Shown: piece by piece, positions 1 through 64,000 of the stretch
Position numbering within the stretch: the stretch's first letter is position 1
How the letters are laid out: the number at the start of each line of letters is the position of its first letter
NCBI GenBank assembly: GCA_018822545.1
Contig: JAHJKA010000022.1
Coordinates: forward strand, 1 to 64,000
DNA length: 64,000 nt
From: Pseudomonadota bacterium
GTDB taxonomy: Bacteria; Desulfobacterota; Desulfobulbia; Desulfobulbales; SURF-16
Direction of reading: 5' to 3'
Made by a program: the position numbers and the translations under genes
Notes under the pieces: generated by a model
Told to the model about the DNA's origin: nothing
What the model saw: only the letters and a program-made list of their open reading frames with translations
The model's database searches: none

Positions 1-160
1 AGCGCCAGAGATGATCTTGTAATCAAGCCCCCATGTCGCTCGCCGGGGCGAACCCCCTACAGGATTAAATTTCAAGATCGCTGAAATGCGATGCGAATCA
101 GCTTGAAGATATACTCCTTATCATCCGGTCGCGCCACAGGGAGCAGACCCCGGACCAGAC
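1..160. other. left-edge stretch without a supported gene
   Basis: On the plus strand one frame is open from the window edge to a TGA at 82-84 and could be the last 27 codons of a gene starting outside the window. The residues match no family I recognise, so I do not call it. The minus strand shows only a short open frame bounded by a stop inside the neighbouring terminator. Confidence 0.4.
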
Positions 161-190
161 AAAAAGGGGGCTATCTCTGCTCCCCCTTTC
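161..190 (-). terminator. rho-independent terminator of the chemoreceptor gene
   Basis: An 8-bp perfect stem (AAAGGGGG / CCCCCTTT) with an 11-nt loop is followed on the minus strand by a short T run. It lies just past the stop codon of the minus-strand chemoreceptor gene. Confidence 0.75.
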
Positions 191-213
191 CTTTGTGAGT
201 TGTTGTGTAAGGC

Positions 214-2172
214 CTAAAAGTCTTCGAACCCCTCATCATCTTGGGCGGCCGGCAATGCCTTGGGCTGGGATTTATGAGCAACTTTGCTCTGCCCGGAGAC
301 AGATTTACCGGGGAGTGCCTGCCGTGAAACTGCCCTGGTGTGCTTCAGCGAGGCTGTGCCGTGTTCTACCTTTTTCACCTCGTCACCATAGATAACCTTA
401 GCCATATCGACAACATGCTCCTGACTCCGGCGGCTCTCGGCGCGCAGCGATGCTGCTGCCGAGGCAGACTCTTCGGCACTGGCGGCGATCTGCTGCACCA
501 CCTTATCCATCTCACTGATGGCCTTATTGATATGGGAAATCCCGGTGGATTGCTCAACGGAGGCCTCGCTGATCTCGCTAACCAGAGTGCTTATCTTGGC
601 AATAATGTCGGTGACATGCACAAAGGCCTCGCTGGTCCGACCCACAATTGCCGAACCAGTGGCAGTCTTTTTCACCGTCTCGGCAATAAGAGCTTCCGTA
701 CTTTTAGCAGCCGCGGCAGCCCGCATGGCGAGATTTCTCACCTCGTCGGCAACCACAGCAAAGCCAGCCCCTGCTTCACCAGCCCGCGCCGCCTCTACTG
801 CGGCATTCAGTGCCAACAGGTTGGTCTGAAAGGCAATTTCATCGATGGCTTTGACGATTTTCTGAGTGTCCTTGCTGGCTTTAGAGATGTCAGCCATGGA
901 CTGGGTCAAATCAACCATGGCCAGACTTGCCTCGTCCACAACATTACCGGCATCCTTCATGTGGCGGTCGGCCTGCGCCGCATTATCGGCGGTTTGCTTG
1001 GTCATGGAAGACATCTCCTCCATGGAGGATGACGTCTCTTCAATGGCAGCGGCCTGCCCCAAGGCACCATCAGCAAGAAACTGACTGGTCTCGGCAATCT
1101 GGTCAGAGGCCTTACCTACTTCCTCGGTGCTCTGACTCAAGCCATCGATAGCTCTATTGAGCGACAGAGTAATACCCCTGGTGAGAAAAAAGGCAACCAC
1201 GAGACTGGAAATTATACCAAAAATTGAAAGACTGGCCGTGGAAACATTTGTCAGGGCTACCACATGTTTAAGATCACCTTTTTCTTCGGTAATAACCGTA
1301 TCCGTCAACGCACGGTAGTCATGAAGCATTTTTTTGATCTCACCATAGGCGGCGTACGTTTTAGTATCAAAGATATGTTTGGCTGCCTGCTGTCTGACCA
1401 CCTTGGCATCGATCCATGCCTTGCTTTTGGCGTAACGATCGGCAATCTCGTCCAAGGCGATCAGAGTTTCGTTATTGTAGATCTTTTGGGCCTCCGCCCT
1501 GTCGCCCTTGGCCATGGTCTCCACCACTTTCTGGGCCGAGCCATGCAGACGAACATGGGGCTCTTCCCAGGCCTTAAGCAGGTTACCCAGTTCAGGGTCG
1601 CTGGCCTGATAAGCGTAGTACCATTTGCCAAAGGCGCACTTATGCGGATCAAGACCGCCGCTGAACTGTCTACCGCTGAGCAGAGAATTACTCAAATCCT
1701 TGACCCACTTCAGGTGATCAATCCAGCGCTCCGGGAGGAGATTGGCAACCTCGGTGTCAAAGGCCGAGTACGTCTCGCCAATGGCAATGGCAGATTCGTG
1801 CAGACGGTGGTGGGGCTCCTGGATTGCTTTAAGCAAGGTGGCCTCGGAACCGCCCCGGCTGATCAACTCCTGGGTGTCTTCACTATAGAGCCATTTGCCG
1901 AAACCGCACTTATGGTCATCCGTCTCCACCTGCAGGCGAGTGACCTCCTCCTTCAGGAACAGCTCATTGATCTTGGCCATCCAGTTGAGGTGATCAATCT
2001 CCTTGGCCAGCATAAAAGACTTATTATTGTTTTGCGCAAGCAGGAGATTGGTATGATCTTCGACAATATGGAAGCCGAGATAGCTTGCCAACGAAATAAG
2101 TGCCAGCAGGACAACACAAAGGGCAAAACCACCACCCATTTTTACAGCGATGCTTACATTTTTCCCGAACAT
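214..2172 (-). CDS. methyl-accepting chemotaxis protein with tandem periplasmic CZB-like modules
   Basis: Inner-membrane chemoreceptor of 652 aa that should signal to CheA/CheW. A first membrane helix lies near residues 12-33, a periplasmic region at about 35-308, a second helix at about 310-332, then a long cytoplasmic helical hairpin whose conserved tip ([20 protein letters not shown]) lies near residue 450. The periplasmic part holds two copies of a CZB-like zinc signature: H61, HKC at 87-89 followed by GFGKW, and EPHHRLH near 121-125; then H153, HKC at 177-179 with AFGKW, and EPHVRLH near 206-210. The C-terminus ends GFEDF, fitting the aromatic-x-x-aromatic tail that tethers CheR/CheB. 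The ligand is unknown; zinc or a zinc-linked oxidant is inferred. The gene is monocistronic, with its own terminator. Confidence 0.93.
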
Positions 2173-2574
2173 CAGTTCCCTTCCCTAAGTTAAAGGACTT
2201 GACCAACCCTCTTTTTTCCTGTGCCTGTAGTCTATTATTCACAAACAGACCAAAAATTGTAAAACAAAATTTCATGTGGGAATGAAATTTCACCGTAAAA
2301 ACAGAATATTACAGCAAACAGACTGTCAGGAAACTCCGCTATACTTGGCTGTTGGTAGTAAAGAAAAAAAATTAGCCGCGTCCTTCGTTCAAGTCAAAAT
2401 GCCCTGGGGGAAATAAACTTAAGAACCAGAAACACCCTTTATCACTATGAATTGCAACAATCACTGCTTGCCATAATTGGTGTTTTTATTATTTGTGACA
2501 AAAGATAAAATTTCCTGGAGATGAGGCGCAATTTCTGTCATTTTATGAGGCCAACCTCAACGCAGGAGTTCCCC
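2173..2574. other. divergent intergenic region between chemoreceptor and DUF4438 gene
   Basis: About 400 bp, AT-rich, separating a minus-strand and a plus-strand gene, so it should carry both promoters. The only clear structure is the 9-bp palindrome at 2267-2290. I could not identify convincing -35/-10 pairs. Confidence 0.6.
2267..2290. repeat. perfect inverted repeat, possible operator
   Basis: AAATTTCAT and ATGAAATTT form a perfect 9-bp dyad with a 6-nt spacer, about 95 bp upstream of the chemoreceptor start. The arm length and spacing suit a dimeric regulator site. No T run follows, so it is not a terminator. Confidence 0.45.
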
Positions 2575-3459
2575 ATGAAATTCAAGACCAACGAAGACAA
2601 ACTGGTCTGTCAATCGGTGATTGGTGAAATCACCTCGCCCCTTGGCGGCATCAACCCCTATCGGATCAACCCGGATGGCCACTCTGATATCTATCCTGGG
2701 GTGGGCGGCATTACCTATAATGTCCGCATTGGTGATGGGGCCTGCGGGCTTTTTGCCGACCATGTCGAACCCGGGGTTTCCATCTCCAACTTCACCCAGG
2801 TCTCCGGCCAGGCCGGGCCGAACCGTGCTCTCAACCTTTATGCCTGCGTGGGCAATATGGCCACTGTGGTATCAGGCGAGGCCAAGGGCGCCAAAGGACG
2901 GGTTACAGGCAAACATGGCGGCATTGACCATGTGCTCCTTGATTTTGAACCCAAAGTTCTTGAACAGCTGGTAATCGGCGACAAAATCCAGATCAAGGCC
3001 TTCGGCACCGGCCTGGGCCTGGCCGAGCATCCCGGCATCAAACTGTTGAACATGGACCCGGCCCTGTTTAAGGCCATGGGGGTAAAGCCCTTGAAAGACG
3101 GGCGTCTGGAGGTGCCAGTCACCCACACCCTGCCCGCCAAGATCATGGGGTCAGGCATTGGTCATTCCCATTCCAACTCCGGTGATTATGACATCCAGCT
3201 CTTTGACAAACCAACCGTTGCCGAGTATGGTCTTGACGACTTGCGCCTGGGTGATTTTGTCGCCATCATGGATGCTGACGCCACCTATGGCAGAATCTAC
3301 AAGACAGGCGGCGTGGTCATCGGCATTATTGTTCATTCCGACTGCGTTCTGGCCGGTCATGGACCAGGAGCCATGGTTGCCATGGCCTCCAAGGATGGCC
3401 TGATTGTTCCGAAAATAGATACCAAGGCCAATCTGACAACATACTTCAAAAAACTTTAA
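2575..3459 (+). CDS. DUF4438 family protein
   Basis: 294-aa protein of the DUF4438 family, known from Thermotoga and deltaproteobacteria; the biochemical role is not known to me. It is glycine-rich, with likely small beta domains (GGINPYRINPDGHSDIYPGV near the N-terminus and a C-terminal GVVIGIIVHSDCVLAGHGPG block). There is no signal peptide or membrane segment, so it should be cytoplasmic. The frame is open from 2521, but I place the start at 2575, where AGGAG lies 6 nt ahead of ATG and the family-like N-terminus MKFKTNEDKLV begins. pyrE follows 20 bp downstream, so the two may be co-transcribed. Confidence 0.85.
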   Translation: MKFKTNEDKLVCQSVIGEITSPLGGINPYRINPDGHSDIYPGVGGITYNVRIGDGACGLFADHVEPGVSISNFTQVSGQAGPNRALNLYACVGNMATVVSGEAKGAKGRVTGKHGGIDHVLLDFEPKVLEQLVIGDKIQIKAFGTGLGLAEHPGIKLLNMDPALFKAMGVKPLKDGRLEVPVTHTLPAKIMGSGIGHSHSNSGDYDIQLFDKPTVAEYGLDDLRLGDFVAIMDADATYGRIYKTGGVVIGIIVHSDCVLAGHGPGAMVAMASKDGLIVPKIDTKANLTTYFKKL

Positions 3460-3479
3460 TATCTCCCTGGGAAACCCTT

Positions 3480-4040
3480 ATGAACAACGACAGACAACGC
3501 TTGAAGGAAATCCTTCTTAAAAAATCTTATAACAAGGGCACCACCTTTACCCTGTCTTCCGGCCGCGAATCAGATTTTTATATTGATGTCAAGCAGACCA
3601 GTCTGGATGCCGAGGGCGCCCTGCTCTGCGGCAAACAGATCTTTGAACTGATCAGCAAGCATCCCGAAGAGATAGGTGCTGTGGGTGGCATGACCTTAGG
3701 TGCCGACCCACTGGTGACAGCGGCATCCATTGCCAGTTTTCTTGATGGCAAGCACCCCATCCCCGCTTTTATCGTCAGAAAAGAGGCCAAGGGCCACGGC
3801 ACCGGTCAGTTTCTCGAGGGCCAGAAAAATATGCCCGCCGGTTGCAAGGTCACCCTGCTTGAAGACGTGGTCACCACCGGTGGCACCCTGCTACAGGTCA
3901 TTGACAGGGTGGAAGCCCAAGGGTTCAAGGTCGTGCAGATTATCACGGTGGTTGACCGTGAAGAGGGAGGCGCTGAGGTTCTCGCTGAACGCGGTTTCAC
4001 CCTGGAGTCCATTTTCACCCGAACCCAGCTGCTGGCTTAA
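3480..4040 (+). CDS. pyrE: orotate phosphoribosyltransferase
   Basis: Makes orotidine 5'-phosphate from orotate and PRPP in de novo pyrimidine synthesis. At 186 aa it is slightly short for the family. The PRPP-binding motif is clear (VTLLEDVVTTGGTLLQVIDR, about residues 122-141), as is the flexible-loop region RKEAKGHGTGQ (about 101-111). It follows the DUF4438 gene by 20 bp and is followed by the dual-CxxC mini-gene. The ribosome site is weak (GGGAAA). The assignment is by motif; a close relative in another PRTase subfamily is a minor alternative. Confidence 0.93.
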   Translation: MNNDRQRLKEILLKKSYNKGTTFTLSSGRESDFYIDVKQTSLDAEGALLCGKQIFELISKHPEEIGAVGGMTLGADPLVTAASIASFLDGKHPIPAFIVRKEAKGHGTGQFLEGQKNMPAGCKVTLLEDVVTTGGTLLQVIDRVEAQGFKVVQIITVVDREEGGAEVLAERGFTLESIFTRTQLLA

Positions 4041-4121
4041 GAGTCAGCAGTTAGCACAACTTTCGGGGCCTGAAGTTAAGGTACCGAAAGTTTCAACAAA
4101 ATGCGGTAAGGTTATGATGCA

Positions 4122-4292
4122 ATGAAGTGCCGAAATTGTGCTGGAAAACTAGAGGTAGCCCGCTCCTGCCGTCGAGTACGGATGCGCTGCACATCCTGCG
4201 GCAAGGAGTACCAAATCCACGAGGTGGCCGCCGATCTTGATGATAAGACTGTGGCCATCCTGGAGCGCTACACCGCCATCATCTACGACTAA
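4122..4292 (+). CDS. dual-CxxC small protein (56 aa)
   Basis: A 56-codon frame from ATG 4122 to TAA 4290-4292. It has CRNC at residues 3-6, C16, and CTSCG at 23-27, followed by an acidic helix and the tail TAIIYD. This looks like the small 'dual CXXC motif (seleno)protein' family of deltaproteobacteria; that name is from memory. Some relatives are said to use selenocysteine, but no TGA occurs here. A zinc ribbon or thiol-redox role is plausible. It lies about 80 bp after pyrE on the same strand. The start follows a weak purine stretch. Confidence 0.72.
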   Translation: MKCRNCAGKLEVARSCRRVRMRCTSCGKEYQIHEVAADLDDKTVAILERYTAIIYD

Positions 4293-4325
4293 GAGCTGAC
4301 AGCGAATTTCTTTTCGTTAAGGCCC

Positions 4326-6329
4326 CTACCACTCAAGCCGAAAATTATTATCAAGGACATTAACCTTGGCAAGCTTCACCGTGATCATCTCTCCAGCCTC
4401 AACATGGGCCGCCGAGCTGAGGGGCAGATCGCCCTCAAGGAGAATATCGGTGAGCACCACCTGCACCCGCCGGTCCTGGATATCGAGAACCAGGGCGGCC
4501 ATGGAATTTCCCACCCCGACACTTTCCTCAAGATAGCGCAGCAGCCAATAACGGTGGCGCTGGCTTCGTACCCGGTTGGCCCGTCCTACCCCATGTAGAA
4601 TGTTGCCGACAAAGCCCTTACAGTCTTTTTCCGTAAAAGGCGTGCCCTTACGGCTGATGATACCAGCCAGCTGATGCTGCATAACCAGATCCAAAAAACG
4701 GCGGATGGGCGAGGTGACCGTGGTATAACAGTCGGCGCCCACGCCGCTGTGGGACTTGGCCATGGTCAGCAGATGGCCGCGCGACAGGCAACGGCGTTGC
4801 CGGAAATTAAGAAAAAGGTCGCGCTGCAGCCCCTCAAAAAGACGCTGGCGGGGCGGATCCTGACTCCGGTAGATTCCCGGCTCCATCCTGCTTGAGACAT
4901 ACTGAGCCCCCAGCACATTGGCCAGCACCATAAACTCGGCCACCAGGGAGCGCGACAAGCTATCTGAATCAGCCAGACTCACCGTCACCTTTTCGCCAAC
5001 CCGGATATTGACATCAGGAACCGGCATCACAACAGCACCAGCGGCCACCCGTCGCGCCAACAACTTTTGGGCAAGATCAGTGAGAACAACTATCTCCTCA
5101 TCACTCTTACCCTCGGCCATAACCACGGCCTCATCATAGCTCAACCGTCGTTTGACATTCACCACACTGCGCACAATGCGCGAATGCACCACCTCTCCGG
5201 CCGGAGTCAACTCGACCAAAGTCGAGATGGCCGGTCGATCAACTCCGGCAATAAGACTGCAACCATTTTCTGACAGACTGTGGGGAAGCATGGCGATCTG
5301 ACGATCCGCCATATAGGTGGAGGTTGCCCGTTCGCGGGCCGTATCAAAGAGCAGATCGCCGGGCCGGACATAATGACTGACATCGGCGATATGGATGCCC
5401 ACCAGAAAATTTTCGCCCTTCTTTTCAAGGTGGAGGGCATCATCAAGATCACGGGTGGAGGGGGCATCAATGGTGAGCAGAGGTTTATCGCGCAGATCCA
5501 AACGTCCCTCATCACAAAAATCGCTGCGCAATTCTTGAACCTTGAGAGCAGCCTCTTCTTCTGCTTGGGAAAATTCAGCAGGAAGATCCGATTTTAACAG
5601 AGCAATATTCTCATCCTTATGCCAAACCCCAGCCCGCACCAGGACATAATAAGGATCATGAGGCCGACCAAGATCAGCCCTTTTTAAAAGCTCGCGACAG
5701 GTGGCCGCCTCCTTGGCGTCATTACCCTGAAGATAAAAGGCCTCAACCATCTCCAGACAACGCTTACGCTCTGGCCAGTCGTAGGCCGCGTCCCCATCAT
5801 AGATTGCCCGCAGACCATGGGCGCCGTTTTCAAGAAGCGCCTCTTTGTCCTGTTCTTTGCGGGCCATGACCTGGAGCTGCTCCACCACCTCTTGGCTGTG
5901 AACCAACACCTGGCCTTCTTTAAATTTGAAATAAAATTTGTCGGCAAAAACGCAGCGCAGAAAGGCGGCGACATGATCATCTGTGACATCTTCAGCAAAG
6001 GCCAGCTCGGCAAAAAAAAGGGCAGGAAAGGAACTTTGCTCCTCGCTGACGGCAAGTTCCCAAATCTCCTGAAGATTAATGGGCTCCATCATCGCCTGAC
6101 GCCGAGCCGCGGTTTCCTGGAGAAGAGCCATGATGTCCTCACGGCTGGCAGCACTATACTTCTTATCGGTGACGTGAACGATGCGGGCTAAAGGCAGCTT
6201 CATCTCCCTGCCATTTTGATTCATGACCCGTAAACGCTTGCCATCCTCCTCCTGCACCAGGGCACAGATAAACTTACCCTGCTCGACATATTCAACAATT
6301 TTTCCCAGCACGTTCTTCCCGCTAAACAA
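4326..6329 (-). CDS. RNase II / RNB-family 3'-5' exoribonuclease
   Basis: 667-aa protein with a central RNB catalytic domain. The acidic metal-binding motif is TIDAPSTRDLDDALH near residue 290, and the later block TSPIRRFLDLVMQHQL is the conserved RNB end region. The N-terminal part (about 1-270) looks like a divergent RNA-binding section rather than classical cold-shock domains, and a short OB-like C-terminal part follows. It should degrade single-stranded RNA processively in the cytoplasm. The longest frame begins with TTG at 6329; a GTG at 6311 is an equally possible start, and neither has a strong ribosome site. The gene is convergent with the pyrE group and divergent from era. Confidence 0.88.
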   Translation of the reverse strand: MFSGKNVLGKIVEYVEQGKFICALVQEEDGKRLRVMNQNGREMKLPLARIVHVTDKKYSAASREDIMALLQETAARRQAMMEPINLQEIWELAVSEEQSSFPALFFAELAFAEDVTDDHVAAFLRCVFADKFYFKFKEGQVLVHSQEVVEQLQVMARKEQDKEALLENGAHGLRAIYDGDAAYDWPERKRCLEMVEAFYLQGNDAKEAATCRELLKRADLGRPHDPYYVLVRAGVWHKDENIALLKSDLPAEFSQAEEEAALKVQELRSDFCDEGRLDLRDKPLLTIDAPSTRDLDDALHLEKKGENFLVGIHIADVSHYVRPGDLLFDTARERATSTYMADRQIAMLPHSLSENGCSLIAGVDRPAISTLVELTPAGEVVHSRIVRSVVNVKRRLSYDEAVVMAEGKSDEEIVVLTDLAQKLLARRVAAGAVVMPVPDVNIRVGEKVTVSLADSDSLSRSLVAEFMVLANVLGAQYVSSRMEPGIYRSQDPPRQRLFEGLQRDLFLNFRQRRCLSRGHLLTMAKSHSGVGADCYTTVTSPIRRFLDLVMQHQLAGIISRKGTPFTEKDCKGFVGNILHGVGRANRVRSQRHRYWLLRYLEESVGVGNSMAALVLDIQDRRVQVVLTDILLEGDLPLSSAAHVEAGEMITVKLAKVNVLDNNFRLEW

Positions 6330-6448
6330 GTTTATCTAGATTTCGTCACAGCACAACAGAAGTTGCCCGCACGCTTGCGGGACAGGGTGACAAGTGGTAT
6401 TTTGGCCTGAGAAATCAGGATGTACCAGCTATCTCCCCCTTTGTCACT

Positions 6449-7354
6449 GTGAATCAGACCATGAATAGCCCCGAAGAAAATATCAAAACCGGTGTTGTCG
6501 CCCTGGTGGGCCCGCCCAATGTCGGCAAATCCACCTTGCTCAACACCCTACTCGGCCAGAAGATCTCCATTGTCTCCAACAAGGCCCAGACCACCAGAAA
6601 TCGCATTATGGGCATTGTTAACGGCGAGGGCTACCAGATTCTCATGCTCGACACGCCCGGTATCCACCAGGCCGATTCCCCCCTCAACAAGGAGATGGTG
6701 AAGATCGCCCTGGACTCCCTGCACGATGTAGAGATCATCATCTTTATGATTGATGTCACCTACCCGCTGCCGGAACGGCTGAAAAATGCCCAGCTGGCCC
6801 TTGAAAAAACGGATAAACCCGTCATCCTTGTGATCAACAAGATCGACACGATTGACACCAAGACCCTTTTCCCCATCCTGGAGGCATACGGGGCCTTGTT
6901 CCCCTTTCATGCCATGATACCCATCTCAGCCCTGAAGGCAAACGGCTGCGACCAGCTCATCGCCGAACTCCTGCCCTTACTCCCGGTGCGCCCCCGCCAG
7001 TATCCTGACGACATCCCCACCGATGTTACCGAGCGTTTTATTGTGGGTGAACTGATCCGCGAAAAGATCTTCAACCTCACCCACCAGGAGGTTCCCTACT
7101 CGACGGCAGTGGTGATTGACAGCTTCAAGGAAGAGACAAACCGGGTGGTGATCCATGCCACCATCCAGTTGGAACGGGACTCCCAGAAAGGGATTATCAT
7201 CGGCAAACAGGGGAAGATGCTGGCCCGCATTGGTCGCGAGGCCAGAAAGGACATGGAAGAGCTGCTCGGCACCAGCGTGCTGCTCAAGCTCTGGGTGAAG
7301 GTGGTAAAGGACTGGTCAAGGAACACGCGCTCTCTGCGAGAACTGGGCTTTTAA
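6449..7354 (+). CDS. era: GTPase Era, ribosome assembly factor
   Basis: Binds 16S rRNA near its 3' end and couples small-subunit assembly to GTP hydrolysis. The GTPase domain shows G1 GPPNVGKST, G3 DTPGIH and G4 NKID; the KH domain is present at the C-terminus (GIIIGKQGKMLARIGREA). The length of 301 aa is normal. The frame opens with GTG at 6449; ATG at 6461 gives a four-residue shorter protein and is an alternative because neither has a clear Shine-Dalgarno sequence. Confidence 0.96.
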   Translation: MNQTMNSPEENIKTGVVALVGPPNVGKSTLLNTLLGQKISIVSNKAQTTRNRIMGIVNGEGYQILMLDTPGIHQADSPLNKEMVKIALDSLHDVEIIIFMIDVTYPLPERLKNAQLALEKTDKPVILVINKIDTIDTKTLFPILEAYGALFPFHAMIPISALKANGCDQLIAELLPLLPVRPRQYPDDIPTDVTERFIVGELIREKIFNLTHQEVPYSTAVVIDSFKEETNRVVIHATIQLERDSQKGIIIGKQGKMLARIGREARKDMEELLGTSVLLKLWVKVVKDWSRNTRSLRELGF

Positions 7355-7401
7355 CCGCCCTTACCCATACCTCGTGGCGTCAAAGGCCACAATAAAAAAT
7401 T

Positions 7402-7776
7402 CTATAATTTCGACCGCGCCTCAACAAGGCGCTGGATCTTTTCCTCATCACGGGAAGACAGATCGTGGAACTGGCAGCCTGCTGAGATGAGGTTGAGAAA
7501 ATTATGGTCGATTACCCAGCGCACCTCCATGCGAACCTCCTCGACATCCTGCAACTCGGCCAGACCATTCAAACCCACCAGGGTTAAATAATCTCCGGGC
7601 TTAACGGTAATGGCGCCCTGGCGTTTCTGGCTAAACTGCAGTCCGCCGGCGCTAATATTCAGTATATCAACAAAAAAAGGCTCGCCACCGGTGCCGTTGA
7701 TAGCAGCGGCTATTTTTTCGCCGTTATTAAAAAAGGTTCGAGCAGAAGCTCTCTTTTCTTCAAACGATGATCCCAT
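7402..7776 (-). CDS. PilZ-domain protein
   Basis: 124-aa single-domain protein with the PilZ pattern: a basic N-terminal stretch (EEKRASARTFF), then ILNISAGGLQFSQ as the D/N-x-S-x-x-G block and a beta-rich core (EVRWVIDHNFLNLISAGCQFHDL). PilZ domains bind cyclic di-GMP and often tune motility or surface behaviour; the partner is unknown. A longer frame reaches 7887, but ATG 7776 has AGGGGG at the right distance and removes a hydrophobic, non-homologous extension. It lies downstream of a strong terminator that separates it from the 102-aa gene. Confidence 0.8.
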   Translation of the reverse strand: MGSSFEEKRASARTFFNNGEKIAAAINGTGGEPFFVDILNISAGGLQFSQKRQGAITVKPGDYLTLVGLNGLAELQDVEEVRMEVRWVIDHNFLNLISAGCQFHDLSSRDEEKIQRLVEARSKL

Positions 7777-7892
7777 AAATATCCCCCTAAAATTAAGTGT
7801 CACATCTAGGAAATCTACCAAAAAAGACAGACCACTGGCAAGGAGATAGTTAACAGCACAGAGCAACAGGAAGCATTTTTCTTCCAAAAATG

Positions 7893-7937
7893 ACCATAAA
7901 AAAGCCCCGCCAAGGACTGGCGGGGCTTTTTTATGGT
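7893..7937. terminator. bidirectional terminator, 19-bp perfect stem
   Basis: A perfect 19-bp stem with a 7-nt loop. The GC core is GCCCCGCC / GGCGGGGC, flanked by A6 and T6, so it can act in both directions. It overlaps the stop codon of the minus-strand 102-aa gene, which it probably terminates. Confidence 0.9.
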
Positions 7938-8245
7938 TAAACCATGAGGTCTATTTGGGGCTTGGAATTTTCGGGTGGTGGCGATTGAGGTTGTGCATGA
8001 GGTCGCTCTGTTGCAGAGTCCATACGATTTTCTTCTGCTGCCTGGGAGGCCTCAGAAGCAGCTCGCGACGTCTCCAATGCTGCCGCAGAAAACTCGGCAA
8101 CAACGGCCTGACCAGCCTCACTGGTCTGCCCTGCCCGATTTAATTGATTTTCCCGGGTGGGAGTTTTAATTCCGGTGCCGCTATCTAGATTCTGTGACTT
8201 GTTATTATCCTGGACAGTGGTAAAACTGACGCCATCAATAGCCAT
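7937..8245 (-). CDS. hypothetical 102-aa Ala/Gln/Ser-rich protein
   Basis: I do not recognise this protein. It is hydrophilic, low in complexity, and has an alanine-rich heptad-like stretch (about residues 45-70) that could form a short coiled coil. It ends QIDLMV, similar in flavour to tails of small motility-associated proteins, though I would not assign it. A strong AGGAGGGG ribosome site precedes the ATG and a strong terminator follows, so it is likely expressed as a one-gene transcript. Confidence 0.6.
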   Translation of the reverse strand: MAIDGVSFTTVQDNNKSQNLDSGTGIKTPTRENQLNRAGQTSEAGQAVVAEFSAAALETSRAASEASQAAEENRMDSATERPHAQPQSPPPENSKPQIDLMV

Positions 8246-8592
8246 AATGCCCCTCCTGACAAAGTCATTTGTTCAATAATGCTTCCTTTATTCTAAGTCT
8301 CTTTCTCCACTTTGACCAGCGCTGTTTCTTATTATTTTTGTTTCCCTTTGATTTTCAAGTTGTTGTGATATTTTTTTCATACGTCCCCTCGGCTCTCCGC
8401 GCCATGCAAAAATCACTTTACAACCACAGAACAACCTTCTTGTTTTTCTCTCTTCTTTTTTCTACATATTCTGTTCTTTCATTGTATTTTGACGCCAAAC
8501 TATATAATACAGAAGATCATAAATAAAGAGGATCAGATCGGCATTCCCCAGGGAGACATGTCGATATCAGAATTACATCAAGGACAGATATC
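8246..8592. other. divergent intergenic region upstream of gltX
   Basis: About 350 bp of T-rich sequence between the 102-aa gene and gltX. A possible gltX promoter lies at 8482-8508. No RNA gene or riboswitch fold was recognised. Confidence 0.5.
8482..8508 (+). promoter_or_regulatory. candidate sigma-70 promoter of gltX
   Basis: A perfect TATAAT at 8503-8508 has TTGTAT at 8482-8487 upstream. The 15-nt spacer is short, so the -35 assignment is tentative. The gltX start is 84 bp downstream of the -10. Confidence 0.35.
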
Positions 8593-10077
8593 ATGGCTAA
8601 CGAAGTCAGACTCCGCTTTCCCCCCAGTCCTACCGGCTATCTCCATATCGGCGGGGCACGCACGGCAATTTTAAACTGGCTTTATGCCAGAAAGCATAAC
8701 GGCAAACTTATTCTCCGCATTGAAGATACCGATGCTGAACGCTCTTCCGAGGCCTCTATCCAGGGGATTATTGACGGCCTGAACTGGCTGGGGATTGACT
8801 GGGACGAGGGTCCCTATTTCCAGACCGACTTTACCGCCGATCATCAGGCCGCAGCCCAGAAGTTGCTTGACTCCGGCAAGGCCTATAAATGTTTCTGCAC
8901 CAAGGAAGATCTTGAGAGCAAACGGGAGGCCGCCCTTGCTGCCAAAGATGAGGTCAGATATGACGGGACCTGCAGCAAGCTGACTCCGGCAGAGATTGCC
9001 CAAAAAGAGACGGCCGGCATTCCGTCTGTGGTGCGCTTCAAGGTCCCTGATCGTCCCGGCGCCGTGGGCTATAACGACCTCGTTCTCGGCCGCATCGAAC
9101 AGCAGTACAGCGAGATCTCCGACTTTGTCATTGTCCGCTCCAACGGCAAGCCCCTCTATCTGCTGTGCAACGTGGTGGATGATATCCGCGACCGCATCTC
9201 CCATGTCGTCCGCGGCCAGGACCACAAGGACAACACCAACCGCCAGATCCTCCTTTACGAGGCCCTGGGGGCGCCGATTCCGTTTTTTGCCCACATGCCG
9301 CTGACCTTGGACACCAACAAGGCCAAGATCTCCAAGCGCAGCCATGGCGAGATCGTTGCCGTGCAATGGTATCGCGATAACGGCTTTCTGCCCTGGGCCA
9401 TGGTCAATTTTCTCTGCCTGCTGGGCTGGTCTGCCGGTGATGATCGCGAGATCTTTTCCAAGGAGGAGTTGCTTGCGGCCTTCACCCTGGAGCGCATCAA
9501 CAAATCAAACGCCATTTTTAATTACAAAAAGGATGACCCGAAATTCATCACCGACCCCAAACTCCTCAACATCAACGGCCATTATCTGCGCACCATGGAC
9601 CTTGGAGAGCTGGCCGTCCTGGTTAAAAAAGAGCTGGAGGCTGCCGGCATCTGGCAGGCGGCCTATGAGGCTGAGCGCAAAGAGTGGTTTTTAACCACCC
9701 TGGACATGACCCGCGAACGTTTCTACACCTTGAAAGATTTTGTCACCCAGGGCCGGGCCTGGTTTACCGACGATTTTGAAATGTGCCCCAATGCCTTAAA
9801 GAAAAACATCCTCAAACATCCTGAGCTGAAGGAGTGGTTGCCAGAACTAGCCGACAGAATGGACGCCCTTGCGGTGTTCAGCGCTGAAGAAACAGAGAAG
9901 GTAGCCCGGGACTTTGCCGAGGGAAAAGACATCAAACCGGGCATCCCCATCAACGGCTCCCGGGCGGTGTTAACCGGCCAGATCAAGGGGCCCTCTATGT
10001 TTGAAGTCTTTGCCCATCTCGGCAAAGAGACCGTGGTCCGCCGTTTACGTGAGGCAGGCAAGTGGTTTGCAGAATAA
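8593..10077 (+). CDS. gltX: glutamyl-tRNA synthetase
   Basis: Class Ic aminoacyl-tRNA synthetase of 494 aa that charges tRNA-Glu. The HIGH-type motif reads YLHIGGART near residue 17 and the KMSKS-type motif reads KISKRSHGE near residue 245. The anticodon-binding helical region fills the C-terminal third. ATG 8593 follows an AAGGAC ribosome site. glnS lies next on the same strand, so this genome charges tRNA-Gln directly rather than relying only on transamidation. Confidence 0.96.
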   Translation: MANEVRLRFPPSPTGYLHIGGARTAILNWLYARKHNGKLILRIEDTDAERSSEASIQGIIDGLNWLGIDWDEGPYFQTDFTADHQAAAQKLLDSGKAYKCFCTKEDLESKREAALAAKDEVRYDGTCSKLTPAEIAQKETAGIPSVVRFKVPDRPGAVGYNDLVLGRIEQQYSEISDFVIVRSNGKPLYLLCNVVDDIRDRISHVVRGQDHKDNTNRQILLYEALGAPIPFFAHMPLTLDTNKAKISKRSHGEIVAVQWYRDNGFLPWAMVNFLCLLGWSAGDDREIFSKEELLAAFTLERINKSNAIFNYKKDDPKFITDPKLLNINGHYLRTMDLGELAVLVKKELEAAGIWQAAYEAERKEWFLTTLDMTRERFYTLKDFVTQGRAWFTDDFEMCPNALKKNILKHPELKEWLPELADRMDALAVFSAEETEKVARDFAEGKDIKPGIPINGSRAVLTGQIKGPSMFEVFAHLGKETVVRRLREAGKWFAE

Positions 10078-10135
10078 GCACCGCTTGCCTTAGGTCATCG
10101 CTGCAAAAAAGCGATTTGTTTTCCAGATGAATTTC

Positions 10136-10163
10136 CATGCCGGAACAAGCTTGCGCCGGCATG
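10136..10163. repeat. hairpin between gltX and glnS
   Basis: CATGCCGG and CCGGCATG form a perfect 8-bp stem around a 12-nt loop. There is no T run, so it may be a processing hairpin or a short dispersed repeat. Confidence 0.4.
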
Positions 10164-10213
10164 CCAGCGGGCCTCCCTGCCTTCAATAAATAACCAAAAT
10201 ACTAAAAAAAACT

Positions 10214-11899
10214 ATGTCCGAACTCGTCACAAGCCATCTTGACTTTATCCGTACCATTGTCGCCCAGGATCTGGCCGCCGGCAAAAATGACGGTCGCCTG
10301 GTGACCCGCTTCCCGCCTGAGCCAAACGGCTATCTCCATATTGGTCATGCCAAGTCCATCTGCCTTAACTTCGGCCTGGCCCAGGAATATCCCCAGGGTA
10401 TCTGTCATATGCGCTTTGACGACACCAATCCGGAAAAAGAAGACGTCGAATACACCGAATCGATCCTGGCCGACGTCAAGTGGCTGGGCTTTGACTGGGG
10501 TGCCAACCTCTTTTACGCCTCCGACTATTTTGATAAGCTCTATGATTATGCCCTGCAGCTCATCAAGATGGACAAGGCCTATGTCTGCAGCTTAAATGCC
10601 GAAGAGATGCGCGCCTACCGCGGCACCCTGAAAGAACCTGGCAAAAACAGCCCCTACCGCGACCGAAGTGTTGCAGAGAATCTTGCCCTTTTTGAAGACA
10701 TGAAAAACGGCAAATTCAGCGACGGGGAACATGTGTTACGGGCCAAGATCGACATGGCATCGCCCAATATCAATATGCGCGATCCGATCATCTACCGCAT
10801 CCGCAAGGTTTCCCATCACCGCACCGGCGACAGGTGGTGTATCTATCCGATGTATGATTATACCCACTGCCTTTCTGATGCCATGGAGAAGATCACCCAC
10901 TCCCTCTGCACCCTGGAATTCGCCGATCACCGTCCCTTGTATGATTGGGTGCTTGACACCTTGCAGACCCCCTGCCATCCCCAACAGATCGAGTTTGCCC
11001 GGCTGAACCTCAACTTCACGGTGATGAGCAAACGTAAACTCATGCAGCTGGTGAACGAAAAACGGGTGGGCGGCTGGGATGACCCCCGCATGCTGACCAT
11101 CTCAGGTCTCAGGCGGCGGGGTTATACGCCGGCCTCCATCCGTAACTTCTGTGCGGAGATCGGTCTTGCGAAACGGGAAAGCCGCATTGACATGGGCGTT
11201 CTTGAAAACGCCATCCGCAACGATCTCAACGATAGCGCCCCCCGGCGCCAGGCCGTTCTCAAGCCGCTGAAGGTGGTTATTTCAAACTATCCGGAAGAAA
11301 AGGAAGAGGAGCTGGAGATTGGCAACCATCCCAAAGACCCGAACATGGGCACCAGGATGATCCCCTTTTGTCGGGAGATTTACATCGACCATGATGATTT
11401 CATGGAAGAACCACCCAAGAAATTCTTCCGCCTCAGTCCCGGTCGGGAGGTTCGCCTGCGGGCGGCCTATTTCATCACCTGCGACGAGGTTATAAAAGAT
11501 AAGAGTGGGGCGGTTGTCGAGTTGCGCTGCAGCTATGATCCGGCCAGCCGTGGCGGTTCATCACCGGATGGACGCAAGGTCAAGGGCACCCTGCACTGGG
11601 TCTCGGCCCGTCATGCCCTGGACGGGGAAATTCGTCTTTATGACCGCTTGTTTAACAAGGAAAACCCAGAAGATGACCCTGATGTGGATTTTAAGGAAAA
11701 TCTTAACCCTGACTCCCTGCAAATCCTGCCACACTGCAAGCTGGAGCCGTCTCTGCTTGAGGCCAGCGTTCATGATTATTTCCAGTTTGAACGGGTTGGT
11801 TTTTTCAAACTGGACAGCAAGGAGAGCGCGCCGGGCAAACCTGTTTTCAACCGCACAGTCACCCTGCGTGACACCTGGGCTAAACTGAGCGACACATAG
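10214..11899 (+). CDS. glnS: glutaminyl-tRNA synthetase
   Basis: Charges tRNA-Gln with glutamine. The 561-aa length is typical. The catalytic domain carries [11 protein letters not shown] near residues 38-48 and the KMSKS-type loop VMSKRK near residue 272; the C-terminal half is the two-barrel anticodon-binding region (for example [17 protein letters not shown]). It follows gltX by about 135 bp and is convergent with fbp. GlnS is patchily distributed in bacteria. Confidence 0.96.
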
Positions 11900-11941
11900 G
11901 TTGCCACTGAACCTGCCCCGGTCATCCCCTAAGGCTTCGCC

Positions 11942-11969
11942 CCCCCATTATGCATGAATATAATGGGGG
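11942..11969. terminator. hairpin between convergent glnS and fbp
   Basis: CCCCCATTAT and ATAATGGGGG form a perfect 10-bp stem with an 8-nt loop in the convergent gap. It lacks a clear T run on either strand, so termination is only a possible role. Confidence 0.4.
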
Positions 11970-12034
11970 TTCAAGAGAACTGCTATCTTGCCACTCTTGC
12001 CCTCTGCCTGCACAAAATGAGGTGAATCAGGCAA

Positions 12035-13045
12035 TCAGCGGCTTAAAAATTCTTCCGCCTCATCAACATCAAGCTTACTGCCGATAATAAGAGGCACCCG
12101 CTGATGGAGATCCTCCGCCTCAATATCAAGAATGTTACGGCAATCATCGGTGATGGCCCTGCCGCCGGCCTGCTCAATGAGCATGGCCAGGGGAGCTGCC
12201 TCGTAGAGCAGGCGTAGTTTCCCATAGGGCTTACTGGAATCCTTCGTGTCACGGGGATAGGCAAAGATGCCGCCCGTAATCAGATTACGATGAAAATCAG
12301 CCACCAGCGAACCGATATACCTGGAACTGTAAGGCCGTCCCTTGCTCTTGTCCGGCCGGTTGATCATCTCAAAAAATTCCTGGACATTCTTCTGCCAGAA
12401 GGGCTGATTGTACGTATTGACACTGACATACCTGGCCCGCTCAGCGGTTTTGATATCGGCATGGGAGAGGTAAAACTCGCCAACACTGGGATCAAGGGTA
12501 AAACCTTGGACACCGTGGCCGGTTGTAAAAACCAACATGGTCGAAGAACCATACAGGATATAGCCTGCCGCCACCTGCTTCCGACCAGGCTGGAGCAGAT
12601 CACCTATATCACCCTGCCCTTCCTTTGAAAGACGGCGATGGACGGAAAAGATGGTGCCGATGCTGACATTAACATCGATATTGGACGAGCCGTCCAGGGG
12701 ATCAAAGGCCAGGGTATATTTCCCCTCGTAGCCTTCTTCCACCGGAATGATGTCATCCTCCTCCTCAGAGGTCATCACGCAGAGATAGCCAGAACGGGCC
12801 ATGCGTCTGACAATGGTGCGGTTGGCAAATTCATCGAGCTTTTGCACCTCTTCGCCCTGAATATTGGTCTTGCCGGACATGCCGAGGACATCAGCAAGGC
12901 CGGCCATATTCACCTCAGCGGAGATCGTTTTACCGGCGACAATAAGCTCATTAAGCAGCCCGGACAGATCACCGGTGGCCTCCGGATGCAGGCGCTGACT
13001 ATCAACAATATATCTATGGACAGTTACTCCAAGTGGTCTTCTCAT
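12035..13045 (-). CDS. fbp: fructose-1,6-bisphosphatase, class I
   Basis: Dephosphorylates fructose 1,6-bisphosphate in gluconeogenesis. The 336-aa protein carries the metal/substrate motif DPLDGSSNIDVN near residue 115 and the C-terminal block PYGKLRLLYEAAPLAMLIEQ. ATG 13045 is preceded by GAGAGGAG. The gene stands alone, convergent with glnS. Confidence 0.96.
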   Translation of the reverse strand: MRRPLGVTVHRYIVDSQRLHPEATGDLSGLLNELIVAGKTISAEVNMAGLADVLGMSGKTNIQGEEVQKLDEFANRTIVRRMARSGYLCVMTSEEEDDIIPVEEGYEGKYTLAFDPLDGSSNIDVNVSIGTIFSVHRRLSKEGQGDIGDLLQPGRKQVAAGYILYGSSTMLVFTTGHGVQGFTLDPSVGEFYLSHADIKTAERARYVSVNTYNQPFWQKNVQEFFEMINRPDKSKGRPYSSRYIGSLVADFHRNLITGGIFAYPRDTKDSSKPYGKLRLLYEAAPLAMLIEQAGGRAITDDCRNILDIEAEDLHQRVPLIIGSKLDVDEAEEFLSR

Positions 13046-13382
13046 ATGCTCCTCTCTCCAACTACTCCTATGAAAAACATAATCGCCGCTACCCCGCCAG
13101 CACCTTTATAATACCAGTAAAACTTGCGAGGGATGACGAAATTCTTGAGCGCATTACTCAACCACCCCATTGAAATCACTAAAGGTTCCCGGCGCAACTA
13201 CTTTTTTACTTTTATAGTTTCGCAAAGAAGCAACTCAGCTCAAAAATGGCCGGCGGCATTTTGGTCATGCTCACCCTTTTGGGTGAGCAAATCGTGGGGG
13301 AGAGGGCGGCGGCAAGAGCGGCGTGCTCAACTTTGCGCGGAGTATCGGGCGGCCCGGAATCCTCTCCTTGCCTGGAATATAA
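13046..13382. other. gap between fbp and the radical SAM gene
   Basis: About 340 bp with no convincing gene. It holds a perfect 8-bp hairpin with a TTTT loop at 13269-13288 (GCTCACCC / GGGTGAGC) without a T run. It should contain the fbp promoter, which I could not identify. Confidence 0.5.
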
Positions 13383-14939
13383 TCAGCTAAAAAAACAGTA
13401 GGGGTCCTTTTCACTAAAAAAATCAAGCCCCATGCCATGGGTTACGGCCAGACAGCCGCCACAGGCAGCCCGTATCTTACAACCGTCGCAGGCCGCAGAT
13501 CCTGCCCTGTAGCGCTCGCCAGCCTCGGAATGATAGATCTCAGAGAGTGTGTTTTCACAGATATTGCCCATATATGATGGGAATTTACGACAGGCATGAA
13601 CCTCTCCCTCAGCCAGCAGGGACAGAAAATTGAAAGCCGCACCACAGCCATAACCGGTACACCCGCCAAAAGAAGAGCGGCCTTCGCGGGCAAACAACGC
13701 ATTGAGGTGGTTATCTTTGAGTCCCATGCAGGGGTTGTCCAGGGAGGCCGTATAATAACGCCGCAGAAAATCTTCATAGCCTTGGGTAGGGGCAGAGAGC
13801 AGCTGCGCGCCCTCACCCACCATGGCCAGACGGTTGAAGTTAAAGAGATCAACCTGGTTTCTGAGCACTTCAGCAAGGGGCAAAACCTGTTCTTGATTCT
13901 CCCTGGTCAGGGTCAGCATAACCATGGAATAGATAGCAAGCTCTTTCAAAATGGCCAGAAACTCGATGATCCGCTGGAAATGCCCGGCACCGCGAATATG
14001 GTCATTATGCTCCGCAAGGCCTTCCAGGCTGACCTGATAAAACTCTAAAGGCTGAATGGCCTGTAACTCTTCAAGCACCTCCCTTGACGTGGGATTGCCG
14101 AGAATAGCCAGCTGAAAACCACGCTCAGAGGCGGCCTGATAAAGCTCGCTGAAACGGGGGTAGAGCAACGGGTTGCCACCGGTGAAGGTTACCTGACCAT
14201 AGACATGGTGCTCGCGACAAAAAGACCGGAAATCATCAAGAATGGTGAGGGCCTGGGTAAAGTCGACGGCCTTGCGGCTCGTCCGGTCATAACAATGCTT
14301 ACAGTGCAGATCACAGGCCTGGGTGATATGCCATTGCAGGGTAAAGGCCGACGAGGAGAGATACCTCTTGGAGGTGAAATCATTTTCCTTAAAAACAGCA
14401 GGATCGCGGCGAATGGTGGTTGCCGGCACCAGGATATACTCCTCCTGTTCCGCCCGCTCAAGAATACGGTCAAGATAGGCAAAAGTCACCTGGTGCTCCC
14501 TGGCCGCCTGGGCCAAGTCGATATTCTCCTCAACAAGCTTTAATGCCAAAAGATCCTGGGGCCCGGCATTCTTATAACGCACCGCACCATTGGTTTGACG
14601 CCAGACCAATACCAACTGTTCGCCTGGTTTGCCCTCTTCATCACGCCCGGCCAGAATGGGAGCGAGATTCTGCCAATCAAACTGGGCAATACGTAAACTT
14701 GGATTAAGGACGATCTTATCAGCGGGTGGGGCCAGATCAACATCGAGCCGTTCCACTGCAACCAGCAACTGCTCGAGACGGGCAAGATCGGGGAGAAAGG
14801 CGGGTAGGTGTAAATCATCAACATGGTTGGCCAGCCAGTCAGCCATATCCAGGGACAACTCCTCATCATGGGCCTGAAGGGCTTGACAAAGAATTGCCAG
14901 GGAACGAGGGTAATCGGAAATCATATCTCTGCGTGCCAC
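13383..14939 (-). CDS. sbtM: radical SAM/SPASM peptide maturase, SbtM-like (selenobiotic system)
   Basis: 518-aa radical SAM enzyme with CxxxCxxC at C209, C213 and C216 (ACDLHCKHCYD) for the 4Fe-4S/SAM cluster. Its cysteine-rich C-terminal SPASM/twitch region (GGCTGYGCG, then CDGCKIRAACGGC) would hold auxiliary clusters. The N-terminal 190 residues include a helical section and a possible winged-helix, PqqD-like recognition element near 105-170 (inferred). It matches what I remember as the thio(seleno)oxazole/'selenobiotic' maturase family SbtM. Its likely substrate is the four-Sec peptide encoded immediately upstream on the same strand. The frame opens with GTG 14939; ATG 14924 is an alternative. 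A terminator separates it from the peptide gene, suggesting partial read-through. Confidence 0.82.
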   Translation of the reverse strand: MARRDMISDYPRSLAILCQALQAHDEELSLDMADWLANHVDDLHLPAFLPDLARLEQLLVAVERLDVDLAPPADKIVLNPSLRIAQFDWQNLAPILAGRDEEGKPGEQLVLVWRQTNGAVRYKNAGPQDLLALKLVEENIDLAQAAREHQVTFAYLDRILERAEQEEYILVPATTIRRDPAVFKENDFTSKRYLSSSAFTLQWHITQACDLHCKHCYDRTSRKAVDFTQALTILDDFRSFCREHHVYGQVTFTGGNPLLYPRFSELYQAASERGFQLAILGNPTSREVLEELQAIQPLEFYQVSLEGLAEHNDHIRGAGHFQRIIEFLAILKELAIYSMVMLTLTRENQEQVLPLAEVLRNQVDLFNFNRLAMVGEGAQLLSAPTQGYEDFLRRYYTASLDNPCMGLKDNHLNALFAREGRSSFGGCTGYGCGAAFNFLSLLAEGEVHACRKFPSYMGNICENTLSEIYHSEAGERYRAGSAACDGCKIRAACGGCLAVTHGMGLDFFSEKDPYCFFS

Positions 14940-14952
14940 CTGATGGGAAAAC

Positions 14953-14992
14953 TATAAAAAAAACGGGTTTACCGCCACCAGCGGTAAACCCG
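14953..14992 (-). terminator. strong terminator/attenuator between the selenopeptide and its maturase
   Basis: A 12-bp perfect stem (CGGGTTTACCGC / GCGGTAAACCCG) with a 5-nt loop is followed on the minus strand by eight Ts. It lies 14 bp before the maturase start. Such placement lets the short peptide message greatly exceed the maturase message. Confidence 0.85.
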
Positions 14993-15004
14993 ACGCACAA
15001 CATG

Positions 15005-15023
15005 AGAGTGCAACCTGCACTCT
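15005..15023. repeat. 8-bp hairpin in the selenopeptide 3' region
   Basis: AGAGTGCA and TGCACTCT pair perfectly around a 3-nt loop, between the peptide stop codon and the terminator. It could stabilise the 3' end of the peptide mRNA. Confidence 0.4.
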
Positions 15024-15040
15024 GAAACAGAAATCTTGTC

Positions 15041-15053
15041 AGCAGTATCTGCT
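15041..15053 (-). promoter_or_regulatory. candidate SECIS hairpin for the fourth UGA
   Basis: On the minus strand AGCAG and CTGCT pair around a 3-nt loop, 25 nt after the TGA at 15079-15081. It is weaker and differently spaced than the first three and lies beyond the stop codon, so it is the least certain of the four. Confidence 0.4.
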
Positions 15054-15063
15054 CAAAAAATTC

Positions 15064-15378
15064 CTATTTGCTGCTACCTCAGCTTGAGCCTGCTGCATCT
15101 TTTTTCTTTTCGACACTCCCGGTGTCGTCTTTTGTGCCACCTCAGCTGGAGGCGGCTGGATCAGCCGCCTTCTTTTCGTCAGCGCTCACGGCGCTGTCTT
15201 TTGTGCCACCTCAGCTTGATCCTGTCTGATGCTGTTCCCCGTCGGCGCCACCTGCGCCGGTTTTAGGCGGGCCTCAACTACTGCCGGCATGTGCCCCAGG
15301 AATAGCAACTCCTGCTCCGGCAATAAGTCCGGCGAGACCGAACCGTGCCAAAGTTTTCTTGAGCTCCTTGATTTCCAC
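15064..15378 (-). CDS. sbtA: multi-selenocysteine RiPP precursor peptide, SbtA-like (four in-frame UGA)
   Basis: 104 codons from GTG 15378 to TAG 15064-15066, read through four in-frame TGA codons (codons 35, 56, 79, 100; plus-strand positions 15274-15276, 15211-15213, 15142-15144, 15079-15081). GGAGG lies 6 nt before the GTG. Residues 1-31 look like a leader or Sec signal: basic start (KELKK, R12), hydrophobic FGLAGLIAGAGVAIPG, then AHA as a possible cleavage point. The rest is four units, each with Ser-Ser-Sec-Gly; units 2 and 3 share SSUGGTKD. Linkers of about 15 residues are rich in Lys, Asp, Ala and Gly. Each of the first three TGAs has a SECIS-like hairpin at identical spacing. The adjacent maturase gene fits the SbtA/SbtM 'selenobiotic' class recalled from the literature. 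A pseudogene is unlikely: four stops in the same codon context would not arise by decay. Confidence 0.88.
15111..15127 (-). promoter_or_regulatory. SECIS-like hairpin for the third UGA
   Basis: On the minus strand CGACAC and GTGTCG form a perfect 6-bp stem with loop CGGGA, starting 14 nt after the TGA at 15142-15144. The loop begins 20 nt from the UGA and has G as its second base, fitting the bacterial SECIS rules. Confidence 0.78.
15180..15196 (-). promoter_or_regulatory. SECIS-like hairpin for the second UGA
   Basis: CAGCGC and GCGCTG form a perfect 6-bp stem with loop CGTGA, starting 14 nt after the TGA at 15211-15213. It has the same architecture as the first and third but a different stem sequence. 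Confidence 0.78.
15243..15259 (-). promoter_or_regulatory. SECIS-like hairpin for the first UGA
   Basis: CGGCGC and GCGCCG form a perfect 6-bp stem with loop AGGTG, starting 14 nt after the TGA at 15274-15276. The AGGT loop resembles the apical loop of the classical fdhF SECIS. Confidence 0.8.
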
Positions 15379-15444
15379 GTTTTTCCTCCATTAACCAAAG
15401 ATTAAGAGAGATGCGAAGATTGCAGCTTACCAACCTCCACCCTT

Positions 15445-15472
15445 TTGTAGAAATAAGTATGTCACAAGCAAT
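15445..15472 (-). promoter_or_regulatory. tentative promoter of the selenopeptide gene
   Basis: TTGCTT at 15467-15472 and TACAAA at 15445-15450 on the minus strand are 16 nt apart, about 70 bp upstream of the GTG start. The match is weak; it is listed because the 134-bp gap after the glycosyltransferase suggests an own promoter. Confidence 0.25.
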
Positions 15473-15512
15473 CGGTTTTTTCCAGCTGCTTTTTTTAACC
15501 AATAGGTTCACC

Positions 15513-16376
15513 CTATATATCGGCACGTTGCCTGGCAATCTCCTGCCAGCTGTCCACCTTATCTTTATAAACCATGGCTTCATCAGGGCGACCATACTTG
15601 CGACATCCCTGACCGTAAAGCTTTGCCTTCTGGGCAATATGGCGGGCCAAGGCCATATATTGCAGCGCTGAGCATCTACCCATGGCGGCAACCTTTTCCA
15701 TGGCCTGGATGCGAAGTCGATCCATGCCCACCCGAAACTGGGAGGAAACCTGATCTTCACGCCCGCCCTGTTTGCAGGTAAGGGGCTCATCAATTTTCAA
15801 AAAAGGCTCTGAGATACTGGCCCGCAGCCAGAGTTCATAATCTTCACAGCACAGAAAAGATTCGTCAAAAAGCCCCACCGCGCTGAAAAAATCCCGCCGC
15901 GCCATAACCGTTGACATCCCCACACAGCACAGGGCCAGACATTCCATAAAGATATCCCCGTGGGGGCGGTCATGTTTTTTGAGCTGGCTCACCACGACTC
16001 CCTGGCGGTACCAGATTTCATCGGTGTGACTGATCAGATAGTTCGGTTGCCGGGCCATGGCCCTTGTCTGATTGAGGAGTTTTTTCTCATCCCACCAGTC
16101 GTCTGAATCAAGAAAGGCCAGAAGATCATAGCTGGCATGACGAATACCGAGATTGCGGGCGGCAGCCGGACCCTTATTTTCCTGATGCAGGTTTCGGAGT
16201 TTTTTACCGTAGGAACGCAAAACCTCCTGGGTATGATCAGTGGAGCCATCATCAATCACCAGCACCTCGAAATCCACCCCAACCTGGGCCAAAACAGATG
16301 CAATGGCCTTTTCGAGGAAGCCCCCGGCCCGGTTATAGGTGGGGATAATGACAGATACCGCATCACAGGTGTTCAT
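15513..16376 (-). CDS. family 2 glycosyltransferase
   Basis: 287-aa GT-A-fold transferase. The N-terminus has the sugar-nucleotide pattern SVIIPTYNRAG, VIDDGSTDHT and FLDSDDWW (the DxD-type metal site), followed by an acceptor-specific C-terminal part with several cysteines (CLALCCVG, CCEDYELW). No membrane segment is obvious. The frame opens with TTG 16385, which overlaps the birA stop; ATG 16376 is the better start. It may decorate surface polysaccharide. Its place right before the selenopeptide gene makes peptide or selenol glycosylation, as with SunS-type enzymes, a possibility from context only. Confidence 0.85.
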   Translation of the reverse strand: MNTCDAVSVIIPTYNRAGGFLEKAIASVLAQVGVDFEVLVIDDGSTDHTQEVLRSYGKKLRNLHQENKGPAAARNLGIRHASYDLLAFLDSDDWWDEKKLLNQTRAMARQPNYLISHTDEIWYRQGVVVSQLKKHDRPHGDIFMECLALCCVGMSTVMARRDFFSAVGLFDESFLCCEDYELWLRASISEPFLKIDEPLTCKQGGREDQVSSQFRVGMDRLRIQAMEKVAAMGRCSALQYMALARHIAQKAKLYGQGCRKYGRPDEAMVYKDKVDSWQEIARQRADI

Positions 16377-16381
16377 CGCCG

Positions 16382-17284
16382 TCAATCCAGATAGATAATC
16401 TCGCCGCCATGTTCCACCACCTCCACATCATCTTGAAGATGATGAAGAACAATACCACCATCTTCAGCGATGGCCCGCACCGTGGCTTCATACTGTGCAT
16501 TGTTCTGGACATCAAAGCCCCATGAAACACGACGCTGGCAACTTCTGCACAAGGCACGATAGGATGCCATGAAGGTGCCATGATCACTTTCAAGCTCTTC
16601 CTCCTCATAGGTAAGGAGGCCGATATTCCACCGGAGCTTGGCAAGAAGATCCAGGGCCACCAGCCCCAGATCAAAATCATGGCCGGCGCTGGTCTTCATG
16701 GAGGTGGCCAGAGGAGTTAAATCGTCGGGAAAACTGGTGTTGTTGACATTAAGGCCGATGCCCACCAGGATATACTCCTCAGAGGACTCTGGACAAATAA
16801 AGGTTTCGCACAAGATTCCACAAATTTTCTTGCCCCCCACCAGGACATCATTCACCCATTTTAGTTCAGCATCAAGGCCGAACTCACGCACGGTCTCACA
16901 GGCGCTTACCCCGGCCACCAGGGGTAAAAGCTGGGTGGTCTGGGGTAGCCACTGATTAAAAAGGGCAACGACAAGCCATAGCCCTCCTTCCGGGGCATGC
17001 CATGGTCGCTTAAAACGCCCTTTGCCGCCAGTGAGGGTTTCGGCAAACAACACCGAGCCACTGGCAAAACTATGCTTGTTTTTGGCGGTCGCCTGGATTT
17101 GCTGCCGCACCTCATTCATGGCGCGGGGCAGACTCGAATAGGACTGGATGTGTGAGGCGACAATGGCCCCATAGCGCATGATATCGTGGGCGGGCAAAGA
17201 AAACCCGGCAGAACGCCGGGCCATTTCTTGCTGAGCAATATAGGAGGTAAGGAGATCTGGAGAGGGAAAGGAAACTACTCCCAT
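16382..17284 (-). CDS. birA: biotin--[acetyl-CoA-carboxylase] ligase
   Basis: 300-aa biotin protein ligase. It has the biotinyl-AMP loop GGKGRFKRPWHAPEGGLW near residues 85-102, KWVNDVLVGGKKICGIL near 142-158 and the C-terminal SH3-like part (RRVSWGFDV). There is no N-terminal winged helix, so it should not be a transcriptional repressor. Its start overlaps the end of the BCCP-like gene by 10 bp, placing the ligase in one operon with its carboxylase substrate. Confidence 0.9.
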   Translation of the reverse strand: MGVVSFPSPDLLTSYIAQQEMARRSAGFSLPAHDIMRYGAIVASHIQSYSSLPRAMNEVRQQIQATAKNKHSFASGSVLFAETLTGGKGRFKRPWHAPEGGLWLVVALFNQWLPQTTQLLPLVAGVSACETVREFGLDAELKWVNDVLVGGKKICGILCETFICPESSEEYILVGIGLNVNNTSFPDDLTPLATSMKTSAGHDFDLGLVALDLLAKLRWNIGLLTYEEEELESDHGTFMASYRALCRSCQRRVSWGFDVQNNAQYEATVRAIAEDGGIVLHHLQDDVEVVEHGGEIIYLD

Positions 17285-17922
17285 TCCGCCTTGACCCGGG
17301 TAATGATTTTTTCAACCAGGGGAAGAATATCCGGCGGGCAGATGCCCACCAGAGGTTCGCCCTGTTCAACACTTTGACCAGGGGAGAAATAAACGGAATG
17401 AATAATGCCGGCCGCACCTTGGTAATAAACCGGGGTATCTCGCTTCATCAGCGACATGGTGAAGAGTTCATCACCGGCCTTGACATTTACCGAACGCTGG
17501 CCGAATTTCTCAATACGATTCTGGATTTCCAGGGCAAAATAATATTTGGCCTTTTCCGGTGACTTGAATGGCACCAGCACCTCGCGGAGAATGCGTTCAA
17601 TAATCTCCCTCTTTTTCAAGGGATGGCGGATGGTCATGATTTTCTCACCCGCCTCGATAAATTTCCCGTCAAGCTCAGCATGGAGAAAAGAGACCTCACC
17701 ATTGGTCTCAGCATAAATCGGCTTTTTATTCCGCTCTCTCGTCAATTCACAGAGCAGGGTCCCCTTAATGTGCCGGAACTCACCGCTGAGTCCTTCCACC
17801 TGAGCACCCTCCCGGACATTAAAACGGAGCTGCCCGGTGTGCTTGCTGTGGATATCCACATAGGCAAAAGGATCCTTCCTGTACTGACTGAGAACTGCAT
17901 CATAATTTATTTCATTTTGCAT
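17275..17922 (-). CDS. biotin carboxyl carrier-like protein of acetyl-CoA carboxylase
   Basis: 215-aa protein with two lipoyl/biotinyl-like halves: about residues 60-98 (PIYAETNGEVSFLHAELDGK) and 150-194. The second has the swinging-arm hairpin, but the usual AMKM is replaced by SLMKRDT, with K160 as candidate biotin site, followed by GAAGIIHSVYFSPGQSVEQG. It lies between the carboxyltransferase and birA genes, so the carrier role fits. AGGA precedes ATG 17922 at good spacing. A non-biotinylated structural role is the alternative because the motif is off-consensus. Confidence 0.78.
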   Translation of the reverse strand: MQNEINYDAVLSQYRKDPFAYVDIHSKHTGQLRFNVREGAQVEGLSGEFRHIKGTLLCELTRERNKKPIYAETNGEVSFLHAELDGKFIEAGEKIMTIRHPLKKREIIERILREVLVPFKSPEKAKYYFALEIQNRIEKFGQRSVNVKAGDELFTMSLMKRDTPVYYQGAAGIIHSVYFSPGQSVEQGEPLVGICPPDILPLVEKIITRVKAEWE

Positions 17923-17947
17923 GGATATATCCTACAAAAACATCCTA

Positions 17948-20197
17948 CTAACGATAATACAGACTTTTGCCGCCCATTGTCATCAATGACTTGTACAGAT
18001 TATGGCGGAATTCTCGCCGATCCCAGATGCCATGGATGTGCCCTCGTCTCAGGGCATTACGGGCATTATGGTAATCGGGAGGAATTTCCTCACCTGTGGT
18101 ATCACGGATAACACGGGGTCCGGCAAAACCGATCCGGCTGGAACGGATGGCAAACTGATAATAAGAACAGCCCAAAAAGCTCGCCACCGGCCCGGCATAT
18201 GAATTGTTATCATAGACAACGATATACAAGCCGCCGGCATCAACATATTCACGGACCGCCATGGTACATTTAGGCATCTGGGTAACCCCCAGGGTTCCCT
18301 CCTGAATCCGGATACCGCCCGTGGTATGGACATAGGAGAGCAGAGGCCGCCGCATCATGCGCGCCCGTTCAGCCGCCTGGACGAATTTCTCACCCTCAGC
18401 AGAACCAACCGTACCATTACGAAAATTGGAATAGAGCATGGACACCACCACCTCAATACCCATTACCCTGGCATCAAAGGTGATCATGGAGCTCTTGCGC
18501 CCTGTTTTCTTTATGGCATCCTGCACCCGTTTATCAAATCCAGGAGCACCCAAGGGATTTCCGGCTGTGATATCCTCGTTAAACTCCCGGATGGAATCAC
18601 GGTCAAAAAGATGCTTGAGATACCACTCATACTCCAAGGGAAAATGATGGCCGCAGGTTTCACAGACTCCACCGAATTCACCATAGAGATCAGGGACCCA
18701 CAAGTCTTTACAGCCAGCGCGCTCGGCATTGGGACAGGTTACGGTACGATCCTCATTGGCAAGAGGACTGGTGTAGGTGTCGTCATAAAACTCTTCACTA
18801 TCAACAGCACCAGAGAGAGCCTTGATATCTTTGGTATCGCTCTTTCTGGTCAGAAATTCAAAAACGCCGGCCAGGGGACCTGCTACCTGTTTGATGACTG
18901 CCGAACTTTCGCCAGTGACATCACGCATGACCTGTTTGACCTGTTTACTTTGACTGTGCAACAGGTCGTAGCGGATATCATAAAAATATTGACTGGTCTT
19001 TTGGCGCATCCGCCGGGCAAGGTTGCCCAAAAGGCCCCCTTGTTTTGCAATATAGCCTTGGCAGGCCATTTCGCGATATTTCTTTGACCTCAGCTCCAAC
19101 AACCGCCGTATCTCATCACGATTGAGCTCCCAGGACACGTCAATATGAGGATCATTTGGATTCTCATCTTCCGAGCGTTTCACCTTCAACTCATAAGCCC
19201 GAAAAGCCCGAAGACTCTTAGTCTTCAAAACAACCTCGTCGGTGGCGCGGACCATTTCAAACTTAACACGTTTAAAAAAGGCATAATCATCACGCTTGCC
19301 ACCCAGGCGCGGCTCATCGATGACCCGGTCAATGGTGCGCAAGAGGAGATTATCCTTGGCTGTAATCTTCAGGCGCTCAGCGCAGGCCTCGACCATTTCC
19401 GCCGGCACCTTTCCCCCTTCCGGGATCTTGCCTTCAATGGCAGCGGCACCCTCCGGAGAGATCACAGAGTAATAGCCATGGGAAAACATCATCCGGTAAT
19501 CGGAAAGGCCAATGGCCTCTGCACCACCAGAACCGCCCTCGGAGATCAGGGAGATAATCGGCACCCTGAGCTTGGTCAAAGCATATATGTTCCGGGCAAT
19601 CTGCTGGCCGGCGCCTGGATAATCCTCAATGGGAAAGGAACCGGGGGTGAAGATATACGAGTGGATGGGGATACCCTCAGTCTGGGCCACATACATAAAA
19701 CGCATGGCCTTCTCGTTTCCCCAGGGTCGACTGCAGCCGCCGTTACGATACTCCTCGCCATGCCCTTTTTCGTGGCCGATAACCATGACCTGCTGGGTCA
19801 CGGTTTTCCCTTTCACCTGCGCAGAGATTGTGGCCTTGGCACAGACCATGGAGGGGTCAATAGAGTCCTCCTCTTCACCACCAAGCTCGGTGTAATCGTC
19901 ATAGACGTTTTCCAGGATGTCCTTGAGGGAAAAGCGCAAGGGACTGCGGACAATGCGGACCCGGTCCATACCGGTCAGACTTTCCTCGGCCCGTTCCTCG
20001 AGAAAGGCCAATTCATCCTCAAGGCCGTCTATTTTGGCATGGACTAGGTCGCGACCAAGGTCGAATATGGCATTACGTACAGAACCAAACCGCTCCTGCA
20101 GGCTATCCACGTTACCCCAGTTCGAAGAACCTTTTACCTGGATGAGATAATTGATTCTCTCTTCTATTTTCAGCAATCGCTTTCGTATTTCTTGCAT
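17948..20197 (-). CDS. acetyl-CoA carboxylase carboxyltransferase, fused alpha (AccA) and beta (AccD) subunits
   Basis: 749-aa fusion carrying both halves of the carboxyltransferase that makes malonyl-CoA for fatty acid synthesis. Residues about 1-400 are AccA-like (ISLISEGGSGGAEAIGLSDY and YSVISPEGAAAI, including the oxyanion-hole glycines). From about 489 the AccD-like part begins with a zinc ribbon (CPNAERAGC then CETCGHHF), followed by the crotonase fold (SFLGCSYYQFAI). E. coli uses two separate proteins. The order alpha then beta in one chain enforces equal stoichiometry. It lies downstream of accC and upstream of the BCCP-like gene. Confidence 0.92.
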   Translation of the reverse strand: MQEIRKRLLKIEERINYLIQVKGSSNWGNVDSLQERFGSVRNAIFDLGRDLVHAKIDGLEDELAFLEERAEESLTGMDRVRIVRSPLRFSLKDILENVYDDYTELGGEEEDSIDPSMVCAKATISAQVKGKTVTQQVMVIGHEKGHGEEYRNGGCSRPWGNEKAMRFMYVAQTEGIPIHSYIFTPGSFPIEDYPGAGQQIARNIYALTKLRVPIISLISEGGSGGAEAIGLSDYRMMFSHGYYSVISPEGAAAIEGKIPEGGKVPAEMVEACAERLKITAKDNLLLRTIDRVIDEPRLGGKRDDYAFFKRVKFEMVRATDEVVLKTKSLRAFRAYELKVKRSEDENPNDPHIDVSWELNRDEIRRLLELRSKKYREMACQGYIAKQGGLLGNLARRMRQKTSQYFYDIRYDLLHSQSKQVKQVMRDVTGESSAVIKQVAGPLAGVFEFLTRKSDTKDIKALSGAVDSEEFYDDTYTSPLANEDRTVTCPNAERAGCKDLWVPDLYGEFGGVCETCGHHFPLEYEWYLKHLFDRDSIREFNEDITAGNPLGAPGFDKRVQDAIKKTGRKSSMITFDARVMGIEVVVSMLYSNFRNGTVGSAEGEKFVQAAERARMMRRPLLSYVHTTGGIRIQEGTLGVTQMPKCTMAVREYVDAGGLYIVVYDNNSYAGPVASFLGCSYYQFAIRSSRIGFAGPRVIRDTTGEEIPPDYHNARNALRRGHIHGIWDRREFRHNLYKSLMTMGGKSLYYR

Positions 20198-20384
20198 AAG
20201 ATATAAAACAGCTGTTTTTTTTACAATCGTGCTTCAGGAGCACTTGCTTCATCCAGCCGAGCTGGAAATATATTGTTATACCCGACTTCGGGGATAAGAC
20301 CCTTGCAACTCAATATCATTCCTGGGGCTTCAAAAAACAAGGCGCATCAGCTGCGTTTCCAGGTAAATATTCAAAACAAGGAAT

Positions 20385-21791
20385 CTAAAAAGTTAACAAC
20401 CTGTCAATATTCTCCTTTAAATACTCAAGGTTAGTCATCATGGGTTCGCCATTACTGGTCACGCCATCAATGGTTACCTGGCGCAAAAAGTTCAAACCAC
20501 GTTCTTTGGCCTCGGCAATGGACTTACCCCAGACCAGGGCCAGGGCCAGATTGGGATCAAAATCGCTGGGAATGGCATAGGGGCGATCAGTGGGAACCTG
20601 GGTGTACACAGCCGACCACTCATGTTTGGGGAACTGAAAGGTGGTAATGGTGCCGATCCAGGGCGCGAAATCACGACTGGTGTCCTCTGCAACGATACGA
20701 AACTCGATACAGGCACCCTTAAACTCGATACGCCGCTGGCTATAACCGATCTTTTCCCCGAGGGCTACCCTGATCTGTTCCCTAATCAAATTAGGCTGTT
20801 TTTTCTTATAATAAGAAATGCGGGCCGACACATCGTTTTCCACCTGAATACGTGTGTTCACCTCAAGAAGATAGGGCTGGCCGTTACGGGCAACAATCCA
20901 CTCCCAGGTGCCGACGTTGTCATAATTGACATGGCTGGCAAGTTTCAGGGAGTATTCAACAATCTGCTCTAAAACCTTGTCGGCATCAAAGGCGTAAGGA
21001 AAACAGCTCGTATCAAAGCCGGGTGCCGCCTCCAACCGTTTCTGGCGACCAGTGGACTGGATGGTGCAGTTTCTGGTGCCAAAATGGATTCGTTCACCAT
21101 GCTGTGAGCAGAGGAGCTGTACCTCAAGGTGATTATAATCGCGCAGACATTGCTCAATAAGAACACCACCATCGCCAAACTGCCGTTTAGCGTAATTCTT
21201 TACCTGCCGGTAGGTCCGCCGAAACTGCTCTATGCGGTTCACCTCTTCAATTCCCATACCACCGCCGCCGGCAGCCGCCTTCACGAGAATGGACGGGCGC
21301 TCAATCCCCTGATCAAGCTGGTTATTGAGGAGTCTTGTGGCAATGGCCTCCGCCTCCATCTCATTATAGATGGGAGCATCCGTACCGGGAATGGTGGGAA
21401 TACCAAGGGCATTGGCAACCTTCTTGGTATTGATCTTGTCGCCGAGGTCCTTGATCACCTCCCATTTCGGTCCAATAAAAACCAGGGGCCGATTGCGCAG
21501 GGTGACCCGCCGGGCAAAACGAAAATCCTCCGAGAAAAACCCATATCCCGGATGGATAGCCGTACAGCCTGTGTGGTCAGCAATGGAGAGTATTTCATTA
21601 GGGTCGGTATAGCTTGAGATGCGCCAGACCTTTTGGTTGGCACCGCTGCCGCCTTCGAAGCGCCGGACATGCTCGGAGTCCTTGTCCGGCTCCGTATATA
21701 CCATTACAAAATCAAGACCAAGATCTTCACAGGCATTGGCTATCCTGATGGCGATCTCGCCTCTATTTGCAATCAATACCTTAGCTTTCAA
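20385..21791 (-). CDS. accC: biotin carboxylase subunit of acetyl-CoA carboxylase
   Basis: 468-aa ATP-grasp enzyme that carboxylates biotin on the carrier protein. The N-terminus KVLIANRGEIAIRIANAC, the glycine-rich lid KAAAGGGGMGIEEV and the catalytic block YLLEVNTRIQVENDVSA are clear. The start codon is TTG at 21791, with GAGG 9 nt upstream. It is the first gene of the minus-strand operon accC, accA-accD fusion, BCCP-like, birA; 187 bp separate it from the fusion gene. Confidence 0.93.
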   Translation of the reverse strand: MKAKVLIANRGEIAIRIANACEDLGLDFVMVYTEPDKDSEHVRRFEGGSGANQKVWRISSYTDPNEILSIADHTGCTAIHPGYGFFSEDFRFARRVTLRNRPLVFIGPKWEVIKDLGDKINTKKVANALGIPTIPGTDAPIYNEMEAEAIATRLLNNQLDQGIERPSILVKAAAGGGGMGIEEVNRIEQFRRTYRQVKNYAKRQFGDGGVLIEQCLRDYNHLEVQLLCSQHGERIHFGTRNCTIQSTGRQKRLEAAPGFDTSCFPYAFDADKVLEQIVEYSLKLASHVNYDNVGTWEWIVARNGQPYLLEVNTRIQVENDVSARISYYKKKQPNLIREQIRVALGEKIGYSQRRIEFKGACIEFRIVAEDTSRDFAPWIGTITTFQFPKHEWSAVYTQVPTDRPYAIPSDFDPNLALALVWGKSIAEAKERGLNFLRQVTIDGVTSNGEPMMTNLEYLKENIDRLLTF

Positions 21792-22212
21792 AATGAACCT
21801 CGGATAAAAAAGTAGGGTCTGCCAGAGATGGCATTGTTAGAAATATATTTGTAGTATTGAAAATGACAGTGGGATCAAAAAATATGTGCAACCGTTTTTT
21901 GCAACATCAAAAAAAACCGCCTAGCATCCACGTTGTTTTTACTTAAGGGCAGATCTTATTGGTAAAATGCACTTTTCATCAAGAATCAAAGTTATCATTT
22001 CCAATCTAAAAAAAGAAGCCTTTCCTGCCAAAAAAAGAAGCTGGTATATACCTTTTTCTCCGGCCGTGGTCAATTTTTTTGTAAATTTGCTGGCTTTTTG
22101 GCTATGCTCTTCTTATATTTCCCAAACTACAGTTGCCTTCTCGACCAGAGACGGCAACACGTTCTTTTCATTAACAATATATTAGTGCACTTATTTAACA
22201 AGGTACTCCTTT
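21792..22212. other. divergent intergenic region, accC / corC
   Basis: About 420 bp, strongly AT-rich, between divergent genes. Short open frames on the plus strand lack ribosome sites and coding character. It should hold both promoters; nothing specific was recognised. Confidence 0.5.
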
Positions 22213-23115
22213 ATGGAGAGACTGCTGTTATTATTATTGCCCGAGGTCGTTACACCAACTCTCATGCCAGACAATTCGACGCCCCCTTCCCCCTCTCTTT
22301 TCAAGAAAATCCTTTATCATCTCGGTTTAGCAGCCAGTCCCGATCCTGCCGAAGATTTAAGCAACGAACTTCAGGAACTCATTGAAGAAGGCGAGGAACA
22401 CGGACTGATCAGCAGCCTGGAAGGTGAAATGCTGGCCTCCATCTTTGAATTCAGGGAAACCAAAGTCAAAGAGATCATGACGCCGGCCACAGAAATCATT
22501 TCCGCCCCTCTCACCTCAACGCCCTGCGATATTATCAAGCTGATCACTGAACACGGCTTTTCACGTATTCCAATCTATGATGTTTCGCCAGACAGGATCG
22601 AAGGTTTTATCCATGCCAAAGATCTGTTGAGCTGCCCGGACACCCCACCGGTGGACGAGATAACCCCCCTTCTGACGCCCATGATCTTTGTCAACGAAAA
22701 CGACAAGGTTATGGCCCTTCTCCAGAATTTTCAAACCAAAAACACCCATCTGGCCATTGTTACCGATGAATTCGGTGCCACCCGTGGTCTCGTGAGCCTT
22801 GAAGACATCCTGGAGGAAATTGTCGGAGAAATTGCCGATGAATCAGACAAGCCCGATAGTTTATGGCGCAAAATTGATGACCAAACCGTGATCACCGATG
22901 CCAAGATCGACATTGAGGACATTGAAGATTTTTTCAATGTGGCCTTCCCAGAAGGGCCCTATGAGTCCATCGGCGGCTTCATCATTGATCAGCATGGCCG
23001 GATTCCAGAACAAGGCACCATAATTTCGTATCCACCCCTTACCCTTACAGTGCTCAAGGCGGATAAGCGGCGGATTAAAATGGTAAAGATCCATACGAGT
23101 TCAGGAAAAAAATAG
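22213..23115 (+). CDS. corC: CBS-domain CorC/HlyC-type transporter-associated protein
   Basis: 300-aa cytoplasmic protein with a pair of CBS domains (IMTPATEIISAPL to about residue 200, including RIPIYDVSPDRIEGFIHAKDLL and FGATRGLVSLEDILEEIVGEI) and a C-terminal CorC_HlyC domain (about 215-295, GPYESIGGFIIDQHGRIPEQG). Such proteins are linked to magnesium/cobalt efflux or membrane integrity. There is no DUF21 membrane part, matching the short E. coli CorC form. As in E. coli, it lies directly upstream of lnt. ATG 22264 is an alternative start. Confidence 0.87.
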   Translation: MERLLLLLLPEVVTPTLMPDNSTPPSPSLFKKILYHLGLAASPDPAEDLSNELQELIEEGEEHGLISSLEGEMLASIFEFRETKVKEIMTPATEIISAPLTSTPCDIIKLITEHGFSRIPIYDVSPDRIEGFIHAKDLLSCPDTPPVDEITPLLTPMIFVNENDKVMALLQNFQTKNTHLAIVTDEFGATRGLVSLEDILEEIVGEIADESDKPDSLWRKIDDQTVITDAKIDIEDIEDFFNVAFPEGPYESIGGFIIDQHGRIPEQGTIISYPPLTLTVLKADKRRIKMVKIHTSSGKK

Positions 23116-23310
23116 TCCCTTCAGTCCTCAGAATAACCGGAGCATTTCTTTTATCACAGAACCTCATGAGGAGATTGAGTGGGCCGGCGGTATGAGCAAA
23201 CTTCGCCAGTCATCACTCCCTGCTCGATATTCGAAATCCACCAACTCTTTGTTGATTTCTAAAGCTGTCACCTTAAGGTGGGAGATAACCCGCCCTGAAT
23301 AGGACAATAC

Positions 23311-24828
23311 ATGCCTGCCTTTCTTTTCCCCTTTGTGTCCGTACTGCTTCTCTATCTTGCCTCCCCCGGACCAGGCTTTTCCTTTCTGGCCTGGGTTGCC
23401 CTTGTTCCCCTGCTTATCTTCTGCCTGAGGTCCTCTCCCGGCAAGGCTGCCCTATTGGGCCTCATCGTGGGTATCCTCTATCATCTTTTGCTGGTGTACT
23501 GGGTGACCATCTCCATGGAAACCTATGGCGGCTTGCAACCCCTGGTGGCGTGGCCGGCCCTCGTGCTGCTTGCCCTTTACATGGCCCTTTATTTCACCGT
23601 TTTTTGTTTTGTGATCAGCAAGACCAAGGACAAGGTCCCCTTTCTCTGGCTTGCCCCCATGCTCTGGGTGAGTCTCGACTATTGCCGCGGTTTTCTTCTC
23701 ACCGGCTTTCCCTGGATGGATCTTGGGTATACGCAGTATAAATATTCGCTCTTGATCCAGGCGGCGGATCTTACCGGTCATCATGGTGTTACCTTTATTC
23801 TGGTTCTGGCAAACGCCCTCCTTGCCCATTTCTTTATGGGCAGACACTGGTTCAAGCACCACAAAATACAGGCTGCAGCGGCACTGATCCTTGTCGCCCT
23901 TTTTTTCAGCTATTCCATCGCCCGTTTTTATCAGGTCTCAACATCTCTGCAGACAAGCAAGAGCCTGAACGTGGCTGTGGTGCAGGCCAATATCGACCAG
24001 GCTCTGAAATGGCAGGATGACCACAAGAAAATAAGTCTGGAGCGCCACCTGAAACTGACCAACCAGGCCCGTAAGGAAAACAATGCCGACCTGGTGATCT
24101 GGCCGGAAACCGCCCTTGCCTTCTACCCCACGCACGATCCCCTCATGGCCTATGTTGAAAAGAAGACGGTGCTGTCAGCCTCCTTCCACCTCCTGACCGG
24201 AGCCCCTTATGCCGTGCGTGGTGAACAGGAATATGACTACTACAACAGCGCCATGCTGCTCAGCCCCCAGCGCGCCCCTGCCATCTATTTTAAACAGCAT
24301 CTGGTGCCCTTTGGTGAGTACATCCCCATGCGCACCATTCTCCCCATCCCAAAACCCATTGTTGAGAGCATGGGAGATTTCTCCGCTGGCACCACCAGCA
24401 CGCCCCTTGATATGGGAAGGGCTCAAATCGGCGTCCTCATCTGTATTGAGGCCATCTACCCGGATCTGGCCCGCCGGGCGACAGCCCAGGGGGCGACTCT
24501 TTTGGCTAACATTACCAACGATGCCTGGTTTGGCGCCTCAAGCGCCCCTGTTCAGCATCTTGCCATGGCCATCTTCCGAACCATTGAAAACAAGCGAAGT
24601 ATGGCGCGGGCTGCCAACACCGGCATTTCCGCTCTCATCCTGCCCACCGGAGAGATTCTGCGCCAAACAGGCCTTTTTCAGGCTGGTTTCCTCAGCGCCC
24701 GCCTGCCTCTTCTCACCACCACCACCTTTTTCACCCGGGCCGGGTTTCTGTTCCCCCTTCTCTGCCTTGCCGGTGTCCTGCTTCTTCTGGCTATTTTCTG
24801 GAAAAAGAGGGGCCATCAGGCAAAATAA
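23311..24828 (+). CDS. lnt: apolipoprotein N-acyltransferase
   Basis: 505-aa inner-membrane enzyme that adds the third acyl chain to lipoproteins. There are about six N-terminal membrane helices (residues 1-210), a periplasmic nitrilase-like domain and a C-terminal helix. The catalytic triad is visible: E266 in WPETAL, K328 in YFKQHLVPFGEY and C378 in LICIEAIYPD. Several lipoprotein precursors in this same window are its likely substrates. It follows corC and precedes prfB. Confidence 0.94.
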   Translation: MPAFLFPFVSVLLLYLASPGPGFSFLAWVALVPLLIFCLRSSPGKAALLGLIVGILYHLLLVYWVTISMETYGGLQPLVAWPALVLLALYMALYFTVFCFVISKTKDKVPFLWLAPMLWVSLDYCRGFLLTGFPWMDLGYTQYKYSLLIQAADLTGHHGVTFILVLANALLAHFFMGRHWFKHHKIQAAAALILVALFFSYSIARFYQVSTSLQTSKSLNVAVVQANIDQALKWQDDHKKISLERHLKLTNQARKENNADLVIWPETALAFYPTHDPLMAYVEKKTVLSASFHLLTGAPYAVRGEQEYDYYNSAMLLSPQRAPAIYFKQHLVPFGEYIPMRTILPIPKPIVESMGDFSAGTTSTPLDMGRAQIGVLICIEAIYPDLARRATAQGATLLANITNDAWFGASSAPVQHLAMAIFRTIENKRSMARAANTGISALILPTGEILRQTGLFQAGFLSARLPLLTTTTFFTRAGFLFPLLCLAGVLLLLAIFWKKRGHQAK

Positions 24829-24936
24829 TTGACGGCACAAAAAGGTTTTGGGTATATGATGCACTCATTATTTTTCAATCTCTCCCCTTTATATACACAG
24901 GCAAGGCCGTCAGGCATGCCTGCATGGTAAAAAAAC

Positions 24937-26041
24937 ATGTCAGCAGAACTGCAACAGAAACTTCAAGGGTACAAAGACCGCCTTCAATCCTTAAAGGTGC
25001 ATCTTTGACTTAGCTCACAAGCAATTACAGCTCGCCGAACTCGAACACCGCACCATGAACCCGGACTTTTGGACTGACCCGGACAAGGCCCGCCAGACCC
25101 AGATTGCCATTGGCCGTCTGCAGGACCCCATTGATGGCTGGCAGAGCTGTTATAATATCGTTGAAGATGCCGAGATCCTTCTTGAACTGGCCCACGAAGA
25201 AGGTGACGCCGACACCGAGCAGGAGGCTGCCGACACCGTCGCAATCTTGGGCAAACGTCTGGAGAGTTTCGAGCTTGAGTGCATGTTCAGCGGCGAGCAT
25301 GACACCAATCATGCCATGCTCACCATCCATGCCGGGGCCGGCGGTACCGAGGCCCAGGACTGGACCGATATCCTGCTGCGCATGTACCTGCGCTGGTGTG
25401 AGAAAAAAGATTTCCCCACCGACATTCTTGATTTGCAGCCCGGCGACGAGGCCGGTGTCAAAAGCGTCACTATGATGATCAAGGGCCGGTGTGCCTACGG
25501 CTACCTGCGTTCCGAAATGGGTATCCACCGTCTGGTCCGCATCTCACCCTTTGACGCCAGTGGCAGACGTCACACCTCCTTTGCCTCGGTCTTTGTCTTT
25601 CCAGAACTTGACGATGACATTGAGGTGGAGATTCTCGACAAGGACCTGCGCATCGATACCTACCGGGCAAGCGGCGCGGGCGGCCAGCATATCAACAAGA
25701 CGAGTTCGGCAATCCGCATCACCCATATCCCCACCAATATTGTTGTCCAGTGTCAGAATGAACGTTCCCAGCACCGTAACAAGGATACGGCCATGAAGAT
25801 GCTCAAGACCCGGCTCTATGAACGGGAACAAGAGCTACAAAAAGAACAGCATGATCAAATCAGTGGTGAGAAAAAAGAGATCGCCTGGGGCAGCCAGATC
25901 CGCTCCTATGTCATGCAGCCATATCGCCTGGTCAAAGATCACCGGACCAATCAGGAAAGCGGTAATGTCGATGCCGTGATGGATGGCAATCTCGACCCCT
26001 TTATCAAGGCCTACCTCCTATGGCAGGGCAACAAGAAATAA
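24937..26041 (+). CDS. prfB: peptide chain release factor 2, made by programmed +1 frameshift
   Basis: RF2 terminates at UAA and UGA. Translation starts at ATG 24937; codon 23 is CTT, followed by an in-frame TGA at 25006-25008. Skipping T25006 continues in the +1 frame to 26041, giving about 367 aa, the normal RF2 length. Both signature motifs are present: SPF (RISPFDASGRR) for UGA/UAA recognition and GGQ (SGAGGQHINKTSSA) for hydrolysis. Calling only the open frame from 25055 loses the N-terminal domain. The Fe-S gene start overlaps the end by 22 bp. In a cell that decodes UGA as Sec, RF2 level also sets the competition at those codons. Confidence 0.95.
24993..25009 (+). promoter_or_regulatory. 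programmed +1 frameshift site of prfB
   Basis: An SD-like AAAGG at 24993-24997 precedes the slippery CTT-TGA-C at 25003-25009, the same arrangement as in E. coli prfB. Low RF2 slows termination at the UGA and promotes the shift, giving autoregulation. Confidence 0.93.
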
Positions 26042-27225
26042 AAACGCCGACATGTGCCAAATGCGGGGCCTGCACCCCTGTCTGCCCTGTCTACCAGAGT
26101 ACCGGCCGAGAATCGCACACCGCCCGCGGCAAATTGCATCTCTTTAAAGTAGGTGCTTCTTTTGACTCCGCCTATTTTAACGATCTGCTGGGCAAATGCA
26201 TTCAATGCGGGGCGTGCGATGATGCCTGCCCGCGCAATTTAACCCCCAGTGCTGATATTCGCACCTGGCGGGGCCAGCAGCCTTTTGGCAACGACCCGCA
26301 CGGCTTTTTCAAATTCCTCAGCACAAAAATGCTGGCAAGCCCCCTCCTCCAGGAGGGAGGCTGCCAGACCCTGCGCGCCCTTTTTGACACCCTGCCCAAA
26401 GCAAGCGGTTTACGAAAACGGCTTGACCTCCTTGTCCCCGGTTTTACGGCCAGGCCTCAACTACCCCTCCCCCCAAAAAAGAGTTCCGGCAAGATTCTCT
26501 CCTATTTTCCGGGCTGCCTGGCCGAACATCTCTATAAGGACATCAAAGCGGCAACGGCAATTCTTGCCGACCGCTGTGGCTATGCTCTCCACACCCCCGC
26601 CGCGCTGACCTGCTGCGGTCTGGCCTCCCACGCCTCCGGCAACAAACAGGAGGCCCAAAAGCTGGCCCGCAAAAACATCAAGGCCTTCGCCGTTAACAGC
26701 CCCGCTGACTCCACCAGTCCCATCCTCACCTCCTGCGCCTCTTGCACCAGCCATCTTAAAAGCTATCCGGCGCTTTTTGCTGATGACCCCGAAATGCATG
26801 AAAAAGCCCTGGTCTTTGCCCATCGTGTCCAGGAATTCTCCACCTTTTTCGTGGGCCAGGATGGCCTAGAGACCACCAAGCCCCAGCAGCCTCTTTTTTA
26901 TCATGATCCCTGCCATCTGCGCTTTGGTCCCTGTCAGGTCAGCCGAGAACCGCGCCAATTGCTCACTGAAACAAACGGCCTGCCGCCCCTTGCCCTCCCT
27001 GCGCAATGCTGCGGTCAAGGTGGTCTTTTCCATCTGACCAACCCTGATCTGAGCCAGGATATTTTCACCAGGGCCTTGGAGCCTCTGCAGGAACATTCAC
27101 GCGGTTTGGTGATCACCACCTGTAGCGGCTGCCTGTTGCAATGGCAACAGGGACTGGCCCGCGCCAACAGTCCCCTTACAGCAGAGCATCTTGCCGTTTT
27201 CCTTGCCAAAATATGCAAGGATTGA
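26020..27225 (+). CDS. two-cluster Fe-S protein with cysteine-rich (CCG) domains, GlcF/LutA/HdrD-like
   Basis: 401-aa cytoplasmic protein. Residues 12-65 carry two ferredoxin motifs (CAKCGACTPVCPVY and CIQCGACDDACPRN). The remainder has two cysteine-rich CCG-type domains (TCCGLASHASGN and QCCGQGGLFHL, each with later Cys pairs). This architecture is shared by glycolate oxidase GlcF, lactate oxidation protein LutA and heterodisulfide reductase D. Without a neighbouring flavoprotein the substrate cannot be named. The start overlaps the prfB end by 22 bp and has no clear ribosome site, suggesting translational coupling. Confidence 0.85.
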   Translation: MAGQQEIKTPTCAKCGACTPVCPVYQSTGRESHTARGKLHLFKVGASFDSAYFNDLLGKCIQCGACDDACPRNLTPSADIRTWRGQQPFGNDPHGFFKFLSTKMLASPLLQEGGCQTLRALFDTLPKASGLRKRLDLLVPGFTARPQLPLPPKKSSGKILSYFPGCLAEHLYKDIKAATAILADRCGYALHTPAALTCCGLASHASGNKQEAQKLARKNIKAFAVNSPADSTSPILTSCASCTSHLKSYPALFADDPEMHEKALVFAHRVQEFSTFFVGQDGLETTKPQQPLFYHDPCHLRFGPCQVSREPRQLLTETNGLPPLALPAQCCGQGGLFHLTNPDLSQDIFTRALEPLQEHSRGLVITTCSGCLLQWQQGLARANSPLTAEHLAVFLAKICKD

Positions 27226-27263
27226 TACTTTGAACTACGTTTTTTTTAATAAAAGGAGAGTGT

Positions 27264-28115
27264 ATGAAACTACGACAGAATATCATTGTAATCCTTATTG
27301 CCCTTTGCTTGCCAGCACCGACGCTGGCGGCCGTTGACTGGTCGGTGGACAAAACCATTGAGACCAAGACGGCCATCAAAAACATGGCAACATCCTTTGA
27401 CGGCAAAACCTTTTTTATCCTCACCAAGGCTGGCGAACTGGTGATGTACGATGATAACGGCATCATCCAAGGCAACATGAAAGTTGCGCCGGGTATGGAC
27501 AAAATCTTCCTGAGCGGTTTTCAAAAGGCCGGCGTGCCTGAGCAGCTCATTGTCGTAAACTCAACCACCGGCCAGATGCAACAACTGTCGTTCAGCGTGG
27601 TGGCCAAAATCGACATTACCGGCAGCCCCTTTTTGGGCAACCCTGAGGCCCCGGTGGCCCTGGTTGTCTTCAGCGACTTCCAATGACCTCACTGCGCCCA
27701 AGCCGGGGCGTTACTCGAGCAGGTGCTCGAGCAAAATGCAGACACCGTAAAAATCGTCTTCAAACATTTCCCCTTAAGTTTTCATGCCCAGGCCCAGGCG
27801 GCGTCCCTGGCTTCTATTGCCGCCCATAAGCAGGGCAAGTTCTGGCAATACCACGACCTGCTCTATGAAAACCATAAAACCCTGACCACCCAAAGCTATG
27901 AAACATTTGCCACCCAGCTTGGCCTTGATCTCACCGCCTTTAACCGTGACCGCCAGAGTGCGCAAGCCCGCGACCAGATAGGTGCCGACATCAATATCGC
28001 CAAGGAAGCAGGCGTCAGCGGTACTCCCGCCATCTTTGTCAACGGTCACCGAGTTAACCAGAGGAGTCTGCAGGTGATCCAGTCGATGATCGATGCGGAA
28101 CTCAAAAAACGCTGA
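27264..28115 (+). CDS. DsbA-like thioredoxin-fold selenoprotein (UGA-encoded Sec at residue 141)
   Basis: 283 codons plus stop, read through a TGA at 27684-27686. Both flanks lie in the same frame and form one DsbA-like protein. A GGAG site precedes ATG. Residues 1-22 are a signal peptide (LIALCLPAPTLAA), so it acts in the periplasm. Residues about 23-120 form an extra N-terminal domain. The thioredoxin fold follows with FSDFQ-U-P-H-C, where homologues have C-P-H-C, so the UGA replaces the attacking cysteine. The cis-proline loop is GVSGTPAIFVNG. A hairpin suitable as SECIS lies at 27714-27731. It probably oxidises, reduces or isomerises disulfides. A nonsense pseudogene is the alternative, but position and hairpin argue against it. 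Confidence 0.92.
27714..27731 (+). promoter_or_regulatory. SECIS-like hairpin of the DsbA-like selenoprotein
   Basis: CTCGAGC and GCTCGAG form a perfect 7-bp stem with an AGGT loop. The loop starts 34 nt after the UGA, within the range I recall for bacterial SECIS elements (16-37 nt). The AGGT loop resembles fdhF and the first hairpin of the selenopeptide gene. Confidence 0.8.
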
Positions 28116-28118
28116 GGG

Positions 28119-29177
28119 ATGTCCTTCGCCCCTTCGCCAGACTCAGGGACCAAACAGAATCGGATCGGCAGACATGAACGAGGTGGAAAAATAAAAAAAG
28201 AACTCACCTTCACCAGTAATAACACCGCACGTCTGCTCTACGGTGACCTAAACCGTAACCTCCATGAAGTGGAAAAAGGCATCGGCGTCAAGATCACGGC
28301 CCGTGGTACCCATCTCACAGTGAGCGGCGCCGAACATGAGGTGGATCTTGCCGCCCAGACGCTCGAGCAGCTCTATCTGCTTATTGAGGCGGGCTATCCG
28401 GTTTATTCTCAGGATGTGGCGTATGCCATTCACATCCTGGAAAAATCGCCCCGGGCCGACCTGAAAGATATCTTTCTCGACCAGGTCTACATTACTTCCA
28501 GGCAACGGGTGATTTCACCCAAGAGTCTGAACCAAAAGAGTTATATCGATGGCATACGTCATCACGACATTGCCTTCGGCATAGGTCCGGCCGGTACCGG
28601 CAAGACCTATCTGGCTGTGGCCATGGCCATTGCCGCCTATACCAGCCACCAGGTTAAATCAATTATTTTGACCAGACCGGCGGTGGAGGCTGGTGAGCGC
28701 CTGGGTTTTCTGCCAGGGGACATAGCGGAAAAAATAAACCCCTATCTCCGCCCCCTGCTTGATGCCTTAAGCGACATGCTGGGCCGCGAAAAGGCCGGGG
28801 AACTTATTGAACAGGGAGAAATAGAAATCGCCCCCCTGGCCTTTATGCGCGGCCGCACCCTTAACAATGCCTTTATCATTTTAGACGAAGCCCAAAACAC
28901 CACCTACGAACAGATGAAAATGTTCCTCACAAGGCTGGGCTTTAATTCCAAGGCCGTTATCACCGGCGATATAACCCAGGTGGATCTCCCCTACAGTCAG
29001 CAGTCAGGCCTTATGGCGGCCTCCCGCATATTGAAAAAAACCCCAGGCATCAGCTTTACCCACTTCAACGAAACGGATGTGGTCCGTCACCCCCTTGTCC
29101 AGAAAATCATCATGGCCTATGAGGCCTCAGAGAAGAAATCGGCCACCAAAAAGAAAAAAACCTCTGATGAATGCTAA
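28119..29177 (+). CDS. PhoH-like ATPase
   Basis: 352-aa cytoplasmic ATPase with an N-terminal KH-like part (about residues 28-100) and the PhoH P-loop domain: [15 protein letters not shown] near 153-167, [11 protein letters not shown] as Walker B and [12 protein letters not shown]. Adjacent PhoH and YbeY genes are common in bacteria and suggest a shared role in RNA or ribosome quality control. It starts 3 bp after the selenoprotein stop, and its end overlaps the ybeY start. Confidence 0.92.
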
Positions 29178-30343
29178 TGCCTGTTTTACTGACTAATAAC
29201 TACAGTGGCCCCTACCACCTCTGCCCTGCCCTGCTGATCACAAAGGCCGAAAAGATTCTTCTCCTCGCCGGGATGGAAGACCATGAACTCTCCCTGCTGC
29301 TCCTTGACGATCCTGCCATGCAGGAGATCAACCGTCAGTGGCGTCACAAGGATAAGGCCACCAATGTTCTCTCCTTTCCTCAAGGTCAGGATGATGCTTT
29401 TGATCAACACCCCATGCTGGGCGACATCATCATCTCCATCGACACAGCGCAGCGCGAGGCCCAAGATAACGGGCTAACGTTACACCGGTATCTGACCACC
29501 CTACTGGTTCATGGTTTTGTGCATCTGCTGGGCTATGACCATGAACGTTCGGATGACGATGCCGATGAGATGTTTGCCCTGGAACACTCTTATTTAACAG
29601 CCATAGAAACAAGGAGAACGAAGATGGTTAACCTCGCCATAAATGTTGACCACGTGGCCACCCTGCGCCAGGCCCGCGGCAACACCGAGCCTGATCCTGT
29701 CACCGCTGCGGCCATTGCTGAATTGGCCGGTGCCGTGGGTATTGTCGTGCATCTCCGGGAAGACCGGCGCCATATGCAGGACCGTGATATCGAAATTCTG
29801 CGCAAGACCGTGCAGACCAAGCTCAATCTGGAAATGGGTGCGACGGAAGAAATTATTAAGATTGCCCTGAACCTGGGGCCTGACATGGTCACCCTGGTGC
29901 CGGAAAAACGTGCGGAGCTGACCACCGAAGGTGGCCTTGACGTGGCCGGCCAAAAGGCCAAGCTCAAAAAGGTCATTGCCAGGATGACAAAGAAGAATAT
30001 CCCGGTGAGTCTCTTTATTGATCCTGACTCGGCCCAGATTCAGGCCTCCAAAGAAGTGGGCGCCACCTTTGTGGAAATCCACACTGGTCGCTACGCTGAC
30101 GCCACCAGTGAAGAAGAGGAAGATAAGGAATTTTTACTCATTGCGGCAGCGGCGGAAGAGGCCTACGAGTCCGGCCTGCGGGTCAATGCCGGTCATGGTC
30201 TCAACTATGTCAATGCCGGCAGAATAGCAGCCCTGCCCACCATTGAAGAGCTTTCCATCGGCCATGCCATCATGGCCCGGGCGATCTTCACCGGCCTTGA
30301 CCAGGCAGTCCGCGAGATGGTGGATATCTGTAGATTCGCCTAA
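29171..30343 (+). CDS. in-frame YbeY endoribonuclease / PdxJ pyridoxine 5'-phosphate synthase fusion
   Basis: One open frame of 390 codons carries two complete proteins with no stop between them. Residues 1-151 are YbeY, with the zinc motif [11 protein letters not shown] (H114, H118, H124), involved in 16S rRNA maturation and ribosome quality control. Residues 152-390 are PdxJ ([13 protein letters not shown] near its start), which makes pyridoxine 5'-phosphate. The PdxJ methionine (ATG 29624) is preceded at 29611-29616 by AAGGAG at good spacing, so free PdxJ can be made by internal initiation as well as the fusion. The start overlaps phoH; ATG 29177 is an alternative. Confidence 0.9.
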
Positions 30344-30404
30344 AGCGCCTCTTGCCTCACAACAAAAAAAGATTCAGCATCCACGTAGAAAAAAAGCTGC
30401 TCAA

Positions 30405-30476
30405 AAACACAAAGGCACAGAGACACCGAGAGGATTGCATGAAGAACAACCTCTGTGTCTCTGTGCCTTTGTGTTT
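30405..30476. repeat. long perfect hairpin element, 22-bp arms
   Basis: Arms at 30405-30426 and 30455-30476 are perfect 22-bp reverse complements around a 28-nt centre, which itself continues pairing for 5 bp after a 2-nt bulge. The arm core CAAAGGCACAGAGACAC belongs to the 'CACAGAGACACAGAG' style of dispersed bacterial repeats. It sits between convergent ybeY-pdxJ and the DUF342 gene. Confidence 0.75.
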
Positions 30477-30522
30477 AACAAAAAAATCTTTTTGTTGGCG
30501 GCTACCAACAAGACCAAAAAAT

Positions 30523-31977
30523 CTACCCTTGCTCGATGGCTTCCCGTTCTTCCGGGGTCATTCCCCGGGCATGGATGGCCTGTTTCTGCCGATCAAACTC
30601 AACAACCACCCGTTCTTCCGGGGAAGTAAAAATCCTGCTGGCCTTACCAATAGTGACCTGGACGCCAGCATGGAGTTTACCAAGCACATAGACGCATTGG
30701 GTTGCCGCCTTCTCAATTTCTTTATCAAGCTTTTCTTCAAGCTCAGAAAGCTGGTTATTGGCCTCCATAACCTTGGGCATCATGATGTTTAACTTCTTGA
30801 GCTTCTCCGCATTCGCCTCAGAAAACTCTGATCCCTCGTTCTTCTTCATGGTGGAAAGCGCTGTGATATCCTTCAGCATCTCCGTAAGCCGTGGAGGCCA
30901 AATTGCCTTGGCTTCCTCAATCTTTGTTTTCTTGTGTTCAAGGCTCGGGTTAAGACCCACGACAATTTCGGTGTGCACCTCAGCCTCCGAACCAAGTTCA
31001 AGGGCATAGAGAGAACCCCCAAGAACATATCTACCACCAATGAGGGCACCTTTCCCGCTCAGGGCCCTGAGATCCTTCTCAACCCTCATATTGCCCTGGA
31101 CAACAAAATCGGTGATGGTCATCGCACCCCGGGTTTCAATGGGCCCGGTATTCTCACAGAAATCCACCGTCATATCGCCCCAGACACGCACGGAACAATC
31201 CTCGCCAAGAAGACCTCCCATGATCTTCAAATCAGCTCCAGCAACGATTTCGGCGTTATTCACCCCTTCACTGATGTCGATACTGCCCATGCATTTCACT
31301 TTAAAGCCGGGGAGCACCTGACCCGTAATAATCAGCTGCTTACCACTAAAGGTAATGTTACCGACACTGAGATCTACGTCGGAAGTAACAATATGCTCCT
31401 CTAAAACAGTTGGCTTCCCCTCGGCCATCACAAATTTGCCCTTGACCGTGGACATGACGCGCAGGCCATCTTCACTTAACGAAACCCCATGCCCGCATTT
31501 TATAATGACATCCTTACCATCCTTAGCAGGGATTTCTTCGCCAAAAACATTGCGACCAGGAATACCGACGGTGGCCGGAATTTTTTCAAGAAGAAGCTGG
31601 TCTTCAGGGACATTAACAATATTGCCCAGTTCTCGAAAATCCCGGCGACCACTGCGAGATTCTTCCTCATCATCTTTGGTCTGGACCACTGCCGGACGAA
31701 CATGGGGTTTCACCTTGGCCCTTTCCCCATGTTGAGCGGGAGATCCTGAAGCGATTACAGATTTGCCTTCCTCATCAAAGGAAGGCAGCTCCTCATTGAA
31801 GCCGTGACAGACCCCGGCAGCAAGGGCGATTGCCACCACATCCTTCCAATCGCTGGATTCAAAAACATCCGCCTCATTGAGGGCCAAGATAAGCTTGAGC
31901 TTATCCTTGGACAGCTGCAACGTATACTTCCCATCACAGATTTTTTGTGGATATGCCCCCAGGGTGAATTCTGCCAT
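30523..31977 (-). CDS. FapA-family (DUF342) polymerisation-like protein
   Basis: 484-aa protein of the DUF342/FapA type. The N-terminal part is followed by the repetitive right-handed beta-helix core (VDLSVGNITFSGKQLIITGQVLPGFKVKCMGSIDI) and a C-terminal coiled coil (about residues 380-440), ending in a small beta domain. FapA proteins are reported in flagellar assembly or surface-associated roles; the function here is uncertain. Convergent with the ybeY-pdxJ gene. AGGT precedes ATG 31977. Confidence 0.85.
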   Translation of the reverse strand: MAEFTLGAYPQKICDGKYTLQLSKDKLKLILALNEADVFESSDWKDVVAIALAAGVCHGFNEELPSFDEEGKSVIASGSPAQHGERAKVKPHVRPAVVQTKDDEEESRSGRRDFRELGNIVNVPEDQLLLEKIPATVGIPGRNVFGEEIPAKDGKDVIIKCGHGVSLSEDGLRVMSTVKGKFVMAEGKPTVLEEHIVTSDVDLSVGNITFSGKQLIITGQVLPGFKVKCMGSIDISEGVNNAEIVAGADLKIMGGLLGEDCSVRVWGDMTVDFCENTGPIETRGAMTITDFVVQGNMRVEKDLRALSGKGALIGGRYVLGGSLYALELGSEAEVHTEIVVGLNPSLEHKKTKIEEAKAIWPPRLTEMLKDITALSTMKKNEGSEFSEANAEKLKKLNIMMPKVMEANNQLSELEEKLDKEIEKAATQCVYVLGKLHAGVQVTIGKASRIFTSPEERVVVEFDRQKQAIHARGMTPEEREAIEQG

Positions 31978-32279
31978 TACATCTACCTAGTTCAAAAAAC
32001 TTTTGAAAAATTCGTCTCAAAGAAAGACATGGCGCCGCCTCTTAGTGCTTGTCGGCATAGTTGCTGATATATTAACACTTTTCAACTTTGAGTCGTGGAT
32101 AAGAGGCTATGTCCCTTTTACGGGCCGTGCCCATAGCTGCCTAGAAGAAATGCAAGCTAAGTTTATTATAAAGTAAATGAATTTAGCAAGTTAGTTACTG
32201 AAATGTTTTTTTCATCTTAGATCCTGCCATGAAGCTTATTTTATCACCGACGCAGTAACATCTTGATAATACATGAAAT
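31978..32279. other. gap between DUF342 gene and K+ channel gene
   Basis: About 300 bp of AT-rich sequence upstream of the DUF342 gene and downstream of the channel gene, both minus strand. No gene, hairpin terminator or clear promoter seen. Confidence 0.45.
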
Positions 32280-33278
32280 TTATGGATTCAACATACTTTT
32301 CTCCAGGGCCTTGATCTGCTCAACCTCGCCAAGGACCACAAGGGTATCGCCCTCCTCAATCAGGGTGATGGGGGTGGGATTGAAAACGGAATGGCCGTCT
32401 TGCCGCTTGATAACAACGACAATGAGGTTAAACTTTTTGCGGATCTCCGACTCCATCAAGGTTTTATTCACCAGCGAGGTGGCACTTGCCGTGACAACGA
32501 GCTCTTCCAGACGCAGACCAAGGGCATTGCCGCTTACAGCCAGATCAATAAAATCGGTTACCGTGGGGCGTAAGATGAGGTTTGCCATGCGGTATGCCCC
32601 AATATAATAGGGTGATATCACCTGGTTTGCCCCAGCCCTTTTCAGCTTTTCCTCAGCCCGCTTATCGCCACTTGAGCGGGCGACGATATAGAGATCAGGT
32701 TTCAGTTCCCGGGCTGACAGGGCAATATAGACATTATCGGCATCTGAAGAAACAACCCCCACCAAGCCCTTGGCCCGGGCCACCCCAGCCTGAATGAGCA
32801 AATCATCATCAGAGGCATCCCCCTTCAAGGCCATGTAGCCAAGTTCATTGATCAGCTCTATCTCCTCATCACTTTTTTCAATGATCACAAACTTCTTGCC
32901 ATTCTCCTGCAGGAGCTTGCAAATCACCTGACCAATGCGGCCAAAGCCGCAGACGACATAATGATCTTTCAATTTTTCAAGTTTTTTTGACATATTTCTT
33001 TTCCCCAGAGCTGCTCTGATTCCCCCTTCAACAACACTTTCAGTAATCTCACGAAACAAAACCATCACATAGCCGACACCAATGAGGATGAGAATCATAG
33101 TGAAATGGCGACCGGCGGGGCTGAGATGAACCATCTCCCCATATCCCACAGTGGTAACGGTAATCATGGTCATGTACAGACCATCATCAAAGGAGGCATT
33201 CTCTAGAATCATGTAGCCCAACGACCCAAAGGTCAAGATGGCAATGAGGGCGATGATAGACAGAATTGTTTTTTTCAT
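32280..33278 (-). CDS. two-helix potassium channel with RCK (TrkA-N/TrkA-C) domains
   Basis: 332-aa inner-membrane channel subunit. Two membrane helices flank a pore loop with the selectivity filter TVTTVGYGE (about residues 41-49). A cytoplasmic Rossmann-type TrkA-N domain (VVCGFGRIGQVICKLL near 109-124) and a TrkA-C domain (about 250-330) follow, making an MthK-like ligand-gated K+ channel. No internal Met start for a separate RCK is needed but M95 could provide one, as in MthK. Monocistronic. Confidence 0.92.
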   Translation of the reverse strand: MKKTILSIIALIAILTFGSLGYMILENASFDDGLYMTMITVTTVGYGEMVHLSPAGRHFTMILILIGVGYVMVLFREITESVVEGGIRAALGKRNMSKKLEKLKDHYVVCGFGRIGQVICKLLQENGKKFVIIEKSDEEIELINELGYMALKGDASDDDLLIQAGVARAKGLVGVVSSDADNVYIALSARELKPDLYIVARSSGDKRAEEKLKRAGANQVISPYYIGAYRMANLILRPTVTDFIDLAVSGNALGLRLEELVVTASATSLVNKTLMESEIRKKFNLIVVVIKRQDGHSVFNPTPITLIEEGDTLVVLGEVEQIKALEKSMLNP

Positions 33279-33385
33279 GTTCCTTATTTTTTTAAATTCA
33301 CGAGCCTTTGACTCGCAGCCGATATAAACAGTAACAGCAAAAGTATTGAGCGTTCCCTCTTTATAACAACAAAGGAGGTTAGGTC

Positions 33386-33499
33386 ATGACAGCCAAGGAT
33401 ATTATCAAACTGTTGATGTTAAGCCCTTTCTATTTTCGCCTCTCCCTGCGCCAACGGCAACAGCTTTTTCAGGAATTTTGCCGTCATCACCGAATATAA
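33386..33499 (+). CDS. small 37-aa basic protein
   Basis: A 37-codon frame (ATG 33386 to TAA 33497-33499) with a near-perfect AAAGGAGG ribosome site 9 nt upstream. It begins MTAKDIIKLLMLSPFYFRL and continues with a basic tail. The amphipathic, aromatic-containing first half suggests membrane association. I have an impression of similar short proteins in related bacteria but cannot name a family. Confidence 0.6.
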   Translation: MTAKDIIKLLMLSPFYFRLSLRQRQQLFQEFCRHHRI

Positions 33500-33798
33500 C
33501 TAAAAAAAAACTATCTTGAGGCACACAACATACCCCCTGCGTGTTTTCACTGCGCCCATTCCCACGCGCCAAGCATCTCCCTATTAATGAATAGCTATTC
33601 AGAAAATTGGCCCTTCATTATATTTTCGGTAGCACTCACCGGCATCTTACGATATATTTCATAAATTTTTTAAATACCAATGCTTTTAAGCGCTTTTTAC
33701 AAGTTAAAATCTGTGCTTAACAGCATCCCCTTTGTAAAGAAGCCATTATTTCATGCTGAGATAATGGAAATCAATACATACTGAGAGAGGAGTATATC

Positions 33799-34482
33799 AT
33801 GAATATCCTTATGTTTGGCCCCAATGGCAGTGGTAAGGGCACCCAAGGTGCGATCATCCAGGAACAACAAGGCAACATCGCCCATATCGAGTCCGGCGCT
33901 ATCTTCCGCAAAAACATCGGCGGCGGCACCGAGCTTGGCAAGAAAGCCAAAGTATATATCGATCGCGGCGACCTTGTTCCAGATAATATCACCATCCCCA
34001 TGATTCTTGATCGTCTCAAGGAAGATGACTGCAAAAACGGTTGGATTTTAGACGGCTTCCCTCGCAACAAAGTACAGGCCGAGACCTTGGCCAAAGCCCT
34101 GAAAGATGAGGGTATCAAACTTGACTACGTGGTGGAGATCGTGCTGCCCCGCGAAGTTGCCAAGATTCGCATCACCGGTCGCCGCCTGTGCGCCAACGAC
34201 AACAACCATCCCAACCACATTGCCTTTGACGCCATCAAGCCAGTGGAAAAAGATGGCAAACTGGTCTGTCGCGTTTGCGGCGGCGCCCTTTCCGCCCGGG
34301 CCGATGATCAGGATGATGCTGCCATTGATAAGCGCCATGACATCTACTATGACGACAAGACCGGCACCATGGCCGCTGTCAATGTTTTCAAAGCGCTGAA
34401 AGGTGAGACCAAGGTTGTTTCCGTGGATGGCCGTCCTTCCATCAAGGAAGTTACCGCCACCATGCTGGCCGGCCTGAAGTAA
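33799..34482 (+). CDS. adk: adenylate kinase, divergent
   Basis: 227-aa nucleoside monophosphate kinase (AMP + ATP to 2 ADP). P-loop FGPNGSGKGTQ near residues 7-17, AMP-site block ILDGFPRNKVQ and LID arginine motif SARADDQDDA are present. The LID is unusual: only one proper CxxC (CRVCGG) with a lone upstream Cys in RRLCANDNNHPNH, so its metal site, if any, is not the standard four-cysteine one. The gene is preceded by a 299-bp non-coding stretch in which I found no certain promoter, and is followed by a terminator. Confidence 0.9.
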   Translation: MNILMFGPNGSGKGTQGAIIQEQQGNIAHIESGAIFRKNIGGGTELGKKAKVYIDRGDLVPDNITIPMILDRLKEDDCKNGWILDGFPRNKVQAETLAKALKDEGIKLDYVVEIVLPREVAKIRITGRRLCANDNNHPNHIAFDAIKPVEKDGKLVCRVCGGALSARADDQDDAAIDKRHDIYYDDKTGTMAAVNVFKALKGETKVVSVDGRPSIKEVTATMLAGLK

Positions 34483-34505
34483 TTTTCACAGTCGATACAG
34501 CTGCC

Positions 34506-34545
34506 ATAAAAAAAAGCCAGGGGTTCTTCCCCTGGCTTTTTTTAT
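34506..34545. terminator. adk terminator
   Basis: GCCAGGGG and CCCCTGGC form an 8-bp GC-rich stem with a 5-nt loop, extended by A and T runs, followed by T7. Strong rho-independent terminator for adk that could also act on the minus strand. Confidence 0.9.
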
Positions 34546-34780
34546 TGTTATGTCCCGTCATGCTCTTTCTGGGGCACTAGTAAGCTGTTACAAAAGGTCA
34601 ACCGCCCCTTCCCCGACCACATCAAGATCCTTTTCAAGTTGTAAAAAGACCAGAACTTTCGGCGATCAGCCCCTGTCATCCTCTTTGCAGAGATGCCTTT
34701 TACTCATCTTCGCAACACAGCCTTCATCAGTTTTTTCCCGCACTTTTCAGCCGTCCAGGGGGAGAGCAAATCACTGAACG

Positions 34781-34972
34781 TTACTGTTTGGATATGCACT
34801 CCACAGGACATGAACCGATGGCATCATCGACACAGTCCACATCCTGATCAGAGCCTTCGATCACAAAGGCCTTTTCATCATTTTCATCAAACCTGAATAC
34901 CGTGGGACAAGCCTCCACGCATGTTTCACATCCGATACATTCTTCCTGATCGATTTTAACTTTATCTGCCAC
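34781..34972 (-). CDS. [4Fe-4S] ferredoxin, Desulfovibrio gigas-like
   Basis: 63-aa electron carrier. C12, C15, C18 (CIGCETC) and C55 (SCP) should bind one 4Fe-4S cluster. C22 and C47 match the pair that forms a disulfide in D. gigas ferredoxin II. The acidic surface fits small soluble ferredoxins of sulfate reducers. The start is GTG 34972 with AGGAG 8 nt upstream; a longer frame to 35059 overlaps the cupin gene and lacks a ribosome site. Same strand as the upstream cupin gene. Confidence 0.9.
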   Translation of the reverse strand: MADKVKIDQEECIGCETCVEACPTVFRFDENDEKAFVIEGSDQDVDCVDDAIGSCPVECISKQ

Positions 34973-35055
34973 GATGCATACTCCTGTGCTTTTAAGAAAA
35001 TTATCTGCGCCGGGCCGCCGCAAAGATATTCGTATTCTCGCGCCACCCACGATTA

Positions 35056-35376
35056 TCAAATAGGGGGGACGATGGTTACCAGTATCCGCATATTCGTTTT
35101 AGCACGCACACCATGGGGTTCACGAATCTGTGAAATAAGGATATCGCCCTCTTTGGCTGGTATCTCAGTATCCCCTTCACCGAGGAAGAACCCCTCCCCT
35201 TCAATCACTTGGATCGACAGTTCGCCGTCAAGATCATGGGAGTGAACCGGAAAGGTGACACCGGCCTCAAGGTTGAAATTAATGATTTTAAAAAATTCTG
35301 AATCTTGCACAAGAAAGAAGCGTTTCATGGCGCCGGGTGTAAACTCTCTCGTCTCATCAAGTTTTATGACTTTCAT
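35056..35376 (-). CDS. cupin-domain protein
   Basis: 106-aa single cupin barrel. The metal motif HSHDLDGELSIQVIEGEGFF (about residues 41-60) and the second motif PHGVRAKTNMRILV are present. The substrate is unknown; small cupins of this type often bind a metal and a small ligand or sense redox. The gene lies just upstream of the ferredoxin gene on the same strand, so an operon is likely. Confidence 0.82.
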   Translation of the reverse strand: MKVIKLDETREFTPGAMKRFFLVQDSEFFKIINFNLEAGVTFPVHSHDLDGELSIQVIEGEGFFLGEGDTEIPAKEGDILISQIREPHGVRAKTNMRILVTIVPPI

Positions 35377-35423
35377 AATGATCTCCGTTTACCAAATTTG
35401 AGGCATCTCAAATTTCAGTTTTC

Positions 35424-35468
35424 TAAAAAAAACCAAGGGGGTCCAGATTATTGATCCGCCCCCTTGGT
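35424..35468 (-). terminator. terminator of the OmpA-like lipoprotein gene
   Basis: ACCAAGGGGG and CCCCCTTGGT form a perfect 10-bp stem with a 17-nt loop; on the minus strand a T8 run follows. It lies about 55 bp after the stop codon. Confidence 0.85.
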
Positions 35469-35521
35469 CTTTTAGATTCTAAGAATATGCTGTTTAAGAG
35501 TTAGCCTCTCCTGTGCACAAC

Positions 35522-36634
35522 CTATTTCCTGAACTGACTCTCCGGCCGGACACCCTCATTGAGAATAACCGCCTCAACCCTTCTGTTTTGCTGCCTGCCG
35601 GTGGCGTTGTCATTACTTGCCATGGGATAGTTTTTCCCGTAGCCGACAGTGACAATCCGTTCACTGGCAATACCTGTTTTTGCCAGAGCGTTCTTGACCG
35701 AAGCGGCACGCTGTTCGGAAAGTTTCTGATTGTACTCATCGCTACCAACGTTGTCGGTATGCCCTTCCACCAGCAGATTGCGGTTCGGTTTCTTTTCAAG
35801 AAACTCTGCGATTTTCTCCATACTGCGCTGGGCGCTGATGTTCAGATCGGACTTGCCAGTGGCAAACAAAACATCGCCGATAGTCAGCACGATGCCGCGG
35901 TCGGTCAATTGCCCCTGCAGCTCCGACATCTCTTTCATCAGCATTTCAAGTTCTGCCTTCGCTCTCTGCGCCTCTCGGGCCTGCTCCTCAGCCTCAGCCA
36001 TTGCCTGCGCCGCCTCTTTGGCTTTTGCTTCAGCCAGGGCATTTGCCAATGCCGCCTCTTTAGTCTGGATATCGGCGATAATTCTTGCCCGTTCGGCCTC
36101 GCTGCTCGCCGTGGCTAGTTCCTGCTTCGCACTCTCCAGCGCAAAGGCCTTTTCATCCAAATCCTGCTTGAGTAATTTCTGCTCTAACTGACTTTTCCGC
36201 AACTGCACCTCTGCCCTTTCCATGCCAAGCTTGACAACCTCGTTACGGGCGACTTCTCCCTCAGCCATGGCTACAGAAATTTGTGATTGACGCTCTGCCA
36301 TATAGGCAAGACGGGAAATGTCATTAAAGATGAGCTTTTTTTCACTGTAATTAAATTTTTTGGAAGTACCCGAGCCGTTGGCAGAATCGATCATCTTTTT
36401 CTTCTGTTCAGCTTCCTGCAATGACTTCTCGGCGCCAAGAAGTGTCTTCAAGGAGTACGATTCCACAAGGGGATTGGCCTGGGCCTGGGCATATGCTTCG
36501 CGAGCCTGATCCAGGCGCTCAATGGCGAGCTGTTCACTGTTATCTGCCACTCCTACGCAGCCTGCCAGCACAACTCCAGCAAAAATTGCAAGGGCAGCGA
36601 CTTTCAACTCATTGAAAAAACATCGATAAATCAT
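35522..36634 (-). CDS. OmpA-family lipoprotein with DUF4398-type coiled coil
   Basis: 370-aa outer-membrane lipoprotein. The signal peptide ends in the lipobox LAGC (about residues 22-25). A DUF4398-like helical region and a long Ala/Glu-rich coiled coil (about 120-235) span the periplasm. The C-terminal OmpA domain (GDVLFATGKSDLN, then LLVEGHTDNVGSDEYN and LSEQRAASVK) binds peptidoglycan. AAGGAGA precedes ATG. It follows the 128-aa DUF4398 lipoprotein gene on the same strand, probably as one operon. Confidence 0.92.
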   Translation of the reverse strand: MIYRCFFNELKVAALAIFAGVVLAGCVGVADNSEQLAIERLDQAREAYAQAQANPLVESYSLKTLLGAEKSLQEAEQKKKMIDSANGSGTSKKFNYSEKKLIFNDISRLAYMAERQSQISVAMAEGEVARNEVVKLGMERAEVQLRKSQLEQKLLKQDLDEKAFALESAKQELATASSEAERARIIADIQTKEAALANALAEAKAKEAAQAMAEAEEQAREAQRAKAELEMLMKEMSELQGQLTDRGIVLTIGDVLFATGKSDLNISAQRSMEKIAEFLEKKPNRNLLVEGHTDNVGSDEYNQKLSEQRAASVKNALAKTGIASERIVTVGYGKNYPMASNDNATGRQQNRRVEAVILNEGVRPESQFRK

Positions 36635-36664
36635 ATCAACTTCTCCTTATAAATGGATGGGTAG

Positions 36665-37051
36665 TTATTTCACGGCCGGAAGCTGCATGATTTGGTCGCG
36701 CACAGCCTGGATGGATTCTCGAAGTTTCATCGCGTCGCTTTTAGACTTTTCAGTGGGTGCCATGGCCCGGGCATATTCAGCATCAATCATGGCTTCATCT
36801 ATAAGCCTGTTGGCGGAAACCATATCCGTGGCCAGCACAGCAAGTTTGGCCTCTGCCAGCTTGGCCTCTGCCGAATGAAGAGGCTCCGGCGCATATACTT
36901 CGGCGTCAGCTGCTTTGGCGGCGTTGATATTCTTTTGCAGCTCCGGGAAACGTGCACTGGCGGTATCCGTTGTTGCGCAGCCACTTGCCAGACATATAAC
37001 CAAAGCAGCCATGGCCATGACGACATATCGCGACATATTCATCCTCTTCAT
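36665..37051 (-). CDS. DUF4398-type lipoprotein
   Basis: 128-aa envelope lipoprotein with a lipobox LASGC near residue 25 followed by an alanine-rich helical domain (SAEAKLAEAKLAVLATDM) of the DUF4398 type, the same type as in the N-terminal half of the downstream OmpA-like protein. The pair probably interacts or arose by domain sharing. AAGGAG precedes the start. Function unknown. Confidence 0.82.
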   Translation of the reverse strand: MKRMNMSRYVVMAMAALVICLASGCATTDTASARFPELQKNINAAKAADAEVYAPEPLHSAEAKLAEAKLAVLATDMVSANRLIDEAMIDAEYARAMAPTEKSKSDAMKLRESIQAVRDQIMQLPAVK

Positions 37052-37176
37052 AAGATCATTCTCCTTGTCTTTTTAACTGCAAACCATAACCAGATATTCA
37101 CGCAAAAACAGGGGCCACGTCTGCCCGTGCCCTTGCAAAAAAAATTATTTTCCAAGACCCGATGACCATCTTGTAT

Positions 37177-38211
37177 TTAGTTAGTTGCATTCAGGCAGTC
37201 TGGATGCAAAATATCTTTAGCATAATAACCATATTTCCTCTGAGCTTCGACGCAATATTCTACTATGCCTGGACAGGTAACGTCAGGATTAACGATATGT
37301 ATCCGTGAAGTTACTTTTTCTGCAATAACTTGGTCTTCGTAGTTATTGCAGTTATTGCCTTCGTCCCACGCGCCATCAAGGTAATCAGCCAAATCAAATC
37401 GGCTGTTCAATTCCCAGGCCTTAACTATCTTCTTATTTTTGATTGAAGAAACAATTTGCAGTTCACAGCTTACATAGGGCCTGTTAAAAAAATTGGCAAA
37501 GACTCCTTTTAAGGGATCATGGGTCTTGAGTAACACTTTATTCCAAAACCGCCAGCCATTGAAGTTGGCGACCAGATCGGCAAAGGAAAAAATCCCCGTG
37601 GTTGTTAAGCCGAATTTTCCAGCTTCTTGCTCCTTGCCCCATTCAAGAGCCTGACTAATATTGTGTTGATCATAATCGGTTAACTCAAAATAGTGCCAGC
37701 CCTCGGCAAAGAAATGCCCCATTTTATCCAATCCGACAAGATGATCATTGATATTGACGACATCACTCAGCTCCTTCATATTTAAGGAAAAACCTTCCAT
37801 GTAACTTATGTCGCAATAAATGGAGTCCTTTAACGATAAGGAGTAACTTTGCCGGGCCAGCAAACTACGTAATTGTGTGTCTAGATTGTAACCCTTATAT
37901 CCCCATGAAGCAGTAAAGGATTGAAAAATGGCTTTCCTCAGTTCTGTATACAAGACTTCTTCATCACAAAATTCATCTTTTTCTATATCTTCAATATCAT
38001 CTTGTTTGGCATTGGCCTTGTGAATCCCCTCTTGAATCCGTTGATTAAAAATTTCATTGATCAGCGTCAGGCTATTTTCAAGTGCAAGATCTCTTGGGGT
38101 TACACTGTCAATTTCAGCCGCAAGACTTACTTGAAACGCAAAAACACCTAATAAAGCCAATAAGATTGGCATGTTTTGCATGTGCCTAAATAAAGGTTTT
38201 CTCATATTCAC
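37177..38211 (-). CDS. hypothetical secreted protein, 344 aa
   Basis: Family not recognised. A signal peptide is clear (LLALLGVFAFQVSLAA, ending near residue 32), so the protein is exported. The mature part is acidic and rich in aromatic residues, with about seven cysteines (several in the last 60 residues) that could form disulfides. A central motif DKMGHFFAEGWHYFE looks like a conserved His/Glu site and is faintly like the DKxGH motif of some membrane-associated proteins. The region is AT-richer than its neighbours, which could reflect transfer or relaxed constraint. Confidence 0.65.
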   Translation of the reverse strand: MNMRKPLFRHMQNMPILLALLGVFAFQVSLAAEIDSVTPRDLALENSLTLINEIFNQRIQEGIHKANAKQDDIEDIEKDEFCDEEVLYTELRKAIFQSFTASWGYKGYNLDTQLRSLLARQSYSLSLKDSIYCDISYMEGFSLNMKELSDVVNINDHLVGLDKMGHFFAEGWHYFELTDYDQHNISQALEWGKEQEAGKFGLTTTGIFSFADLVANFNGWRFWNKVLLKTHDPLKGVFANFFNRPYVSCELQIVSSIKNKKIVKAWELNSRFDLADYLDGAWDEGNNCNNYEDQVIAEKVTSRIHIVNPDVTCPGIVEYCVEAQRKYGYYAKDILHPDCLNATN

Positions 38212-38254
38212 CTATCAGATATTCAAAGATATGTTCGAGGACAGCACAGCCAGC

Positions 38255-39490
38255 TCAGGTCGTGCTCATGGCGCGCAGTCTTTGCAAGAGGGGGGGGTGA
38301 GAGTAGTGAAAAAACACATAGGCCGGATGCGGGGTAAGGTTACTTAAGTTATTTATAGACAGCTTTTTCAAAGCCGAAGCCAGGGCCGCCGCGTTCAAAT
38401 ACTGGGCGGCAAAACGATCCGCTTCATACTCATTTTTGCGCGAAAAGCTGTTCATGACAAGCCCCATGAGAGTGGCGAGCGGCGAGTAGAGAATCGCAAA
38501 GCTGATCAGGGCCAAATGAAAGCTATGGATATCGGCACCTAAGGCCGCAGACAGCACGGGCTTAGCAATAAACAACGACAGAATATAGAGCATAATGCCG
38601 GTTTGACAGAGCGCCAGGACAATACCCTTTGTGGTGTGCTTTTTCTTATAATGGCCAATCTCATGGGCCAGCACAGCCACCAGTTCCTCCACCTCAAGAT
38701 CATTGATCAAGGTGTCATAAAGGACGATACGTTTTTTGGCACCCAGGCCCGAAAAATAGGCATTGGCCTTGGAGGAGCGCCGGGAGCCATCAATAACAAA
38801 GACATTATCAAGCTGAAAGCCGGCCTTGGTGCTGAAGGCCTCGATAGCATCCCGCAACTCACCCTGTTCCAGGGGGGTCTGCTTATTAAACAGCGGTACA
38901 ATCAGGGTGGAGTAGAACATGGTCATCAAAATCATAAAGCCACTCATGAGCAGCCAGGCATAGATCCAAAAAGCACCTTGAGTAATCTGGTAAAACCAGA
39001 TCACCGCAGCCAGCAGAGGGCCGCCTAAGATGACAATGAGCAGCCAGCCCTTGAGTTTGTCGGTGATAAAGGTGGCAAGGGTGGTTTTGTTAAAGGCAAA
39101 CCGCTCCTCAAGGACAAAGGTATGATAGAGGCCAAAGGGCAGGAAAAGAATTTCTGAGGCAAACATGAGCAGTCCAAAAAAGAGCAGAGAGACCAACATC
39201 TCAGTCTGCACCATACCCCGGGCAAGCTCGTCGACAAAGGCAAAGCCGCCAACCATAAGCAGGGCCAGGAGGATCATAACCTTCAGGCTGGCAGTGACCA
39301 GCTCAAACCGGCAGTTTGCCTTTTTGTATTCCTGGGACTGCTGATACTTCTCCTCGCTGTAGATGCCCTTAACTTCATCAGGGAGCTCAGTGCTGATATT
39401 CCGGCAGTTGAGAAAGCTGAGGGTTCTTTCCAAGAGGTAATCGGCGATGACGATGGTGATGATGAGATAAAGGATAATGGTGGGCGACAT
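38255..39490 (-). CDS. M48-family metallopeptidase (Ste24/CAAX-protease-like)
   Basis: 411-aa membrane zinc protease. The active-site motif is VLAHEIGHYKKKH near residues 280-292, with a downstream E in SRKNEYEADRFAAQY. Several membrane helices lie in the first 200 residues and around 300-360. Ste24-type enzymes in bacteria probably degrade damaged or small membrane proteins. An 11-G homopolymer lies 25 bp upstream of the start. No strong ribosome site is visible. Confidence 0.9.
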   Translation of the reverse strand: MSPTIILYLIITIVIADYLLERTLSFLNCRNISTELPDEVKGIYSEEKYQQSQEYKKANCRFELVTASLKVMILLALLMVGGFAFVDELARGMVQTEMLVSLLFFGLLMFASEILFLPFGLYHTFVLEERFAFNKTTLATFITDKLKGWLLIVILGGPLLAAVIWFYQITQGAFWIYAWLLMSGFMILMTMFYSTLIVPLFNKQTPLEQGELRDAIEAFSTKAGFQLDNVFVIDGSRRSSKANAYFSGLGAKKRIVLYDTLINDLEVEELVAVLAHEIGHYKKKHTTKGIVLALCQTGIMLYILSLFIAKPVLSAALGADIHSFHLALISFAILYSPLATLMGLVMNSFSRKNEYEADRFAAQYLNAAALASALKKLSINNLSNLTPHPAYVFFHYSHPPLLQRLRAMSTT

Positions 39491-39514
39491 GGGGTTAGGG
39501 TCTCTTTATGGGGA

Positions 39515-39525
39515 GGGGGGGGGGG
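39515..39525. repeat. G11 homopolymer tract upstream of the M48 protease gene
   Basis: Eleven consecutive G (C on the coding strand) lie in the 5' region of the protease gene. A nearby in-frame TAA prevents any upstream ATG from fusing to the protease whatever the tract length, so an effect would be on transcription or leader structure. Confidence 0.6.
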
Positions 39526-39596
39526 AAGACACGGCACTATCAAGCACCAAAATAACTTGGCGGGCGTAATCTTGGTATTGTGTGCCTGAATGACAC

Positions 39597-40376
39597 TCAC
39601 AGTGAATTATAAGTCGCTTCCACGCTTTCTTCACCATACTTTCTTTCCAGGCGCCGGACTATGAAGTGACCGCGGGCCATATCCTGAAAATGGTCTATGA
39701 ATAATGTATTAATTATGGCGCCGCCCGCTGCTCCGAGGACAGGGATTGATTGGGCTGCCATTTTCTCAGAGACGTGGATACTAAAACGTTCGGAAATCTT
39801 TCTTATAAATTGAACAAGAGCGGGGGCACCAGCTTCAGAAAGTCCTCTTTCGGCAATATGCTCAGCAGCCAGGGAAAGAGATTTCGCTAAAACGGTGCGT
39901 ATTGCATAATAGCCAGACTCGGCAGCATCATCACTTATACTCGGACCACCTAAGGAAAACACTTCTATACAGGCCATCTTGGCGCCAATATCGTTTACAC
40001 TTTCACCTTCGGCCCTGGCAATATCAGAAATTGATCGCAGCATGATTGTTGTGGATATTGGCAGCTCAATTGCCAATGCAGGCAAGCCAAAGAAACCGCC
40101 TATGCCGCCGCTTGCCGCCACAGCAACTTTATGCCAGAGGTCTGATGCCTTCATGCCCGGAGAGTCTTTCATCGTTAACACTGCAGCATCAACAGCCTTA
40201 GACAATGCTTCATGTGTGATTTCCGTGACCTTGGCGCGCCAATTCTCAGGCAAGAGTTCGAAGCCTTTTTCAACGGGTACGCCAAACAGGTTAGTGATCT
40301 GAGCAGCAAGACCCGGGTTCTCAAGCAACACCTTTGCATTTCTTAAGTCGTCTAAATCCGCATGTTTAAAGTTCAT
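39597..40376 (-). CDS. EcsC-family protein
   Basis: 259-aa protein of the EcsC family. The glycine-rich hydrophobic block SGGIGGFFGLPALAIELPIST and the following RSISDIARAEGE are typical. EcsC is named after the Bacillus ecs ABC transporter operon, but its biochemical role is unknown. The hydrophobic parts suggest membrane association. It lies upstream of the protease gene on the same strand, about 105 bp apart. Confidence 0.82.
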   Translation of the reverse strand: MNFKHADLDDLRNAKVLLENPGLAAQITNLFGVPVEKGFELLPENWRAKVTEITHEALSKAVDAAVLTMKDSPGMKASDLWHKVAVAASGGIGGFFGLPALAIELPISTTIMLRSISDIARAEGESVNDIGAKMACIEVFSLGGPSISDDAAESGYYAIRTVLAKSLSLAAEHIAERGLSEAGAPALVQFIRKISERFSIHVSEKMAAQSIPVLGAAGGAIINTLFIDHFQDMARGHFIVRRLERKYGEESVEATYNSL

Positions 40377-40578
40377 TAGTATACCTTGGTAAATATCTTA
40401 AAAAAGCTACAACGTGCGTTGCAGAATACAAGGGCTGTTTGGTATTGGTTGCAAGGCAACAAATAGTCACATCACCACTCCCTTTAGATCGAAGTCCGCG
40501 CTTATCTCCCGCCTTTGCGACAATGACTTACGAAAAACTGCGGCGCAGAGGAAAGCAGGACGCAGATCATTTTACTAC

Positions 40579-40854
40579 CTACCCCAGCGGCCCCAATAGC
40601 AGTAACGTTGGTGTCATCAAAATCAATGTTGTCAGTATCCACCAATATGACTTTTCGATTTCACCATGCCTTTTTGCTGAAATGGCTTTTACAACTGTTA
40701 CTAAAGCAAGAATTAATGTGATAAAGGCAATAGCCACGGCCATGTAGCCCCGGTTAGCACAGCCAAACACATATTTGGGAGTGAAGAAAAGACCGGTAAT
40801 CAAGATTGGCGCAAGCAAAGGGAGCATGACGTGCTTGGTAATTCTTTTCATCAT
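40579..40854 (-). CDS. small integral membrane protein
   Basis: 91-aa protein with three predicted membrane helices (about residues 9-28, 36-57 and 70-90) and a short basic loop (SAKRHGEIEKS). I recognise no family. GGAAGG precedes the ATG. It is flanked by non-coding gaps of about 150-200 bp, so it is probably an independent gene. Confidence 0.6.
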   Translation of the reverse strand: MMKRITKHVMLPLLAPILITGLFFTPKYVFGCANRGYMAVAIAFITLILALVTVVKAISAKRHGEIEKSYWWILTTLILMTPTLLLLGPLG

Positions 40855-41004
40855 CTATGGTCCTTCCTGTGAGAAAAATACTACGCCATTTTCCTTATGA
40901 CAAGTAATCGGAGACAAACCACATTTAATGGTTGAAACTATCAATTAAGAAATCGGGAAAACCGTGGTCTGTTACCAGTTTATACCGTTTCAAGGTGATA
41001 ATAC

Positions 41005-41400
41005 TCAAGGACCTCTAACGATATAGGATTTTCTGGCGTCTGTGGGGCCAATCCGTATGGAATTGACAAAGACACCCATATCAAGCCAGATTCGCATATA
41101 ATACACCTGGCCTGCCTCAAAGGAATATTGCCCGACCCGGTCAATGGCGGCATTCACCTCAGTATGGAGCTCATGCACCCCTGGGCTGACGGTAAACTTC
41201 AGTGGTTTTTCTGAAGAAACACGGCCAACGCTTTTTCGATCAAGGAAAACCTCAAAGGTATCTCGATAACCAAGCTCGTGGAAGACAATCACCGTCGCTT
41301 CCGTTGCTGATAACGGCGTCGCGTTGAGGGCAACATTTCGGATGTGCACGCAGCCGCTTAGTCCCAAGACAAGCAACAGCAGGAGGATATTTTGTTTCAT
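41005..41400 (-). CDS. putative lipoprotein, DUF2846-like
   Basis: 131-aa lipoprotein precursor with a lipobox GLSGC near residue 16. The mature part is a small beta domain in which TVIVFHELGYRDTFEVFLD is followed by KFTVSPGVHELHTEV and YYMRIWLDMG, a pattern like DUF2846/carbohydrate-binding-like lipoprotein domains. ATG 41400 has AGAGGT upstream; ATG 41424 would add eight residues before the signal peptide and is less likely. Confidence 0.7.
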   Translation of the reverse strand: MKQNILLLLLVLGLSGCVHIRNVALNATPLSATEATVIVFHELGYRDTFEVFLDRKSVGRVSSEKPLKFTVSPGVHELHTEVNAAIDRVGQYSFEAGQVYYMRIWLDMGVFVNSIRIGPTDARKSYIVRGP

Positions 41401-41569
41401 GCAATGACCTCTTTTTTTATTCATATTTTCCCGCCACCTTTTTCCCGGCTAAGGTTCCCCCATAAAAAGGACGATTTAATTGGTGGAACCTCAAACCACG
41501 TTCACGATTGCAACTCTCCATCACAAAAGAGAAAACCGATGCCTATCCCTTATTTCACTTTCTCATGAG

Positions 41570-42196
41570 TTATTCTTTGGGCATTATCAATTCAATGCGT
41601 CTATCCGTTTCTTCAAAATAAACGACAAGCTCTTGAATTACCCATTTCCCCATATTTTTATAGGCAAAAACGTTCGTTACGCCTTCACCTTTCGGCCCTG
41701 TAATCGTGTATTGTAACGAGGCCTGGCCATCAGGGCCACTGGTCTGGATATTGCCTGACACGAAGAATCCTGACTCGATTGGTGTCCCAATAATTTCTTG
41801 AATTTCAAGATCGTTTTGAACAATCATGAATGATGTTTTGTAGGCATCATTATGTTTCATCAAACCGATAAGCGGGAAAAATAACGCCGAAACAAAAACA
41901 ACCCAGATAACCAGAAACGCGAGTCCCCAGATTGCCCATTTTTTTTGGGTACTTTTAAAATGGTCTATGTCCCGCCAAGTACGGTTTTGCCAGGCCCACT
42001 TGTTGCCTTTTGCGCCAAGAATAAAAGGCATGATGATGTTAACCAAGGGAACAAACATGAACAAGGCGATAAAAGTACTGTTGCCGATACCCCAGATCCA
42101 ATTAAGCAGAAACGCTCCCCAATTCCATCTTTTCAATTCAGGAGGCAGAATTGACTCCTTGCCTAGGCCTGAAATGTATTGTTGCTCCATATTCAT
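41570..42196 (-). CDS. membrane protein with Coa1-like domain
   Basis: 208-aa protein with N-terminal hydrophobic segments (about residues 28-62 and 88-112) and a C-terminal soluble domain resembling the cytochrome-oxidase assembly factor Coa1 family (SGFFVSGNIQTSGPDGQASL, then TNVFAYKNMGKWVIQEL). In bacteria such domains occur in proteins of unknown function, so an oxidase role should not be assumed. It lies 18 bp downstream of the MFS gene stop on the same strand. Confidence 0.75.
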   Translation of the reverse strand: MNMEQQYISGLGKESILPPELKRWNWGAFLLNWIWGIGNSTFIALFMFVPLVNIIMPFILGAKGNKWAWQNRTWRDIDHFKSTQKKWAIWGLAFLVIWVVFVSALFFPLIGLMKHNDAYKTSFMIVQNDLEIQEIIGTPIESGFFVSGNIQTSGPDGQASLQYTITGPKGEGVTNVFAYKNMGKWVIQELVVYFEETDRRIELIMPKE

Positions 42197-42214
42197 CTCG
42201 TATTCTCCTGAGTT

Positions 42215-43402
42215 TTAATCGGTAGCTCGATTATGAGGGCGGTAAAAAGTCAACCCCATGGCCGCAAGAGCCGCGAACAATGCCCCGGCAATAAATGTGA
42301 CCGAGGCCCCGTAAAAGCTCCACAGTGTCCCGGCGATAACGCTTGCCAACAACAGCGCCCCACCACTTACCAGATTAAACACCCCGAAGGCCGTGCCGCG
42401 CAGCTCACATGGTGCCGTATCAGCAATAAGTTTCGACAGCAAACCTTGGGTGAATGCCATATGTAGTCCCCAAAATGCCGCACCAACCAAGGCGAGTGCA
42501 GGCGAAGCGGCAACCGCTAATATGACATCCGCGATGACAAGTAAGCCAAGCCCGAACACTAAGAGCTTTCGCGCCGAAAGTCGATCATTCGCCAGACCTG
42601 CGGGATAGGCAAACGATGCGTAGGCAATATTCATGACAATCATGATGGCCGGGACATAAGCCATGGGAAGTCCGACATCCTGAGCCCGAAGAATCAGAAA
42701 TGCCTCACTGAAACGGGCCAGAGTAAAGACGGCTCCCAACATAACGACAAGCCAGTATCGGAGGGGCAGGCGTGTGACATCCCTGAATGTCAGTTGATTT
42801 GGTGAAGGTGTGGCACCTTGGGTCGGCACAGGTTCGCGAAGGGCAACAATCAACAGAAATACAGCAATGAACGCCGGGATTACCGCAACCCACAACACCG
42901 CTTTGATGTCGCTTGCCAACAAGAGCATAAAGACAACCGCCAGCAGGGGTCCAAGAAAAGCCCCCACTGAATCAAGAGCCTGGCGCAGACCGTAGGCTGC
43001 ACCCCGAAGTAATGGTGGGGTAATATCGGCGATGAGCGCATCGCGGGGCGCACCGCGGATACCTTTGCCAATGCGATCGACAAAGCGGGCGGCGAACACC
43101 CAACCAATGGTGGTTGCAAGCGGGAATATCGGTTTAGTCAAGGCTCCCAGACCATAACCAATCACAGCAAGGAGTTTGCGTTTTTTAAAATAATCACTGA
43201 CCGCTCCGGAAAACACCTTCGTGGTCGCAGCGATCCCCTCGGCAACACCCTCGATAATGCCAACCGTGACCATGGAGGCGCCAAGAACCGTGGTCATAAA
43301 TACCGGCAAGAGACTGTGAACAAGCTCAGATGATATGTCCATAAACAGCGAGACAAAGCCGAGAATCCAGATCCCGCTCGGCAACGTGCGATCACTGGCC
43401 AT
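42215..43402 (-). CDS. MFS transporter
   Basis: 395-aa inner-membrane transporter with about twelve helices. The loop-2 motif DRIGKGIRGAPRDALIADITP is like that of a subgroup of poorly characterised MFS proteins. The N-terminal SLFMDISSELVHSLLPVFMTT is typical of the same group. The substrate is unknown. It precedes the Coa1-like gene on the same strand. Confidence 0.87.
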   Translation of the reverse strand: MASDRTLPSGIWILGFVSLFMDISSELVHSLLPVFMTTVLGASMVTVGIIEGVAEGIAATTKVFSGAVSDYFKKRKLLAVIGYGLGALTKPIFPLATTIGWVFAARFVDRIGKGIRGAPRDALIADITPPLLRGAAYGLRQALDSVGAFLGPLLAVVFMLLLASDIKAVLWVAVIPAFIAVFLLIVALREPVPTQGATPSPNQLTFRDVTRLPLRYWLVVMLGAVFTLARFSEAFLILRAQDVGLPMAYVPAIMIVMNIAYASFAYPAGLANDRLSARKLLVFGLGLLVIADVILAVAASPALALVGAAFWGLHMAFTQGLLSKLIADTAPCELRGTAFGVFNLVSGGALLLASVIAGTLWSFYGASVTFIAGALFAALAAMGLTFYRPHNRATD

Positions 43403-43473
43403 TTTGGTAATATTTTTCGTTTAGATTATGCACAATTGAGGTTCCCCTGATAACCTGACCAACTTATTTGCCT

Positions 43474-43878
43474 TTAGAGCCCTATTTTCGCATCCTTTGT
43501 CTGCACACAGGTCTTGTTGAAGTCGTCAAACTTTTCGCAAGTGGTTTGCACAAACGATTTCTGGGACGGGTAAAAAGTACATTTCGTCTGGTAATGGCAG
43601 GTGCTGAAAAACGCATCCCAGTGCTGGCATTCTTCTACGCATTCGATATTTCTATAGCTATACGTAGTTTTTTCAAACAGGCATTCTTTGTTAAAATCAT
43701 CCCAGTACTGGCAGTCCTTGAGGGCTAGAGGGATATCAGTTGACGGTTGACCACAGGTCACCGTAAGGTCTCTTTGACGATATGCTTCACCTGGATTAAG
43801 GTTTACCTCTTTTGCCAGGGCATTACCTGCCAGCAATACCATCCCGGCAAGTATACCCATCACCACCTGTCTGTTCAT
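43474..43878 (-). CDS. secreted cysteine-rich protein with three C-x2-[W/F]-D-x-F-x3-C repeats
   Basis: 134-aa protein, family not recognised. Residues 1-22 are a signal peptide (AGMVLLAGNALA). The mature part has nine cysteines (42, 56, 66, 80, 84, 94, 100, 114, 124). Three units share one pattern: CQYWDDFNKEC (56-66), CQHWDAFFSTC (84-94) and CEKFDDFNKTC (114-124), 28-30 residues apart. This suggests a disulfide-stapled repeat. Oxidation by Dsb-type enzymes, such as the selenoprotein in this window, is conceivable but not shown. Confidence 0.65.
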   Translation of the reverse strand: MNRQVVMGILAGMVLLAGNALAKEVNLNPGEAYRQRDLTVTCGQPSTDIPLALKDCQYWDDFNKECLFEKTTYSYRNIECVEECQHWDAFFSTCHYQTKCTFYPSQKSFVQTTCEKFDDFNKTCVQTKDAKIGL

Positions 43879-43980
43879 TATTGGATTCCTTGTTGTCTTG
43901 ATTTATCTTTACTTTCGCTATTTTTCATGACAGTCCGGGGCCATTGAGCCTTGCTGGCTGGCCAACAGCGCGGGGAAGCG

Positions 43981-44790
43981 CTACTCCTCAACAATCAACC
44001 CTCCCAAAAAGGCCTCAACCTCATCGTCCAGCCGCGACATAAAACGAAGATGGAGCTTGAGGCCTTGCTCGCAATCTTGACTGTTGCGGATCACGGCCAG
44101 GGGCCGCAGAAGAGCAGAAACCTCCCCAACCACCAGCGTCAACTCAACAACAAGCAACTGATGAGCCTGCAATCTCGTGTCCCGTTTGGCAATAAGGCAG
44201 GCCCCCCCCAGGGAAACATCTACCATGGTGGCGGACAGGGCCGCACTGGTGAGCAAGGTACGGTAGTCGACAGCAAGATCATTTTCGTCCGGCTCACACA
44301 GACCATCAATGACCTTAAGCTGCCCATCCACATCCTGATTGTCCCGAATGGCATGCAACTCACCCGCCTGCATTTTAATGGCCATGTGATCCGACAGGGG
44401 CCAAACCTTAGCACGGCAATCACTCTTTTTGAACGGGAAGCGTATATCCTTACGGGGGTCGAGAACCTTTAACCGGAACCGATCAACAAAGCGGCCAACG
44501 ACAGCTGTCTGCAGGACATAGCGTTTAGATGTATCCGTAGGCAGGATGATGAGAACCAGCTCCTTGTTCTTCAAATGGCCACTCAAAACTGCGTCAAAGA
44601 TATCAATATTGGTGGCATCAACAGGGTTGACCTCCCGCTCGTAGACCTTGCCGCGCACCAACAGAAGAGCCTTGTGCCGGAGGTTGGTAAACTGCTGCTT
44701 AAAATTCTCCTCAAGAAAATCAAGGGAACGAAGCTGAATATTGTTCTTGTCGAGAATCTCTTTGATCTGGGCGGAGAAATCAACCTTCAT
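43981..44790 (-). CDS. PilZ-domain protein, YcgR-like organisation
   Basis: 269-aa cytoplasmic protein. The C-terminal half fits PilZ: DPRKDIRFPFKKSDCRAKVWP (about residues 111-131) as the arginine motif region, then a later DVSLGGACLIAK as the D-x-S-x-x-G block, with a long insertion between. The N-terminal half (1-105) is a separate domain of unknown type. Cyclic di-GMP binding is likely if the arginine motif is functional; the single clean R-x-x-R is less canonical than usual. Confidence 0.72.
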   Translation of the reverse strand: MKVDFSAQIKEILDKNNIQLRSLDFLEENFKQQFTNLRHKALLLVRGKVYEREVNPVDATNIDIFDAVLSGHLKNKELVLIILPTDTSKRYVLQTAVVGRFVDRFRLKVLDPRKDIRFPFKKSDCRAKVWPLSDHMAIKMQAGELHAIRDNQDVDGQLKVIDGLCEPDENDLAVDYRTLLTSAALSATMVDVSLGGACLIAKRDTRLQAHQLLVVELTLVVGEVSALLRPLAVIRNSQDCEQGLKLHLRFMSRLDDEVEAFLGGLIVEE

Positions 44791-44898
44791 TGTAACCCCT
44801 GCAACAGCTGGCCCAGTGAGACGATACCATCACACTGGTTTTATTAAAAAATCTGATCACCATCGAGTTTCAACCCCGGTGGCACCTTGTGTTTTTTT

Positions 44899-45027
44899 TT
44901 AAGCAGTCAGCGTCGGCACCAAGAGAGCACCGATGATAATGGCGAGCAAGATGACCGCCATGCCGCCGCGGCTTATCAGATGAATGAGCAAGGCCAGCAG
45001 ACCAAGGATCATTTGTAATTTACGCAT
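44899..45027 (-). CDS. small 42-aa membrane protein
   Basis: A 42-codon frame with a strong GAGGAGG ribosome site 7 nt before ATG 45027. It contains two hydrophobic segments (LQMILGLLALLIHLI and GMAVILLAIIIGALLVPTL) joined by SRGG, predicting a helical hairpin. It lies 12 bp downstream of the DUF374 acyltransferase stop, so it is probably co-transcribed. Family unknown. Confidence 0.62.
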   Translation of the reverse strand: MRKLQMILGLLALLIHLISRGGMAVILLAIIIGALLVPTLTA

Positions 45028-45039
45028 TTTTATACCTCC

Positions 45040-45723
45040 TCACAGTTTTTCATCATGGCGCGTGCGGGAAAACTCTCCCCAGGCCTTTTCATAGGTTTCC
45101 ATCAGCTTCTTCTCCAGCAGAAGGCGGTACTTCTCAACACCATCACTGTCGAGCTTGGCCGGCACCGTGAACGGTTCGCCGATTACCCACACCATGCGGG
45201 CAAAGGGCAGGGGCAACAAGGTCCTATCCCAGCTGCGAAAGAGCTTATAGCGGCTAAACGACCAGCTCATCGGCAGGATGGGAATCCCGGCCCGGCTGGC
45301 CAGCATGATGGCACCGCCCTGGGCCACCCTGGAAGGTCCCTGGGAACCATCGGCGATAATCGTCGGACACAAGCCCTCACGCACAGCCTTCAAAAGCCCC
45401 TTCATGGCCCCGACACCGCCCTTGCTCCGCGATCCACGGACACTTGCTATACCGCGCGAGGCCAAAATACGGGCAATAAACTCGCCATCCTTGCTGGGGC
45501 TGACCATGGCCACAATGGGCAGTTTGCCGCCGCCCAACACACCATACAGGACATTGTAATGCCAAAAGGTGATAATAAAGGGCTTACAGGCATCCACCAG
45601 AGTCTGCCAGTGCTCCTTACCCCGGCTCTCTTTCCGACAGGTAAAGAGCAGCGTCCCCATCACCACCTTGAAAATCAGGGGCACCAGGGCCAGCAGCAGT
45701 TTGCGTTTCCACTCTTTTCTCAC
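45040..45723 (-). CDS. DUF374 lysophospholipid acyltransferase-like protein
   Basis: 227-aa inner-membrane-associated protein of the DUF374 family, related to PlsC/LpxL-type acyltransferases. The motif FWHYNVL (a variant of H-x4-D/E) lies near residue 53, followed by [14 protein letters not shown] and [18 protein letters not shown], typical of DUF374. It may acylate a lipid or lipid A precursor. Its start overlaps the uvrB stop by 4 bp, so the two are translationally coupled. Confidence 0.87.
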
Positions 45724-47723
45724 AGTAATGCAAGCTCCATCTCTTTCAGCATCTTGATCTCGTCACGCAGCTCCGCGGCCTGTTCAAAGGCCAGGACCTT
45801 GGCAGCGGCCTCCATCGCCTTTTCCTTGGCAATGATGGCCTTGTGCACCTGGGCCACCGACCGGTAAACCACCTCGTGTTCCGCGGCCTTGGCAAGGGTG
45901 GCCGGCGCTATTTCATACACCGCGCCCATAACATCCTTGATGGCGGACGATATGGTGGTGGGTGTCATGCCATGCTTGATATTATAGGCCTCTTGGATGG
46001 CGCGCCGGCGATTGGTCTCATCAATGGTATACCGCATGGAGCCGGTAATTTCATCACCATAGAGAATGACCTTGCCGTGGGCGTTACGGGCGGCGCGGCC
46101 ACAGGTCTGCACCAGGGCACGCGCCGAACGCAAAAAACCCTCCTTATCGGCATCCAGCACTGCCACCAGGGTGACCTCCGGCAGATCAAGACCTTCGCGG
46201 AGGAGATTGATGCCCACCAGGACCTGGAACTCGCCCTGGCGTAATTCCCTGACCAGCTGGATGCGCTCCAGGGTCTTGATGTCCGAATGAAGATAGCGCA
46301 CCGCCACCCCCAGATTTTCATAATAATCGGTGAGATCCTCAGCCATGCGCTTGGTCAGAGTGGTGACCAGCACCGCCTCCTTTTTCTCTGCCCGGATGCG
46401 AATCTCAGCAAGGAGATCATCCACCTGATGCTTGGCAGGCCGGACCTCGATCTCCGGATCGAGCAGGCCGGTGGGTCTGATGATCTGCTCAACAATATGA
46501 CCTTCAGCCCGTTCAAGCTCAAAATTGCCTGGGGTGGCCGACACATAAATGGCCTGGTTAATGCGACTGTCAAATTCCTCAAATTGCAGCGGCCTGTTAT
46601 CAAGGGCCGATGGCAGGCGGAAACCAAACTCGCTCAAGGTGGTTTTTCGCGACCGGTCCCCCTTGTACATGCCGCCGATCTGGGGAATGGACATATGGGA
46701 CTCATCAACAAAGAGCAGGAAATCTTCGGGAAAATAGTCGAGCAGGGTTGGCGGCGGTTCCCCGGGTTTTCGGCCGGTGAAATGACGGCTGTAATTCTCA
46801 ATGCCATTGCAATAGCCAAGCTCGCTGATCATCTCCAGATCAAAGAGGGTACGCTGTTCCAGGCGCTGGGCCTCCACCAGCCTGTTTTCTTTATGAAAAA
46901 AATCCAGGCGCTCTTTGAGCTCAGCCTTGATGGTCTGCATGGCCCGATTGATGACCTCCTTGGAGGTGACAAAATGGCTGGAAGGAAACACCTTGATCTC
47001 ATCGAGTTCGTCAACAATCACGCCGCGCAACGGATCGACCAGGGTGATGGCCTCCACGGTGTCGCCAAAAAAATCCAGCCTCACCCCGAATTCCTCTTCG
47101 TAGGCTGGGAAAATCTCAATCACATCACCGCGGACCCGGAAGGTGCCGCGATGAAATGAAAAATCGTTGCGCTCATAGAGCATATGGACCAGACGGCGCT
47201 GCACCTCATCCATGGGAGACTCTTCGCCTTTCTTGAGGAAGAGGTGCATGTTCTTGTACTCATCCGGTGAGCCAAGGCCATAGATGCAGGACACTGAGGC
47301 CACGATAATAACGTCGCGCCGGGTAAGCAGGGAACGGGTGGCTGAATGACGCATCTTGTCAATGGTGTCATTAATGGCGGAGTCCTTATCAATATACGTA
47401 TCAGACTGAGGTATATAGGCCTCAGGCTGATAATAATCATAATAACTGACAAAATACTCCACGGCATTCTGGGGGAAAAGCTCCTTGAACTCGGCATAGA
47501 GCTGGGCCGCCAGGGTCTTGTTATGGGCCATGACCAGGGCCGGCCGATCCGTGCTGGCAATGATCTTGGCCATGGTATAGGTCTTGCCGGAACCGGTCAC
47601 CCCGAGCAGCACCTGATCCCGCACCCCGGCGAGCACCCCTTTACTGAGCGCAGCAATGGCCTGGGGCTGATCGCCTGAAGGTTCGTACGGGCTATGGATG
47701 TGAAAGAGGCTCATATCAGACAT
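45720..47723 (-). CDS. uvrB: excinuclease ABC subunit B
   Basis: 667-aa DNA-damage recognition helicase of nucleotide excision repair. Walker [15 protein letters not shown] near residue 41, the beta-hairpin region [20 protein letters not shown], helicase motif [17 protein letters not shown], and a C-terminal UVR domain for UvrC contact ([17 protein letters not shown]). Full length. It is followed by the overlapping DUF374 gene. Confidence 0.97.
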
Positions 47724-47729
47724 TTTACC

Positions 47730-47814
47730 GTTTACGGTTTACAGTTCACGGTTTGTGGATGGAATTTATGTTCAGAAAGCATCTTCCTTGAACCGGCAAC
47801 TGTAAACCGTAAAC
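47730..47814. repeat. inverted repeat with 17-bp perfect arms
   Basis: GTTTACGGTTTACAGTT (47730-47746) and its exact complement (47798-47814) flank 51 nt, immediately upstream of uvrB and downstream of the primase-helicase gene. The left arm is followed by a further partial copy (ACGGTTT). It resembles a short dispersed hairpin element. Confidence 0.65.
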
Positions 47815-47850
47815 ACAGAAAAATATTCTCCCCGTATGATGTCGTCGTAA

Positions 47851-49638
47851 TCAGCCCTCACGGTGATCGTCATCGAGTTCCCTGAACCCCCAATAAGGAT
47901 AATCAAGATGGTAGCGGGCCACCAGACCCGGGGAATGCTCGCGACTGGCCACGAGCCACAGGGAATTGACCCTGTTATCGGTGCGGCTGTCCACCGGATC
48001 CCAATCGGGCAGAAAGACCAGGGCATTATCGGCGGTATACTCAATATCCCCGGAGCCCTTGAACAGTCCCATATGGGGCACGCCGTCATATCGGCCGCCT
48101 TCCTGGCGGTTGAGTTCGGAGATGACCAGGAAGGAGACCTGGTATTCATCGCGGATGGCTTCCATCTCCCGCAGCCAGGCGTCGATACCGGTGCGGCGTT
48201 CAGAGAAATCTTTAAAGGGTAATTTATGGAGGGAATCGATGACGATGACCGCGTCATCCCGATGGGTTTCGTGGCGCAGAAAATCAACATGGCGACGCAT
48301 GAGCTCTGGACTCAGTTTCCGGTCGTTGACCACCCGGAACCAGGACATCATACTACGGAGATCCTCCTGGGCCTTGGTGAAACGCTCTTTGTCGTCACCC
48401 TCAAGCACGTCTTGAAATCGCTGAACCGCCAAGCGGCTGAGGCGGGCCGTGGTGCGTTGATAGATTTTTTGGCGACCGTTCTCAAAATCATAATAGATAA
48501 CCGGCACCTGATTTGCGGCCATCTGGGTGGCAAGCTGGATGGCAAGACAACTCTTGCCGGCCTTGGGAGCACCACCAATGATATTAATACCGTGGATGCC
48601 ACCAAGCGCTTCATCAAGACAGGGCATGCCGGTCTTTAAGGCTTGGTAGCTCGCACTCTGGCTGCGATCTAAATTCTCGAGAAAAAGAGAATACTCGCGC
48701 TTGGGGGTGTTAAAGGGTGAAAAAGCCTGGGCCGCACCGACCATTTTCTGCAACGCAGCTCTGAAATTCTCCCCTTCCTGCCGGGCCATCTGGGCCAGAT
48801 TGAAATCCCGCTTGGCATGGCTTGGCCACTTGAGCAGCCGGGCCTTGAAACCAAGTCGGGCCGCAAAATTACGTGCAGCCGCCTCTGATTCAGGGCTGTG
48901 GTTCATCACCAGAAACACGGCATGAATGGCTGCAAAACGTTGAGCATCAACGACTTCGAGATCACCGGCCTTGGGCACCGCAACCCCTGGATAGCCGTGC
49001 TCCCGCAAACAGAGAAGGTTCTCCTCGCCTTCAACGATAAAGAGGGCGCCATCCTGGCAATAGCCGATATCCGCCAGGTTAAAGAGGCGAAACTCATCCG
49101 TGGCGAAGTGCTCATCACCATACCAGAACTCCTCACCGCTGCCCTGGGGGGCGAGACAATGGGCGGCATAGCTGCAACCATTTTCCTGAAAATAGGGGTA
49201 GACGATATAGCGTCCATTAAAGCCCACCCGCAGTTCCTGGAGAACACCGCTGCCCACACCGATCTGGGCAAAACCTTCCCGCACGGTGCTGGTCATACTG
49301 TTTTGAAATTTAAGGACATCCTGGTTGATATTTTTCAGGGGCCAATCAACCTCATGAACAAAAGGCTGCTGTTCAGGATCGTGACCGGGCACGGTATCGG
49401 CATCAAGCATGCACAATCTGGCAAAATGGGGGGCAAAGCCGCCCGGCACGCACCGGCTCAGGCAGCGAAAATAGCCGGCAAAAAAACCATCTTCATTTAA
49501 AGAGACCACCAGAATGCCGGCCTCCTTCCGCCCCCTGCTCAGACAGAAAGGACATGGCGCCTTGAGCATGGTGCCGTCAATCACAGCACCGGGCAGATTA
49601 TCCTGATAAAAGCGCGTTAATTTTTCATGAAGTGCCAT
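47851..49638 (-). CDS. Twinkle/T7 gp4-like primase-helicase
   Basis: 595-aa protein joining a primase-type front to a DnaB-type helicase. Residues 29-63 hold a zinc ribbon (CPFC and CLSRC). A TOPRIM domain follows (LFIVEGEENLLCL near 205, then a nucleotidyl-binding-like section). From about 340 comes the RecA/DnaB ATPase with Walker A GGAPKAGKS near 362 and Walker B VIVIDSLHKLP. This is the layout of phage T7 gp4 and mitochondrial Twinkle. No phage genes surround it. The role may be repair, plasmid/phage remnant replication or an accessory replisome. AAGGAG lies 9 nt before ATG. Confidence 0.82.
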   Translation of the reverse strand: MALHEKLTRFYQDNLPGAVIDGTMLKAPCPFCLSRGRKEAGILVVSLNEDGFFAGYFRCLSRCVPGGFAPHFARLCMLDADTVPGHDPEQQPFVHEVDWPLKNINQDVLKFQNSMTSTVREGFAQIGVGSGVLQELRVGFNGRYIVYPYFQENGCSYAAHCLAPQGSGEEFWYGDEHFATDEFRLFNLADIGYCQDGALFIVEGEENLLCLREHGYPGVAVPKAGDLEVVDAQRFAAIHAVFLVMNHSPESEAAARNFAARLGFKARLLKWPSHAKRDFNLAQMARQEGENFRAALQKMVGAAQAFSPFNTPKREYSLFLENLDRSQSASYQALKTGMPCLDEALGGIHGINIIGGAPKAGKSCLAIQLATQMAANQVPVIYYDFENGRQKIYQRTTARLSRLAVQRFQDVLEGDDKERFTKAQEDLRSMMSWFRVVNDRKLSPELMRRHVDFLRHETHRDDAVIVIDSLHKLPFKDFSERRTGIDAWLREMEAIRDEYQVSFLVISELNRQEGGRYDGVPHMGLFKGSGDIEYTADNALVFLPDWDPVDSRTDNRVNSLWLVASREHSPGLVARYHLDYPYWGFRELDDDHREG

Positions 49639-49750
49639 AACAGAAGACTCCTTGGTCTATCAGAGAGATGCTTTACGATTTGCTGGCGGGTATCTGGCAA
49701 TGAAAACCTTGACTTAAACTGATACCTGTAAAATGGTCATCGACAATGTG

Positions 49751-50737
49751 CTACAGATGATGCTCATAGCCCTGGTAGGAAATCTGGCGTTTGAGTCCAT
49801 CTTCCTCCAAAAAAACCCCCTCGCCCGGGGTCATCCGGCCAATGCAACTCACCTCTATTCCCAGCTCTTCCATAACCCGACGGGCCAAGTCCTGGCCCTC
49901 GCCCGGGGCCACCGTATAGAGAAGCTCATAATCTTCACCGCCACAAAGCGCCCATTGCCGCGCCTCATAACCAAGAAGTTCCCCAGCCTGCATCAGTGTA
50001 GCAGAAAGAGGCAGCCTCTGGCCATCGACAAGGGCAGCAAGGCCACTTGCCGTGCAGATATGGGCCAGATCAGTGGCCAGGCCATCGGAAAGATCCATCA
50101 TGGCATGGACATCACCGCTTGCGGCCAGAAAACGCCCAAGCGCCACCCGTGGGTGCGGGTTGAGATGGGCCTGAATCAGAGAAGCATACTGCTCGGGCAC
50201 CTTATCCATCTGCTCACAGAGGGACAATCCAGCTGCAGCCTCACCAAGCATACCACTGACCCACACCTCATCGCCCTCCCGGGCTGCAGCGCGGTAACAG
50301 ACCTGGGCCTTGGCCATATCGCCAAGCAGGGTAATGCTGAAGGTCGGACACGGTGCGGCCACAGTGTCACCGCCGACAAGCACCACATCATGCTCACGAA
50401 GTATTTCGACAAAACCGTTCATGAATTCCTGCAGACCCTGTTCAGACAACTCCGAGCTCAGGGCCGCGGAAAGCAGTGCATAGCGGGGCACACCGCCCAT
50501 GGCGGCAATATCGCTCAAATTTACGGCAGCGGCCTTACGACCAAGGAGATGGGGGGGATGCCATTGCAGGTTAAAATGAACCCCTGAGACCAGGGTGTCG
50601 GTGGTGACAAGCAGAACCTGATCACCATTTTTTTCAAGGACTGCGCAATCATCACCAATGCCCTTGATCAGGCCTGGCGCCTGGCCAGCCGCCAGGGATG
50701 CCACTGTGCTGATAAATGCCAGCTCTGAACTGCTCAT
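49751..50737 (-). CDS. thiL: thiamine-monophosphate kinase
   Basis: Phosphorylates thiamine monophosphate to the active diphosphate. The 328-aa protein shows GIGDDCAVL near residues 27-35, TTDTLVSGVHF, NLSDIAAMGGVPRYALL and the C-terminal CGGEDYELLYTV, all typical. ATG 50737 has GGAGG upstream; the frame is open to 50758 but the extra residues (MGRGGGS) are not family-like. No TPP riboswitch was seen upstream. Confidence 0.94.
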   Translation of the reverse strand: MSSSELAFISTVASLAAGQAPGLIKGIGDDCAVLEKNGDQVLLVTTDTLVSGVHFNLQWHPPHLLGRKAAAVNLSDIAAMGGVPRYALLSAALSSELSEQGLQEFMNGFVEILREHDVVLVGGDTVAAPCPTFSITLLGDMAKAQVCYRAAAREGDEVWVSGMLGEAAAGLSLCEQMDKVPEQYASLIQAHLNPHPRVALGRFLAASGDVHAMMDLSDGLATDLAHICTASGLAALVDGQRLPLSATLMQAGELLGYEARQWALCGGEDYELLYTVAPGEGQDLARRVMEELGIEVSCIGRMTPGEGVFLEEDGLKRQISYQGYEHHL

Positions 50738-50890
50738 GCTTCCGCCTCCCCTGCCCACAAGAATTCGCTCTCAACTTTTCCACCACAATCTTTGCGCAGA
50801 TGCACATTGAGCTGTACCGGTAACACCACGGATGATAGCGAAATTTGTCTTTCCATCTGCCCTTTGATTAGTGGTGCTGCTAAAAAAAAC

Positions 50891-51250
50891 CTATTTAACC
50901 AGGCGCAAGGACGGTTTCCCCTCCTTTTCCTTGGTCGGGGGCGGGACAAGAGCTTCACTGTCAAAATCAACGGCCGCCACAAAACGTTTCTCACCGCCCA
51001 TGGTGAAAATCTCCTGGCCGGTAAACTGCGGGGTGCGCAGGGCCCATGTCACCATTTGCGGCGGCACACTGAGAATCTGCAGCGAGACCTGCCACCATTC
51101 GTCACGTTTTGTACTATCCCGTTCAAACCCGGTCACAAGGGCGTAGATCATGGCGTTTGGTTCTTCGGCAACCACCAACACCACATCGCCAACACTTGTG
51201 GTGGCTTTAAAACGCATTATTTTCTTTAATTTTTGGACAATCGCTTCCAT
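50891..51250 (-). CDS. hypothetical protein, 119 aa
   Basis: No family recognised. A soluble alpha/beta protein without signal or membrane segments; the middle (VGDVVLVVAEEPNAMIYALV) suggests a small beta barrel and the C-terminus is disordered and charged (PPPTKEKEGK). It lies about 150 bp upstream of thiL on the same strand. The sequence has normal coding composition and no competing frame. Confidence 0.6.
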   Translation of the reverse strand: MEAIVQKLKKIMRFKATTSVGDVVLVVAEEPNAMIYALVTGFERDSTKRDEWWQVSLQILSVPPQMVTWALRTPQFTGQEIFTMGGEKRFVAAVDFDSEALVPPPTKEKEGKPSLRLVK

Positions 51251-51655
51251 TTCTCTCTCCGCGAAAACCTGGGCACAGGTTAAAATATAACATCCGGCAC
51301 ATCATGACTTCATTGAAGAAAATCCATAAGCACCTTGCCAGAATTTCGCTGAAAACTCCATTTGTTTCCCCTTACCCCCGCCTTTTTCCATGGCCAGCTA
51401 AAAGCTGGCGCCAAGCGGTTCTGCTTTTCCTATCATTTTTTTATATTTTATTGTATTACCCTGTAGTTTACGGGTTTAAAATAAGAGTTTTAGCTGGCCG
51501 TTTTTACGGCTTTTAGCTCTATTTTAGGACAAAAAACACCCCCTCCAAAAACCCACCCCACATACTCTTTTGTACACTATTTTTTTATGGAACTTTTTTT
51601 TCTCCTTGCACCTCTTTTACTCATCGCAGCCTTCAGCTTGAACGCTCAAGATGTT
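51251..51655. other. divergent region upstream of the ECF sigma operon
   Basis: About 400 bp. It contains a 12-bp inverted repeat with distant arms, GGCCAGCTAAAA at 51392-51403 and its complement at 51488-51499, plus nested AGCTAAAAGCT palindromes. The candidate auto-regulatory promoter is at its right end. An open frame at 51304-51516 lacks a ribosome site and is not called. Confidence 0.5.
51589..51618 (+). promoter_or_regulatory. candidate sigma-E-type promoter of the sigma factor gene
   Basis: GGAACTT at 51589-51595 matches the sigma-E -35 box, with TCTTTT 17 nt later as a weak -10. Transcription would start near 51625, upstream of the ATG at 51656, so autoregulation is plausible. The T8 tract just after the -35 is also of note. 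Confidence 0.38.
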
Positions 51656-52234
51656 ATGGCTGATGATGCCCCGGACGAGACCACAACCTTGGTCCGGGCT
51701 GTGCTTCAAGGAGACAAGCAATCATATAACCGCCTGGTCCTGCTCTACCAAAGCAGAATATACAACCTGGCCTTTAATTATGTAAAAAATGAGGAAGAGG
51801 CCAAAGACCTCGCTCAAGATATCTTTGTCACGGCATACAAGGCCCTGTACAAACTACGTGACGACACCAAGTTTGGAGCCTGGCTTTACCAGATAGGCCT
51901 GAACCATTGCCGCAACCGCTATAAGCGGCTGAAAAGAAGAGGTTATTTTACTAATAAATCACTGGATGATGAGACCATATCCCTGCAGCTTACAAGCGGT
52001 GAAACACCTGAGCACGAGCTTGAACAACAACGTACCATCACGCTCGTCCGCGACACCATCGCCACCATGAACGATGGCGAAAAAGAGATTCTCATGCTTC
52101 GAGACCTTCAGGGTATGCCCTATGAAGAAATTAGTGAAATTTTAGATATTCCCCTGGGCACGGTAAAATCGAAGTTAAGCCGGGCCCGGACAAGTTTGAA
52201 AAATAAATTGAAACGCTTCTACCCTAAGCTTTAG
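51656..52234 (+). CDS. ECF-family RNA polymerase sigma factor (RpoE-like)
   Basis: 192-aa sigma factor. Region 2 lies near residues 25-85 (EEEAKDLAQDIFVTAYKALY, then FGAWLYQIGLNHCRNRYKR) and region 4 near 130-185 (EKEILMLRDLQGMPYEEISE, with GTVKSKLSRARTSLK as the recognition helix). The frame runs back to ATG 51587, but that start would add a hydrophobic stretch foreign to sigma factors and would place a GGAACTT -35-like element inside the gene; ATG 51656 (MADDAPDETT) is preferred. The next gene is its zinc anti-sigma factor and the third is a DegP protease. Confidence 0.88.
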   Translation: MADDAPDETTTLVRAVLQGDKQSYNRLVLLYQSRIYNLAFNYVKNEEEAKDLAQDIFVTAYKALYKLRDDTKFGAWLYQIGLNHCRNRYKRLKRRGYFTNKSLDDETISLQLTSGETPEHELEQQRTITLVRDTIATMNDGEKEILMLRDLQGMPYEEISEILDIPLGTVKSKLSRARTSLKNKLKRFYPKL

Positions 52235-52313
52235 GGATGAGCCAAAAAATCCCCTGCCGTCACGACAACTATGCACGCCAGGGAATAAGAGAAATTAAAC
52301 CTGTAAAATTCTT

Positions 52314-53195
52314 ATGAATTGCACCGACTGCCAAAACCAATTCTCCGATTTTATTGATGACGAAATTTCCCTTAAACTGGCGCGAAACTTCAAAAACCAC
52401 ATTGCCGACTGTTCCACCTGCACGGCAGAATGGCAGCTCTTCCAGCAGACCGTAGCCACCCTCCATAGCTTCCCTGTCCAAAAGGTTCCCGCCGGTTTCA
52501 TCATGGGCATCCATGAAAAGCTTGAGCAGCAACCCATGGCCAAGCTCAAGGGCTGGTTTTCCTTCATGACCCGACATAAACTAACCTTCGCCTCCTCTCT
52601 TGCCACCCTGATGGTGGGGATCATCGGCGCTTCGGTTCTCCAACTTTCGCCGCTGGATAATGAACAAACCCTGGCCCATAAAAGTGATGGTGACAACACT
52701 ATCATCCAGGCCATGACTGTTGACACGAATCAGACCAACTACTACCCGGGCACCCCCTACCTGGCCCAGAATTCAGCAAACATCCCACTCCCCATACCCC
52801 GCAACCGCATCCAGTTTACGCCTGTTACACAGAGTGCCCCCACGGGCGGCAATAATTCCATACTCGACTCCCGGGGGTCGCCGAACCTGTCCCATTACGC
52901 ATTTTCTAACCCTGCCCTTTCACATCTTGGAACCACCTCTCCAGACATGGCCATTACTGTCCACGCCCGATCTGCAGCCTATCAACACGCCCTGATTCGT
53001 CAACTGACCGCCAACCAATCCTGGCAGACCCAGATCAGTGGCAACACCCTGCTCGTCACTCTGCCCTGCAACCAGCTTGCCACTTTCCAGAACCTCTTCG
53101 CCCCGATCGATCCCCATATCAATCCAAATGACCTTTCCCGCCTCAGCAAATTATCCTCGGCAAGCCGCCTCACTATTGCCGTGGCCTTTCATTAA
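52314..53195 (+). CDS. zinc-binding anti-sigma factor (zf-HC2/ZAS type)
   Basis: 293-aa membrane-anchored anti-sigma factor. The N-terminal ZAS domain has C3, C6 and the H29-x3-C33-x2-C36 motif (HIADCSTC). A membrane helix lies near residues 92-112 (FASSLATLMVGIIGASVLQL), so the C-terminal 180 residues face the periplasm and may sense envelope stress or be cut by proteases. It follows the sigma gene by 79 bp. The periplasmic part is low-complexity at first, then a small folded domain. Confidence 0.85.
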   Translation: MNCTDCQNQFSDFIDDEISLKLARNFKNHIADCSTCTAEWQLFQQTVATLHSFPVQKVPAGFIMGIHEKLEQQPMAKLKGWFSFMTRHKLTFASSLATLMVGIIGASVLQLSPLDNEQTLAHKSDGDNTIIQAMTVDTNQTNYYPGTPYLAQNSANIPLPIPRNRIQFTPVTQSAPTGGNNSILDSRGSPNLSHYAFSNPALSHLGTTSPDMAITVHARSAAYQHALIRQLTANQSWQTQISGNTLLVTLPCNQLATFQNLFAPIDPHINPNDLSRLSKLSSASRLTIAVAFH

Positions 53196-53368
53196 AAATC
53201 TTTTTTACGCCCCCCTGTTCGTTGTTTTCAGGGCTTTTTGGCCCAACACCGCAGTTCTCTTTATTTTTGAAACCTGATTGACATCCCGCCCCTCATATCT
53301 CTAGAATAGAGACTCCTGCCCTACAGATAATCCCACCTGCGCACTTTCTTTTTTTGCAGGAATACAAA

Positions 53369-53395
53369 GAACTTTTTGGCTCCATCCATGTCTTA
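53369..53395 (+). promoter_or_regulatory. sigma-E-type promoter of the DegP gene
   Basis: GAACTT at 53369-53374 and TCTTA at 53391-53395 are separated by 16 nt, nearly the textbook sigma-E layout (GAACTT, 16 nt, TCTRA). It lies about 60 bp upstream of the degP ATG and links the protease to the upstream ECF sigma factor. Confidence 0.6.
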
Positions 53396-53453
53396 ACTCC
53401 TACAACCTGAGGATTGTTATTTTATCCACGCCATAATCCCTTAACAAAGAGGC

Positions 53454-54935
53454 ATGAGCCCTATGTGCATTTCAACAATCAGAACATTCCAAACACATCG
53501 ATCTCCCCTGATCGTGTTGCTGGCCGCTTTTTCTCTTTTCGTATCCAGCCTGCTTAATCAGGCCCAGGCCGCCCAACCGGCAAGCTTTGCCGACCTGGTG
53601 ACCAGTCATGGCGATACCGTGGTCAATATCTACACCACCCAGACCGTCACGACCCCGGCCGGCCATCCCCAATTTAATTTTAACGGCACTCCCGAACAAC
53701 TTCCCGAGCTCTTTGAGCGTTTTTTCGGCCAGCCTCACCCCAATGGCAATGGTCAACCTAATCCCCATAGCAACGGTAAACCCCGTACCGAGAAACAAAC
53801 AAGCCTCGGCTCTGGCGTTATCACCTCAGCAGACGGCTTTATTCTGACCAATAACCATGTGATTGAGAATGCCGATGAGATCCATATCCGCTTTGCCAAC
53901 CACAAAGAGTATGATGCAAAGATCATCGGTCGCGACAAGATGACGGATATTGCTCTTATCAAGATCGAACCGGAAGGCAAGCTGCCCTTTGTTACATTCG
54001 GCAATTCCGACACCCTGCGCGTTGGGGACTGGGTAGTTGCCATCGGCAACCCCTTTGGCTTTGAGCAAACCGTCACCGCCGGCATTGTCAGCGGCAAGGG
54101 CCGGACCTTGGGCGGCGGCGCCTATGACAACTTCATCCAAACCGACGCATCTATTAATCCCGGCAACTCCGGTGGCCCGCTGTTTAATCTCGATGGCGAG
54201 ATGGTGGGTCTCAATACCGCCATCTACTCCCGATCCGGCGGCAATATCGGCATCGGCTTTGCCATCCCGATCAATATGGCCAAAAATATTATGACCCAGC
54301 TCAAAGAAAGCGGCAAGGTGACCAGGGGCTGGCTCGGGGTGCGCATCCAGACGGTAAACCAGGACATCGCTGAACAGTTTGGCATGGAGCGTCCTTACGG
54401 CGCCCTGGTTGGTCAGGTGGAAAAAGACAGTCCGGCAGACAAGGCCGGTATCCTCCAGGGTGATATCATCATCCGCTTTATGGATAAAGAAATCTCAGAG
54501 ATGACCATGCTGCCCACCCTGGTATCCCAGACAGCCGTGGGCGTGCAGGCTAAAGTCACCTTGTTCAGGAAGGGAAAAGAAAAGATCGTCACCGTCACCA
54601 TCGGCAAACTCCAAGGTGACCCCGACCTCAGCGATGAGGCCGAAGACGAGAGCGCATCCTTGGGCATGACGGTTCAGGAACTGACTCCGGAACTGGCCGA
54701 ATCCCTGAAGATTGACAAGGCAACCGGCGTGCTGGTTACCAATGTCGAAAATGGCAGCCCGGCCGCCATGGCCGGTCTCATGCGCGGTGATCTTATCACC
54801 GAGATCAATCAGGAACAGGTCTCCGACAAGGAAACCTTTGGAAAGCTCCTGGCCCAGACTAAAAATGACAAGCGAATTCTTCTTCTGGTCCAGCGCGGCT
54901 CCAACAGCCGTTATGTGGTGATCAAGAACAACTGA
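53454..54935 (+). CDS. degP: periplasmic serine protease, DegP/HtrA (Do) family
   Basis: 493-aa periplasmic protease-chaperone. A signal peptide occupies the first 40 residues (LLAAFSLFVSSLLNQAQA). The trypsin-like domain carries H135 (TNNHVI), D165 (MTDIALI) and S239 (GNSGGPL). Two PDZ domains follow (about 300-380 and 400-485). The proline/asparagine-rich loop near residues 85-110 corresponds to the regulatory LA loop. It degrades misfolded envelope proteins. The ECF sigma and anti-sigma genes lie directly upstream, and a sigma-E-type promoter precedes it. Confidence 0.95.
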   Translation: MSPMCISTIRTFQTHRSPLIVLLAAFSLFVSSLLNQAQAAQPASFADLVTSHGDTVVNIYTTQTVTTPAGHPQFNFNGTPEQLPELFERFFGQPHPNGNGQPNPHSNGKPRTEKQTSLGSGVITSADGFILTNNHVIENADEIHIRFANHKEYDAKIIGRDKMTDIALIKIEPEGKLPFVTFGNSDTLRVGDWVVAIGNPFGFEQTVTAGIVSGKGRTLGGGAYDNFIQTDASINPGNSGGPLFNLDGEMVGLNTAIYSRSGGNIGIGFAIPINMAKNIMTQLKESGKVTRGWLGVRIQTVNQDIAEQFGMERPYGALVGQVEKDSPADKAGILQGDIIIRFMDKEISEMTMLPTLVSQTAVGVQAKVTLFRKGKEKIVTVTIGKLQGDPDLSDEAEDESASLGMTVQELTPELAESLKIDKATGVLVTNVENGSPAAMAGLMRGDLITEINQEQVSDKETFGKLLAQTKNDKRILLLVQRGSNSRYVVIKNN

Positions 54936-54953
54936 TTGCTAGCGCCATAAATA

Positions 54954-55001
54954 CCAATAAAAATGGCCGCCTCCCAACAAGGAGGCGGCCATTTTTATTG
55001 G
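54954..55001. terminator. bidirectional terminator between degP and trpF
   Basis: A perfect 21-bp stem (GC core TGGCCGCCTCC) with a 6-nt loop, flanked by A and T runs on both sides. It serves convergent degP and the trp operon. Confidence 0.92.
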
Positions 55002-55013
55002 ATGTGAAAGTTT

Positions 55014-55655
55014 TTACACACAGAGATTGTCGGTCTTGGCTACCTGACGCAGCAGGGCTTCAATTTTAGCGGGATCTTTGCGACCAGGGCTCGTCTCGAT
55101 GCCGGAATTGACATCAACGGCAAAGGGGTGCACCTGATTAATGGCAGCACTAACATTATCGACATTCAGGCCACCGGCAAGAATGAGAGGCTTCTTGGGC
55201 TCAAGTTTCGCAATCAGGCTCCAGTCAAAGGTCTCACCGGTACCGCCGCCCATTTCTTTATGATAGGCATCGAGCAGGAAGGCCCACACCACATTGCTAT
55301 AGGGCTCCAGAAAATCAGGTCCCATACCAGGTTTAACCTGAAAGGCCTTAATGACTCGGCACGGCATCATCTGACAATACTCGGGAGGCTCCTGGCCATG
55401 GAGCTGAACCACGGTCAGGCCACAGTAATTGACAATCTCGCGAACCACCTCCGGCTTTTCATTCATGAAGACGCCGACGGCATCAACAAAAGGCGGCAAG
55501 GCAGCAATAATCTCCCTGGCTCGTTCTGGATCTATGGCGCGAGGGCTCTGCTTTACAAAAATAAACCCCAGGGCATCAACCCCTGCCTCAACTGCCTTCT
55601 CAACCTCAAAAGGTTCTGTCATTCCACAGATCTTAACCCGCGTTCGACCGGCCAT
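55014..55655 (-). CDS. trpF: phosphoribosylanthranilate isomerase
   Basis: 213-aa TIM-barrel enzyme of tryptophan synthesis, converting PRA to CdRP. KICGMTEPFEVEKAVEAGVD at the N-terminus contains the catalytic Cys; PLILAGGLNVDNV and AVDVNSGIETSPGRKD form the phosphate-binding end. It is the last gene of the minus-strand trp operon here, 125 bp after trpC. Confidence 0.95.
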   Translation of the reverse strand: MAGRTRVKICGMTEPFEVEKAVEAGVDALGFIFVKQSPRAIDPERAREIIAALPPFVDAVGVFMNEKPEVVREIVNYCGLTVVQLHGQEPPEYCQMMPCRVIKAFQVKPGMGPDFLEPYSNVVWAFLLDAYHKEMGGGTGETFDWSLIAKLEPKKPLILAGGLNVDNVSAAINQVHPFAVDVNSGIETSPGRKDPAKIEALLRQVAKTDNLCV

Positions 55656-55780
55656 TGGCCCTGTTCCTCCTCTTTTAATTTATCTGATTCATACCCCAAG
55701 CCAGTCACTGGCAGAGCTGGTCGTCCCCGGAACTCTGCCCGTGACTGCCTTGGGACACAACGTTTTAGAGCATTTTTTAT

Positions 55781-56542
55781 CTAGCGTCCCATCAAGGTGC
55801 GCAAGGAACCATTCTTGTCACCGGTACGCATCAGGGACTCGCCAACAAGCACGGCACAGATCCCATGATCGGCCAGATACTTGATATCGTTTGCATCGCG
55901 GATGCCTGATTCACTCACCACCGGTATATGGGCAGGAATTTCCTTTTTGAGACGGAGGGTGGTGCCAAGGTCCACGCTGAAATCATTGAGATTACGGTTA
56001 TTAATACCGATCAAGGGGCTGTTGATGGCCAGGGCCATCTCAAGCTCCCTCTCATCATGAACCTCGACGAGCACATCCATACCGAGTTCCTGGGCATAGG
56101 CCAGAAACTCGGCCATCTGGTTCTGGCTCAAGATAGCGGCAATGAGCAATATAGCATCAGCACCGTGGGCCCGCGCCTCTTTGATCTGTAACACATCAAT
56201 GGTGAAATCTTTGCGCAGTACTGGGAGCTTTACGGCTTGACGGACCTGGGAGAGATAATCGAGATGGCCCTGAAAAAATTTCTCATCGGTGAGCACCGAT
56301 ATACACTGGGCGCCACCGGCCTCATAGCGTCTGGCAATCTCAACCGGCCGGAAATCCTCGCAGATCACACCCTTGGAGGGCGAGGCCTTCTTGGCCTCGG
56401 CGATCAGGGCAATACCTGGATAGGAAGTCAGGGCCGATTGAAAACCGCGGGGGGAATCCACCGCGCCGGGGGGGATAATCCCCCGTTTTTTGAGTTCGGC
56501 AACCTCACGTTTTTTCTGGGCAACAATGGTGTCAAGAATCAT
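55781..56542 (-). CDS. trpC: indole-3-glycerol phosphate synthase
   Basis: 253-aa TIM-barrel enzyme closing the indole ring. It starts MILDTIVAQKKREV; IAEAKKASPSKGVI carries the conserved KxSPSKG motif, VLRKDFTID follows, then LIGINNRNLNDFSVD and VVSESGI. ATG 56542 lies 1 nt after the trpD stop, giving translational coupling; a longer frame into trpD is not used. It is not fused to trpF, unlike E. coli TrpC. Confidence 0.95.
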   Translation of the reverse strand: MILDTIVAQKKREVAELKKRGIIPPGAVDSPRGFQSALTSYPGIALIAEAKKASPSKGVICEDFRPVEIARRYEAGGAQCISVLTDEKFFQGHLDYLSQVRQAVKLPVLRKDFTIDVLQIKEARAHGADAILLIAAILSQNQMAEFLAYAQELGMDVLVEVHDERELEMALAINSPLIGINNRNLNDFSVDLGTTLRLKKEIPAHIPVVSESGIRDANDIKYLADHGICAVLVGESLMRTGDKNGSLRTLMGR

Positions 56543-56543
56543 G

Positions 56544-57572
56544 CTAGGCTGCCCCTTTGGCAGAAAACGCCACCAGGCCGTTGAGCTTGGCAAGGGCGGC
56601 ACCGGAGGCGATGCTCTTACGGGCAAGCTCCACACCGCCTTTCAAATCAGCGACCTTGCCTGCTGCCATCAGGGCCGCACCGGCATTTAAAAGTACCGTA
56701 TCAAGACGGGGCCCGGGCTTGCCTTCCAAAACCTCGCGAAGCTGGATAGCAGAAAGCTCTGCGGTCTCACCGCCCTTGATATCAGCGAGGCTGGCCCTGG
56801 AGAATCCGACATTTTCCGGACTGATGCTATAGGTTGAGACCTTGCCATCTTTATAGTCGGCCACCAGGGTCGGACCGGTGATGGTGATCTCGTCGATATT
56901 GCCTTCTCCGCACACCACCAGGGCGCGTTTGACGCCGAAACGGCCCAGAACATGGGCCATGGTCTCCACCAGATCCGGGCTAAAAACACCGAGCAGATAC
57001 ACATTGGCCTTGGCGGGATTGGTGAGGGGGCCGAGGATATTAAAAATAGTGCGGATACCTATTTCCCTACGAGGGCCTATGGCGTATTTCATGGCGCCAT
57101 GGAGCATAGGGGCAAACATAAAACCAATGCCCACCTGGCGCACAGCCTTACCGATATCTTCAGCGCTCATGGCAAGATTCACGCCAAGGGCCTCTAAAAC
57201 GTCAGCACTGCCGCAATGGCTGGAGACTGAGCGGTTGCCATGCTTGGCCACGGGCACTCCAGCCCCAGCCACCACAAAGGAAGTGGTGGTGGAGACATTA
57301 AAGGTGCCTGAGGAATCACCACCGGTACCGACGATATCCATCAAGATCTCGCCTTTGTCCGCGGCATCCACAGCCGTGGCCTTCTCGCGCATGACCCGGG
57401 CAGCACCTGTTATCTCGTCAACGGTCTCCCCCTTGAGGCGCAGGCTGGTGATAAAGGCGCCGATCTGGGCATCCGTGGCATTGCCACTCATGATCTCATC
57501 CATCACCGCCACCATCTCCGCTTCGGAGAGGTCTACCCCGCCAACAATCTTGCCAATGGCTTCCTTTATCAT
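56544..57572 (-). CDS. trpD: anthranilate phosphoribosyltransferase
   Basis: 342-aa enzyme transferring phosphoribose to anthranilate. The PRPP motif GTGGDSSGTFNVST lies near residues 82-95, followed by KHGNRSVSSHCGSADVLEALG and GPLTNPA. Not fused to trpG. It lies between trpG (52 bp upstream) and trpC (1 nt downstream). Confidence 0.96.
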   Translation of the reverse strand: MIKEAIGKIVGGVDLSEAEMVAVMDEIMSGNATDAQIGAFITSLRLKGETVDEITGAARVMREKATAVDAADKGEILMDIVGTGGDSSGTFNVSTTTSFVVAGAGVPVAKHGNRSVSSHCGSADVLEALGVNLAMSAEDIGKAVRQVGIGFMFAPMLHGAMKYAIGPRREIGIRTIFNILGPLTNPAKANVYLLGVFSPDLVETMAHVLGRFGVKRALVVCGEGNIDEITITGPTLVADYKDGKVSTYSISPENVGFSRASLADIKGGETAELSAIQLREVLEGKPGPRLDTVLLNAGAALMAAGKVADLKGGVELARKSIASGAALAKLNGLVAFSAKGAA

Positions 57573-57624
57573 CTCTTCACCTCACATTCTCGTATTCAAA
57601 AACACCGCAGTGCCTTCTTTTTTT

Positions 57625-58209
57625 TTAGCGGAGCATCGCAGGGTAGTTGGGGCTGACAAAATTCCTCAACAACTGGACGCCGTCCGGGGTCATGATTGAC
57701 TCGGGATGAAACTGTACCCCTTCAACCATAAGCTCCCGATGACGCAGGCCCATAAGTTCGCCCTGATCGGTCTGGGCGGTGACCATGAGACATGCGGGGA
57801 AATCATCCTCGGCCACCACCAGGGAGTGATAGCGCATGGCGGCAAAGGGTGACGGCAGTGAGGTAAAGACCCCCTTGCCGTCATGACTCACCGGGCTTGT
57901 CTTGCCATGCATGACTCTGCCCGCCCGAATGACCGTGCCGCCGAAGGCCTCGCCAATGGCCTGATGACCCAAACAGACACCGAGGATGGGCAACTTACCG
58001 GCAAAATAACGAATGGCCTCCACAGAAATCCCGGCCTGACTGGGGGAACAGGGGCCAGGGGAGATCAGCAAGCGATCAGGCCGCAACCCTTCAATAAAGG
58101 AGATGTCCACCTCGTCATTACGAAAGACCTTGATCTCCTCGCCAAAGGAACCGATGGTCTGCACTATATTATAGGTAAATGAATCGTAGTTATCGATGAT
58201 GACAATCAT
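57625..58209 (-). CDS. trpG: anthranilate synthase glutamine amidotransferase component
   Basis: 194-aa class I glutamine amidotransferase that supplies ammonia to TrpE. The nucleophile elbow is GVCLGHQAIGEAFGG (Cys near 79) and the His-Glu pair is in GVQFHPESIMT. It might also serve aminodeoxychorismate synthase (PabA), but the trp operon context favours TrpG. Confidence 0.93.
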   Translation of the reverse strand: MIVIIDNYDSFTYNIVQTIGSFGEEIKVFRNDEVDISFIEGLRPDRLLISPGPCSPSQAGISVEAIRYFAGKLPILGVCLGHQAIGEAFGGTVIRAGRVMHGKTSPVSHDGKGVFTSLPSPFAAMRYHSLVVAEDDFPACLMVTAQTDQGELMGLRHRELMVEGVQFHPESIMTPDGVQLLRNFVSPNYPAMLR

Positions 58210-58273
58210 GCTTGTCTTACTCCAGGTGAGCCAGAATCTCTGCTAACGAAATAATCTTTAAAAAAAACTTTCT

Positions 58274-58347
58274 CACCACAGAGGACACTTAAAGAAGCAC
58301 AGAGATAGACTTGTTTCACTCTGCGCATCTTTAAAGTGGCCTTTGTG
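58274..58347. repeat. imperfect hairpin element between trpE and trpG
   Basis: Arms of about 31 nt (58274-58304 and 58317-58347) are reverse complements with about six mismatches or gaps around a 12-nt loop. The outer ends ACCACAGAGG / CCTTTGTGGT and the GCACAGAG inner part resemble the 30405-30476 element, so this looks like an older, decayed copy. Confidence 0.6.
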
Positions 58348-58396
58348 GTTTTATTTTCACCTATCAACCAAAAGAGCGGCTTTGCGTCTCGAAAAA

Positions 58397-59881
58397 TCAG
58401 ATTCCCTGCTCGGCCAATTCCACGGCCCGACGTAGGCCCCGTGACTTATTCAAGGTTTCCTGATACTCCATTTCCGGATCAGAGTCTGCCACAATACCTG
58501 CACCGGCCTGAATCCACAGGTCCTTGCCTTGCATGATAAAGGTACGGATGGTGATACTGAAATCCATGTTGCCGGAAAAGCCGAAATAGCCCACAGCCCC
58601 GGCATAGGGGCCGCGACGCTGAGGCTCCAGCTCTTCAATAATCTCCATGGCCCGCACCTTGGGAGCGCCGCTCACAGTCCCTGCCGGAAAACAGGCCCGC
58701 ACCACATCAAACTGATCACAGCCCGCAGCAAGCTCACCCCGAACCCCGGAGACGATATGCATGACATGGCTGTAGCGTTCAACGACCATAAGATCGTAGG
58801 TTTCAATCGTCCCGTATTTGGCAACCCGGCCCAAGTCGTTACGGCCCAGATCAACCAACATAAGATGCTCAGCACATTCCTTGGGATCGGCCAGCAGCTC
58901 TTTTTCCAGGGCCAGATCCTCTTCACGATTCTTGCCACGCGGCCTGGTCCCGGCAATAGGCCGGACCTCAACCTTGTTATCTTCAAGCCGAACAAGAATT
59001 TCAGGCGATGAACCTATCTGGATAACATCTCCCAGCCTGACATAGAAGAGATAGGGGCTAGGATTAACATGACGCAAGGCCCGGTAGAGGAGAAAGGGCG
59101 GGATATCCGTTTTGGTGTGGAAACGCTGGGAGAGCACGACCTGGATGATGTCCCCGGCCATGATGTATTCCTTGGCCTTGGTCACCATCTCCCGAAAGAC
59201 ATCCGGCTCCATATTGGCAGTAAACGCGTGGGTTGCGAAGTTGCCGTCCCCTTCCACCACATCATAAGGTAGAGGACAGCGTTTGAGCCTGCCGATGACC
59301 GTATCGATATCGCGCAGGGCCTGCGTGTAAACCAAATCAAGATCATCGCCGCCCGCCACCCTGACACAATGCACCACGCTCAAGGTCTGCTTGAGGTTGT
59401 CGAAGATCAGAATAAATCGCGGCACCATGAAAGAACTTTCTGGCTGCCCGGTCAGGGGCGGGTTTTTCTCAGGCAAGCGCTCCATAAAACGCACCATATC
59501 GTAGCCGAGATAACCTACAGCCCCACCAAAAAAACGGGGTAGAAAATCCGTATCGGTGCAGGCCTTGAAAGATGCCAGCAGCTTTTTGAGTTCCTCGATG
59601 GGATCGCCGCTCACTGCAGAGACATCATCCCCCTGACGAATCTTGATATTTTTGCCCTGACTCTCAAAGGTCATGAGAGGGTCATAGCCCACAAAAGAGT
59701 ACCTACCCCACGTTTCACCACCCTCAAGACTCTCAAGCAAAAAGGCGTGGGACTCATCGCCGGCGAGCTTGGCAAAGACGGTGAGGGGCGTATCAAGATC
59801 AGCGACAATCTCGCGGCAGACAGGAATAAGTCCAGCCCCTGACGCCAGCTGCTTAAAATCTTCCAAACCGGGTTTATACAT
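58397..59881 (-). CDS. trpE: anthranilate synthase component I
   Basis: 494-aa chorismate-using synthase. The N-terminal tryptophan-binding part has LLESLEGGETWGRYSFVG, including the LLES feedback motif. The catalytic block follows: IAGTRPRGKNREEDLALE, DLGRNDLGRVAKYGTI and AGTVSGAPKVRAMEII. First gene of the operon trpE-G-D-C-F. No Trp-rich leader peptide was found upstream, so attenuation is not evident; feedback by tryptophan on the enzyme is likely. Confidence 0.95.
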   Translation of the reverse strand: MYKPGLEDFKQLASGAGLIPVCREIVADLDTPLTVFAKLAGDESHAFLLESLEGGETWGRYSFVGYDPLMTFESQGKNIKIRQGDDVSAVSGDPIEELKKLLASFKACTDTDFLPRFFGGAVGYLGYDMVRFMERLPEKNPPLTGQPESSFMVPRFILIFDNLKQTLSVVHCVRVAGGDDLDLVYTQALRDIDTVIGRLKRCPLPYDVVEGDGNFATHAFTANMEPDVFREMVTKAKEYIMAGDIIQVVLSQRFHTKTDIPPFLLYRALRHVNPSPYLFYVRLGDVIQIGSSPEILVRLEDNKVEVRPIAGTRPRGKNREEDLALEKELLADPKECAEHLMLVDLGRNDLGRVAKYGTIETYDLMVVERYSHVMHIVSGVRGELAAGCDQFDVVRACFPAGTVSGAPKVRAMEIIEELEPQRRGPYAGAVGYFGFSGNMDFSITIRTFIMQGKDLWIQAGAGIVADSDPEMEYQETLNKSRGLRRAVELAEQGI

Positions 59882-60201
59882 TTTTTAAGGTATCCTCGAA
59901 ATACGGACTGTCCGGTTCAGACCAGACGTTGTCAAACTTAGGCTGCGGCAACAAGCCGACACGTTATAAAAAAAAAAGCCACGGAGCCGATTTACGGTTC
60001 CATGGCTTTTTGAGAGAAGGTACTTGGAATAATGACACCCAAGAAACTGGGATACGCCGGGTGCAGAGGAAAAAATAAGTATCGATCTTATCGATATTTC
60101 ATCACCATCTGTCTCGGCCTGAGGTTTCATCGTTTCCTTGAAGTGGCTACAAACGCCACTAATGCCCCTTCTCCTTGATTCTTTCCCGAGGCTAAAAAAA
60201 A
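59882..60201. other. trpE upstream region and rpsT 3' region
   Basis: 320 bp between rpsT and trpE, both minus strand. It holds a terminator at 59967-60012 and, closer to trpE, a TTGACA without a good -10. A GTGGC/GCCAC hairpin lies near the rpsT end. An 81-codon frame at 59885-60130 has no Trp codons and overlaps the terminator, so it is not called. Confidence 0.5.
59967..60012 (-). terminator. terminator between rpsT and trpE
   Basis: A 13-bp stem with two imperfect pairs (arms 59977-59989 and 59995-60007) around a 5-nt loop, followed on the minus strand by about ten Ts. It most likely ends the rpsT transcript; a role as trp attenuator is less likely because no leader peptide is present. 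Confidence 0.8.
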
Positions 60202-60480
60202 CTACGCTGCGCTTGCTGCTACGAATTTATTAACCCGTACAGTGAGACGAGATACCTTACGGGAAGCATTTTCCTTCTTCAAGGTGCCCTTGGAGGCGGC
60301 CTTCATGATCACAGGAATAGCCACCTTCAGTGCCAGTTGAGCATTCTCCACTGAATTTTCTTCAATGGCAGCATCAATCAGCTTGATATAGGTCTTCATC
60401 TTGGTGCGGATTGCACGGTTGCGGGAACGACGAAGTGCGTTCTGCTTAGTTCTTTTTATTGCGGATTTATGATTAGCCAC
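60202..60480 (-). CDS. rpsT: 30S ribosomal protein S20
   Basis: 92-aa basic protein binding 16S rRNA. The N-terminus MANHKSAIKRTKQNALRRSR and the Ala-rich helices are standard. The start codon is GTG (60480), with AGAGG upstream. A non-AUG start recalls E. coli rpsT, whose UUG start is tied to translational autoregulation. Confidence 0.96.
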   Translation of the reverse strand: MANHKSAIKRTKQNALRRSRNRAIRTKMKTYIKLIDAAIEENSVENAQLALKVAIPVIMKAASKGTLKKENASRKVSRLTVRVNKFVAASAA

Positions 60481-60820
60481 TCTTTTTCCTCTTTGTAAGA
60501 AACGTCAGTTAAGAACCCTGCAAAAAATCGCCGCCCCTGTTTGGGTTGGTTGGGGATTCCCGATACCTCCGGACAAAACCCGCAGGATATTTTTTTCACA
60601 GAGCCGTTATTTTTTAAATCTAAACATGCCTGGCAGCCACTCTAAAAAACAGGCATCAGCATCACCAAGGACGCACGAAACACGAACATATAAATAACTT
60701 TTTTCCAGGTGTCAAGATTGTCGGCAAGGCAAAAAAAGGGTTTCACAGGGAATTTCCATACAACTTGTTGTTTTTATGTTAAAAAATCACAATAAACCTT
60801 TTAGCATTCATCCAAAAAAT
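60481..60820. other. region upstream of rpsT
   Basis: 340 bp without a gene. The only supported element is the rpsT promoter at 60687-60715, which implies a leader of about 200 nt before rpsT. The remainder is AT-rich and featureless to me. Confidence 0.55.
60687..60715 (-). promoter_or_regulatory. sigma-70 promoter of rpsT
   Basis: A perfect TTGACA (60710-60715, minus strand) and TATATG (60687-60692) are separated by the ideal 17 nt. It lies about 205 bp upstream of the rpsT start, leaving a long leader. Confidence 0.6.
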
Positions 60821-61012
60821 CTACCACAAATCCTTTCGCAACGACGTTGACAGGCTTACCTGACGACAGACAAGACGGCCGCCAGGAAAATATCCGCACT
60901 TTTCTTCTTTACAAACTTCTTTAATCTCGCAAAGTTGCTTATCTTTATATATGATTAAGGAATGCGGGCATTTAACACGCCCCGCTTTCTTGGCAACAGA
61001 AAAGAAAACCAT
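60821..61012 (-). CDS. possible small cysteine-rich protein (63 aa)
   Basis: An open frame with five cysteines in a compact block: KCPHSLIIY, then CEIKEVCKEEKCGYF and VCRQV. The spacing suggests a metal- or disulfide-stabilised mini-protein. There is no clear ribosome site before the ATG. It is divergent from cdaA, so it may only be a chance frame in the cdaA upstream region. Confidence 0.35.
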   Translation of the reverse strand: MVFFSVAKKAGRVKCPHSLIIYKDKQLCEIKEVCKEEKCGYFPGGRLVCRQVSLSTSLRKDLW

Positions 61013-61028
61013 GACATTATTTATGTAA

Positions 61029-61838
61029 ATGACAGAAGCCCTCTACCATTTTTTCCAATCATATCGGCTACTTTTTGATCTGGCAGACATCCTTATCGTC
61101 TCCTTTATCATTTACCGGGCCATTCTGCTCATCCGGGGCACAAGAGCCGTGCAGATGCTCGCCGGCATCACCCTCATCATCGTTGTCTATTTTGTGGCCC
61201 GCGAGCTCCAACTCCTCACCCTTTATTGGCTCCTTGGCCGTTTTTTAAGTTCCATCCTGCTCATTATCATCATCATTTTCCAGCGTGACATCCGCCGCGC
61301 CCTTACCCAGATGGGCCAGACCCCTTTTGCAGTCAGAGCTGGCGAGGATGAAGGCCAGTCCCTGGACGAAGTCATCGGTGCCAGTGAATACTTGTCAAAA
61401 CGTAAAATCGGCGGATTGATGGTCATTGAGAGAGAGACCGGCCTGCGTGACTATCTTGAATCAGCCGTTACCCTTGATGCCAAATTAAGTAAGGAGCTGC
61501 TTATCAGCCTCTTCCACACCTCCTCGCCCCTTCATGACGGTGGCGTCATTGTCCGCAAGGGAAGGATCTTGAATGCCCGCTGCGTCCTGCCCCTTACCAA
61601 GAATCCGTATATCAGCCGTTCCTTGGGCACTCGGCACCGGGCTGCCATTGGCCTCTCCGAAGAAACAGACGCCGTCATCGTTGTTGTCTCCGAAGAAACA
61701 GGAGCGATTTCTCTTGTCATGCATGGTGGCATCACAAGTGATCTTGACATCACCTCCCTACGCAACCGCCTGGAAGCAATCTTTGTCCCCAAGGAGTTCC
61801 AGAGAAACATATGGAAACACTGGTTAAACAGAGTCTAA
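61029..61838 (+). CDS. cdaA: diadenylate cyclase CdaA
   Basis: Makes cyclic di-AMP from two ATP. The 269-aa protein has three N-terminal membrane helices (about residues 15-85) and a DAC domain. The motif usually written DGA reads D170-G171-G172 here (HDGGVIV), while the R202-H203-R204 motif (GTRHRAAIG) and VVSEETGAISLV are standard. The conserved order cdaA-cdaR-glmM supports function. The cdaR start overlaps the end by 28 bp. Confidence 0.93.
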   Translation: MTEALYHFFQSYRLLFDLADILIVSFIIYRAILLIRGTRAVQMLAGITLIIVVYFVARELQLLTLYWLLGRFLSSILLIIIIIFQRDIRRALTQMGQTPFAVRAGEDEGQSLDEVIGASEYLSKRKIGGLMVIERETGLRDYLESAVTLDAKLSKELLISLFHTSSPLHDGGVIVRKGRILNARCVLPLTKNPYISRSLGTRHRAAIGLSEETDAVIVVVSEETGAISLVMHGGITSDLDITSLRNRLEAIFVPKEFQRNIWKHWLNRV

Positions 61839-62788
61839 ATCGTATTTTCGGATCCTGGAAATGGCCAAAGAACTGGGTGCTCAAACTCCTCAGTCTCTTT
61901 TTTGCCGTTTTTATGTGGTATTTTGTTGCGGGTGAGGACAATGTCGACATGACTGTCAAGGTCCCGGTGGAGGTAATCAATCTGCCCCAGGACCTCATCG
62001 TCGCCAATGAATATAAAAAAGAGCTGGAGATCACGGTGAGCGGTCCACGCGCCCTTATTCGCAACATGGCCAGCGAGGTTTCCCGCACCGTTGATCTTTC
62101 TAACGCAACGCCAGGGCCGGTGGTTATAAAAAACGACCCCAAGGCCATTCCCGTACCCTGGGGTGTACAGGTGCTCAGAACTAAACCCCCTGAGTTTATT
62201 CTGCAGCTCGACAAGCTCATTGAAAAGAAACTGCCCCTCCACGCCGTTACCACCGGCCAGGTACCCAAAGGCTATACCCTGGTGTCTGTCCTCCTTGAAC
62301 CTGCTGAGATTACCATCACCGCTTCTGAGGCTATTATCGGCAAGGAAACTGTGATTAACACCCTGCCTTTAGACATCAGCGGTTTGACAAATTCAACCAT
62401 GACCCACACCTCCCTTGAGCTCGCTCGGGAAATTTCCGATCTCATCGGCCACCCCGTGGTTACGGCCAGCATCATCATTGAGGAAAAACAGGTGCACCGG
62501 GCCGTGAAGAATATCCCCATCACCCTGCCCAGTGCAGATAATGGAGCCAAACTCAAAATTTCACCACCCAGTGTGACCGCCCATTCTTCTATCCCCTACT
62601 CTGTATCGCAGAAAATAAGTGACTACACGTCACTTTTTACTGCCACAATCACGGCAGCCGGCCTGCAGCCCGGCACCCACAAAATCAAAGTTCTTGTCAA
62701 ACCCGCAGAGGGGGTTAAAATCCTTGAGATCGACCCTCCCGAAGTGACGGTGACCGTACCTACTCCTGCGCCTCCTGTGCAAAAGTAG
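61811..62788 (+). CDS. cdaR: YbbR-domain protein, CdaA regulator
   Basis: 325-aa protein with one N-terminal membrane helix (about residues 19-38, LKLLSLFFAVFMWYFVAG) and several YbbR repeats in the extracytoplasmic part (for example TVKVPVEVINLPQDLIVANE and later copies). YbbR/CdaR proteins bind and modulate CdaA. A proline-rich tail (PTPAPPVQK) ends the chain. It lies between cdaA and glmM, overlapping the former. Confidence 0.9.
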   Translation: METLVKQSLNRIFGSWKWPKNWVLKLLSLFFAVFMWYFVAGEDNVDMTVKVPVEVINLPQDLIVANEYKKELEITVSGPRALIRNMASEVSRTVDLSNATPGPVVIKNDPKAIPVPWGVQVLRTKPPEFILQLDKLIEKKLPLHAVTTGQVPKGYTLVSVLLEPAEITITASEAIIGKETVINTLPLDISGLTNSTMTHTSLELAREISDLIGHPVVTASIIIEEKQVHRAVKNIPITLPSADNGAKLKISPPSVTAHSSIPYSVSQKISDYTSLFTATITAAGLQPGTHKIKVLVKPAEGVKILEIDPPEVTVTVPTPAPPVQK

Positions 62789-62836
62789 GCTTTAGCGCTT
62801 TTTCATTTTCCACTTTTTTGTTACAGGTTTTTTTAT

Positions 62837-64000
62837 ATGCGTAAATTATTTGGTACAGACGGCATCCGAGGTGTTGCCAATATCCATCCCATGACCACCG
62901 AGATCGCCATGCAGGTTGGCCGCGCCATTGCCTTTCAGGTCAAGGATATGCGCCAGGGCCACCGCATCGTCATCGGCAAAGACACCCGTATCTCCGGCTA
63001 CATGCTGGAAAATGCCCTGGCCGCTGGCATCTGCTCCATGGGCGTCGATGTCATGCTGCTTGGCCCCATGCCCACTCCGGGCATTGCCTTTATCACAACC
63101 AGCATGCGGGCTGATGCCGGTGTGGTCATCTCCGCCTCCCATAATCCCTTTCAGGATAACGGCATCAAAATCTTCTCCCGGGACGGCTATAAGCTGCCTG
63201 ACCAGAAAGAGACGGATATTGAGGACCTCATTTTCTCCCAGAAGATGGAGGCCCTGCGCCCGGTGGCTGAAGATGTCGGCAAGGCTTTTCGCATTGATGA
63301 TGCCAAGGGCCGCTATATTGTTTTTCTAAAAAACACCTTTCCAAAGCAATACAGCCTGGATGCCTTCCACATCGTTCTCGACTGTGCCCACGGCGCCACC
63401 TACGGCGTTGCCCCCCATGTCTTCGAGGAGCTTGGCGCCAAGGTCACCGCCATCGGCGTTAAGCCGGACGGCAAGAATATCAATAAGGATTGTGGCGCCC
63501 TTCACCCCGAGGTCATGGCCGCCAAGGTCAAGGAACTGGGAGCTGATATCGGTATTGCCCTTGATGGCGACGGCGATCGCCTCATTGTCTGTGACGAGCA
63601 AGGCCGCATCGTGGACGGTGACCACATCATGGCCATCTGCGCCAAAGAGCTGCTAGCCACCAAGAAGCTCAATAAAAAAACTTTGGTCACCACGGTGATG
63701 AGCAATATGGGCCTGGAAATTGCCATGGCTGGTATGGGCGGTAAAATGCTGCGCACCGCGGTGGGCGACCGCTATGTCGTGGAGGAGATGCGTAAAAACA
63801 AATACTCCTTTGGCGGTGAACAATCAGGCCATCTCATCTTTCTTGACCATAACACCACCGGTGACGGCATCTTAGCCGCCCTGCAGCTTCTGGCCGTGAT
63901 GATCAAGCACGGCAAGCCCATCTCTGAACTTGCTTCGATCATGACCTCCTATCCCCAGGTGTTAAAAAATGTCCGCACCGCCCAGAAAATGAACCTCGAC
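62837..64000 (+). CDS. glmM: phosphoglucosamine mutase (3' end outside window)
   Basis: Interconverts glucosamine 6- and 1-phosphate for peptidoglycan and LPS precursors. 388 codons are visible and the frame is still open at the right edge, so about 60 residues are missing. [15 protein letters not shown] starts the protein; the phosphoserine loop ISASHNP has S101; the metal motif DGDGDRL and the sugar-binding GGEQSGH follow. GlmM is regulated by CdaA in Gram-positives, and the same gene order here suggests a similar link. Confidence 0.95.

Follow-up and report, generated by a model that had tools for sequence, protein, structure and literature searches.

The locus described here raises the question of what is made, and to what end, when a short peptide whose gene contains four in-frame UGA codons is encoded next to a radical SAM enzyme. 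It lies in a 64,000-nucleotide stretch of contig JAHJKA010000022.1 (assembly GCA_018822545.1) from a bacterium of the Desulfobulbales, hereafter the window. The original prediction described a peptide with four selenocysteines (Sec) and a radical SAM/SPASM maturase, encoded adjacently on the same strand and together forming a RiPP system, and both the arrangement and the coordinates proved correct (Table 1). The peptide gene, sbtA, begins with a GTG (15378) preceded by the ribosome-binding sequence GGAGGAAAAA at 15389-15380 and runs on the minus strand to a last codon AAG (15067), followed by a TAG stop at 15066-15064; the UGA codons correspond to residues 35, 56, 79, and 100, each set within GSS-U-G or ASS-U-G. 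The maturase gene, sbtM, follows downstream on the same strand after a gap of 124 bases. The terminator-like hairpin in this gap, which our own scan also finds in 30 of 69 sbtA-sbtM gaps of relatives, would permit an excess of precursor over enzyme.

Table 1. Features of the sbtA/sbtM locus (positions in the window).
Feature	Position	Strand	Details and basis
sbtA precursor peptide	15067..15378	-	104 codons, GTG start; UGA read as Sec; TIGR04081
Leader and putative signal peptide	15286..15378	-	residues 1-31; TIGR04081 at 1-27; AxA class
UGA 1 (Sec35)	15274..15276	-	translation, hairpin scan
SECIS-like hairpin after UGA 1	15243..15259	-	6 bp, loop AGGTG
UGA 2 (Sec56)	15211..15213	-	translation, hairpin scan
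SECIS-like hairpin after UGA 2	15180..15196	-	6 bp, loop CGTGA
UGA 3 (Sec79)	15142..15144	-	translation, hairpin scan
SECIS-like hairpin after UGA 3	15111..15127	-	6 bp, loop CGGGA
UGA 4 (Sec100, less certain)	15079..15081	-	translation; without standard hairpin
Terminator-like hairpin, sbtA-sbtM gap	14964..14992	-	13 bp, then eight T
sbtM, radical SAM/SPASM maturase	13383..14939	-	518 aa, GTG start; TIGR04082
PME-type module: DUF2063-like helices, then RRE	14418..14939	-	SbtM residues 1-174; structure and profile comparison
CxxxCxxC radical SAM cluster motif	14292..14315	-	C209, C213, C216; PF04055 E 3.7e-17
SPASM region, eight invariant Cys	13395..13661	-	residues 427-515; PF13186 E 7e-7

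A wholly new RiPP family was considered and rejected, as both genes exceed curated NCBIfam cut-offs. SbtM matches TIGR04082 with 691.4 bits (cut-off 350) over residues 19-516 of 518, and the window peptide matches TIGR04081 (SbtA) with 36.3 bits (cut-off 30.5) over residues 1-27, its Sec/Cys-type core with four UGA codons adjoining sbtM. The gene pair is therefore a member of the SbtA/SbtM family, which has already been named and of which one member has been tested. With both cut-offs passed and with hairpins at a fixed register behind the UGA codons, the observation is confirmed to lie beyond chance.

The two genes travel together. Across 395 genomes of the phylum, TIGR04082 exceeds its cut-off in 39, while TIGR04081 is found at E 0.001 in 39 and above its cut-off in 37; both are present in 37 of the 41 genomes with either (Fisher p 3.6e-47, uncorrected for kinship). 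This is the phylogenetic profile and the search for the pair in other genomes that had been suggested as a check, and together with the family cut-offs it supports the RiPP reading. One of the two genomes that appeared to contain only SbtM by TIGR04081 (G129) proved to encode a Cys-type SbtA (L028) when searched with our own leader profile; the second is G289. In three genomes (G088, G339, G376) SbtA lies on a different contig from SbtM. Maturases consistently paired with some other gene, the finding that the original prediction had named as fatal to it, are not what the loci display: of 92 loci, among them four duplicate copies, 84 have an SbtA-type leader in the vicinity of SbtM. Among the eight leaderless loci, three are unlinked, three (L053, L082, L087) end at a contig edge close upstream of SbtM, and two (L049, L084) are explained by neither a contig end nor unlinking. 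SelB does not discriminate Sbt carriers, since it is present in 353 of the 395 genomes.

In the window, the hairpins after the first three UGA codons all start 17 bases past the U, with stems that are quite different in sequence. Behind UGA 4, only five A/T-rich pairs can form in the standard zone and another hairpin lies farther downstream, past the TAG; the reading of this codon as Sec is weaker because the standard hairpin is absent there. At 88 sites matched in register, 5.77 of the 6 possible pairs form, as opposed to 3.90 (sd 0.105) in synonymous codon redraws, sliding the register drops the pairing to 1.4-3.1 pairs, and the pairs interchange among C-G, G-C, U-A, and A-U from site to site. 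As the pattern by which these 88 sites were selected fixes some hairpin letters, weight is placed on the synonymous-codon control and on an unfiltered count of 204 UGA sites in 79 peptides, obtained after duplicate loci (L009, L058, L051, L045) and peptides longer than 130 aa had been dropped. Here, a stem of at least 6 bp occurs in the zone at 77% of the UGA sites as opposed to 3% of 35 Cys sites; as further controls, 600 other codons give 15% and shuffles 6%. Of 158 such hairpins, 157 have a G within the first two loop bases. The hairpins after UGA 1-3 are conserved beyond what the protein needs. A role in the peptide for the residues that follow each Sec (GAGS, SAVS, TGSV) was also considered and mostly rejected: given the synonymous control and the lack of the hairpin at most Cys sites, these residues are largely an RNA signal, a hairpin written in codons. 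At gathering thresholds, no Rfam family matched the window, so the hairpins stand without the support of a SECIS family. The genome encodes selB (365 bits, above the cut-off) and tRNA-Sec (72.8 bits, above the gathering score).

The number of UGA codons per peptide ranges from 0 to 6, with at least one in 75 of 79 peptides. Individual Sec sites come and go, as in L039 and L040 (Gly) and in L014 and L086 (Cys), where neighbours have Sec, and two members (L028, L097) contain Cys only. Some Cys-type members (L028; the second copy of L023) are rich in Met and His, a composition that would fit metal binding, and the mature part of the window's SbtA contains one His, which is neutral in this respect.

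SbtA leaders are short, begin with a Lys-rich stretch and continue with a hydrophobic one. The 85 distinct peptides compared include some with doubtful ends, as well as L048, a Sec-free peptide whose match is no more than leader-like. Exactly at position 29, 36 of the 85 have a Cys, mostly in a lipobox-like context, and 22 peptides match the strict pattern [LVI][ASTVI][GAS]C. These two counts are quoted because a looser lipobox class of 49 also takes in core Cys at 35-36 (L010, L011, L028, L055, L083) and early Cys (L034, L061). The residue after the lipobox-like Cys is mostly Ala or Ser and once Asp. A further 19 peptides have an AxA at 23-38, among them that of the window, whose leader ends in PGAHA (IPGAHA) ahead of the first GSSUG and would probably be cut after AHA; 17 of the 85 leaders have neither feature by these simple patterns. 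These motifs support the view that the leader would double as an export signal, by the Sec translocation or the lipoprotein route. Export by the signal-like leader had been suggested at the outset, and the lipobox and AxA signals across the family, along with the lack of a conserved neighbour gene, speak for it. There are precedents: Sec-exported precursors are described as an original feature of bufferins among RiPPs, about 16% of Buf2 bufferins being predicted lipoproteins (PMC12452194), RiPP-lipoproteins made by MNIO enzymes are reported to have been demonstrated experimentally (PMC12636315), and RREs of the DUF2063 type are said to go with Sec signal peptides and not with a leader motif (PMC12710340).

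Two of the features on which the maturase was first recognized, the CxxxCxxC motif and the cysteine-rich C-terminus, are invariant in 46 homologues; the motif reads CDLHCKHC, and the SPASM-region cysteines are residues 427, 432, 450, 484, 487, 493, 496, and 515. The thio(seleno)oxazole of the SbtA/SbtM system was reportedly the subject of a primary study by Lewis and colleagues in 2021. The characterized SbtM is described as acting on Cys or Sec substrates with the removal of four hydrogens, Cys being converted to thiooxazole, and its product is given as a thio(seleno)oxazole; the Sec insertion element is placed just 3' of the UGA, as in the window (PMC11002830). By analogy with this other member, the window's SbtM would make a thio(seleno)oxazole on SbtA. 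The product had been considered unknown, a question that a family with such a characterized member has partly answered.

The N-terminus of SbtM, suspected earlier to be a recognition element, is one and can now be named: SbtM joins a PME-type module to a radical SAM/SPASM enzyme in a single protein, as comparisons of structures, of profiles and by family search agree. A structure model of residues 1-199 by themselves, built from 41 sequences, has a pLDDT of 88.7. Foldseek against the PDB returned a single entry at E <= 0.001, 3DEE (NGO1945; E 3.7e-6). In VIA-align, the same entry (Z 12.3, 159 aligned, 3.8 A) and TglHI 8HCI and 8HI7 (Z 11.8 and 11.5, 171 aligned, 4.0 A), chain A of which is presumably TglI, form the top three, tied within Z 1; the next matches are RRE-sized, with about 80 aligned (TbtB 8.4, MibB 8.2, TbiB1 6.7), and CteB matches the RRE part only (Z 4.9). 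Both NGO1945 and TglI are named as partners of MNIO enzymes (PMC12452194). Sequence searches of the PDB missed 3DEE, whether they started from the N-terminal alignment or from the N-terminus of the window protein; it took structure and profile-profile comparison to reveal the match.

The profile comparison used an independent set of 12 DUF2063 proteins from 11 other genomes of the phylum, three of which adjoin genes above the bufferin-maturase cut-off (three such neighbours were scanned). With hhalign, the SbtM N-terminus matches this set with a probability of 98.9 and E 2.6e-17 over 180 columns spanning both domains, as opposed to E 0.41 for the radical SAM part of SbtM, 0.28-0.67 for five column shuffles, and 2e-4 over 57 columns for the reversed alignment. 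The window N-terminus alone matches the HvfC family (E 1.7e-7), as do 5 of 41 members at E <= 0.01, the window included. Curated cut-offs are missed (31.4 of 142 bits for HvfC, NF050145; 20.1 of 27 for NGO1945_C), and the module is a relative, not a member, of HvfC and of Pfam DUF2063/NGO1945_C. Pfam was not relied on for this assignment, because the N-terminus gives equally weak matches to DUF2063 and to other helix-turn-helix families. Roughly the first 45 residues of DUF2063 have no counterpart in SbtM, and some family members retain the RRE half only, so the DUF2063-like part is dispensable in places. A module search of 326 genomes gave 35 positives, 32 with SbtM and 3 with DUF2063. None of the 11 DUF2063 genomes also has SbtM, where about one would be expected by chance (p 0.61), and no mutual exclusion is claimed. 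A standalone PME in one genome (G077) matches TIGR04082 with E 1.8e-11; by our own reading of the sequence, its neighbours are an MNIO-like gene and one for a peptide that bears a signal and contains CGSGNCGSGNCG.

The PME module is known as the DUF2063-RRE partner of O2-dependent MNIO enzymes, which are described as installing 5-thiooxazoles in the copper-binding bufferins and captophorins (PMC12668002, PMC12452194). Captophorins, the PME1/MNIO products with 5-thiooxazoles, are tied to copper, and the modified SbtM peptide, which absorbs near 305 nm, has been grouped among them on that account (PMC12668002). As far as these sources describe them, captophorins, bufferins, and oxazolin share with Sbt a homologous substrate-presenting module, repeated modified sites, a precursor with a Sec or lipoprotein signal, and an oxidation by 4 Da that yields a thiooxazole-type ring and the 305 nm band also reported for the SbtM product. 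They differ in using a separate O2-dependent MNIO and sulfur, whereas Sbt has selenium and a radical SAM/SPASM catalyst fused to the module; among the neighbours in 62 loci, neither DoxX nor a sigma factor was seen. Sbt may thus work like the captophorin system but is not one. The RiPP-lipoproteins DybA and NedA likewise have a lipoprotein-signal leader and are modified ahead of export, but by MNIO enzymes and without selenium, and the window's SbtA is of the AxA and not the lipobox kind (PMC12636315). The RRE-containing maturases SkfB (6EFN; Z 24.0, 285 aligned with SbtM), CteB (5WGG), and SuiB (5V1T) share the radical SAM and SPASM fold, whereas the full two-domain N-terminus of SbtM matches PME proteins. 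Neither the PME module nor the export and lipoprotein leaders are mentioned in the consulted text of the review that covers SbtM (PMC11002830). No description of a partner module shared by SbtM and MNIO enzymes or of such leaders in SbtA was found in the literature consulted, which included few subscription papers.

Clustering of 542 ORFs from 62 loci revealed no conserved transporter, protease or metal gene near sbt. The biggest cluster covers 13 loci in scattered places and is histidine-kinase-like by our own reading, and the second, found in 10, consists of sbtA read in its antisense frame. Genes that follow sbtM closely (17 loci) or closely precede sbtA (7 loci) include no recurrent family except a short ORF (L048, L052) and, again by our own reading, a glycosyltransferase-like gene of the window's nearest relatives.

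Sbt is probably a self-contained RiPP system in which serial, PME-guided selenooxazole formation is followed by leader-directed export and, perhaps, soft-metal binding outside the cytoplasm. The UGA codons of the sbtA mRNA would be read as selenocysteine, aided by the hairpins after the first three. The PME-type module, recognized by homology, would grip the SbtA leader and present the S-S-Sec-G sites serially to the radical SAM/SPASM domain, which, as in the characterized SbtM, would close one selenooxazole per Sec with the loss of four hydrogens per site. The radical step of SbtM would take hydrogen from the beta carbon of each Sec. SbtM would act inside the cell because it needs SAM and a reductant; the leader would then serve as a signal peptide, and the modified peptide would cross the membrane by the Sec translocation route. 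Judging from the signal motifs, cleavage would occur after AHA in the window organism and lipidation at Cys29 in many relatives. This order of leader capture, serial SSU oxidation, and export appears to be the simplest fit. The free or membrane-anchored poly-selenooxazole peptide may finally bind Cu(I) or other soft metals, as the MNIO-made captophorins do, but its synthesis would need no oxygen. Extracytoplasmic soft-metal binding as such is put forward tentatively; it is favoured in view of the tie between the 5-thiooxazole-bearing captophorins and copper, and of the grouping of the SbtM peptide with them. The lack of metal genes in the genome neighbourhood, however, counts against it.

The same biosynthesis could instead yield an extracytoplasmic redox or selenium-storage peptide in which metal binding is incidental and the role of the heterocycles is to tune selenium, or to shield it, for use in electron transfer, in the removal of peroxide or as a store. 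Most carriers, the cultured Desulfobacter latus (L070) and Desulfofustis glycolicus (L071) being two examples of carriers, are sulfate reducers or anaerobes related to them, among which Sec use is abundant, as the SelB count indicates, and most members have retained Sec despite the existence of Cys versions, both of which would suit such a role. However, the module and heterocycle are held in common with copper-binding peptides, storage would need neither a maturase nor export, and the Cys-only members imply that selenium itself is dispensable, so we consider this function unlikely, though worth keeping in mind. Far less probable still is an antibiotic or signal peptide that leaves the cell once its leader has been removed. 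RiPPs are often bacteriocins, and the AxA end of the window leader would free a soluble peptide, but the surroundings hold no conserved gene for immunity, a transporter or a protease, Cys29 would tie the peptides of many relatives to a lipid anchor, and the core repeats vary in number as those of a defined receptor ligand would not.

Scarcely credible, finally, is the reading of the UGA codons as stops or decayed codons, which would leave a true product of about 34 residues. The missing standard hairpin at UGA 4 and the Gly that replaces one Sec in two close relatives would agree with it. Against these stand the strong register and synonymous-codon bias of the hairpins at UGA 1-3, a frame that in relatives remains open and conserved beyond every UGA to a TAA or TAG, and the selB and tRNA-Sec genes.

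Returning to the preferred reading of an exported, soft-metal-binding selenopeptide, it is quite possible, if short of probable, that Sbt represents an oxygen-independent, selenium-based counterpart of captophorins, with a PME module common to two unrelated catalysts, the O2-using MNIO and the O2-free radical SAM enzyme, both of which would convert repeated Cys-type residues in Sec-exported or lipid-anchored peptides to (thio/seleno)oxazoles, and with poly-selenooxazole products that would act outside the cytoplasm as metal buffers of anaerobes. If this is true, substrate recognition and catalysis would be separable, and one module would serve O2-dependent as well as O2-free routes to heterocycles of one kind. 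Lipoproteins bearing selenium heterocycles would also be predicted, and so far unexplained selenopeptides would gain a testable job in the handling of soft metals outside the cell.

The strong terminator-like hairpin that separates sbtA, the gene of the Sec- or Cys-bearing precursor peptide, from sbtM, the gene of its radical SAM/SPASM maturase, recurs in 30 of 69 relatives and may set the precursor:enzyme ratio. Linkage of the pair is not obligatory, since SbtA and SbtM are carried by different contigs in G088, G339 and G376. At locus L034 (G318, contig C13), only UGA codons lie between the two and the SbtA frame continues in frame into SbtM; a SbtA-SbtM fusion would be the expected product upon readthrough, while UGA probably acts as a stop here.

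Coordinates of features in the window and at locus L136
Feature	Location	Positions
Terminator-like hairpin	window	14964-14992
Locus L136, with a standalone PME protein	G077:C41	5069-7269

The PME protein (DUF2063-RRE partner of MNIO enzymes) is close to the N-terminal SbtM module (residues 1-174). Its neighbours are an MNIO-like gene and a short peptide that carries a putative signal sequence together with CGSGNCGSGNCG repeats.

In SbtA of both L039 and L040, one Sec is replaced by Gly (GGA for UGA), with the hairpin-coding motif still present downstream; individual Sec sites can be lost. Locus L023 (G202, contig C13) combines a single SbtM with two SbtA copies, one four-Sec and the other all-Cys with CGGMKKCPKC, thereby providing a natural comparison of sulfur versus selenium.

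What the first reader, a model, noticed from the sequence alone, without database searches (positions are those of the whole stretch)
15064..15378. A hidden gene with four UGA codons encodes a multi-selenocysteine peptide
Seen directly: a GGAGG-preceded GTG opens a 104-codon frame with TGA at codons 35, 56, 79 and 100 and ends at TAG. All four TGAs are in the identical context Ser-Ser-UGA-Gly (AGY-AGY or TCN-AGC before, GGN after), 21-23 codons apart. Chance stops would not fall in one repeated residue context. Known: SbtA-type RiPP precursors with Cys or Sec and an SbtM radical SAM maturase have been described bioinformatically ('selenobiotic', thio(seleno)oxazole). Inferred: this is such a precursor with four Sec residues. 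Standard annotation would leave the region blank or call a wrong frame.
Basis: partly seen in the sequence, partly recalled or inferred. Interest (0 to 1): 0.95.

Follow-up and report, generated by a model that had tools for sequence, protein, structure and literature searches.

The report
Four-selenocysteine SbtA peptide gene with SbtM
A sulfate-reducer-type bacterium carries a small gene in which four 'stop' codons are very probably read as the rare amino acid selenocysteine, next to the radical enzyme that should turn each one into a selenium-containing ring; the gene family is known, but its several selenocysteines, and an insertion signal lying beyond the stop codon, make bacterial multi-selenocysteine decoding directly testable.

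Summary
Confirmed, with strand corrected: the frame is on the minus strand (15378 to 15064, GTG...TAG, 104 codons), with UGA at codons 35, 56, 79 and 100, each in Ser-Ser-UGA-Gly. It is a member of a known family, SbtA (TIGR04081), beside its maturase SbtM (TIGR04082, 13383-14939). The genome has selA, selB, selC and selD. Four congeneric species keep the frame, with indels in multiples of three. Each internal UGA is followed 20 nt on by a SECIS-type hairpin. Across 81 distinct SbtA sequences, 127 of 134 internal UGAs have one, against 28.6 +/- 4.7 in synonymous-codon controls, with strong covariation. SbtA peptides with 2-6 Sec are normal; the window's four are not exceptional.

New here: (i) the last Sec's SECIS lies beyond the stop codon, as in 70 of 78 near-C-terminal sites of the family; (ii) in this genus it is displaced to 62 nt by a covarying hairpin containing the stop codon, which would restore an effective spacing of about 20 nt; (iii) leaders look like signal peptides, about half with a lipobox, and no exporter, protease or immunity gene is conserved. 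This suggests an exported, possibly metal-binding peptide rather than a bacteriocin. Selenium incorporation, product and function are unproven here.

The parts
15064..15378 (-). sbtA: four-UGA (Sec) precursor peptide gene, GTG start, TAG stop, 104 codons
   Evidence: (TIGR04081 36.3 bits, cut-off 30.5)
15385..15389 (-). Shine-Dalgarno GGAGG, 6 nt before the GTG
15286..15378 (-). leader, codons 1-31 (VEIKELKKTLARFGLAGLIAGAGVAIPGAHA): TIGR04081 region, reads like a signal peptide ending AHA|G
   Evidence: signal-peptide reading is by inspection
15274..15276 (-). UGA codon 35 (Sec 1)
15243..15259 (-). SECIS-like hairpin 1: 6 bp, loop AGGUG, 20 nt after UGA35
15211..15213 (-). UGA codon 56 (Sec 2)
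15180..15196 (-). SECIS-like hairpin 2: 6 bp, loop CGUGA, 20 nt after UGA56; compensatory C-G to U-A in congener L060
15142..15144 (-). UGA codon 79 (Sec 3)
15111..15127 (-). SECIS-like hairpin 3: 6 bp, loop CGGGA, 20 nt after UGA79
15079..15081 (-). UGA codon 100 (Sec 4), four codons before TAG
15026..15068 (-). spacer hairpin containing the UAG stop codon; covaries in four congeners (6 of 19 pairs changed on both sides), loop not conserved
15005..15023 (-). displaced SECIS candidate for UGA100, in the 3'-UTR: AGAGUGC-AGGUU-GCACUCU, 62 nt from the UGA, about 19-21 nt if the spacer hairpin is looped out
14964..14992 (-). intrinsic terminator between sbtA and sbtM (13 bp stem, T8 tail)
13383..14939 (-). 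sbtM: radical SAM/SPASM thio(seleno)oxazole maturase, with RRE-like N-terminal region in the predicted model
   Evidence: TIGR04082 691 bits, cut-off 350

Best explanation
This is a two-gene selenium RiPP cassette. sbtA is translated through four UGA codons as selenocysteine, each directed by its own SECIS hairpin (three inside the reading frame, one in the 3'-UTR). SbtM, a radical SAM/SPASM enzyme, binds the leader, probably through an RRE-like N-terminal domain, and oxidises Ser-Ser-Sec-Gly sites to selenooxazoles (thiooxazoles where Cys replaces Sec). The leader then probably serves as a Sec-type signal peptide; in about half the family it carries a lipobox. The modified peptide would end in the periplasm, or as a lipoprotein in many relatives, and most likely binds soft metals or acts as a redox/metal buffer, as thiooxazole captophorins/bufferins do for copper. 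Shown here by sequence: frame, UGA/SECIS covariation, Sec machinery, SbtM identity. Known from the literature for the family: the ring chemistry. Inferred: export, and metal/redox function (about 0.35). The confidence below is for a multi-Sec SbtA substrate of SbtM (decoding of the fourth UGA alone is less certain, see rivals).
For: TIGR04081 and TIGR04082 both above curated cut-offs, adjacent on one strand. selB 365 bits, tRNA-Sec 72.8 bits (gathering 47), selA 625 bits and two selD copies in the same genome. Strict SECIS hairpin after 127/134 internal UGAs of the family, against 28.6 +/- 4.7 when codons are resampled synonymously and 12.6% of ordinary TGA stops in the same loci. 165 double-changed pairs against a shuffled mean of 57.8, maximum 77. 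Frame kept across four congeners, with 8 synonymous and 8 non-synonymous codon changes after the first UGA between the window and L060, and 19 against 10 with L059, where random changes would be 23% synonymous. Cys at homologous sites in L116, L118, L066, L105, L021 and L049. 38 of 39 SbtM genomes in the phylum sample have SelB. Thiooxazole formation by SbtM in vitro, with both Cys and Sec peptides losing four hydrogens (PMC11002830); the SbtM product grouped by its 305 nm absorbance with 5-thiooxazole captophorins (PMC12668002).
Against: No direct evidence of selenium, translation past the UGAs, ring formation or export. At the 30-40% per-UGA efficiency measured in E. coli (PMC4513850), only about 1-3% of ribosomes would complete four UGAs, so truncated forms could dominate. 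SelB is present in 89% of this phylum sample, so co-occurrence with SbtM is weak evidence. The signal-peptide reading is by inspection; no predictor was available. The metal role rests on analogy.
Confidence: 0.9

Rival explanations
1. Selenobacteriocin: the modified peptide is cut from its leader, secreted and kills competitors.
For: A 2026 review lists TIGR04081 as 'Selenobacteriocin' (PMC13188914). Small secreted modified peptides are often antimicrobial.
Against: No exporter, protease or immunity gene is conserved around 96 SbtM loci; no real neighbour is shared by more than about 7. About half the leaders carry a lipobox Cys at position ~29, which would anchor the product to a membrane.
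Confidence: 0.12
2. The last Sec (codon 100) is not decoded, or is served by the stop-codon hairpin itself rather than by the displaced AGGUU hairpin; the peptide may have three Sec plus a UGA stop.
For: No SECIS-like hairpin lies at the usual distance of UGA100. The displaced hairpin is 62 nt away, outside the 16-37 nt model (PMC13188914). In L059 the stop-codon hairpin itself has a GGU loop at 30 nt.
Against: The codons after UGA100 and the TAG are conserved in L060 and L059. The GUGC-AGGUU-GCAC hairpin is kept in the three species that keep this UGA, and its loop is lost in L058, which lost the UGA. The sister group L052 has GUGC-AGUCU-GCAC at 21 nt. The stop-codon hairpin's loop is not conserved.
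Confidence: 0.25
3. Chance or pseudogene: the UGAs are true stops in a decayed gene.
For: Ordinary ORF calling gives no such gene.
Against: Covarying SECIS after nearly every UGA, frame conservation in relatives, curated HMMs, and the same motif in 81 distinct sequences.
Confidence: 0.02

Closest known systems
SbtA/SbtM thio(seleno)oxazole RiPP (TIGR04081/TIGR04082; Lewis et al. 2021, Biochemistry 60:3347)
   Same: Leader model, adjacent SbtM, Ser/Gly-Sec-Gly/Ser sites, SECIS after UGA; a member by both curated cut-offs.
   Different: Four Sec where a review table gives two for the family; last SECIS in the 3'-UTR behind a stop-codon hairpin. The primary paper was not held, so its details are taken from reviews.
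Captophorins/bufferins (MNIO 5-thiooxazole copper metallophores)
   Same: Several oxidised Cys(Sec) sites in one peptide, the same type of ring reported for the SbtM product, signal peptides in bufferins, no dedicated protease (PMC12668002; PMC12538549).
   Different: Modifying enzyme is a radical SAM protein, not MNIO/DUF692 with a DUF2063 partner; Sec replaces Cys. Not a member; possible functional analogue.
Eukaryotic selenoprotein P
   Same: Several Sec in one exported polypeptide, with SECIS in the 3'-UTR.
   Different: There two 3'-UTR SECIS serve all UGAs (PMC5133445 abstract); here each UGA generally has its own SECIS. No homology.
Standard bacterial SECIS (bSECIS model)
   Same: Stem of 4-16 bp, G[G/U] in a small loop, 16-37 nt after UGA, for the three internal sites.
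   Different: Reviews place bacterial SECIS within coding regions (PMC13188914); terminal sites here place it after the stop codon, and in this genus 62 nt away with a looped-out spacer.

Membership tests
SbtA thio(seleno)oxazole RiPP precursor | TIGR04081 leader above curated cut-off | tested here: met
   36.3 bits, cut-off 30.5
SbtA thio(seleno)oxazole RiPP precursor | Adjacent SbtM maturase (TIGR04082) | tested here: met
   691 bits, cut-off 350; CxxxCxxC and SPASM cysteines invariant in 39 homologues
SbtA thio(seleno)oxazole RiPP precursor | Sec/Cys in Ser/Gly-rich repeated motif | tested here: met
   four Ser-Ser-U-Gly; homologues
SbtA thio(seleno)oxazole RiPP precursor | Thio(seleno)oxazole in the product | not testable with these tools
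   needs mass spectrometry/NMR
Bacterial selenoprotein | SECIS hairpin downstream of each UGA | tested here: met
   UGA35, 56 and 79 fit the strict model; UGA100 only by a displaced hairpin
Bacterial selenoprotein | Sec machinery selA, selB, selC, selD in the genome | tested here: met
Bacterial selenoprotein | Cys homologues at UGA positions | tested here: met
   all-Cys L116, L118; mixed L066, L105; last site Cys in L021, L049
Bacterial selenoprotein | Selenium in the polypeptide | not testable with these tools
   needs 75Se or mass spectrometry
Captophorin/bufferin | MNIO (DUF692) with DUF2063 partner | tested here: not met
   adjacent enzyme is radical SAM/SPASM; flanking genes are FBPase, glycosyltransferase, biotin ligase
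Captophorin/bufferin | Signal peptide directing export | tested here: inconclusive
   lipobox Cys at ~29 in about half of 81 leaders, AxA-like end in the window; no signal-peptide predictor available
Bacteriocin cassette | Linked exporter, leader protease or immunity gene | tested here: not met
   no conserved neighbours in 96 loci

The most novel reading that the evidence does not exclude
In this bacterial genus the last Sec codon is decoded by a SECIS placed beyond the stop codon and 62 nt away, brought to the usual effective distance of about 20 nt by a conserved hairpin that contains the stop codon and begins about 11 nt after the UGA, near where the ribosome's mRNA tunnel ends. Bacterial SECIS could then act outside the coding region and at a distance set by RNA folding, in an exported peptide carrying several selenooxazoles.
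Probability: 0.55. Interest if true: 0.75.

Novelty: new variant of a known kind. Interest (0 to 1): 0.62.

Why it matters
In the reviews consulted, bacterial selenoproteins carry one or two selenocysteines with the insertion signal inside the coding region. This family gives natural bacterial messages with two to six, most with their own covarying signal, and with the last signal beyond the stop codon. That makes processive selenocysteine decoding, SECIS spacing and SECIS position testable with short reporters. The exported, multi-selenooxazole peptide, if made, would be a selenium counterpart of the copper-binding thiooxazole peptides and gives the family a functional hypothesis other than 'bacteriocin'.

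Tried and rejected
Chance stops: rejected by codon shuffles, homologues and covariation. Reassigned UGA: rejected, TGA is an ordinary stop in 14 of 46 long window frames and a tRNA-Sec is present. Known RNA family over the hairpins: none above gathering score in Rfam. A conserved exporter/protease/immunity neighbour: none. A second SbtA in the genome: none above cut-off. SelB co-occurrence as strong evidence: dropped, because SelB is in 353 of 395 genomes of the phylum sample. 'All-Cys SbtA only where selB is missing': not general, since the L116 genome has selB while L118's has no full-length match. First 3'-UTR alignment used wrong coordinates for the relatives, redone. My first Sec-counting filter wrongly cut at G-U contexts, redone, with two over-extended frames (L086, L090) corrected from five to four Sec. 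Primary SbtM paper PMC8935624 was not held.

Full report
Observation. The frame reported at 15064-15378 is present, on the minus strand. It starts with GTG at 15378, has GGAGG 6 nt upstream, and ends with TAG at 15066-15064. The 104 codons include TGA at 35, 56, 79 and 100, each preceded by two Ser codons and followed by a Gly codon. Shuffling the other codons 100,000 times never put more than two TGAs in that context. A plain ORF caller sees only unrelated frames here.

Identity. NCBIfam scores codons 1-27 as TIGR04081, the SbtA leader (36.3 bits, cut-off 30.5). The next gene downstream on the same strand, 13383-14939, scores as TIGR04082, SbtM (691 bits, cut-off 350). SbtM has the radical SAM and SPASM domains, and its cluster cysteines are invariant in 39 homologues. 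Its AlphaFold2 model (pLDDT 89.8) has an N-terminal region with three strands followed by three helices before the radical SAM domain. The best solved-structure match, a thioether-peptide maturase (5wgg), covers 468 alignment columns; an RRE-like leader-binding domain is my inference from this. The literature held says SbtM removes four hydrogens from Cys and Sec substrates, and that NMR of the Cys product shows a thiooxazole (PMC11002830). The primary paper was not available.

Selenium machinery. The genome has selB (365 bits), tRNA-Sec (72.8 bits, gathering 47), selA (625 bits) and two selD genes, one with an in-frame TGA. In a sample of 395 genomes of the phylum, 39 have SbtM and 38 of these have SelB. 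The exception is a MAG estimated 76% complete. SelB is common in the phylum (353 of 395), so this is consistent but weak.

Relatives. SbtM loci were fetched from 395 phylum genomes, 22 family genomes and the named GTDB collection; 81 distinct SbtA sequences were recovered upstream of SbtM. After correcting two over-extended frames (L086, L090) the Sec counts are: none in 2, one in 5, two in 30, three in 32, four in 10, five in 1, six in 1. The window's four is therefore within the family's range, although a review table gives two (PMC13188914). For a handful of sequences the last UGA is followed at once by a stop codon, so its status is uncertain. Cys replaces Sec at all sites in L116 and L118, at some in L066 and L105, and at the last site in L021 and L049. 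The named congeners are mostly Desulfobulbaceae MAGs, with SbtM 72-84% identical.

Frame conservation. The window and three congeneric species (L060, L058, L059) align with all coding indels in multiples of three. After the first UGA, changed codons are 8 synonymous and 8 non-synonymous between the window and L060, and 19 and 10 between the window and L059, where random changes in this stretch would be 23% synonymous. The comparison with L058 is less constrained (10 and 19). L060 has gained a fifth Sec unit. In L058 and L059 one internal TGA has become GGA (Gly), and L058 has lost the last UGA.

SECIS at internal UGAs. After UGA35, 56 and 79 a 6-bp stem with a five-base loop (AGGUG, CGUGA, CGGGA) begins its loop exactly 20 nt after the UGA. 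Over the family, 127 of 134 internal UGAs have a strict hairpin (at least 5 bp, G[G/U] loop, 16-37 nt), against 28.6 +/- 4.7 when codons are resampled synonymously, and 12.6% of 462 ordinary TGA stops in the same loci. Most loops start at 20 nt. Base pairs covary: 165 double-changed standard pairs against a shuffled mean of 57.8 and maximum of 77; related sequences inflate such counts, but sliding the register destroys the pairing. The conserved peptide motif GA[GV][SG][TA] that follows each Sec falls exactly on this hairpin, so it is better explained as RNA constraint than as peptide function. The two all-Cys peptides lack it.

SECIS at the last UGA. Of 78 UGAs near the C-terminus, 74 have a strict hairpin against 10.2 +/- 3.0 in dimer shuffles. 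In 70 the loop lies beyond the stop codon, and in 48 of those the whole stem does. This differs from the general statement that bacterial SECIS lie within coding regions (PMC13188914). In the window there is none at the usual distance of UGA100. Instead the 3'-UTR holds three helices conserved in the four congeners: one that begins around the stop codon, the hairpin AGAGUGC-AGGUU-GCACUCU 62 nt from the UGA, and an intrinsic terminator before sbtM. Together 93.7% of cells pair; nine pairs change on both sides against 3.2 in shuffles, six of them in the stop-codon helix and two in the AGGUU hairpin. The AGGUU loop is kept in the three species with the last UGA and altered in L058, which lost it. 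The sister group L052 has GUGC-AGUCU-GCAC directly at 21 nt. If the stop-codon helix stays folded, the loop is about 19-21 nt from the UGA, equal to the internal sites. That helix starts about 11 nt after the UGA, and the ribosome occludes about 11 nt (PMC4513850). I take this as a displaced SECIS with a looped-out spacer; it rests on four species and one loss event.

Export and function. In the leader, 39 of 81 sequences match a lipobox pattern, 32 with Cys at position 29 exactly; a few of the 39 are doubtful matches. The window's leader ends AHA|GSS. No gene apart from sbtA and sbtM is conserved in 96 loci. This resembles bufferins, which have signal peptides, no dedicated protease, and several 5-thiooxazoles that bind copper. 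The enzyme is unrelated, so this is analogy and not membership. I consider an exported metal- or redox-active selenooxazole peptide the most likely role (about 0.35), above a bacteriocin (0.12); the rest is open.

Limits. All evidence is from sequence, predicted structure and literature. At 30-40% recoding per UGA in E. coli, four UGAs would leave about 1-3% full-length product, so either decoding is better in these bacteria or truncated peptides are common.

Noticed in passing
L032, L029, L044 (codons 35 and 40), L094, L110, L049, L030: Pairs of UGAs 4-8 codons apart; for several the only SECIS-like hairpin lies 32-35 nt from the first UGA and about 20 nt from the second, so two UGAs may share one SECIS.
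   Followed up: partly
own genome, contig C5:14986-15903 (-): Second selD copy with one in-frame TGA, probably a Sec-containing SelD.
   Followed up: no
L058 third site, L059 second site: Sec codon TGA changed to GGA (Gly); in L059 one pair of the following hairpin is broken, in L058 only its outermost pair is lost.
   Followed up: partly
window, about 100 nt upstream of the sbtA GTG, minus strand: Element TG(A/C)CATACT(G/T)ATTT conserved in four congeners upstream of sbtA; candidate promoter.
   Followed up: no
window 14964-14992 (-): Strong intrinsic terminator between sbtA and sbtM, conserved in congeners; would make precursor transcript exceed enzyme transcript.
   Followed up: partly
L022, L023, L045: Two different sbtA genes upstream of a single sbtM.
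   Followed up: no
L118 (Sedimentisphaerales MAG): SbtM with an all-Cys SbtA outside the sulfate-reducer groups, in a genome with no full-length SelB match.
   Followed up: partly
window 8593-11899 (+): Two adjacent genes that read like glutamyl- and glutaminyl-tRNA synthetases (from the translations; not searched).
   Followed up: no

Follow-up and report, generated by a model that had tools for sequence, protein, structure and literature searches.

Hairpins after three in-frame UGA codons of an SbtA precursor gene are very probably bacterial SECIS elements and are kept by selection on base pairing

The window, that is, the whole stretch of 64,000 nucleotides analysed here, contains a short gene on the minus strand in which in-frame UGA codons are followed by small hairpins of the same shape and different sequence. 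The locus raises the question whether these UGAs are read as selenocysteine (Sec) with the aid of the hairpins, or whether the codons are ordinary stops and the pairing a by-product of the encoded peptide or a sign of some other RNA function. The gene, its neighbour and their parts are the following.

15064..15378, minus strand: SbtA precursor gene of 104 codons, running from a GTG start to a TAG stop, translated with TGA as U
15385..15389, minus strand: putative GGAGG ribosome-binding site, recognised from the sequence, 6 nt ahead of the GTG start
15298..15378, minus strand: SbtA leader (residues 1-27, the region that the TIGR04081 model covers), which resembles a signal peptide, then ...GAHA-G
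15276-15274, minus strand: UGA1 (Sec35)
15213-15211, minus strand: UGA2 (Sec56)
15144-15142, minus strand: UGA3 (Sec79)
15081-15079, minus strand: UGA4 (Sec100), five codons ahead of the TAG
13383..14939, minus strand: SbtM radical SAM/SPASM maturase, the next gene downstream of sbtA

The translation (VEIKELKKTLARFGLAGLIAGAGVAIPGAHAGSSUGPPK...GSSUGSSK) matches the NCBIfam model of SbtA, TIGR04081, with 36.3 bits (cut-off 30.5) over residues 1-27 of 27. Four in-frame UGAs are present, at residues 35, 56, 79 and 100, and the core Sec motifs are, in order, GSSUG, GSSUG, ASSUG and GSSUG, all of the GSxUG type. In its account of these hairpins the earlier sequence-only reading neither named the gene as SbtA nor mentioned the fourth UGA; the C-terminal end in its region, GSSUGS[SQ]K, is common to the sbtA genes of L048 and L049. 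Three congeneric sbtA orthologues support the gene call. The downstream neighbour matches TIGR04082 (SbtM) with 691 bits (cut-off 350) and has the Pfam domains Radical_SAM and SPASM. The gene is a new member of the already described SbtA family.

SbtA/SbtM is a thio(seleno)oxazole RiPP system; its source is Lewis et al. 2021 (Biochemistry 60:3347, as cited in PMC13188914), and work on SbtM is described in PMC11002830, where seleno(thio)oxazole formation in vitro is reported for an SbtM relative. The present locus resembles that system in its TIGR04081 leader, its adjacent TIGR04082 SbtM and its [GA]SSUG motifs, and also in having a SECIS directly past the UGA, as described in PMC11002830. A 2026 review lists this family, there named selenobacteriocin, with two Sec, and multi-Sec prokaryotic families with two or three (PMC13188914). 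Unlike that listing, the SbtA gene studied here has four.

In a rival account every one of these UGAs is a genuine stop; translation would end at the first with a 34-residue peptide, and the remainder of the frame would be untranslated or in decay. UGA does act as an ordinary stop codon in this genome, since it closes the SbtM frame (13385-13383) with no SECIS-type hairpin there, and UGA is therefore not generally reassigned. General reassignment was rejected on this ground. Against true stops within sbtA, the frame and the GSSU-type motifs are kept in four congeneric genomes, the family model matches and the maturase lies adjacent, and selection acts on the stems past the UGAs, as described below. 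The Sec machinery of the genome is also complete, with all components above their cut-offs (SelB 365 bits, SelA 625, SelD 373, tRNA-Sec 72.8). We regard the reading of the UGAs as stops as extremely unlikely. The genome contains two SelD copies, one of them with an in-frame TGA, and its formate dehydrogenase carries an in-frame TGA as well; judged by eye, the loops of candidate hairpins after these SelD and formate dehydrogenase TGAs begin near +18 to +20.

The hairpins after the first three UGAs of sbtA have these positions and sequences (stem-loop-stem).

15259-15243, minus strand: SECIS hairpin 1, CGGCGC-AGGTG-GCGCCG, 14 nt past UGA1
15196-15180, minus strand: SECIS hairpin 2, CAGCGC-CGTGA-GCGCTG, 14 nt past UGA2
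15127-15111, minus strand: SECIS hairpin 3, CGACAC-CGGGA-GTGTCG, 14 nt past UGA3

The sequence-only reading had described identical geometry in these three units, a shared spacer in two of them and stems that change while pairing is kept, and each of these descriptions was borne out. A 14-nt spacer, a 6-bp stem and a 5-nt loop were found at UGA1, UGA2 and UGA3, the spacer of units 2 and 3 is in both cases GGTGGCACAAAAGA, and pairs are changed on both sides at three of the six positions between units 2 and 3, at one between units 1 and 2 and at two between units 1 and 3. Such an arrangement is rare in the window. Among its 2545 TGA triplets (both strands), five are followed at spacing 14 by a hairpin of 6 bp and 5 nt whose second loop base is G, and three of the five are the sbtA units; the remaining two have weaker stems and no sensible frame. 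Six other TGA-hairpin matches in the window were examined, none of them in a sensible frame. An Rfam search of 14.5-16.0 kb gave no family above its gathering score, the weak matches being due to chance.

In the published bSECIS model the apical loop lies 16-37 nt past the UGA, a G occurs within the first two loop positions, the stem has 4-16 bp, the loop 3-9 nt, and the minimum free energy is at most -7.5 kcal/mol (PMC13188914). The earlier proposal that a loop start at 20 nt and a G at loop position 2 fit the bacterial rules agrees with this model. The units are like the bSECIS consensus (Zhang and Gladyshev 2005, as relayed by PMC13188914) in their 5-nt loop, 6-bp upper stem, loop-2 G and apical loop at 20 nt, and they differ from it in that the element occurs three times per mRNA with fixed geometry. 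The energies of the bare hairpins 1, 2 and 3 are -10.6, -8.7 and -6.6 kcal/mol, respectively, so that hairpin 3 alone falls short of the model limit if this is applied to the bare hairpin; it also does not form in the lowest-energy structure predicted for the 50 nt past UGA3.

It was of importance to determine how much of the pairing is owed to the peptide, since the repeats following the Sec residues (GAGGA, SAVSA, DTGSV) could have been selected as peptide, with the hairpins as their by-product. Motifs of this kind make pairing likely by themselves: after synonymous permutation an average of 4.2 of 6 pairs remains. When the codons of this sbtA gene were permuted synonymously within the gene with the peptide fixed, all three hairpins at spacing 14 were obtained in 26 of 20,000 permutations, and thus the peptide accounts for part of the pairing and not all of it. 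The sequence-only reading had called the internal covariation strong evidence that the structures are selected. Selection was upheld, while the strength of the evidence within the gene alone was not, because motifs such as GAGGA and SAVSA favour palindromic RNA; it is the silent-codon covariation across relatives that makes the case strong.

Pairing was followed first in the genus. Ten Sec units from four congeneric genomes retain pairing in all of their 60 pair cells, with changes on both sides at four of the six pairs, and the covariation score is 0.544 compared to 0.279 for shuffled and at most 0.19 for slid alignments. The earlier suggestion that orthologues should preserve the pairing was thus confirmed here, and likewise across the phylum. 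In two units (in L047 and L048) GGA (Gly) replaces UGA, and each of these has one broken pair, whereas the Sec units are intact.

For the wider survey, SbtM loci were taken across the phylum, from named genomes and from the family, and the sbtA genes beside them were found by a leader profile, giving 83 genes, 80 of them distinct. Among the named genomes, the three closest (72-84 % identity) are two MAGs of Desulfobulbaceae and a third MAG that is labelled Pseudomonadota; the cultured relatives Desulfofustis glycolicus and Desulfospira joergensenii carry the locus as well. Of the 210 UGAs in the 80 genes, 72 have a perfect hairpin of 6 bp and 5 nt at spacing 14, compared to 0.8 % of other codons. 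Internal UGAs have a hairpin at spacing 10-16 in 95 of 140 cases, and 1000 within-gene synonymous permutations gave a mean of 12.2 (±3) and a maximum of 23; this excess of 95 over an expected 12 argues against the peptide as the sole source of the hairpins. A slightly wider spacing range gave 100 internal hairpins, every one of which has G as its second loop base. The perfect 6-bp stem is absent after 40 of the 140 internal UGAs; in most of these cases a 5-bp stem occupies the same position.

Spacing gives a second line of evidence. In 93 of the 100 internal hairpins it is 11, 14 or 17 nt. Near-stop UGAs have a hairpin in 45 of 70 cases, and there the hairpin lies partly or wholly past the coding sequence and the spacings 10, 12, 13, 14 and 15 each occur at least six times. 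This variety indicates that the RNA signal is free of codon phase once the constraint of translation is gone, and hairpins that reach past the coding sequence, with the codon phase vanishing at that point, speak against a mere consequence of the peptide.

A third line comes from silent positions. Units were picked by peptide motif only, ignoring pairing, which yielded 80 distinct units in the 14-nt class and 27 in the 11-nt class. In the 14-nt class 96 % of the pair cells are paired, compared to 24-52 % when the positions are slid, and in the 11-nt class 97.5 % are paired. Within the stem, the third base of a Gly/Ser codon has as its partner the base that opens the fourth codon downstream, and in the 14-nt class the Gly/Ser third base is C with Ala in 22 units and T with Thr in 43, with no exceptions (P=8e-18, Fisher, shared ancestry ignored). 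The 11-nt class has one exception in 26 to the same link. With the first unit of each gene only, 21 C-Ala and 39 T-Thr combinations remain, again with no exception, and nine of ten genes that have both kinds of unit are consistent inside the gene; such within-gene switches depend much less on shared ancestry than the pooled P values. The link between third base and residue is absent from the other ORFs of the same loci (P=0.86). Silent positions thus track their stem partner in sbtA and control ORFs show nothing of the kind, and peptide-driven pairing as the sole cause was rejected on account of this silent covariation. We consider it very unlikely that the hairpins are a by-product of the peptide. 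What selection maintains is the RNA structure as such, even via the choice of silent codons, and the interpretation of the hairpins as bacterial SECIS elements selected for base pairing is supported by both the genus and the phylum comparison.

The fourth UGA behaves differently. No 6-bp/5-nt hairpin of the standard type was found after it, and the candidate element departs from the bSECIS consensus in its greater size and in its position in the 3'-UTR.

15065-15029, minus strand: larger two-part hairpin, candidate SECIS for UGA4, past the sbtA coding sequence

This hairpin has a favourable folding score (z -3.3), and the genus retains it. Its apical loop, AUA or GAUAC, is about 29 nt from the UGA and outside the GG/GU pattern. 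At the 3' end of the L047 sbtA gene the fourth Sec codon is gone and a like large 3'-UTR hairpin is still present (z -5.2), which makes the role of the UGA4 hairpin uncertain; it may serve another role. The same observation is in favour of a more general view, that the hairpins of sbtA act in transcription pausing or termination or in mRNA stability and are near UGAs by coincidence, and a scan for terminator-like structures likewise picks up hairpins 2 and 3, though on the opposite strand. Against this, the spacing is counted from the UGA, the units match bSECIS including the loop-2 G, and both units without a UGA have lost a pair. An RNA role unrelated to the UGAs is accordingly given next to no probability.

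Our overall explanation, which we hold with high confidence, takes hairpins 1-3 as bacterial SECIS elements, the UGAs of SbtA as codons read as Sec, and SbtM as the enzyme that then forms rings on the product; for Sec insertion and ring chemistry in this SbtA we rely on analogy with published work on relatives. Each internal hairpin is predicted to recruit SelB with Sec-tRNA for its own UGA, and the ribosome would read the UGA 14 nt upstream of the hairpin as selenocysteine. One short mRNA would in this way be translated into a precursor peptide carrying as many as four Sec in GSSUG-type motifs, and SbtM would turn the Sec (or Cys) residues into seleno(thio)oxazoles. The signal-like leader would direct export. 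Simple patterns applied to the leaders of the 80 genes found a lipobox-like Cys in 39 and an AxA-like site in 32 more, which suggests export of the SbtA product, possibly with lipid anchoring. In the gap between sbtA and sbtM there is a further element.

14964..14992, minus strand: strong intrinsic-terminator-like hairpin, 13 pairs, with a T tract (run of eight T)

A hairpin of this kind would yield precursor in excess of enzyme, uncoupling the expression of sbtA and sbtM.

The SECIS stem would be written by the peptide motif [GSD]-[AT]-[GV]-[GS]-[TASV], five or six codons past the Sec. With the internal SECIS inside the coding sequence, a fixed motif writes the stem, locks the spacing at 11 or 14 nt in phase with the codons, and forces silent choices. 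The sbtA precursors of the set mostly have two or three Sec and up to six, with six Sec codons in L083 and five in L049, both above the figure that the 2026 review gives for multi-Sec prokaryotic families. In seven genes (L029, L030, L032, L045, L077, L083 and L099) paired UGAs separated by 3-6 codons precede a single hairpin, and in these the second UGA alone has the usual spacing, the first being 20-30 nt from the stem. To judge from this layout, one SECIS may serve both UGAs. The further idea that the post-Sec motif exists in order to write the SECIS stem and not for a function of the peptide, with one SECIS serving both paired UGAs, is put forward tentatively and we think it somewhat doubtful.

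Cysteine codons of the set were used as a control for positions with no SECIS. Nearly all are without a hairpin having a loop-2 G, although the comparison is a loose one, since many of them encode the lipobox cysteine of a signal peptide and do not mark places where Sec was lost. The last core motif of L021, GGSGCSGQK, has a TGC Cys codon followed at spacing 14 by an intact 6-bp hairpin with a loop-2 G. This looks like a relic SECIS, and perhaps reflects a recent Sec-to-Cys change.

The SbtA system and its SECIS are already known. Descriptions of the codon-phase lock and of the silent covariation were not met in a limited literature search, and these two features, together with four Sec in one member of the family (five or six in relatives), are apparently undescribed. 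Several Sec in one protein also occur in selenoprotein P of human and mouse, in which two 3'-UTR SECIS serve all 10 UGAs (PMC5133445); unlike this arrangement of two shared elements, SbtA has an element of its own for each internal UGA. With three like SECIS and four UGAs per short mRNA, sbtA is a natural test of how the ribosome passes successive Sec codons. With roughly 140 internal elements from some 80 genes, and with natural Sec-to-Gly and Sec-to-Cys changes, the family could allow the sequence rules of SelB recognition to be read from evolution. It also illustrates cleanly how, through RNA pairing, the silent choice at one codon is dictated by an amino acid encoded four codons away.

Follow-up and report, generated by a model that had tools for sequence, protein, structure and literature searches.

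The locus and its reading frame

The analysed DNA, from a bacterium of the sulfate-reducer type, is a window of 64,000 nucleotides (positions 1 to 64,000 of contig JAHJKA010000022.1), on whose forward strand lies a gene for a DsbA-like protein with a single in-frame TGA, at residue 141 (Table 1). The original prediction described two open frames split by one TGA exactly where homologues have the attacking cysteine, and the base-level reading confirms this, the frame continuing open from the internal TGA to the terminal one. With selenocysteine (Sec) at the internal TGA, the active site becomes U-P-H-C and the predicted 283-residue product comprises a signal peptide, which had also been proposed and which precedes the domain as a hydrophobic segment, a roughly 80-residue N-terminal domain and a thioredoxin domain of the DsbA type. 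The first start codon 3' of the internal TGA, GTG 27723, lies past both active-site positions, so that the post-TGA fragment is not sensible as a gene of its own and was rejected as one.

Table 1. Features of the gene and its product, with positions in the window and the basis of each assignment
Feature	Position	Strand	Basis
Shine-Dalgarno-like AGGAG	27254..27258	+	read in sequence, 5 nt before ATG 27264
Selenoprotein gene, 283 codons including one Sec, stop TGA 28113-28115	27264..28115	+	base-level reading, homologues
Predicted signal peptide, residues 1 to about 23, MKLRQNIIVILIALCLPAPTLAA	27264..27332	+	hydrophobic segment, 70/70 homologues
N-terminal domain, two four-stranded beta-propeller blades, residues about 38-118	27375..27617	+	AlphaFold models, profile against PDB, structure matches
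Thioredoxin_4/DSBA catalytic domain, residues 121-278	27624..28097	+	Pfam; BdbD 3eu3 Z 23.1
In-frame TGA, selenocysteine 141	27684..27686	+	sequence, homologue codons
Resolving cysteine 144 (TGC)	27693..27695	+	invariant, 70 homologues
bSECIS hairpin, 7 bp, loop AGGT	27714..27731	+	pairing, covariation
Gly253-Thr254-cisPro255 loop	28020..28028	+	homologue alignment
Terminal TGA as stop, without hairpin	28113..28115	+	sequence, hairpin scan

The gene order is CorC, Lnt, prfB, a GlcF-like Fe-S protein with CCG domains, the selenoprotein gene, PhoH and YbeY-PdxJ, where Lnt, prfB and PhoH are what we take these genes to be from their own sequences. PhoH adjoins the gene at 51/70 of the relatives' loci and the Fe-S protein at 39/70, flanks being short at many of these loci. 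The neighbours give no hint of a substrate. The prfB gene (RF2; 24937-26041) has the usual programmed frameshift, its short frame opening at ATG 24937 and reaching an in-frame TGA within CTTTGAC, with AAAGGTG before it, and thus the UGA release factor is encoded two genes upstream of a UGA-Sec gene. The endoribonuclease YbeY and PdxJ are fused in one frame (29171-30343); of the 30 loci where this could be checked, 27 have the in-frame fusion.

A hairpin and the Sec machinery accompany the internal TGA

The hairpin proposed for this gene, 7 bp with an AGGT loop, was found exactly so: CTCGAGC-AGGT-GCTCGAG forms a perfect stem directly downstream of the TGA, with the loop starting 34 nt after it and a G in the small apical loop, as in a bSECIS element. 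Only 0.7% of the window's TGA trinucleotides (17 of 2540, both strands counted) are accompanied by a perfect 7-bp hairpin in a bSECIS-like place. When open frames on both sides and a minimum of 6 bp are demanded, three candidates are left in the window, among which only the TGA at 27684 has 7 bp. The gene's terminal TGA has no comparable hairpin (best 2 bp), and an Rfam scan of the gene returned nothing relevant and no bSECIS family match.

The original prediction would have fallen had the genome lacked Sec machinery; it encodes SelA (625 bits), SelB (365 bits), SelD in two copies, one with an in-frame TGA, and tRNA-Sec (72.8 bits, anticodon TCA). The TGA-containing SelD (L138, G000:C5:14986-15903) has a GTCCAGGGGACCTGGAC hairpin, and the second SelD, at G000:C50, is without a TGA.

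Sec and Cys have been exchanged repeatedly

We searched 58 genomes from the window's genus, family and order, its own genome included, and found a homologue in 56. Non-redundant homologues spanning the active site number 70: 29 carry TGA at this codon and 41 carry TGC or TGT, and in the alignment TGA and Cys codons share one column exactly. Two genomes of the same genus have the TGA and an identical 18-nt hairpin at 73-75% protein identity; this conservation in relatives removes doubt that the observation is real. The remaining one of the three nearest relatives, the sister species G001, carries TGT and its stem is disrupted, although SelB is still present. L010, a Desulfobulbaceae MAG of the same genus, is the same as G001 in identity, codon and hairpin, which places the host in that group.

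The position of the hairpin is identical in the TGA genes, and a mean of 6.6 of the 7 pairs can form in the 29 Sec genes versus 3.3 in the 41 Cys genes (Mann-Whitney p 8e-12). Both sides of the stem have changed at 3 of the 7 pairs, with 95.9% of cells paired, whereas controls with slid partners reach at most 54%. Third-codon-position identity within the hairpin is 0.77 in Sec genes and 0.33 in Cys genes, compared with 0.45 and 0.39 outside it. These pairing and third-position statistics are built on related sequences, and kinship inflates such simple counts. A test on independent pairs is free of this inflation: the hairpin tracks the Sec codon in 8.4 of 9 pairs and the opposite never occurs (p about 0.008). 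On a maximum-likelihood tree from which the Sec column and the columns coding for the hairpin were left out, there are 14 Sec/Cys changes, 9 of them forced by well-supported branches. At least 9 switches are therefore needed and 14 probably occurred, with their direction left undecided on this unrooted tree.

One Cys homologue (L097, G043:C86) has TGC at the Sec position yet a perfect CTCGAGCAGGTGCTCGAG hairpin, in a genome that keeps SelB. This hairpin may be a bSECIS fossil left over from a recent Sec stage, or it may reflect codon preference. Second, shorter DsbA-like homologues occur at G007:C54, G009:C21, G025:C39, G027:C19, G029:C25, G042:C127, G045:C121 and G052:C421, at 30-37% identity; they consist of the catalytic part only and have one in-frame TGA each. 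The homologue search gave no second, shorter match in the window's own genome.

Could the TGA be a nonsense mutation or a miscalled Cys codon? The TGT of the sister species would fit either, but TGA stands at this codon in two fifths of the homologues, across many genera, with a covarying hairpin. A sequencing error at 27684-27686, which the original prediction had named as a way to be wrong, is excluded because assemblies made independently, from several genera, also have TGA here. Conservation of the TGA thus refutes pseudogene and error alike, and we consider this reading vanishingly improbable. Hardly better placed is the insertion of some other residue, through a changed code or near-cognate suppression, for which nothing speaks beyond the open frame itself: the same gene terminates at TGA, RF2 is encoded nearby with its usual frameshift site, and the Sec machinery is complete. 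Code reassignment was rejected on these grounds. Because the TGA is conserved, the hairpin follows the switches and SelA, SelB, SelD and tRNA-Sec are all in the genome, sequence comparison identifies the gene as a selenoprotein gene, neither a pseudogene nor an error, and UGA 27684 is almost certainly decoded as Sec.

The N-terminal domain is built of two propeller blades

An extra N-terminal domain was part of the original prediction; the domain is real and present in 70/70 homologues, though its identity as two propeller blades had been missed. Pfam has no family for it and gave only sub-threshold propeller matches. A structure search run on the complete model covers residues 111-283 only, and so the domain was predicted and searched alone. 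AlphaFold models it as two four-stranded blades (mean pLDDT 85), with the last strand weakly modelled. Its identity was resolved by a search of the domain profile against PDB sequences with hmmsearch, in which the propeller of surface-layer protein 1l0q matched at E 2.3e-14, along with many other propellers. Foldseek matches are mainly propellers and weak (best E 2e-3); they include the two-blade proteins Cake2, v13Bagel2 and 6r5x (by its title, four 2-bladed fragments that make up an 8-bladed propeller) as well as Ph1500, a homohexamer with 12 blades. VIA matches have Z about 10. Four-stranded repeats with a sequence relation to known propellers mark the two units as blades.

Two blades are unable to close a propeller alone. 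The two-bladed fragment most likely joins several chains. Two-blade WD40 fragments assemble as tetramers (PMC6805158) and Pizza2 as trimers (PMC7337062). In a tentative model, three or four chains would pool their two-bladed domains into one closed propeller hub of six or eight blades, from which three or four Sec disulfide-isomerase arms would extend in the periplasm.

Catalytic domain and redox role

The description of the product as a DsbA/DsbG-like protein with a cis-Pro loop is borne out: PF13462 scores 99.6 bits (cut-off 23.2) and PF01323 72.3 bits (cut-off 25.6), and the nearest solved folds, tied or nearly so, are BdbD (3eu3, Z 23.1), 3gyk (23.0), alpha-DsbA2 (22.6) and ScsC (about 21). 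Comparison establishes the fold family, as it does the conserved Sec codon with its hairpin and the machinery. Wherever a homologue has letters at these columns it shows Thr-cisPro, and Gly precedes it in 62/67. Five bacterial disulfide isomerases that have been characterised have Gly-Thr-cisPro in common, as found here; for telling an isomerase from an oxidase by sequence, the strongest indicator is an oligomerising extension of at least 50 residues at the N-terminus (PMC6450060). The DsbA-like fold assumed at the outset stands; what had been overlooked is that the blades and Gly-Thr-cisPro favour an isomerase-like over a DsbA-oxidase-like role. The middle dipeptide of UPHC is that of the E. 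coli oxidase DsbA and counts against an isomerase; the two classes overlap in this motif (PMC6450060).

The own genome also encodes a separate Cys-type DsbA-like protein (CETC) adjoining DsbB and a TlpA-like protein (L136:3477-4957, G000:C89), and thus already has an oxidase. No VKOR was found in this genome and, in an assembly that is 85% complete, no DsbD/CcdA-type reductant, which counts against an isomerase or reductase. Across the 58 genomes of the order, DsbB occurs in 17, VKOR over cut-off in 3 and DsbD/CcdA over cut-off in 36; set beside a family present in 56, these counts mean that no single known partner explains it.

The protein might still be a Sec-containing DsbA-type oxidase, in which Sec141-Cys144 would put disulfides into secreted proteins and be re-oxidised by a membrane partner. 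UPHC matches the CPHC of DsbA, the domain is a DSBA domain in Pfam, and BdbD, the best structural match, is a disulfide bond formation protein. Yet the known oxidising partner is usually absent where the family is present, the genome's own DsbB adjoins another DsbA, and Thr-cisPro and the N-terminal domain suit isomerases better (PMC6450060), which leaves the oxidase possible but doubtful. It is unlikely that the two blades instead fill in, or bind to, an unfinished propeller on a partner or substrate, thereby aiming the Sec domain at one client. The blades' inability to close a propeller would be met in this way too, and a propeller is part of HpDsbI, a Dsb partner of Helicobacter (PMC4597128); but no conserved propeller-blade neighbour was noticed among the GlcF-like Fe-S protein, PhoH and YbeY-PdxJ, and designed two-blade fragments self-assemble (PMC6805158). 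An oligomeric Sec disulfide isomerase or reductase is favoured over the oxidase because of the propeller blades, Gly-Thr-cisPro, the separate DsbA/DsbB pair and the lack of a single matching partner, although we put the chance of this specific role at about even.

Taken as a whole, the best explanation is a Sec-decoded, possibly propeller-assembled disulfide isomerase or reductase that is not the cell's main oxidase (probability roughly 0.6). SelB and tRNA-Sec would decode UGA 27684 at the hairpin, and the product would be secreted as a periplasmic thiol-disulfide oxidoreductase. By analogy with the DsbA/thioredoxin fold, the Sec141 selenol would attack substrate disulfides, Cys144 would resolve the mixed selenenyl-sulfide, and substrate would be held by the Thr-cisPro loop. 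The two-bladed fragment most likely links chains into an oligomeric enzyme that would work in the isomerase or reductase direction, drawing electrons from a presumed source.

Relation to known proteins

Reports of DsbA-like and DsbG-like selenoproteins date from 2005-2006, with the DsbA-like ones (COG2761/PF01323, UxxC) described from the Sargasso Sea and bacterial genomes (PMC1088965, PMC1794560). They are alike in fold and in the position of UxxC; the consulted parts of these papers describe neither a two-bladed N-terminal domain nor the present family in the order concerned. A 2026 inventory includes both groups and equates the DsbG-like one with NF041057, a UxxC prokaryotic selenoprotein (PMC13188914). 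This family (Rcas_1661 family thioredoxin-like (seleno)lipoprotein) shares the U/CxxC thioredoxin domain, and 12/12 A1 members match its model. However, the window protein scores 97 bits, short of the curated cut-off of 190, over model positions 71-246 only, and it has no lipobox. With the match at half the cut-off and the N-terminal region unmatched, the sequences place the window protein as a distinct subfamily of the known DsbA/DsbG-like selenoproteins.

PmScsC, CcScsC and alpha-DsbA2 are similar in catalytic fold (Z 21-23), in Gly-Thr-cisPro and in an N-terminal extension that exceeds 50 residues (PMC6450060), but here the extension consists of beta-propeller blades and the nucleophile is Sec, and the oligomer and activity are putative. 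WRAP/6r5x, Cake2 and Pizza2 likewise have two four-stranded blades, 6r5x and Cake2 being among the Foldseek matches. These, in contrast, were designed or cut from full propellers, while the window blades form a natural fused domain whose assembly is putative. In the library searched, a literature search on propellers and DsbA-like isomerases found no description of a two-blade plus Sec-DsbA architecture, and one for the Desulfobulbaceae selenoproteome found no paper.

Implications

Standard annotation breaks this gene into two truncated frames and thereby loses an enzyme that few other periplasmic redox enzymes of the order match in conservation. If the blades do assemble, they would represent a new way of building an oligomeric disulfide isomerase. 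The family is also a natural experiment, in which Sec and Cys have been exchanged at one catalytic position at least 9 and probably 14 times, in the same gene and usually in the same neighbourhood, with hairpins at all stages of upkeep and decay and a Cys-containing sister species that keeps SelB. Thus, the question of why Sec is used rather than Cys becomes testable with matched enzyme pairs.
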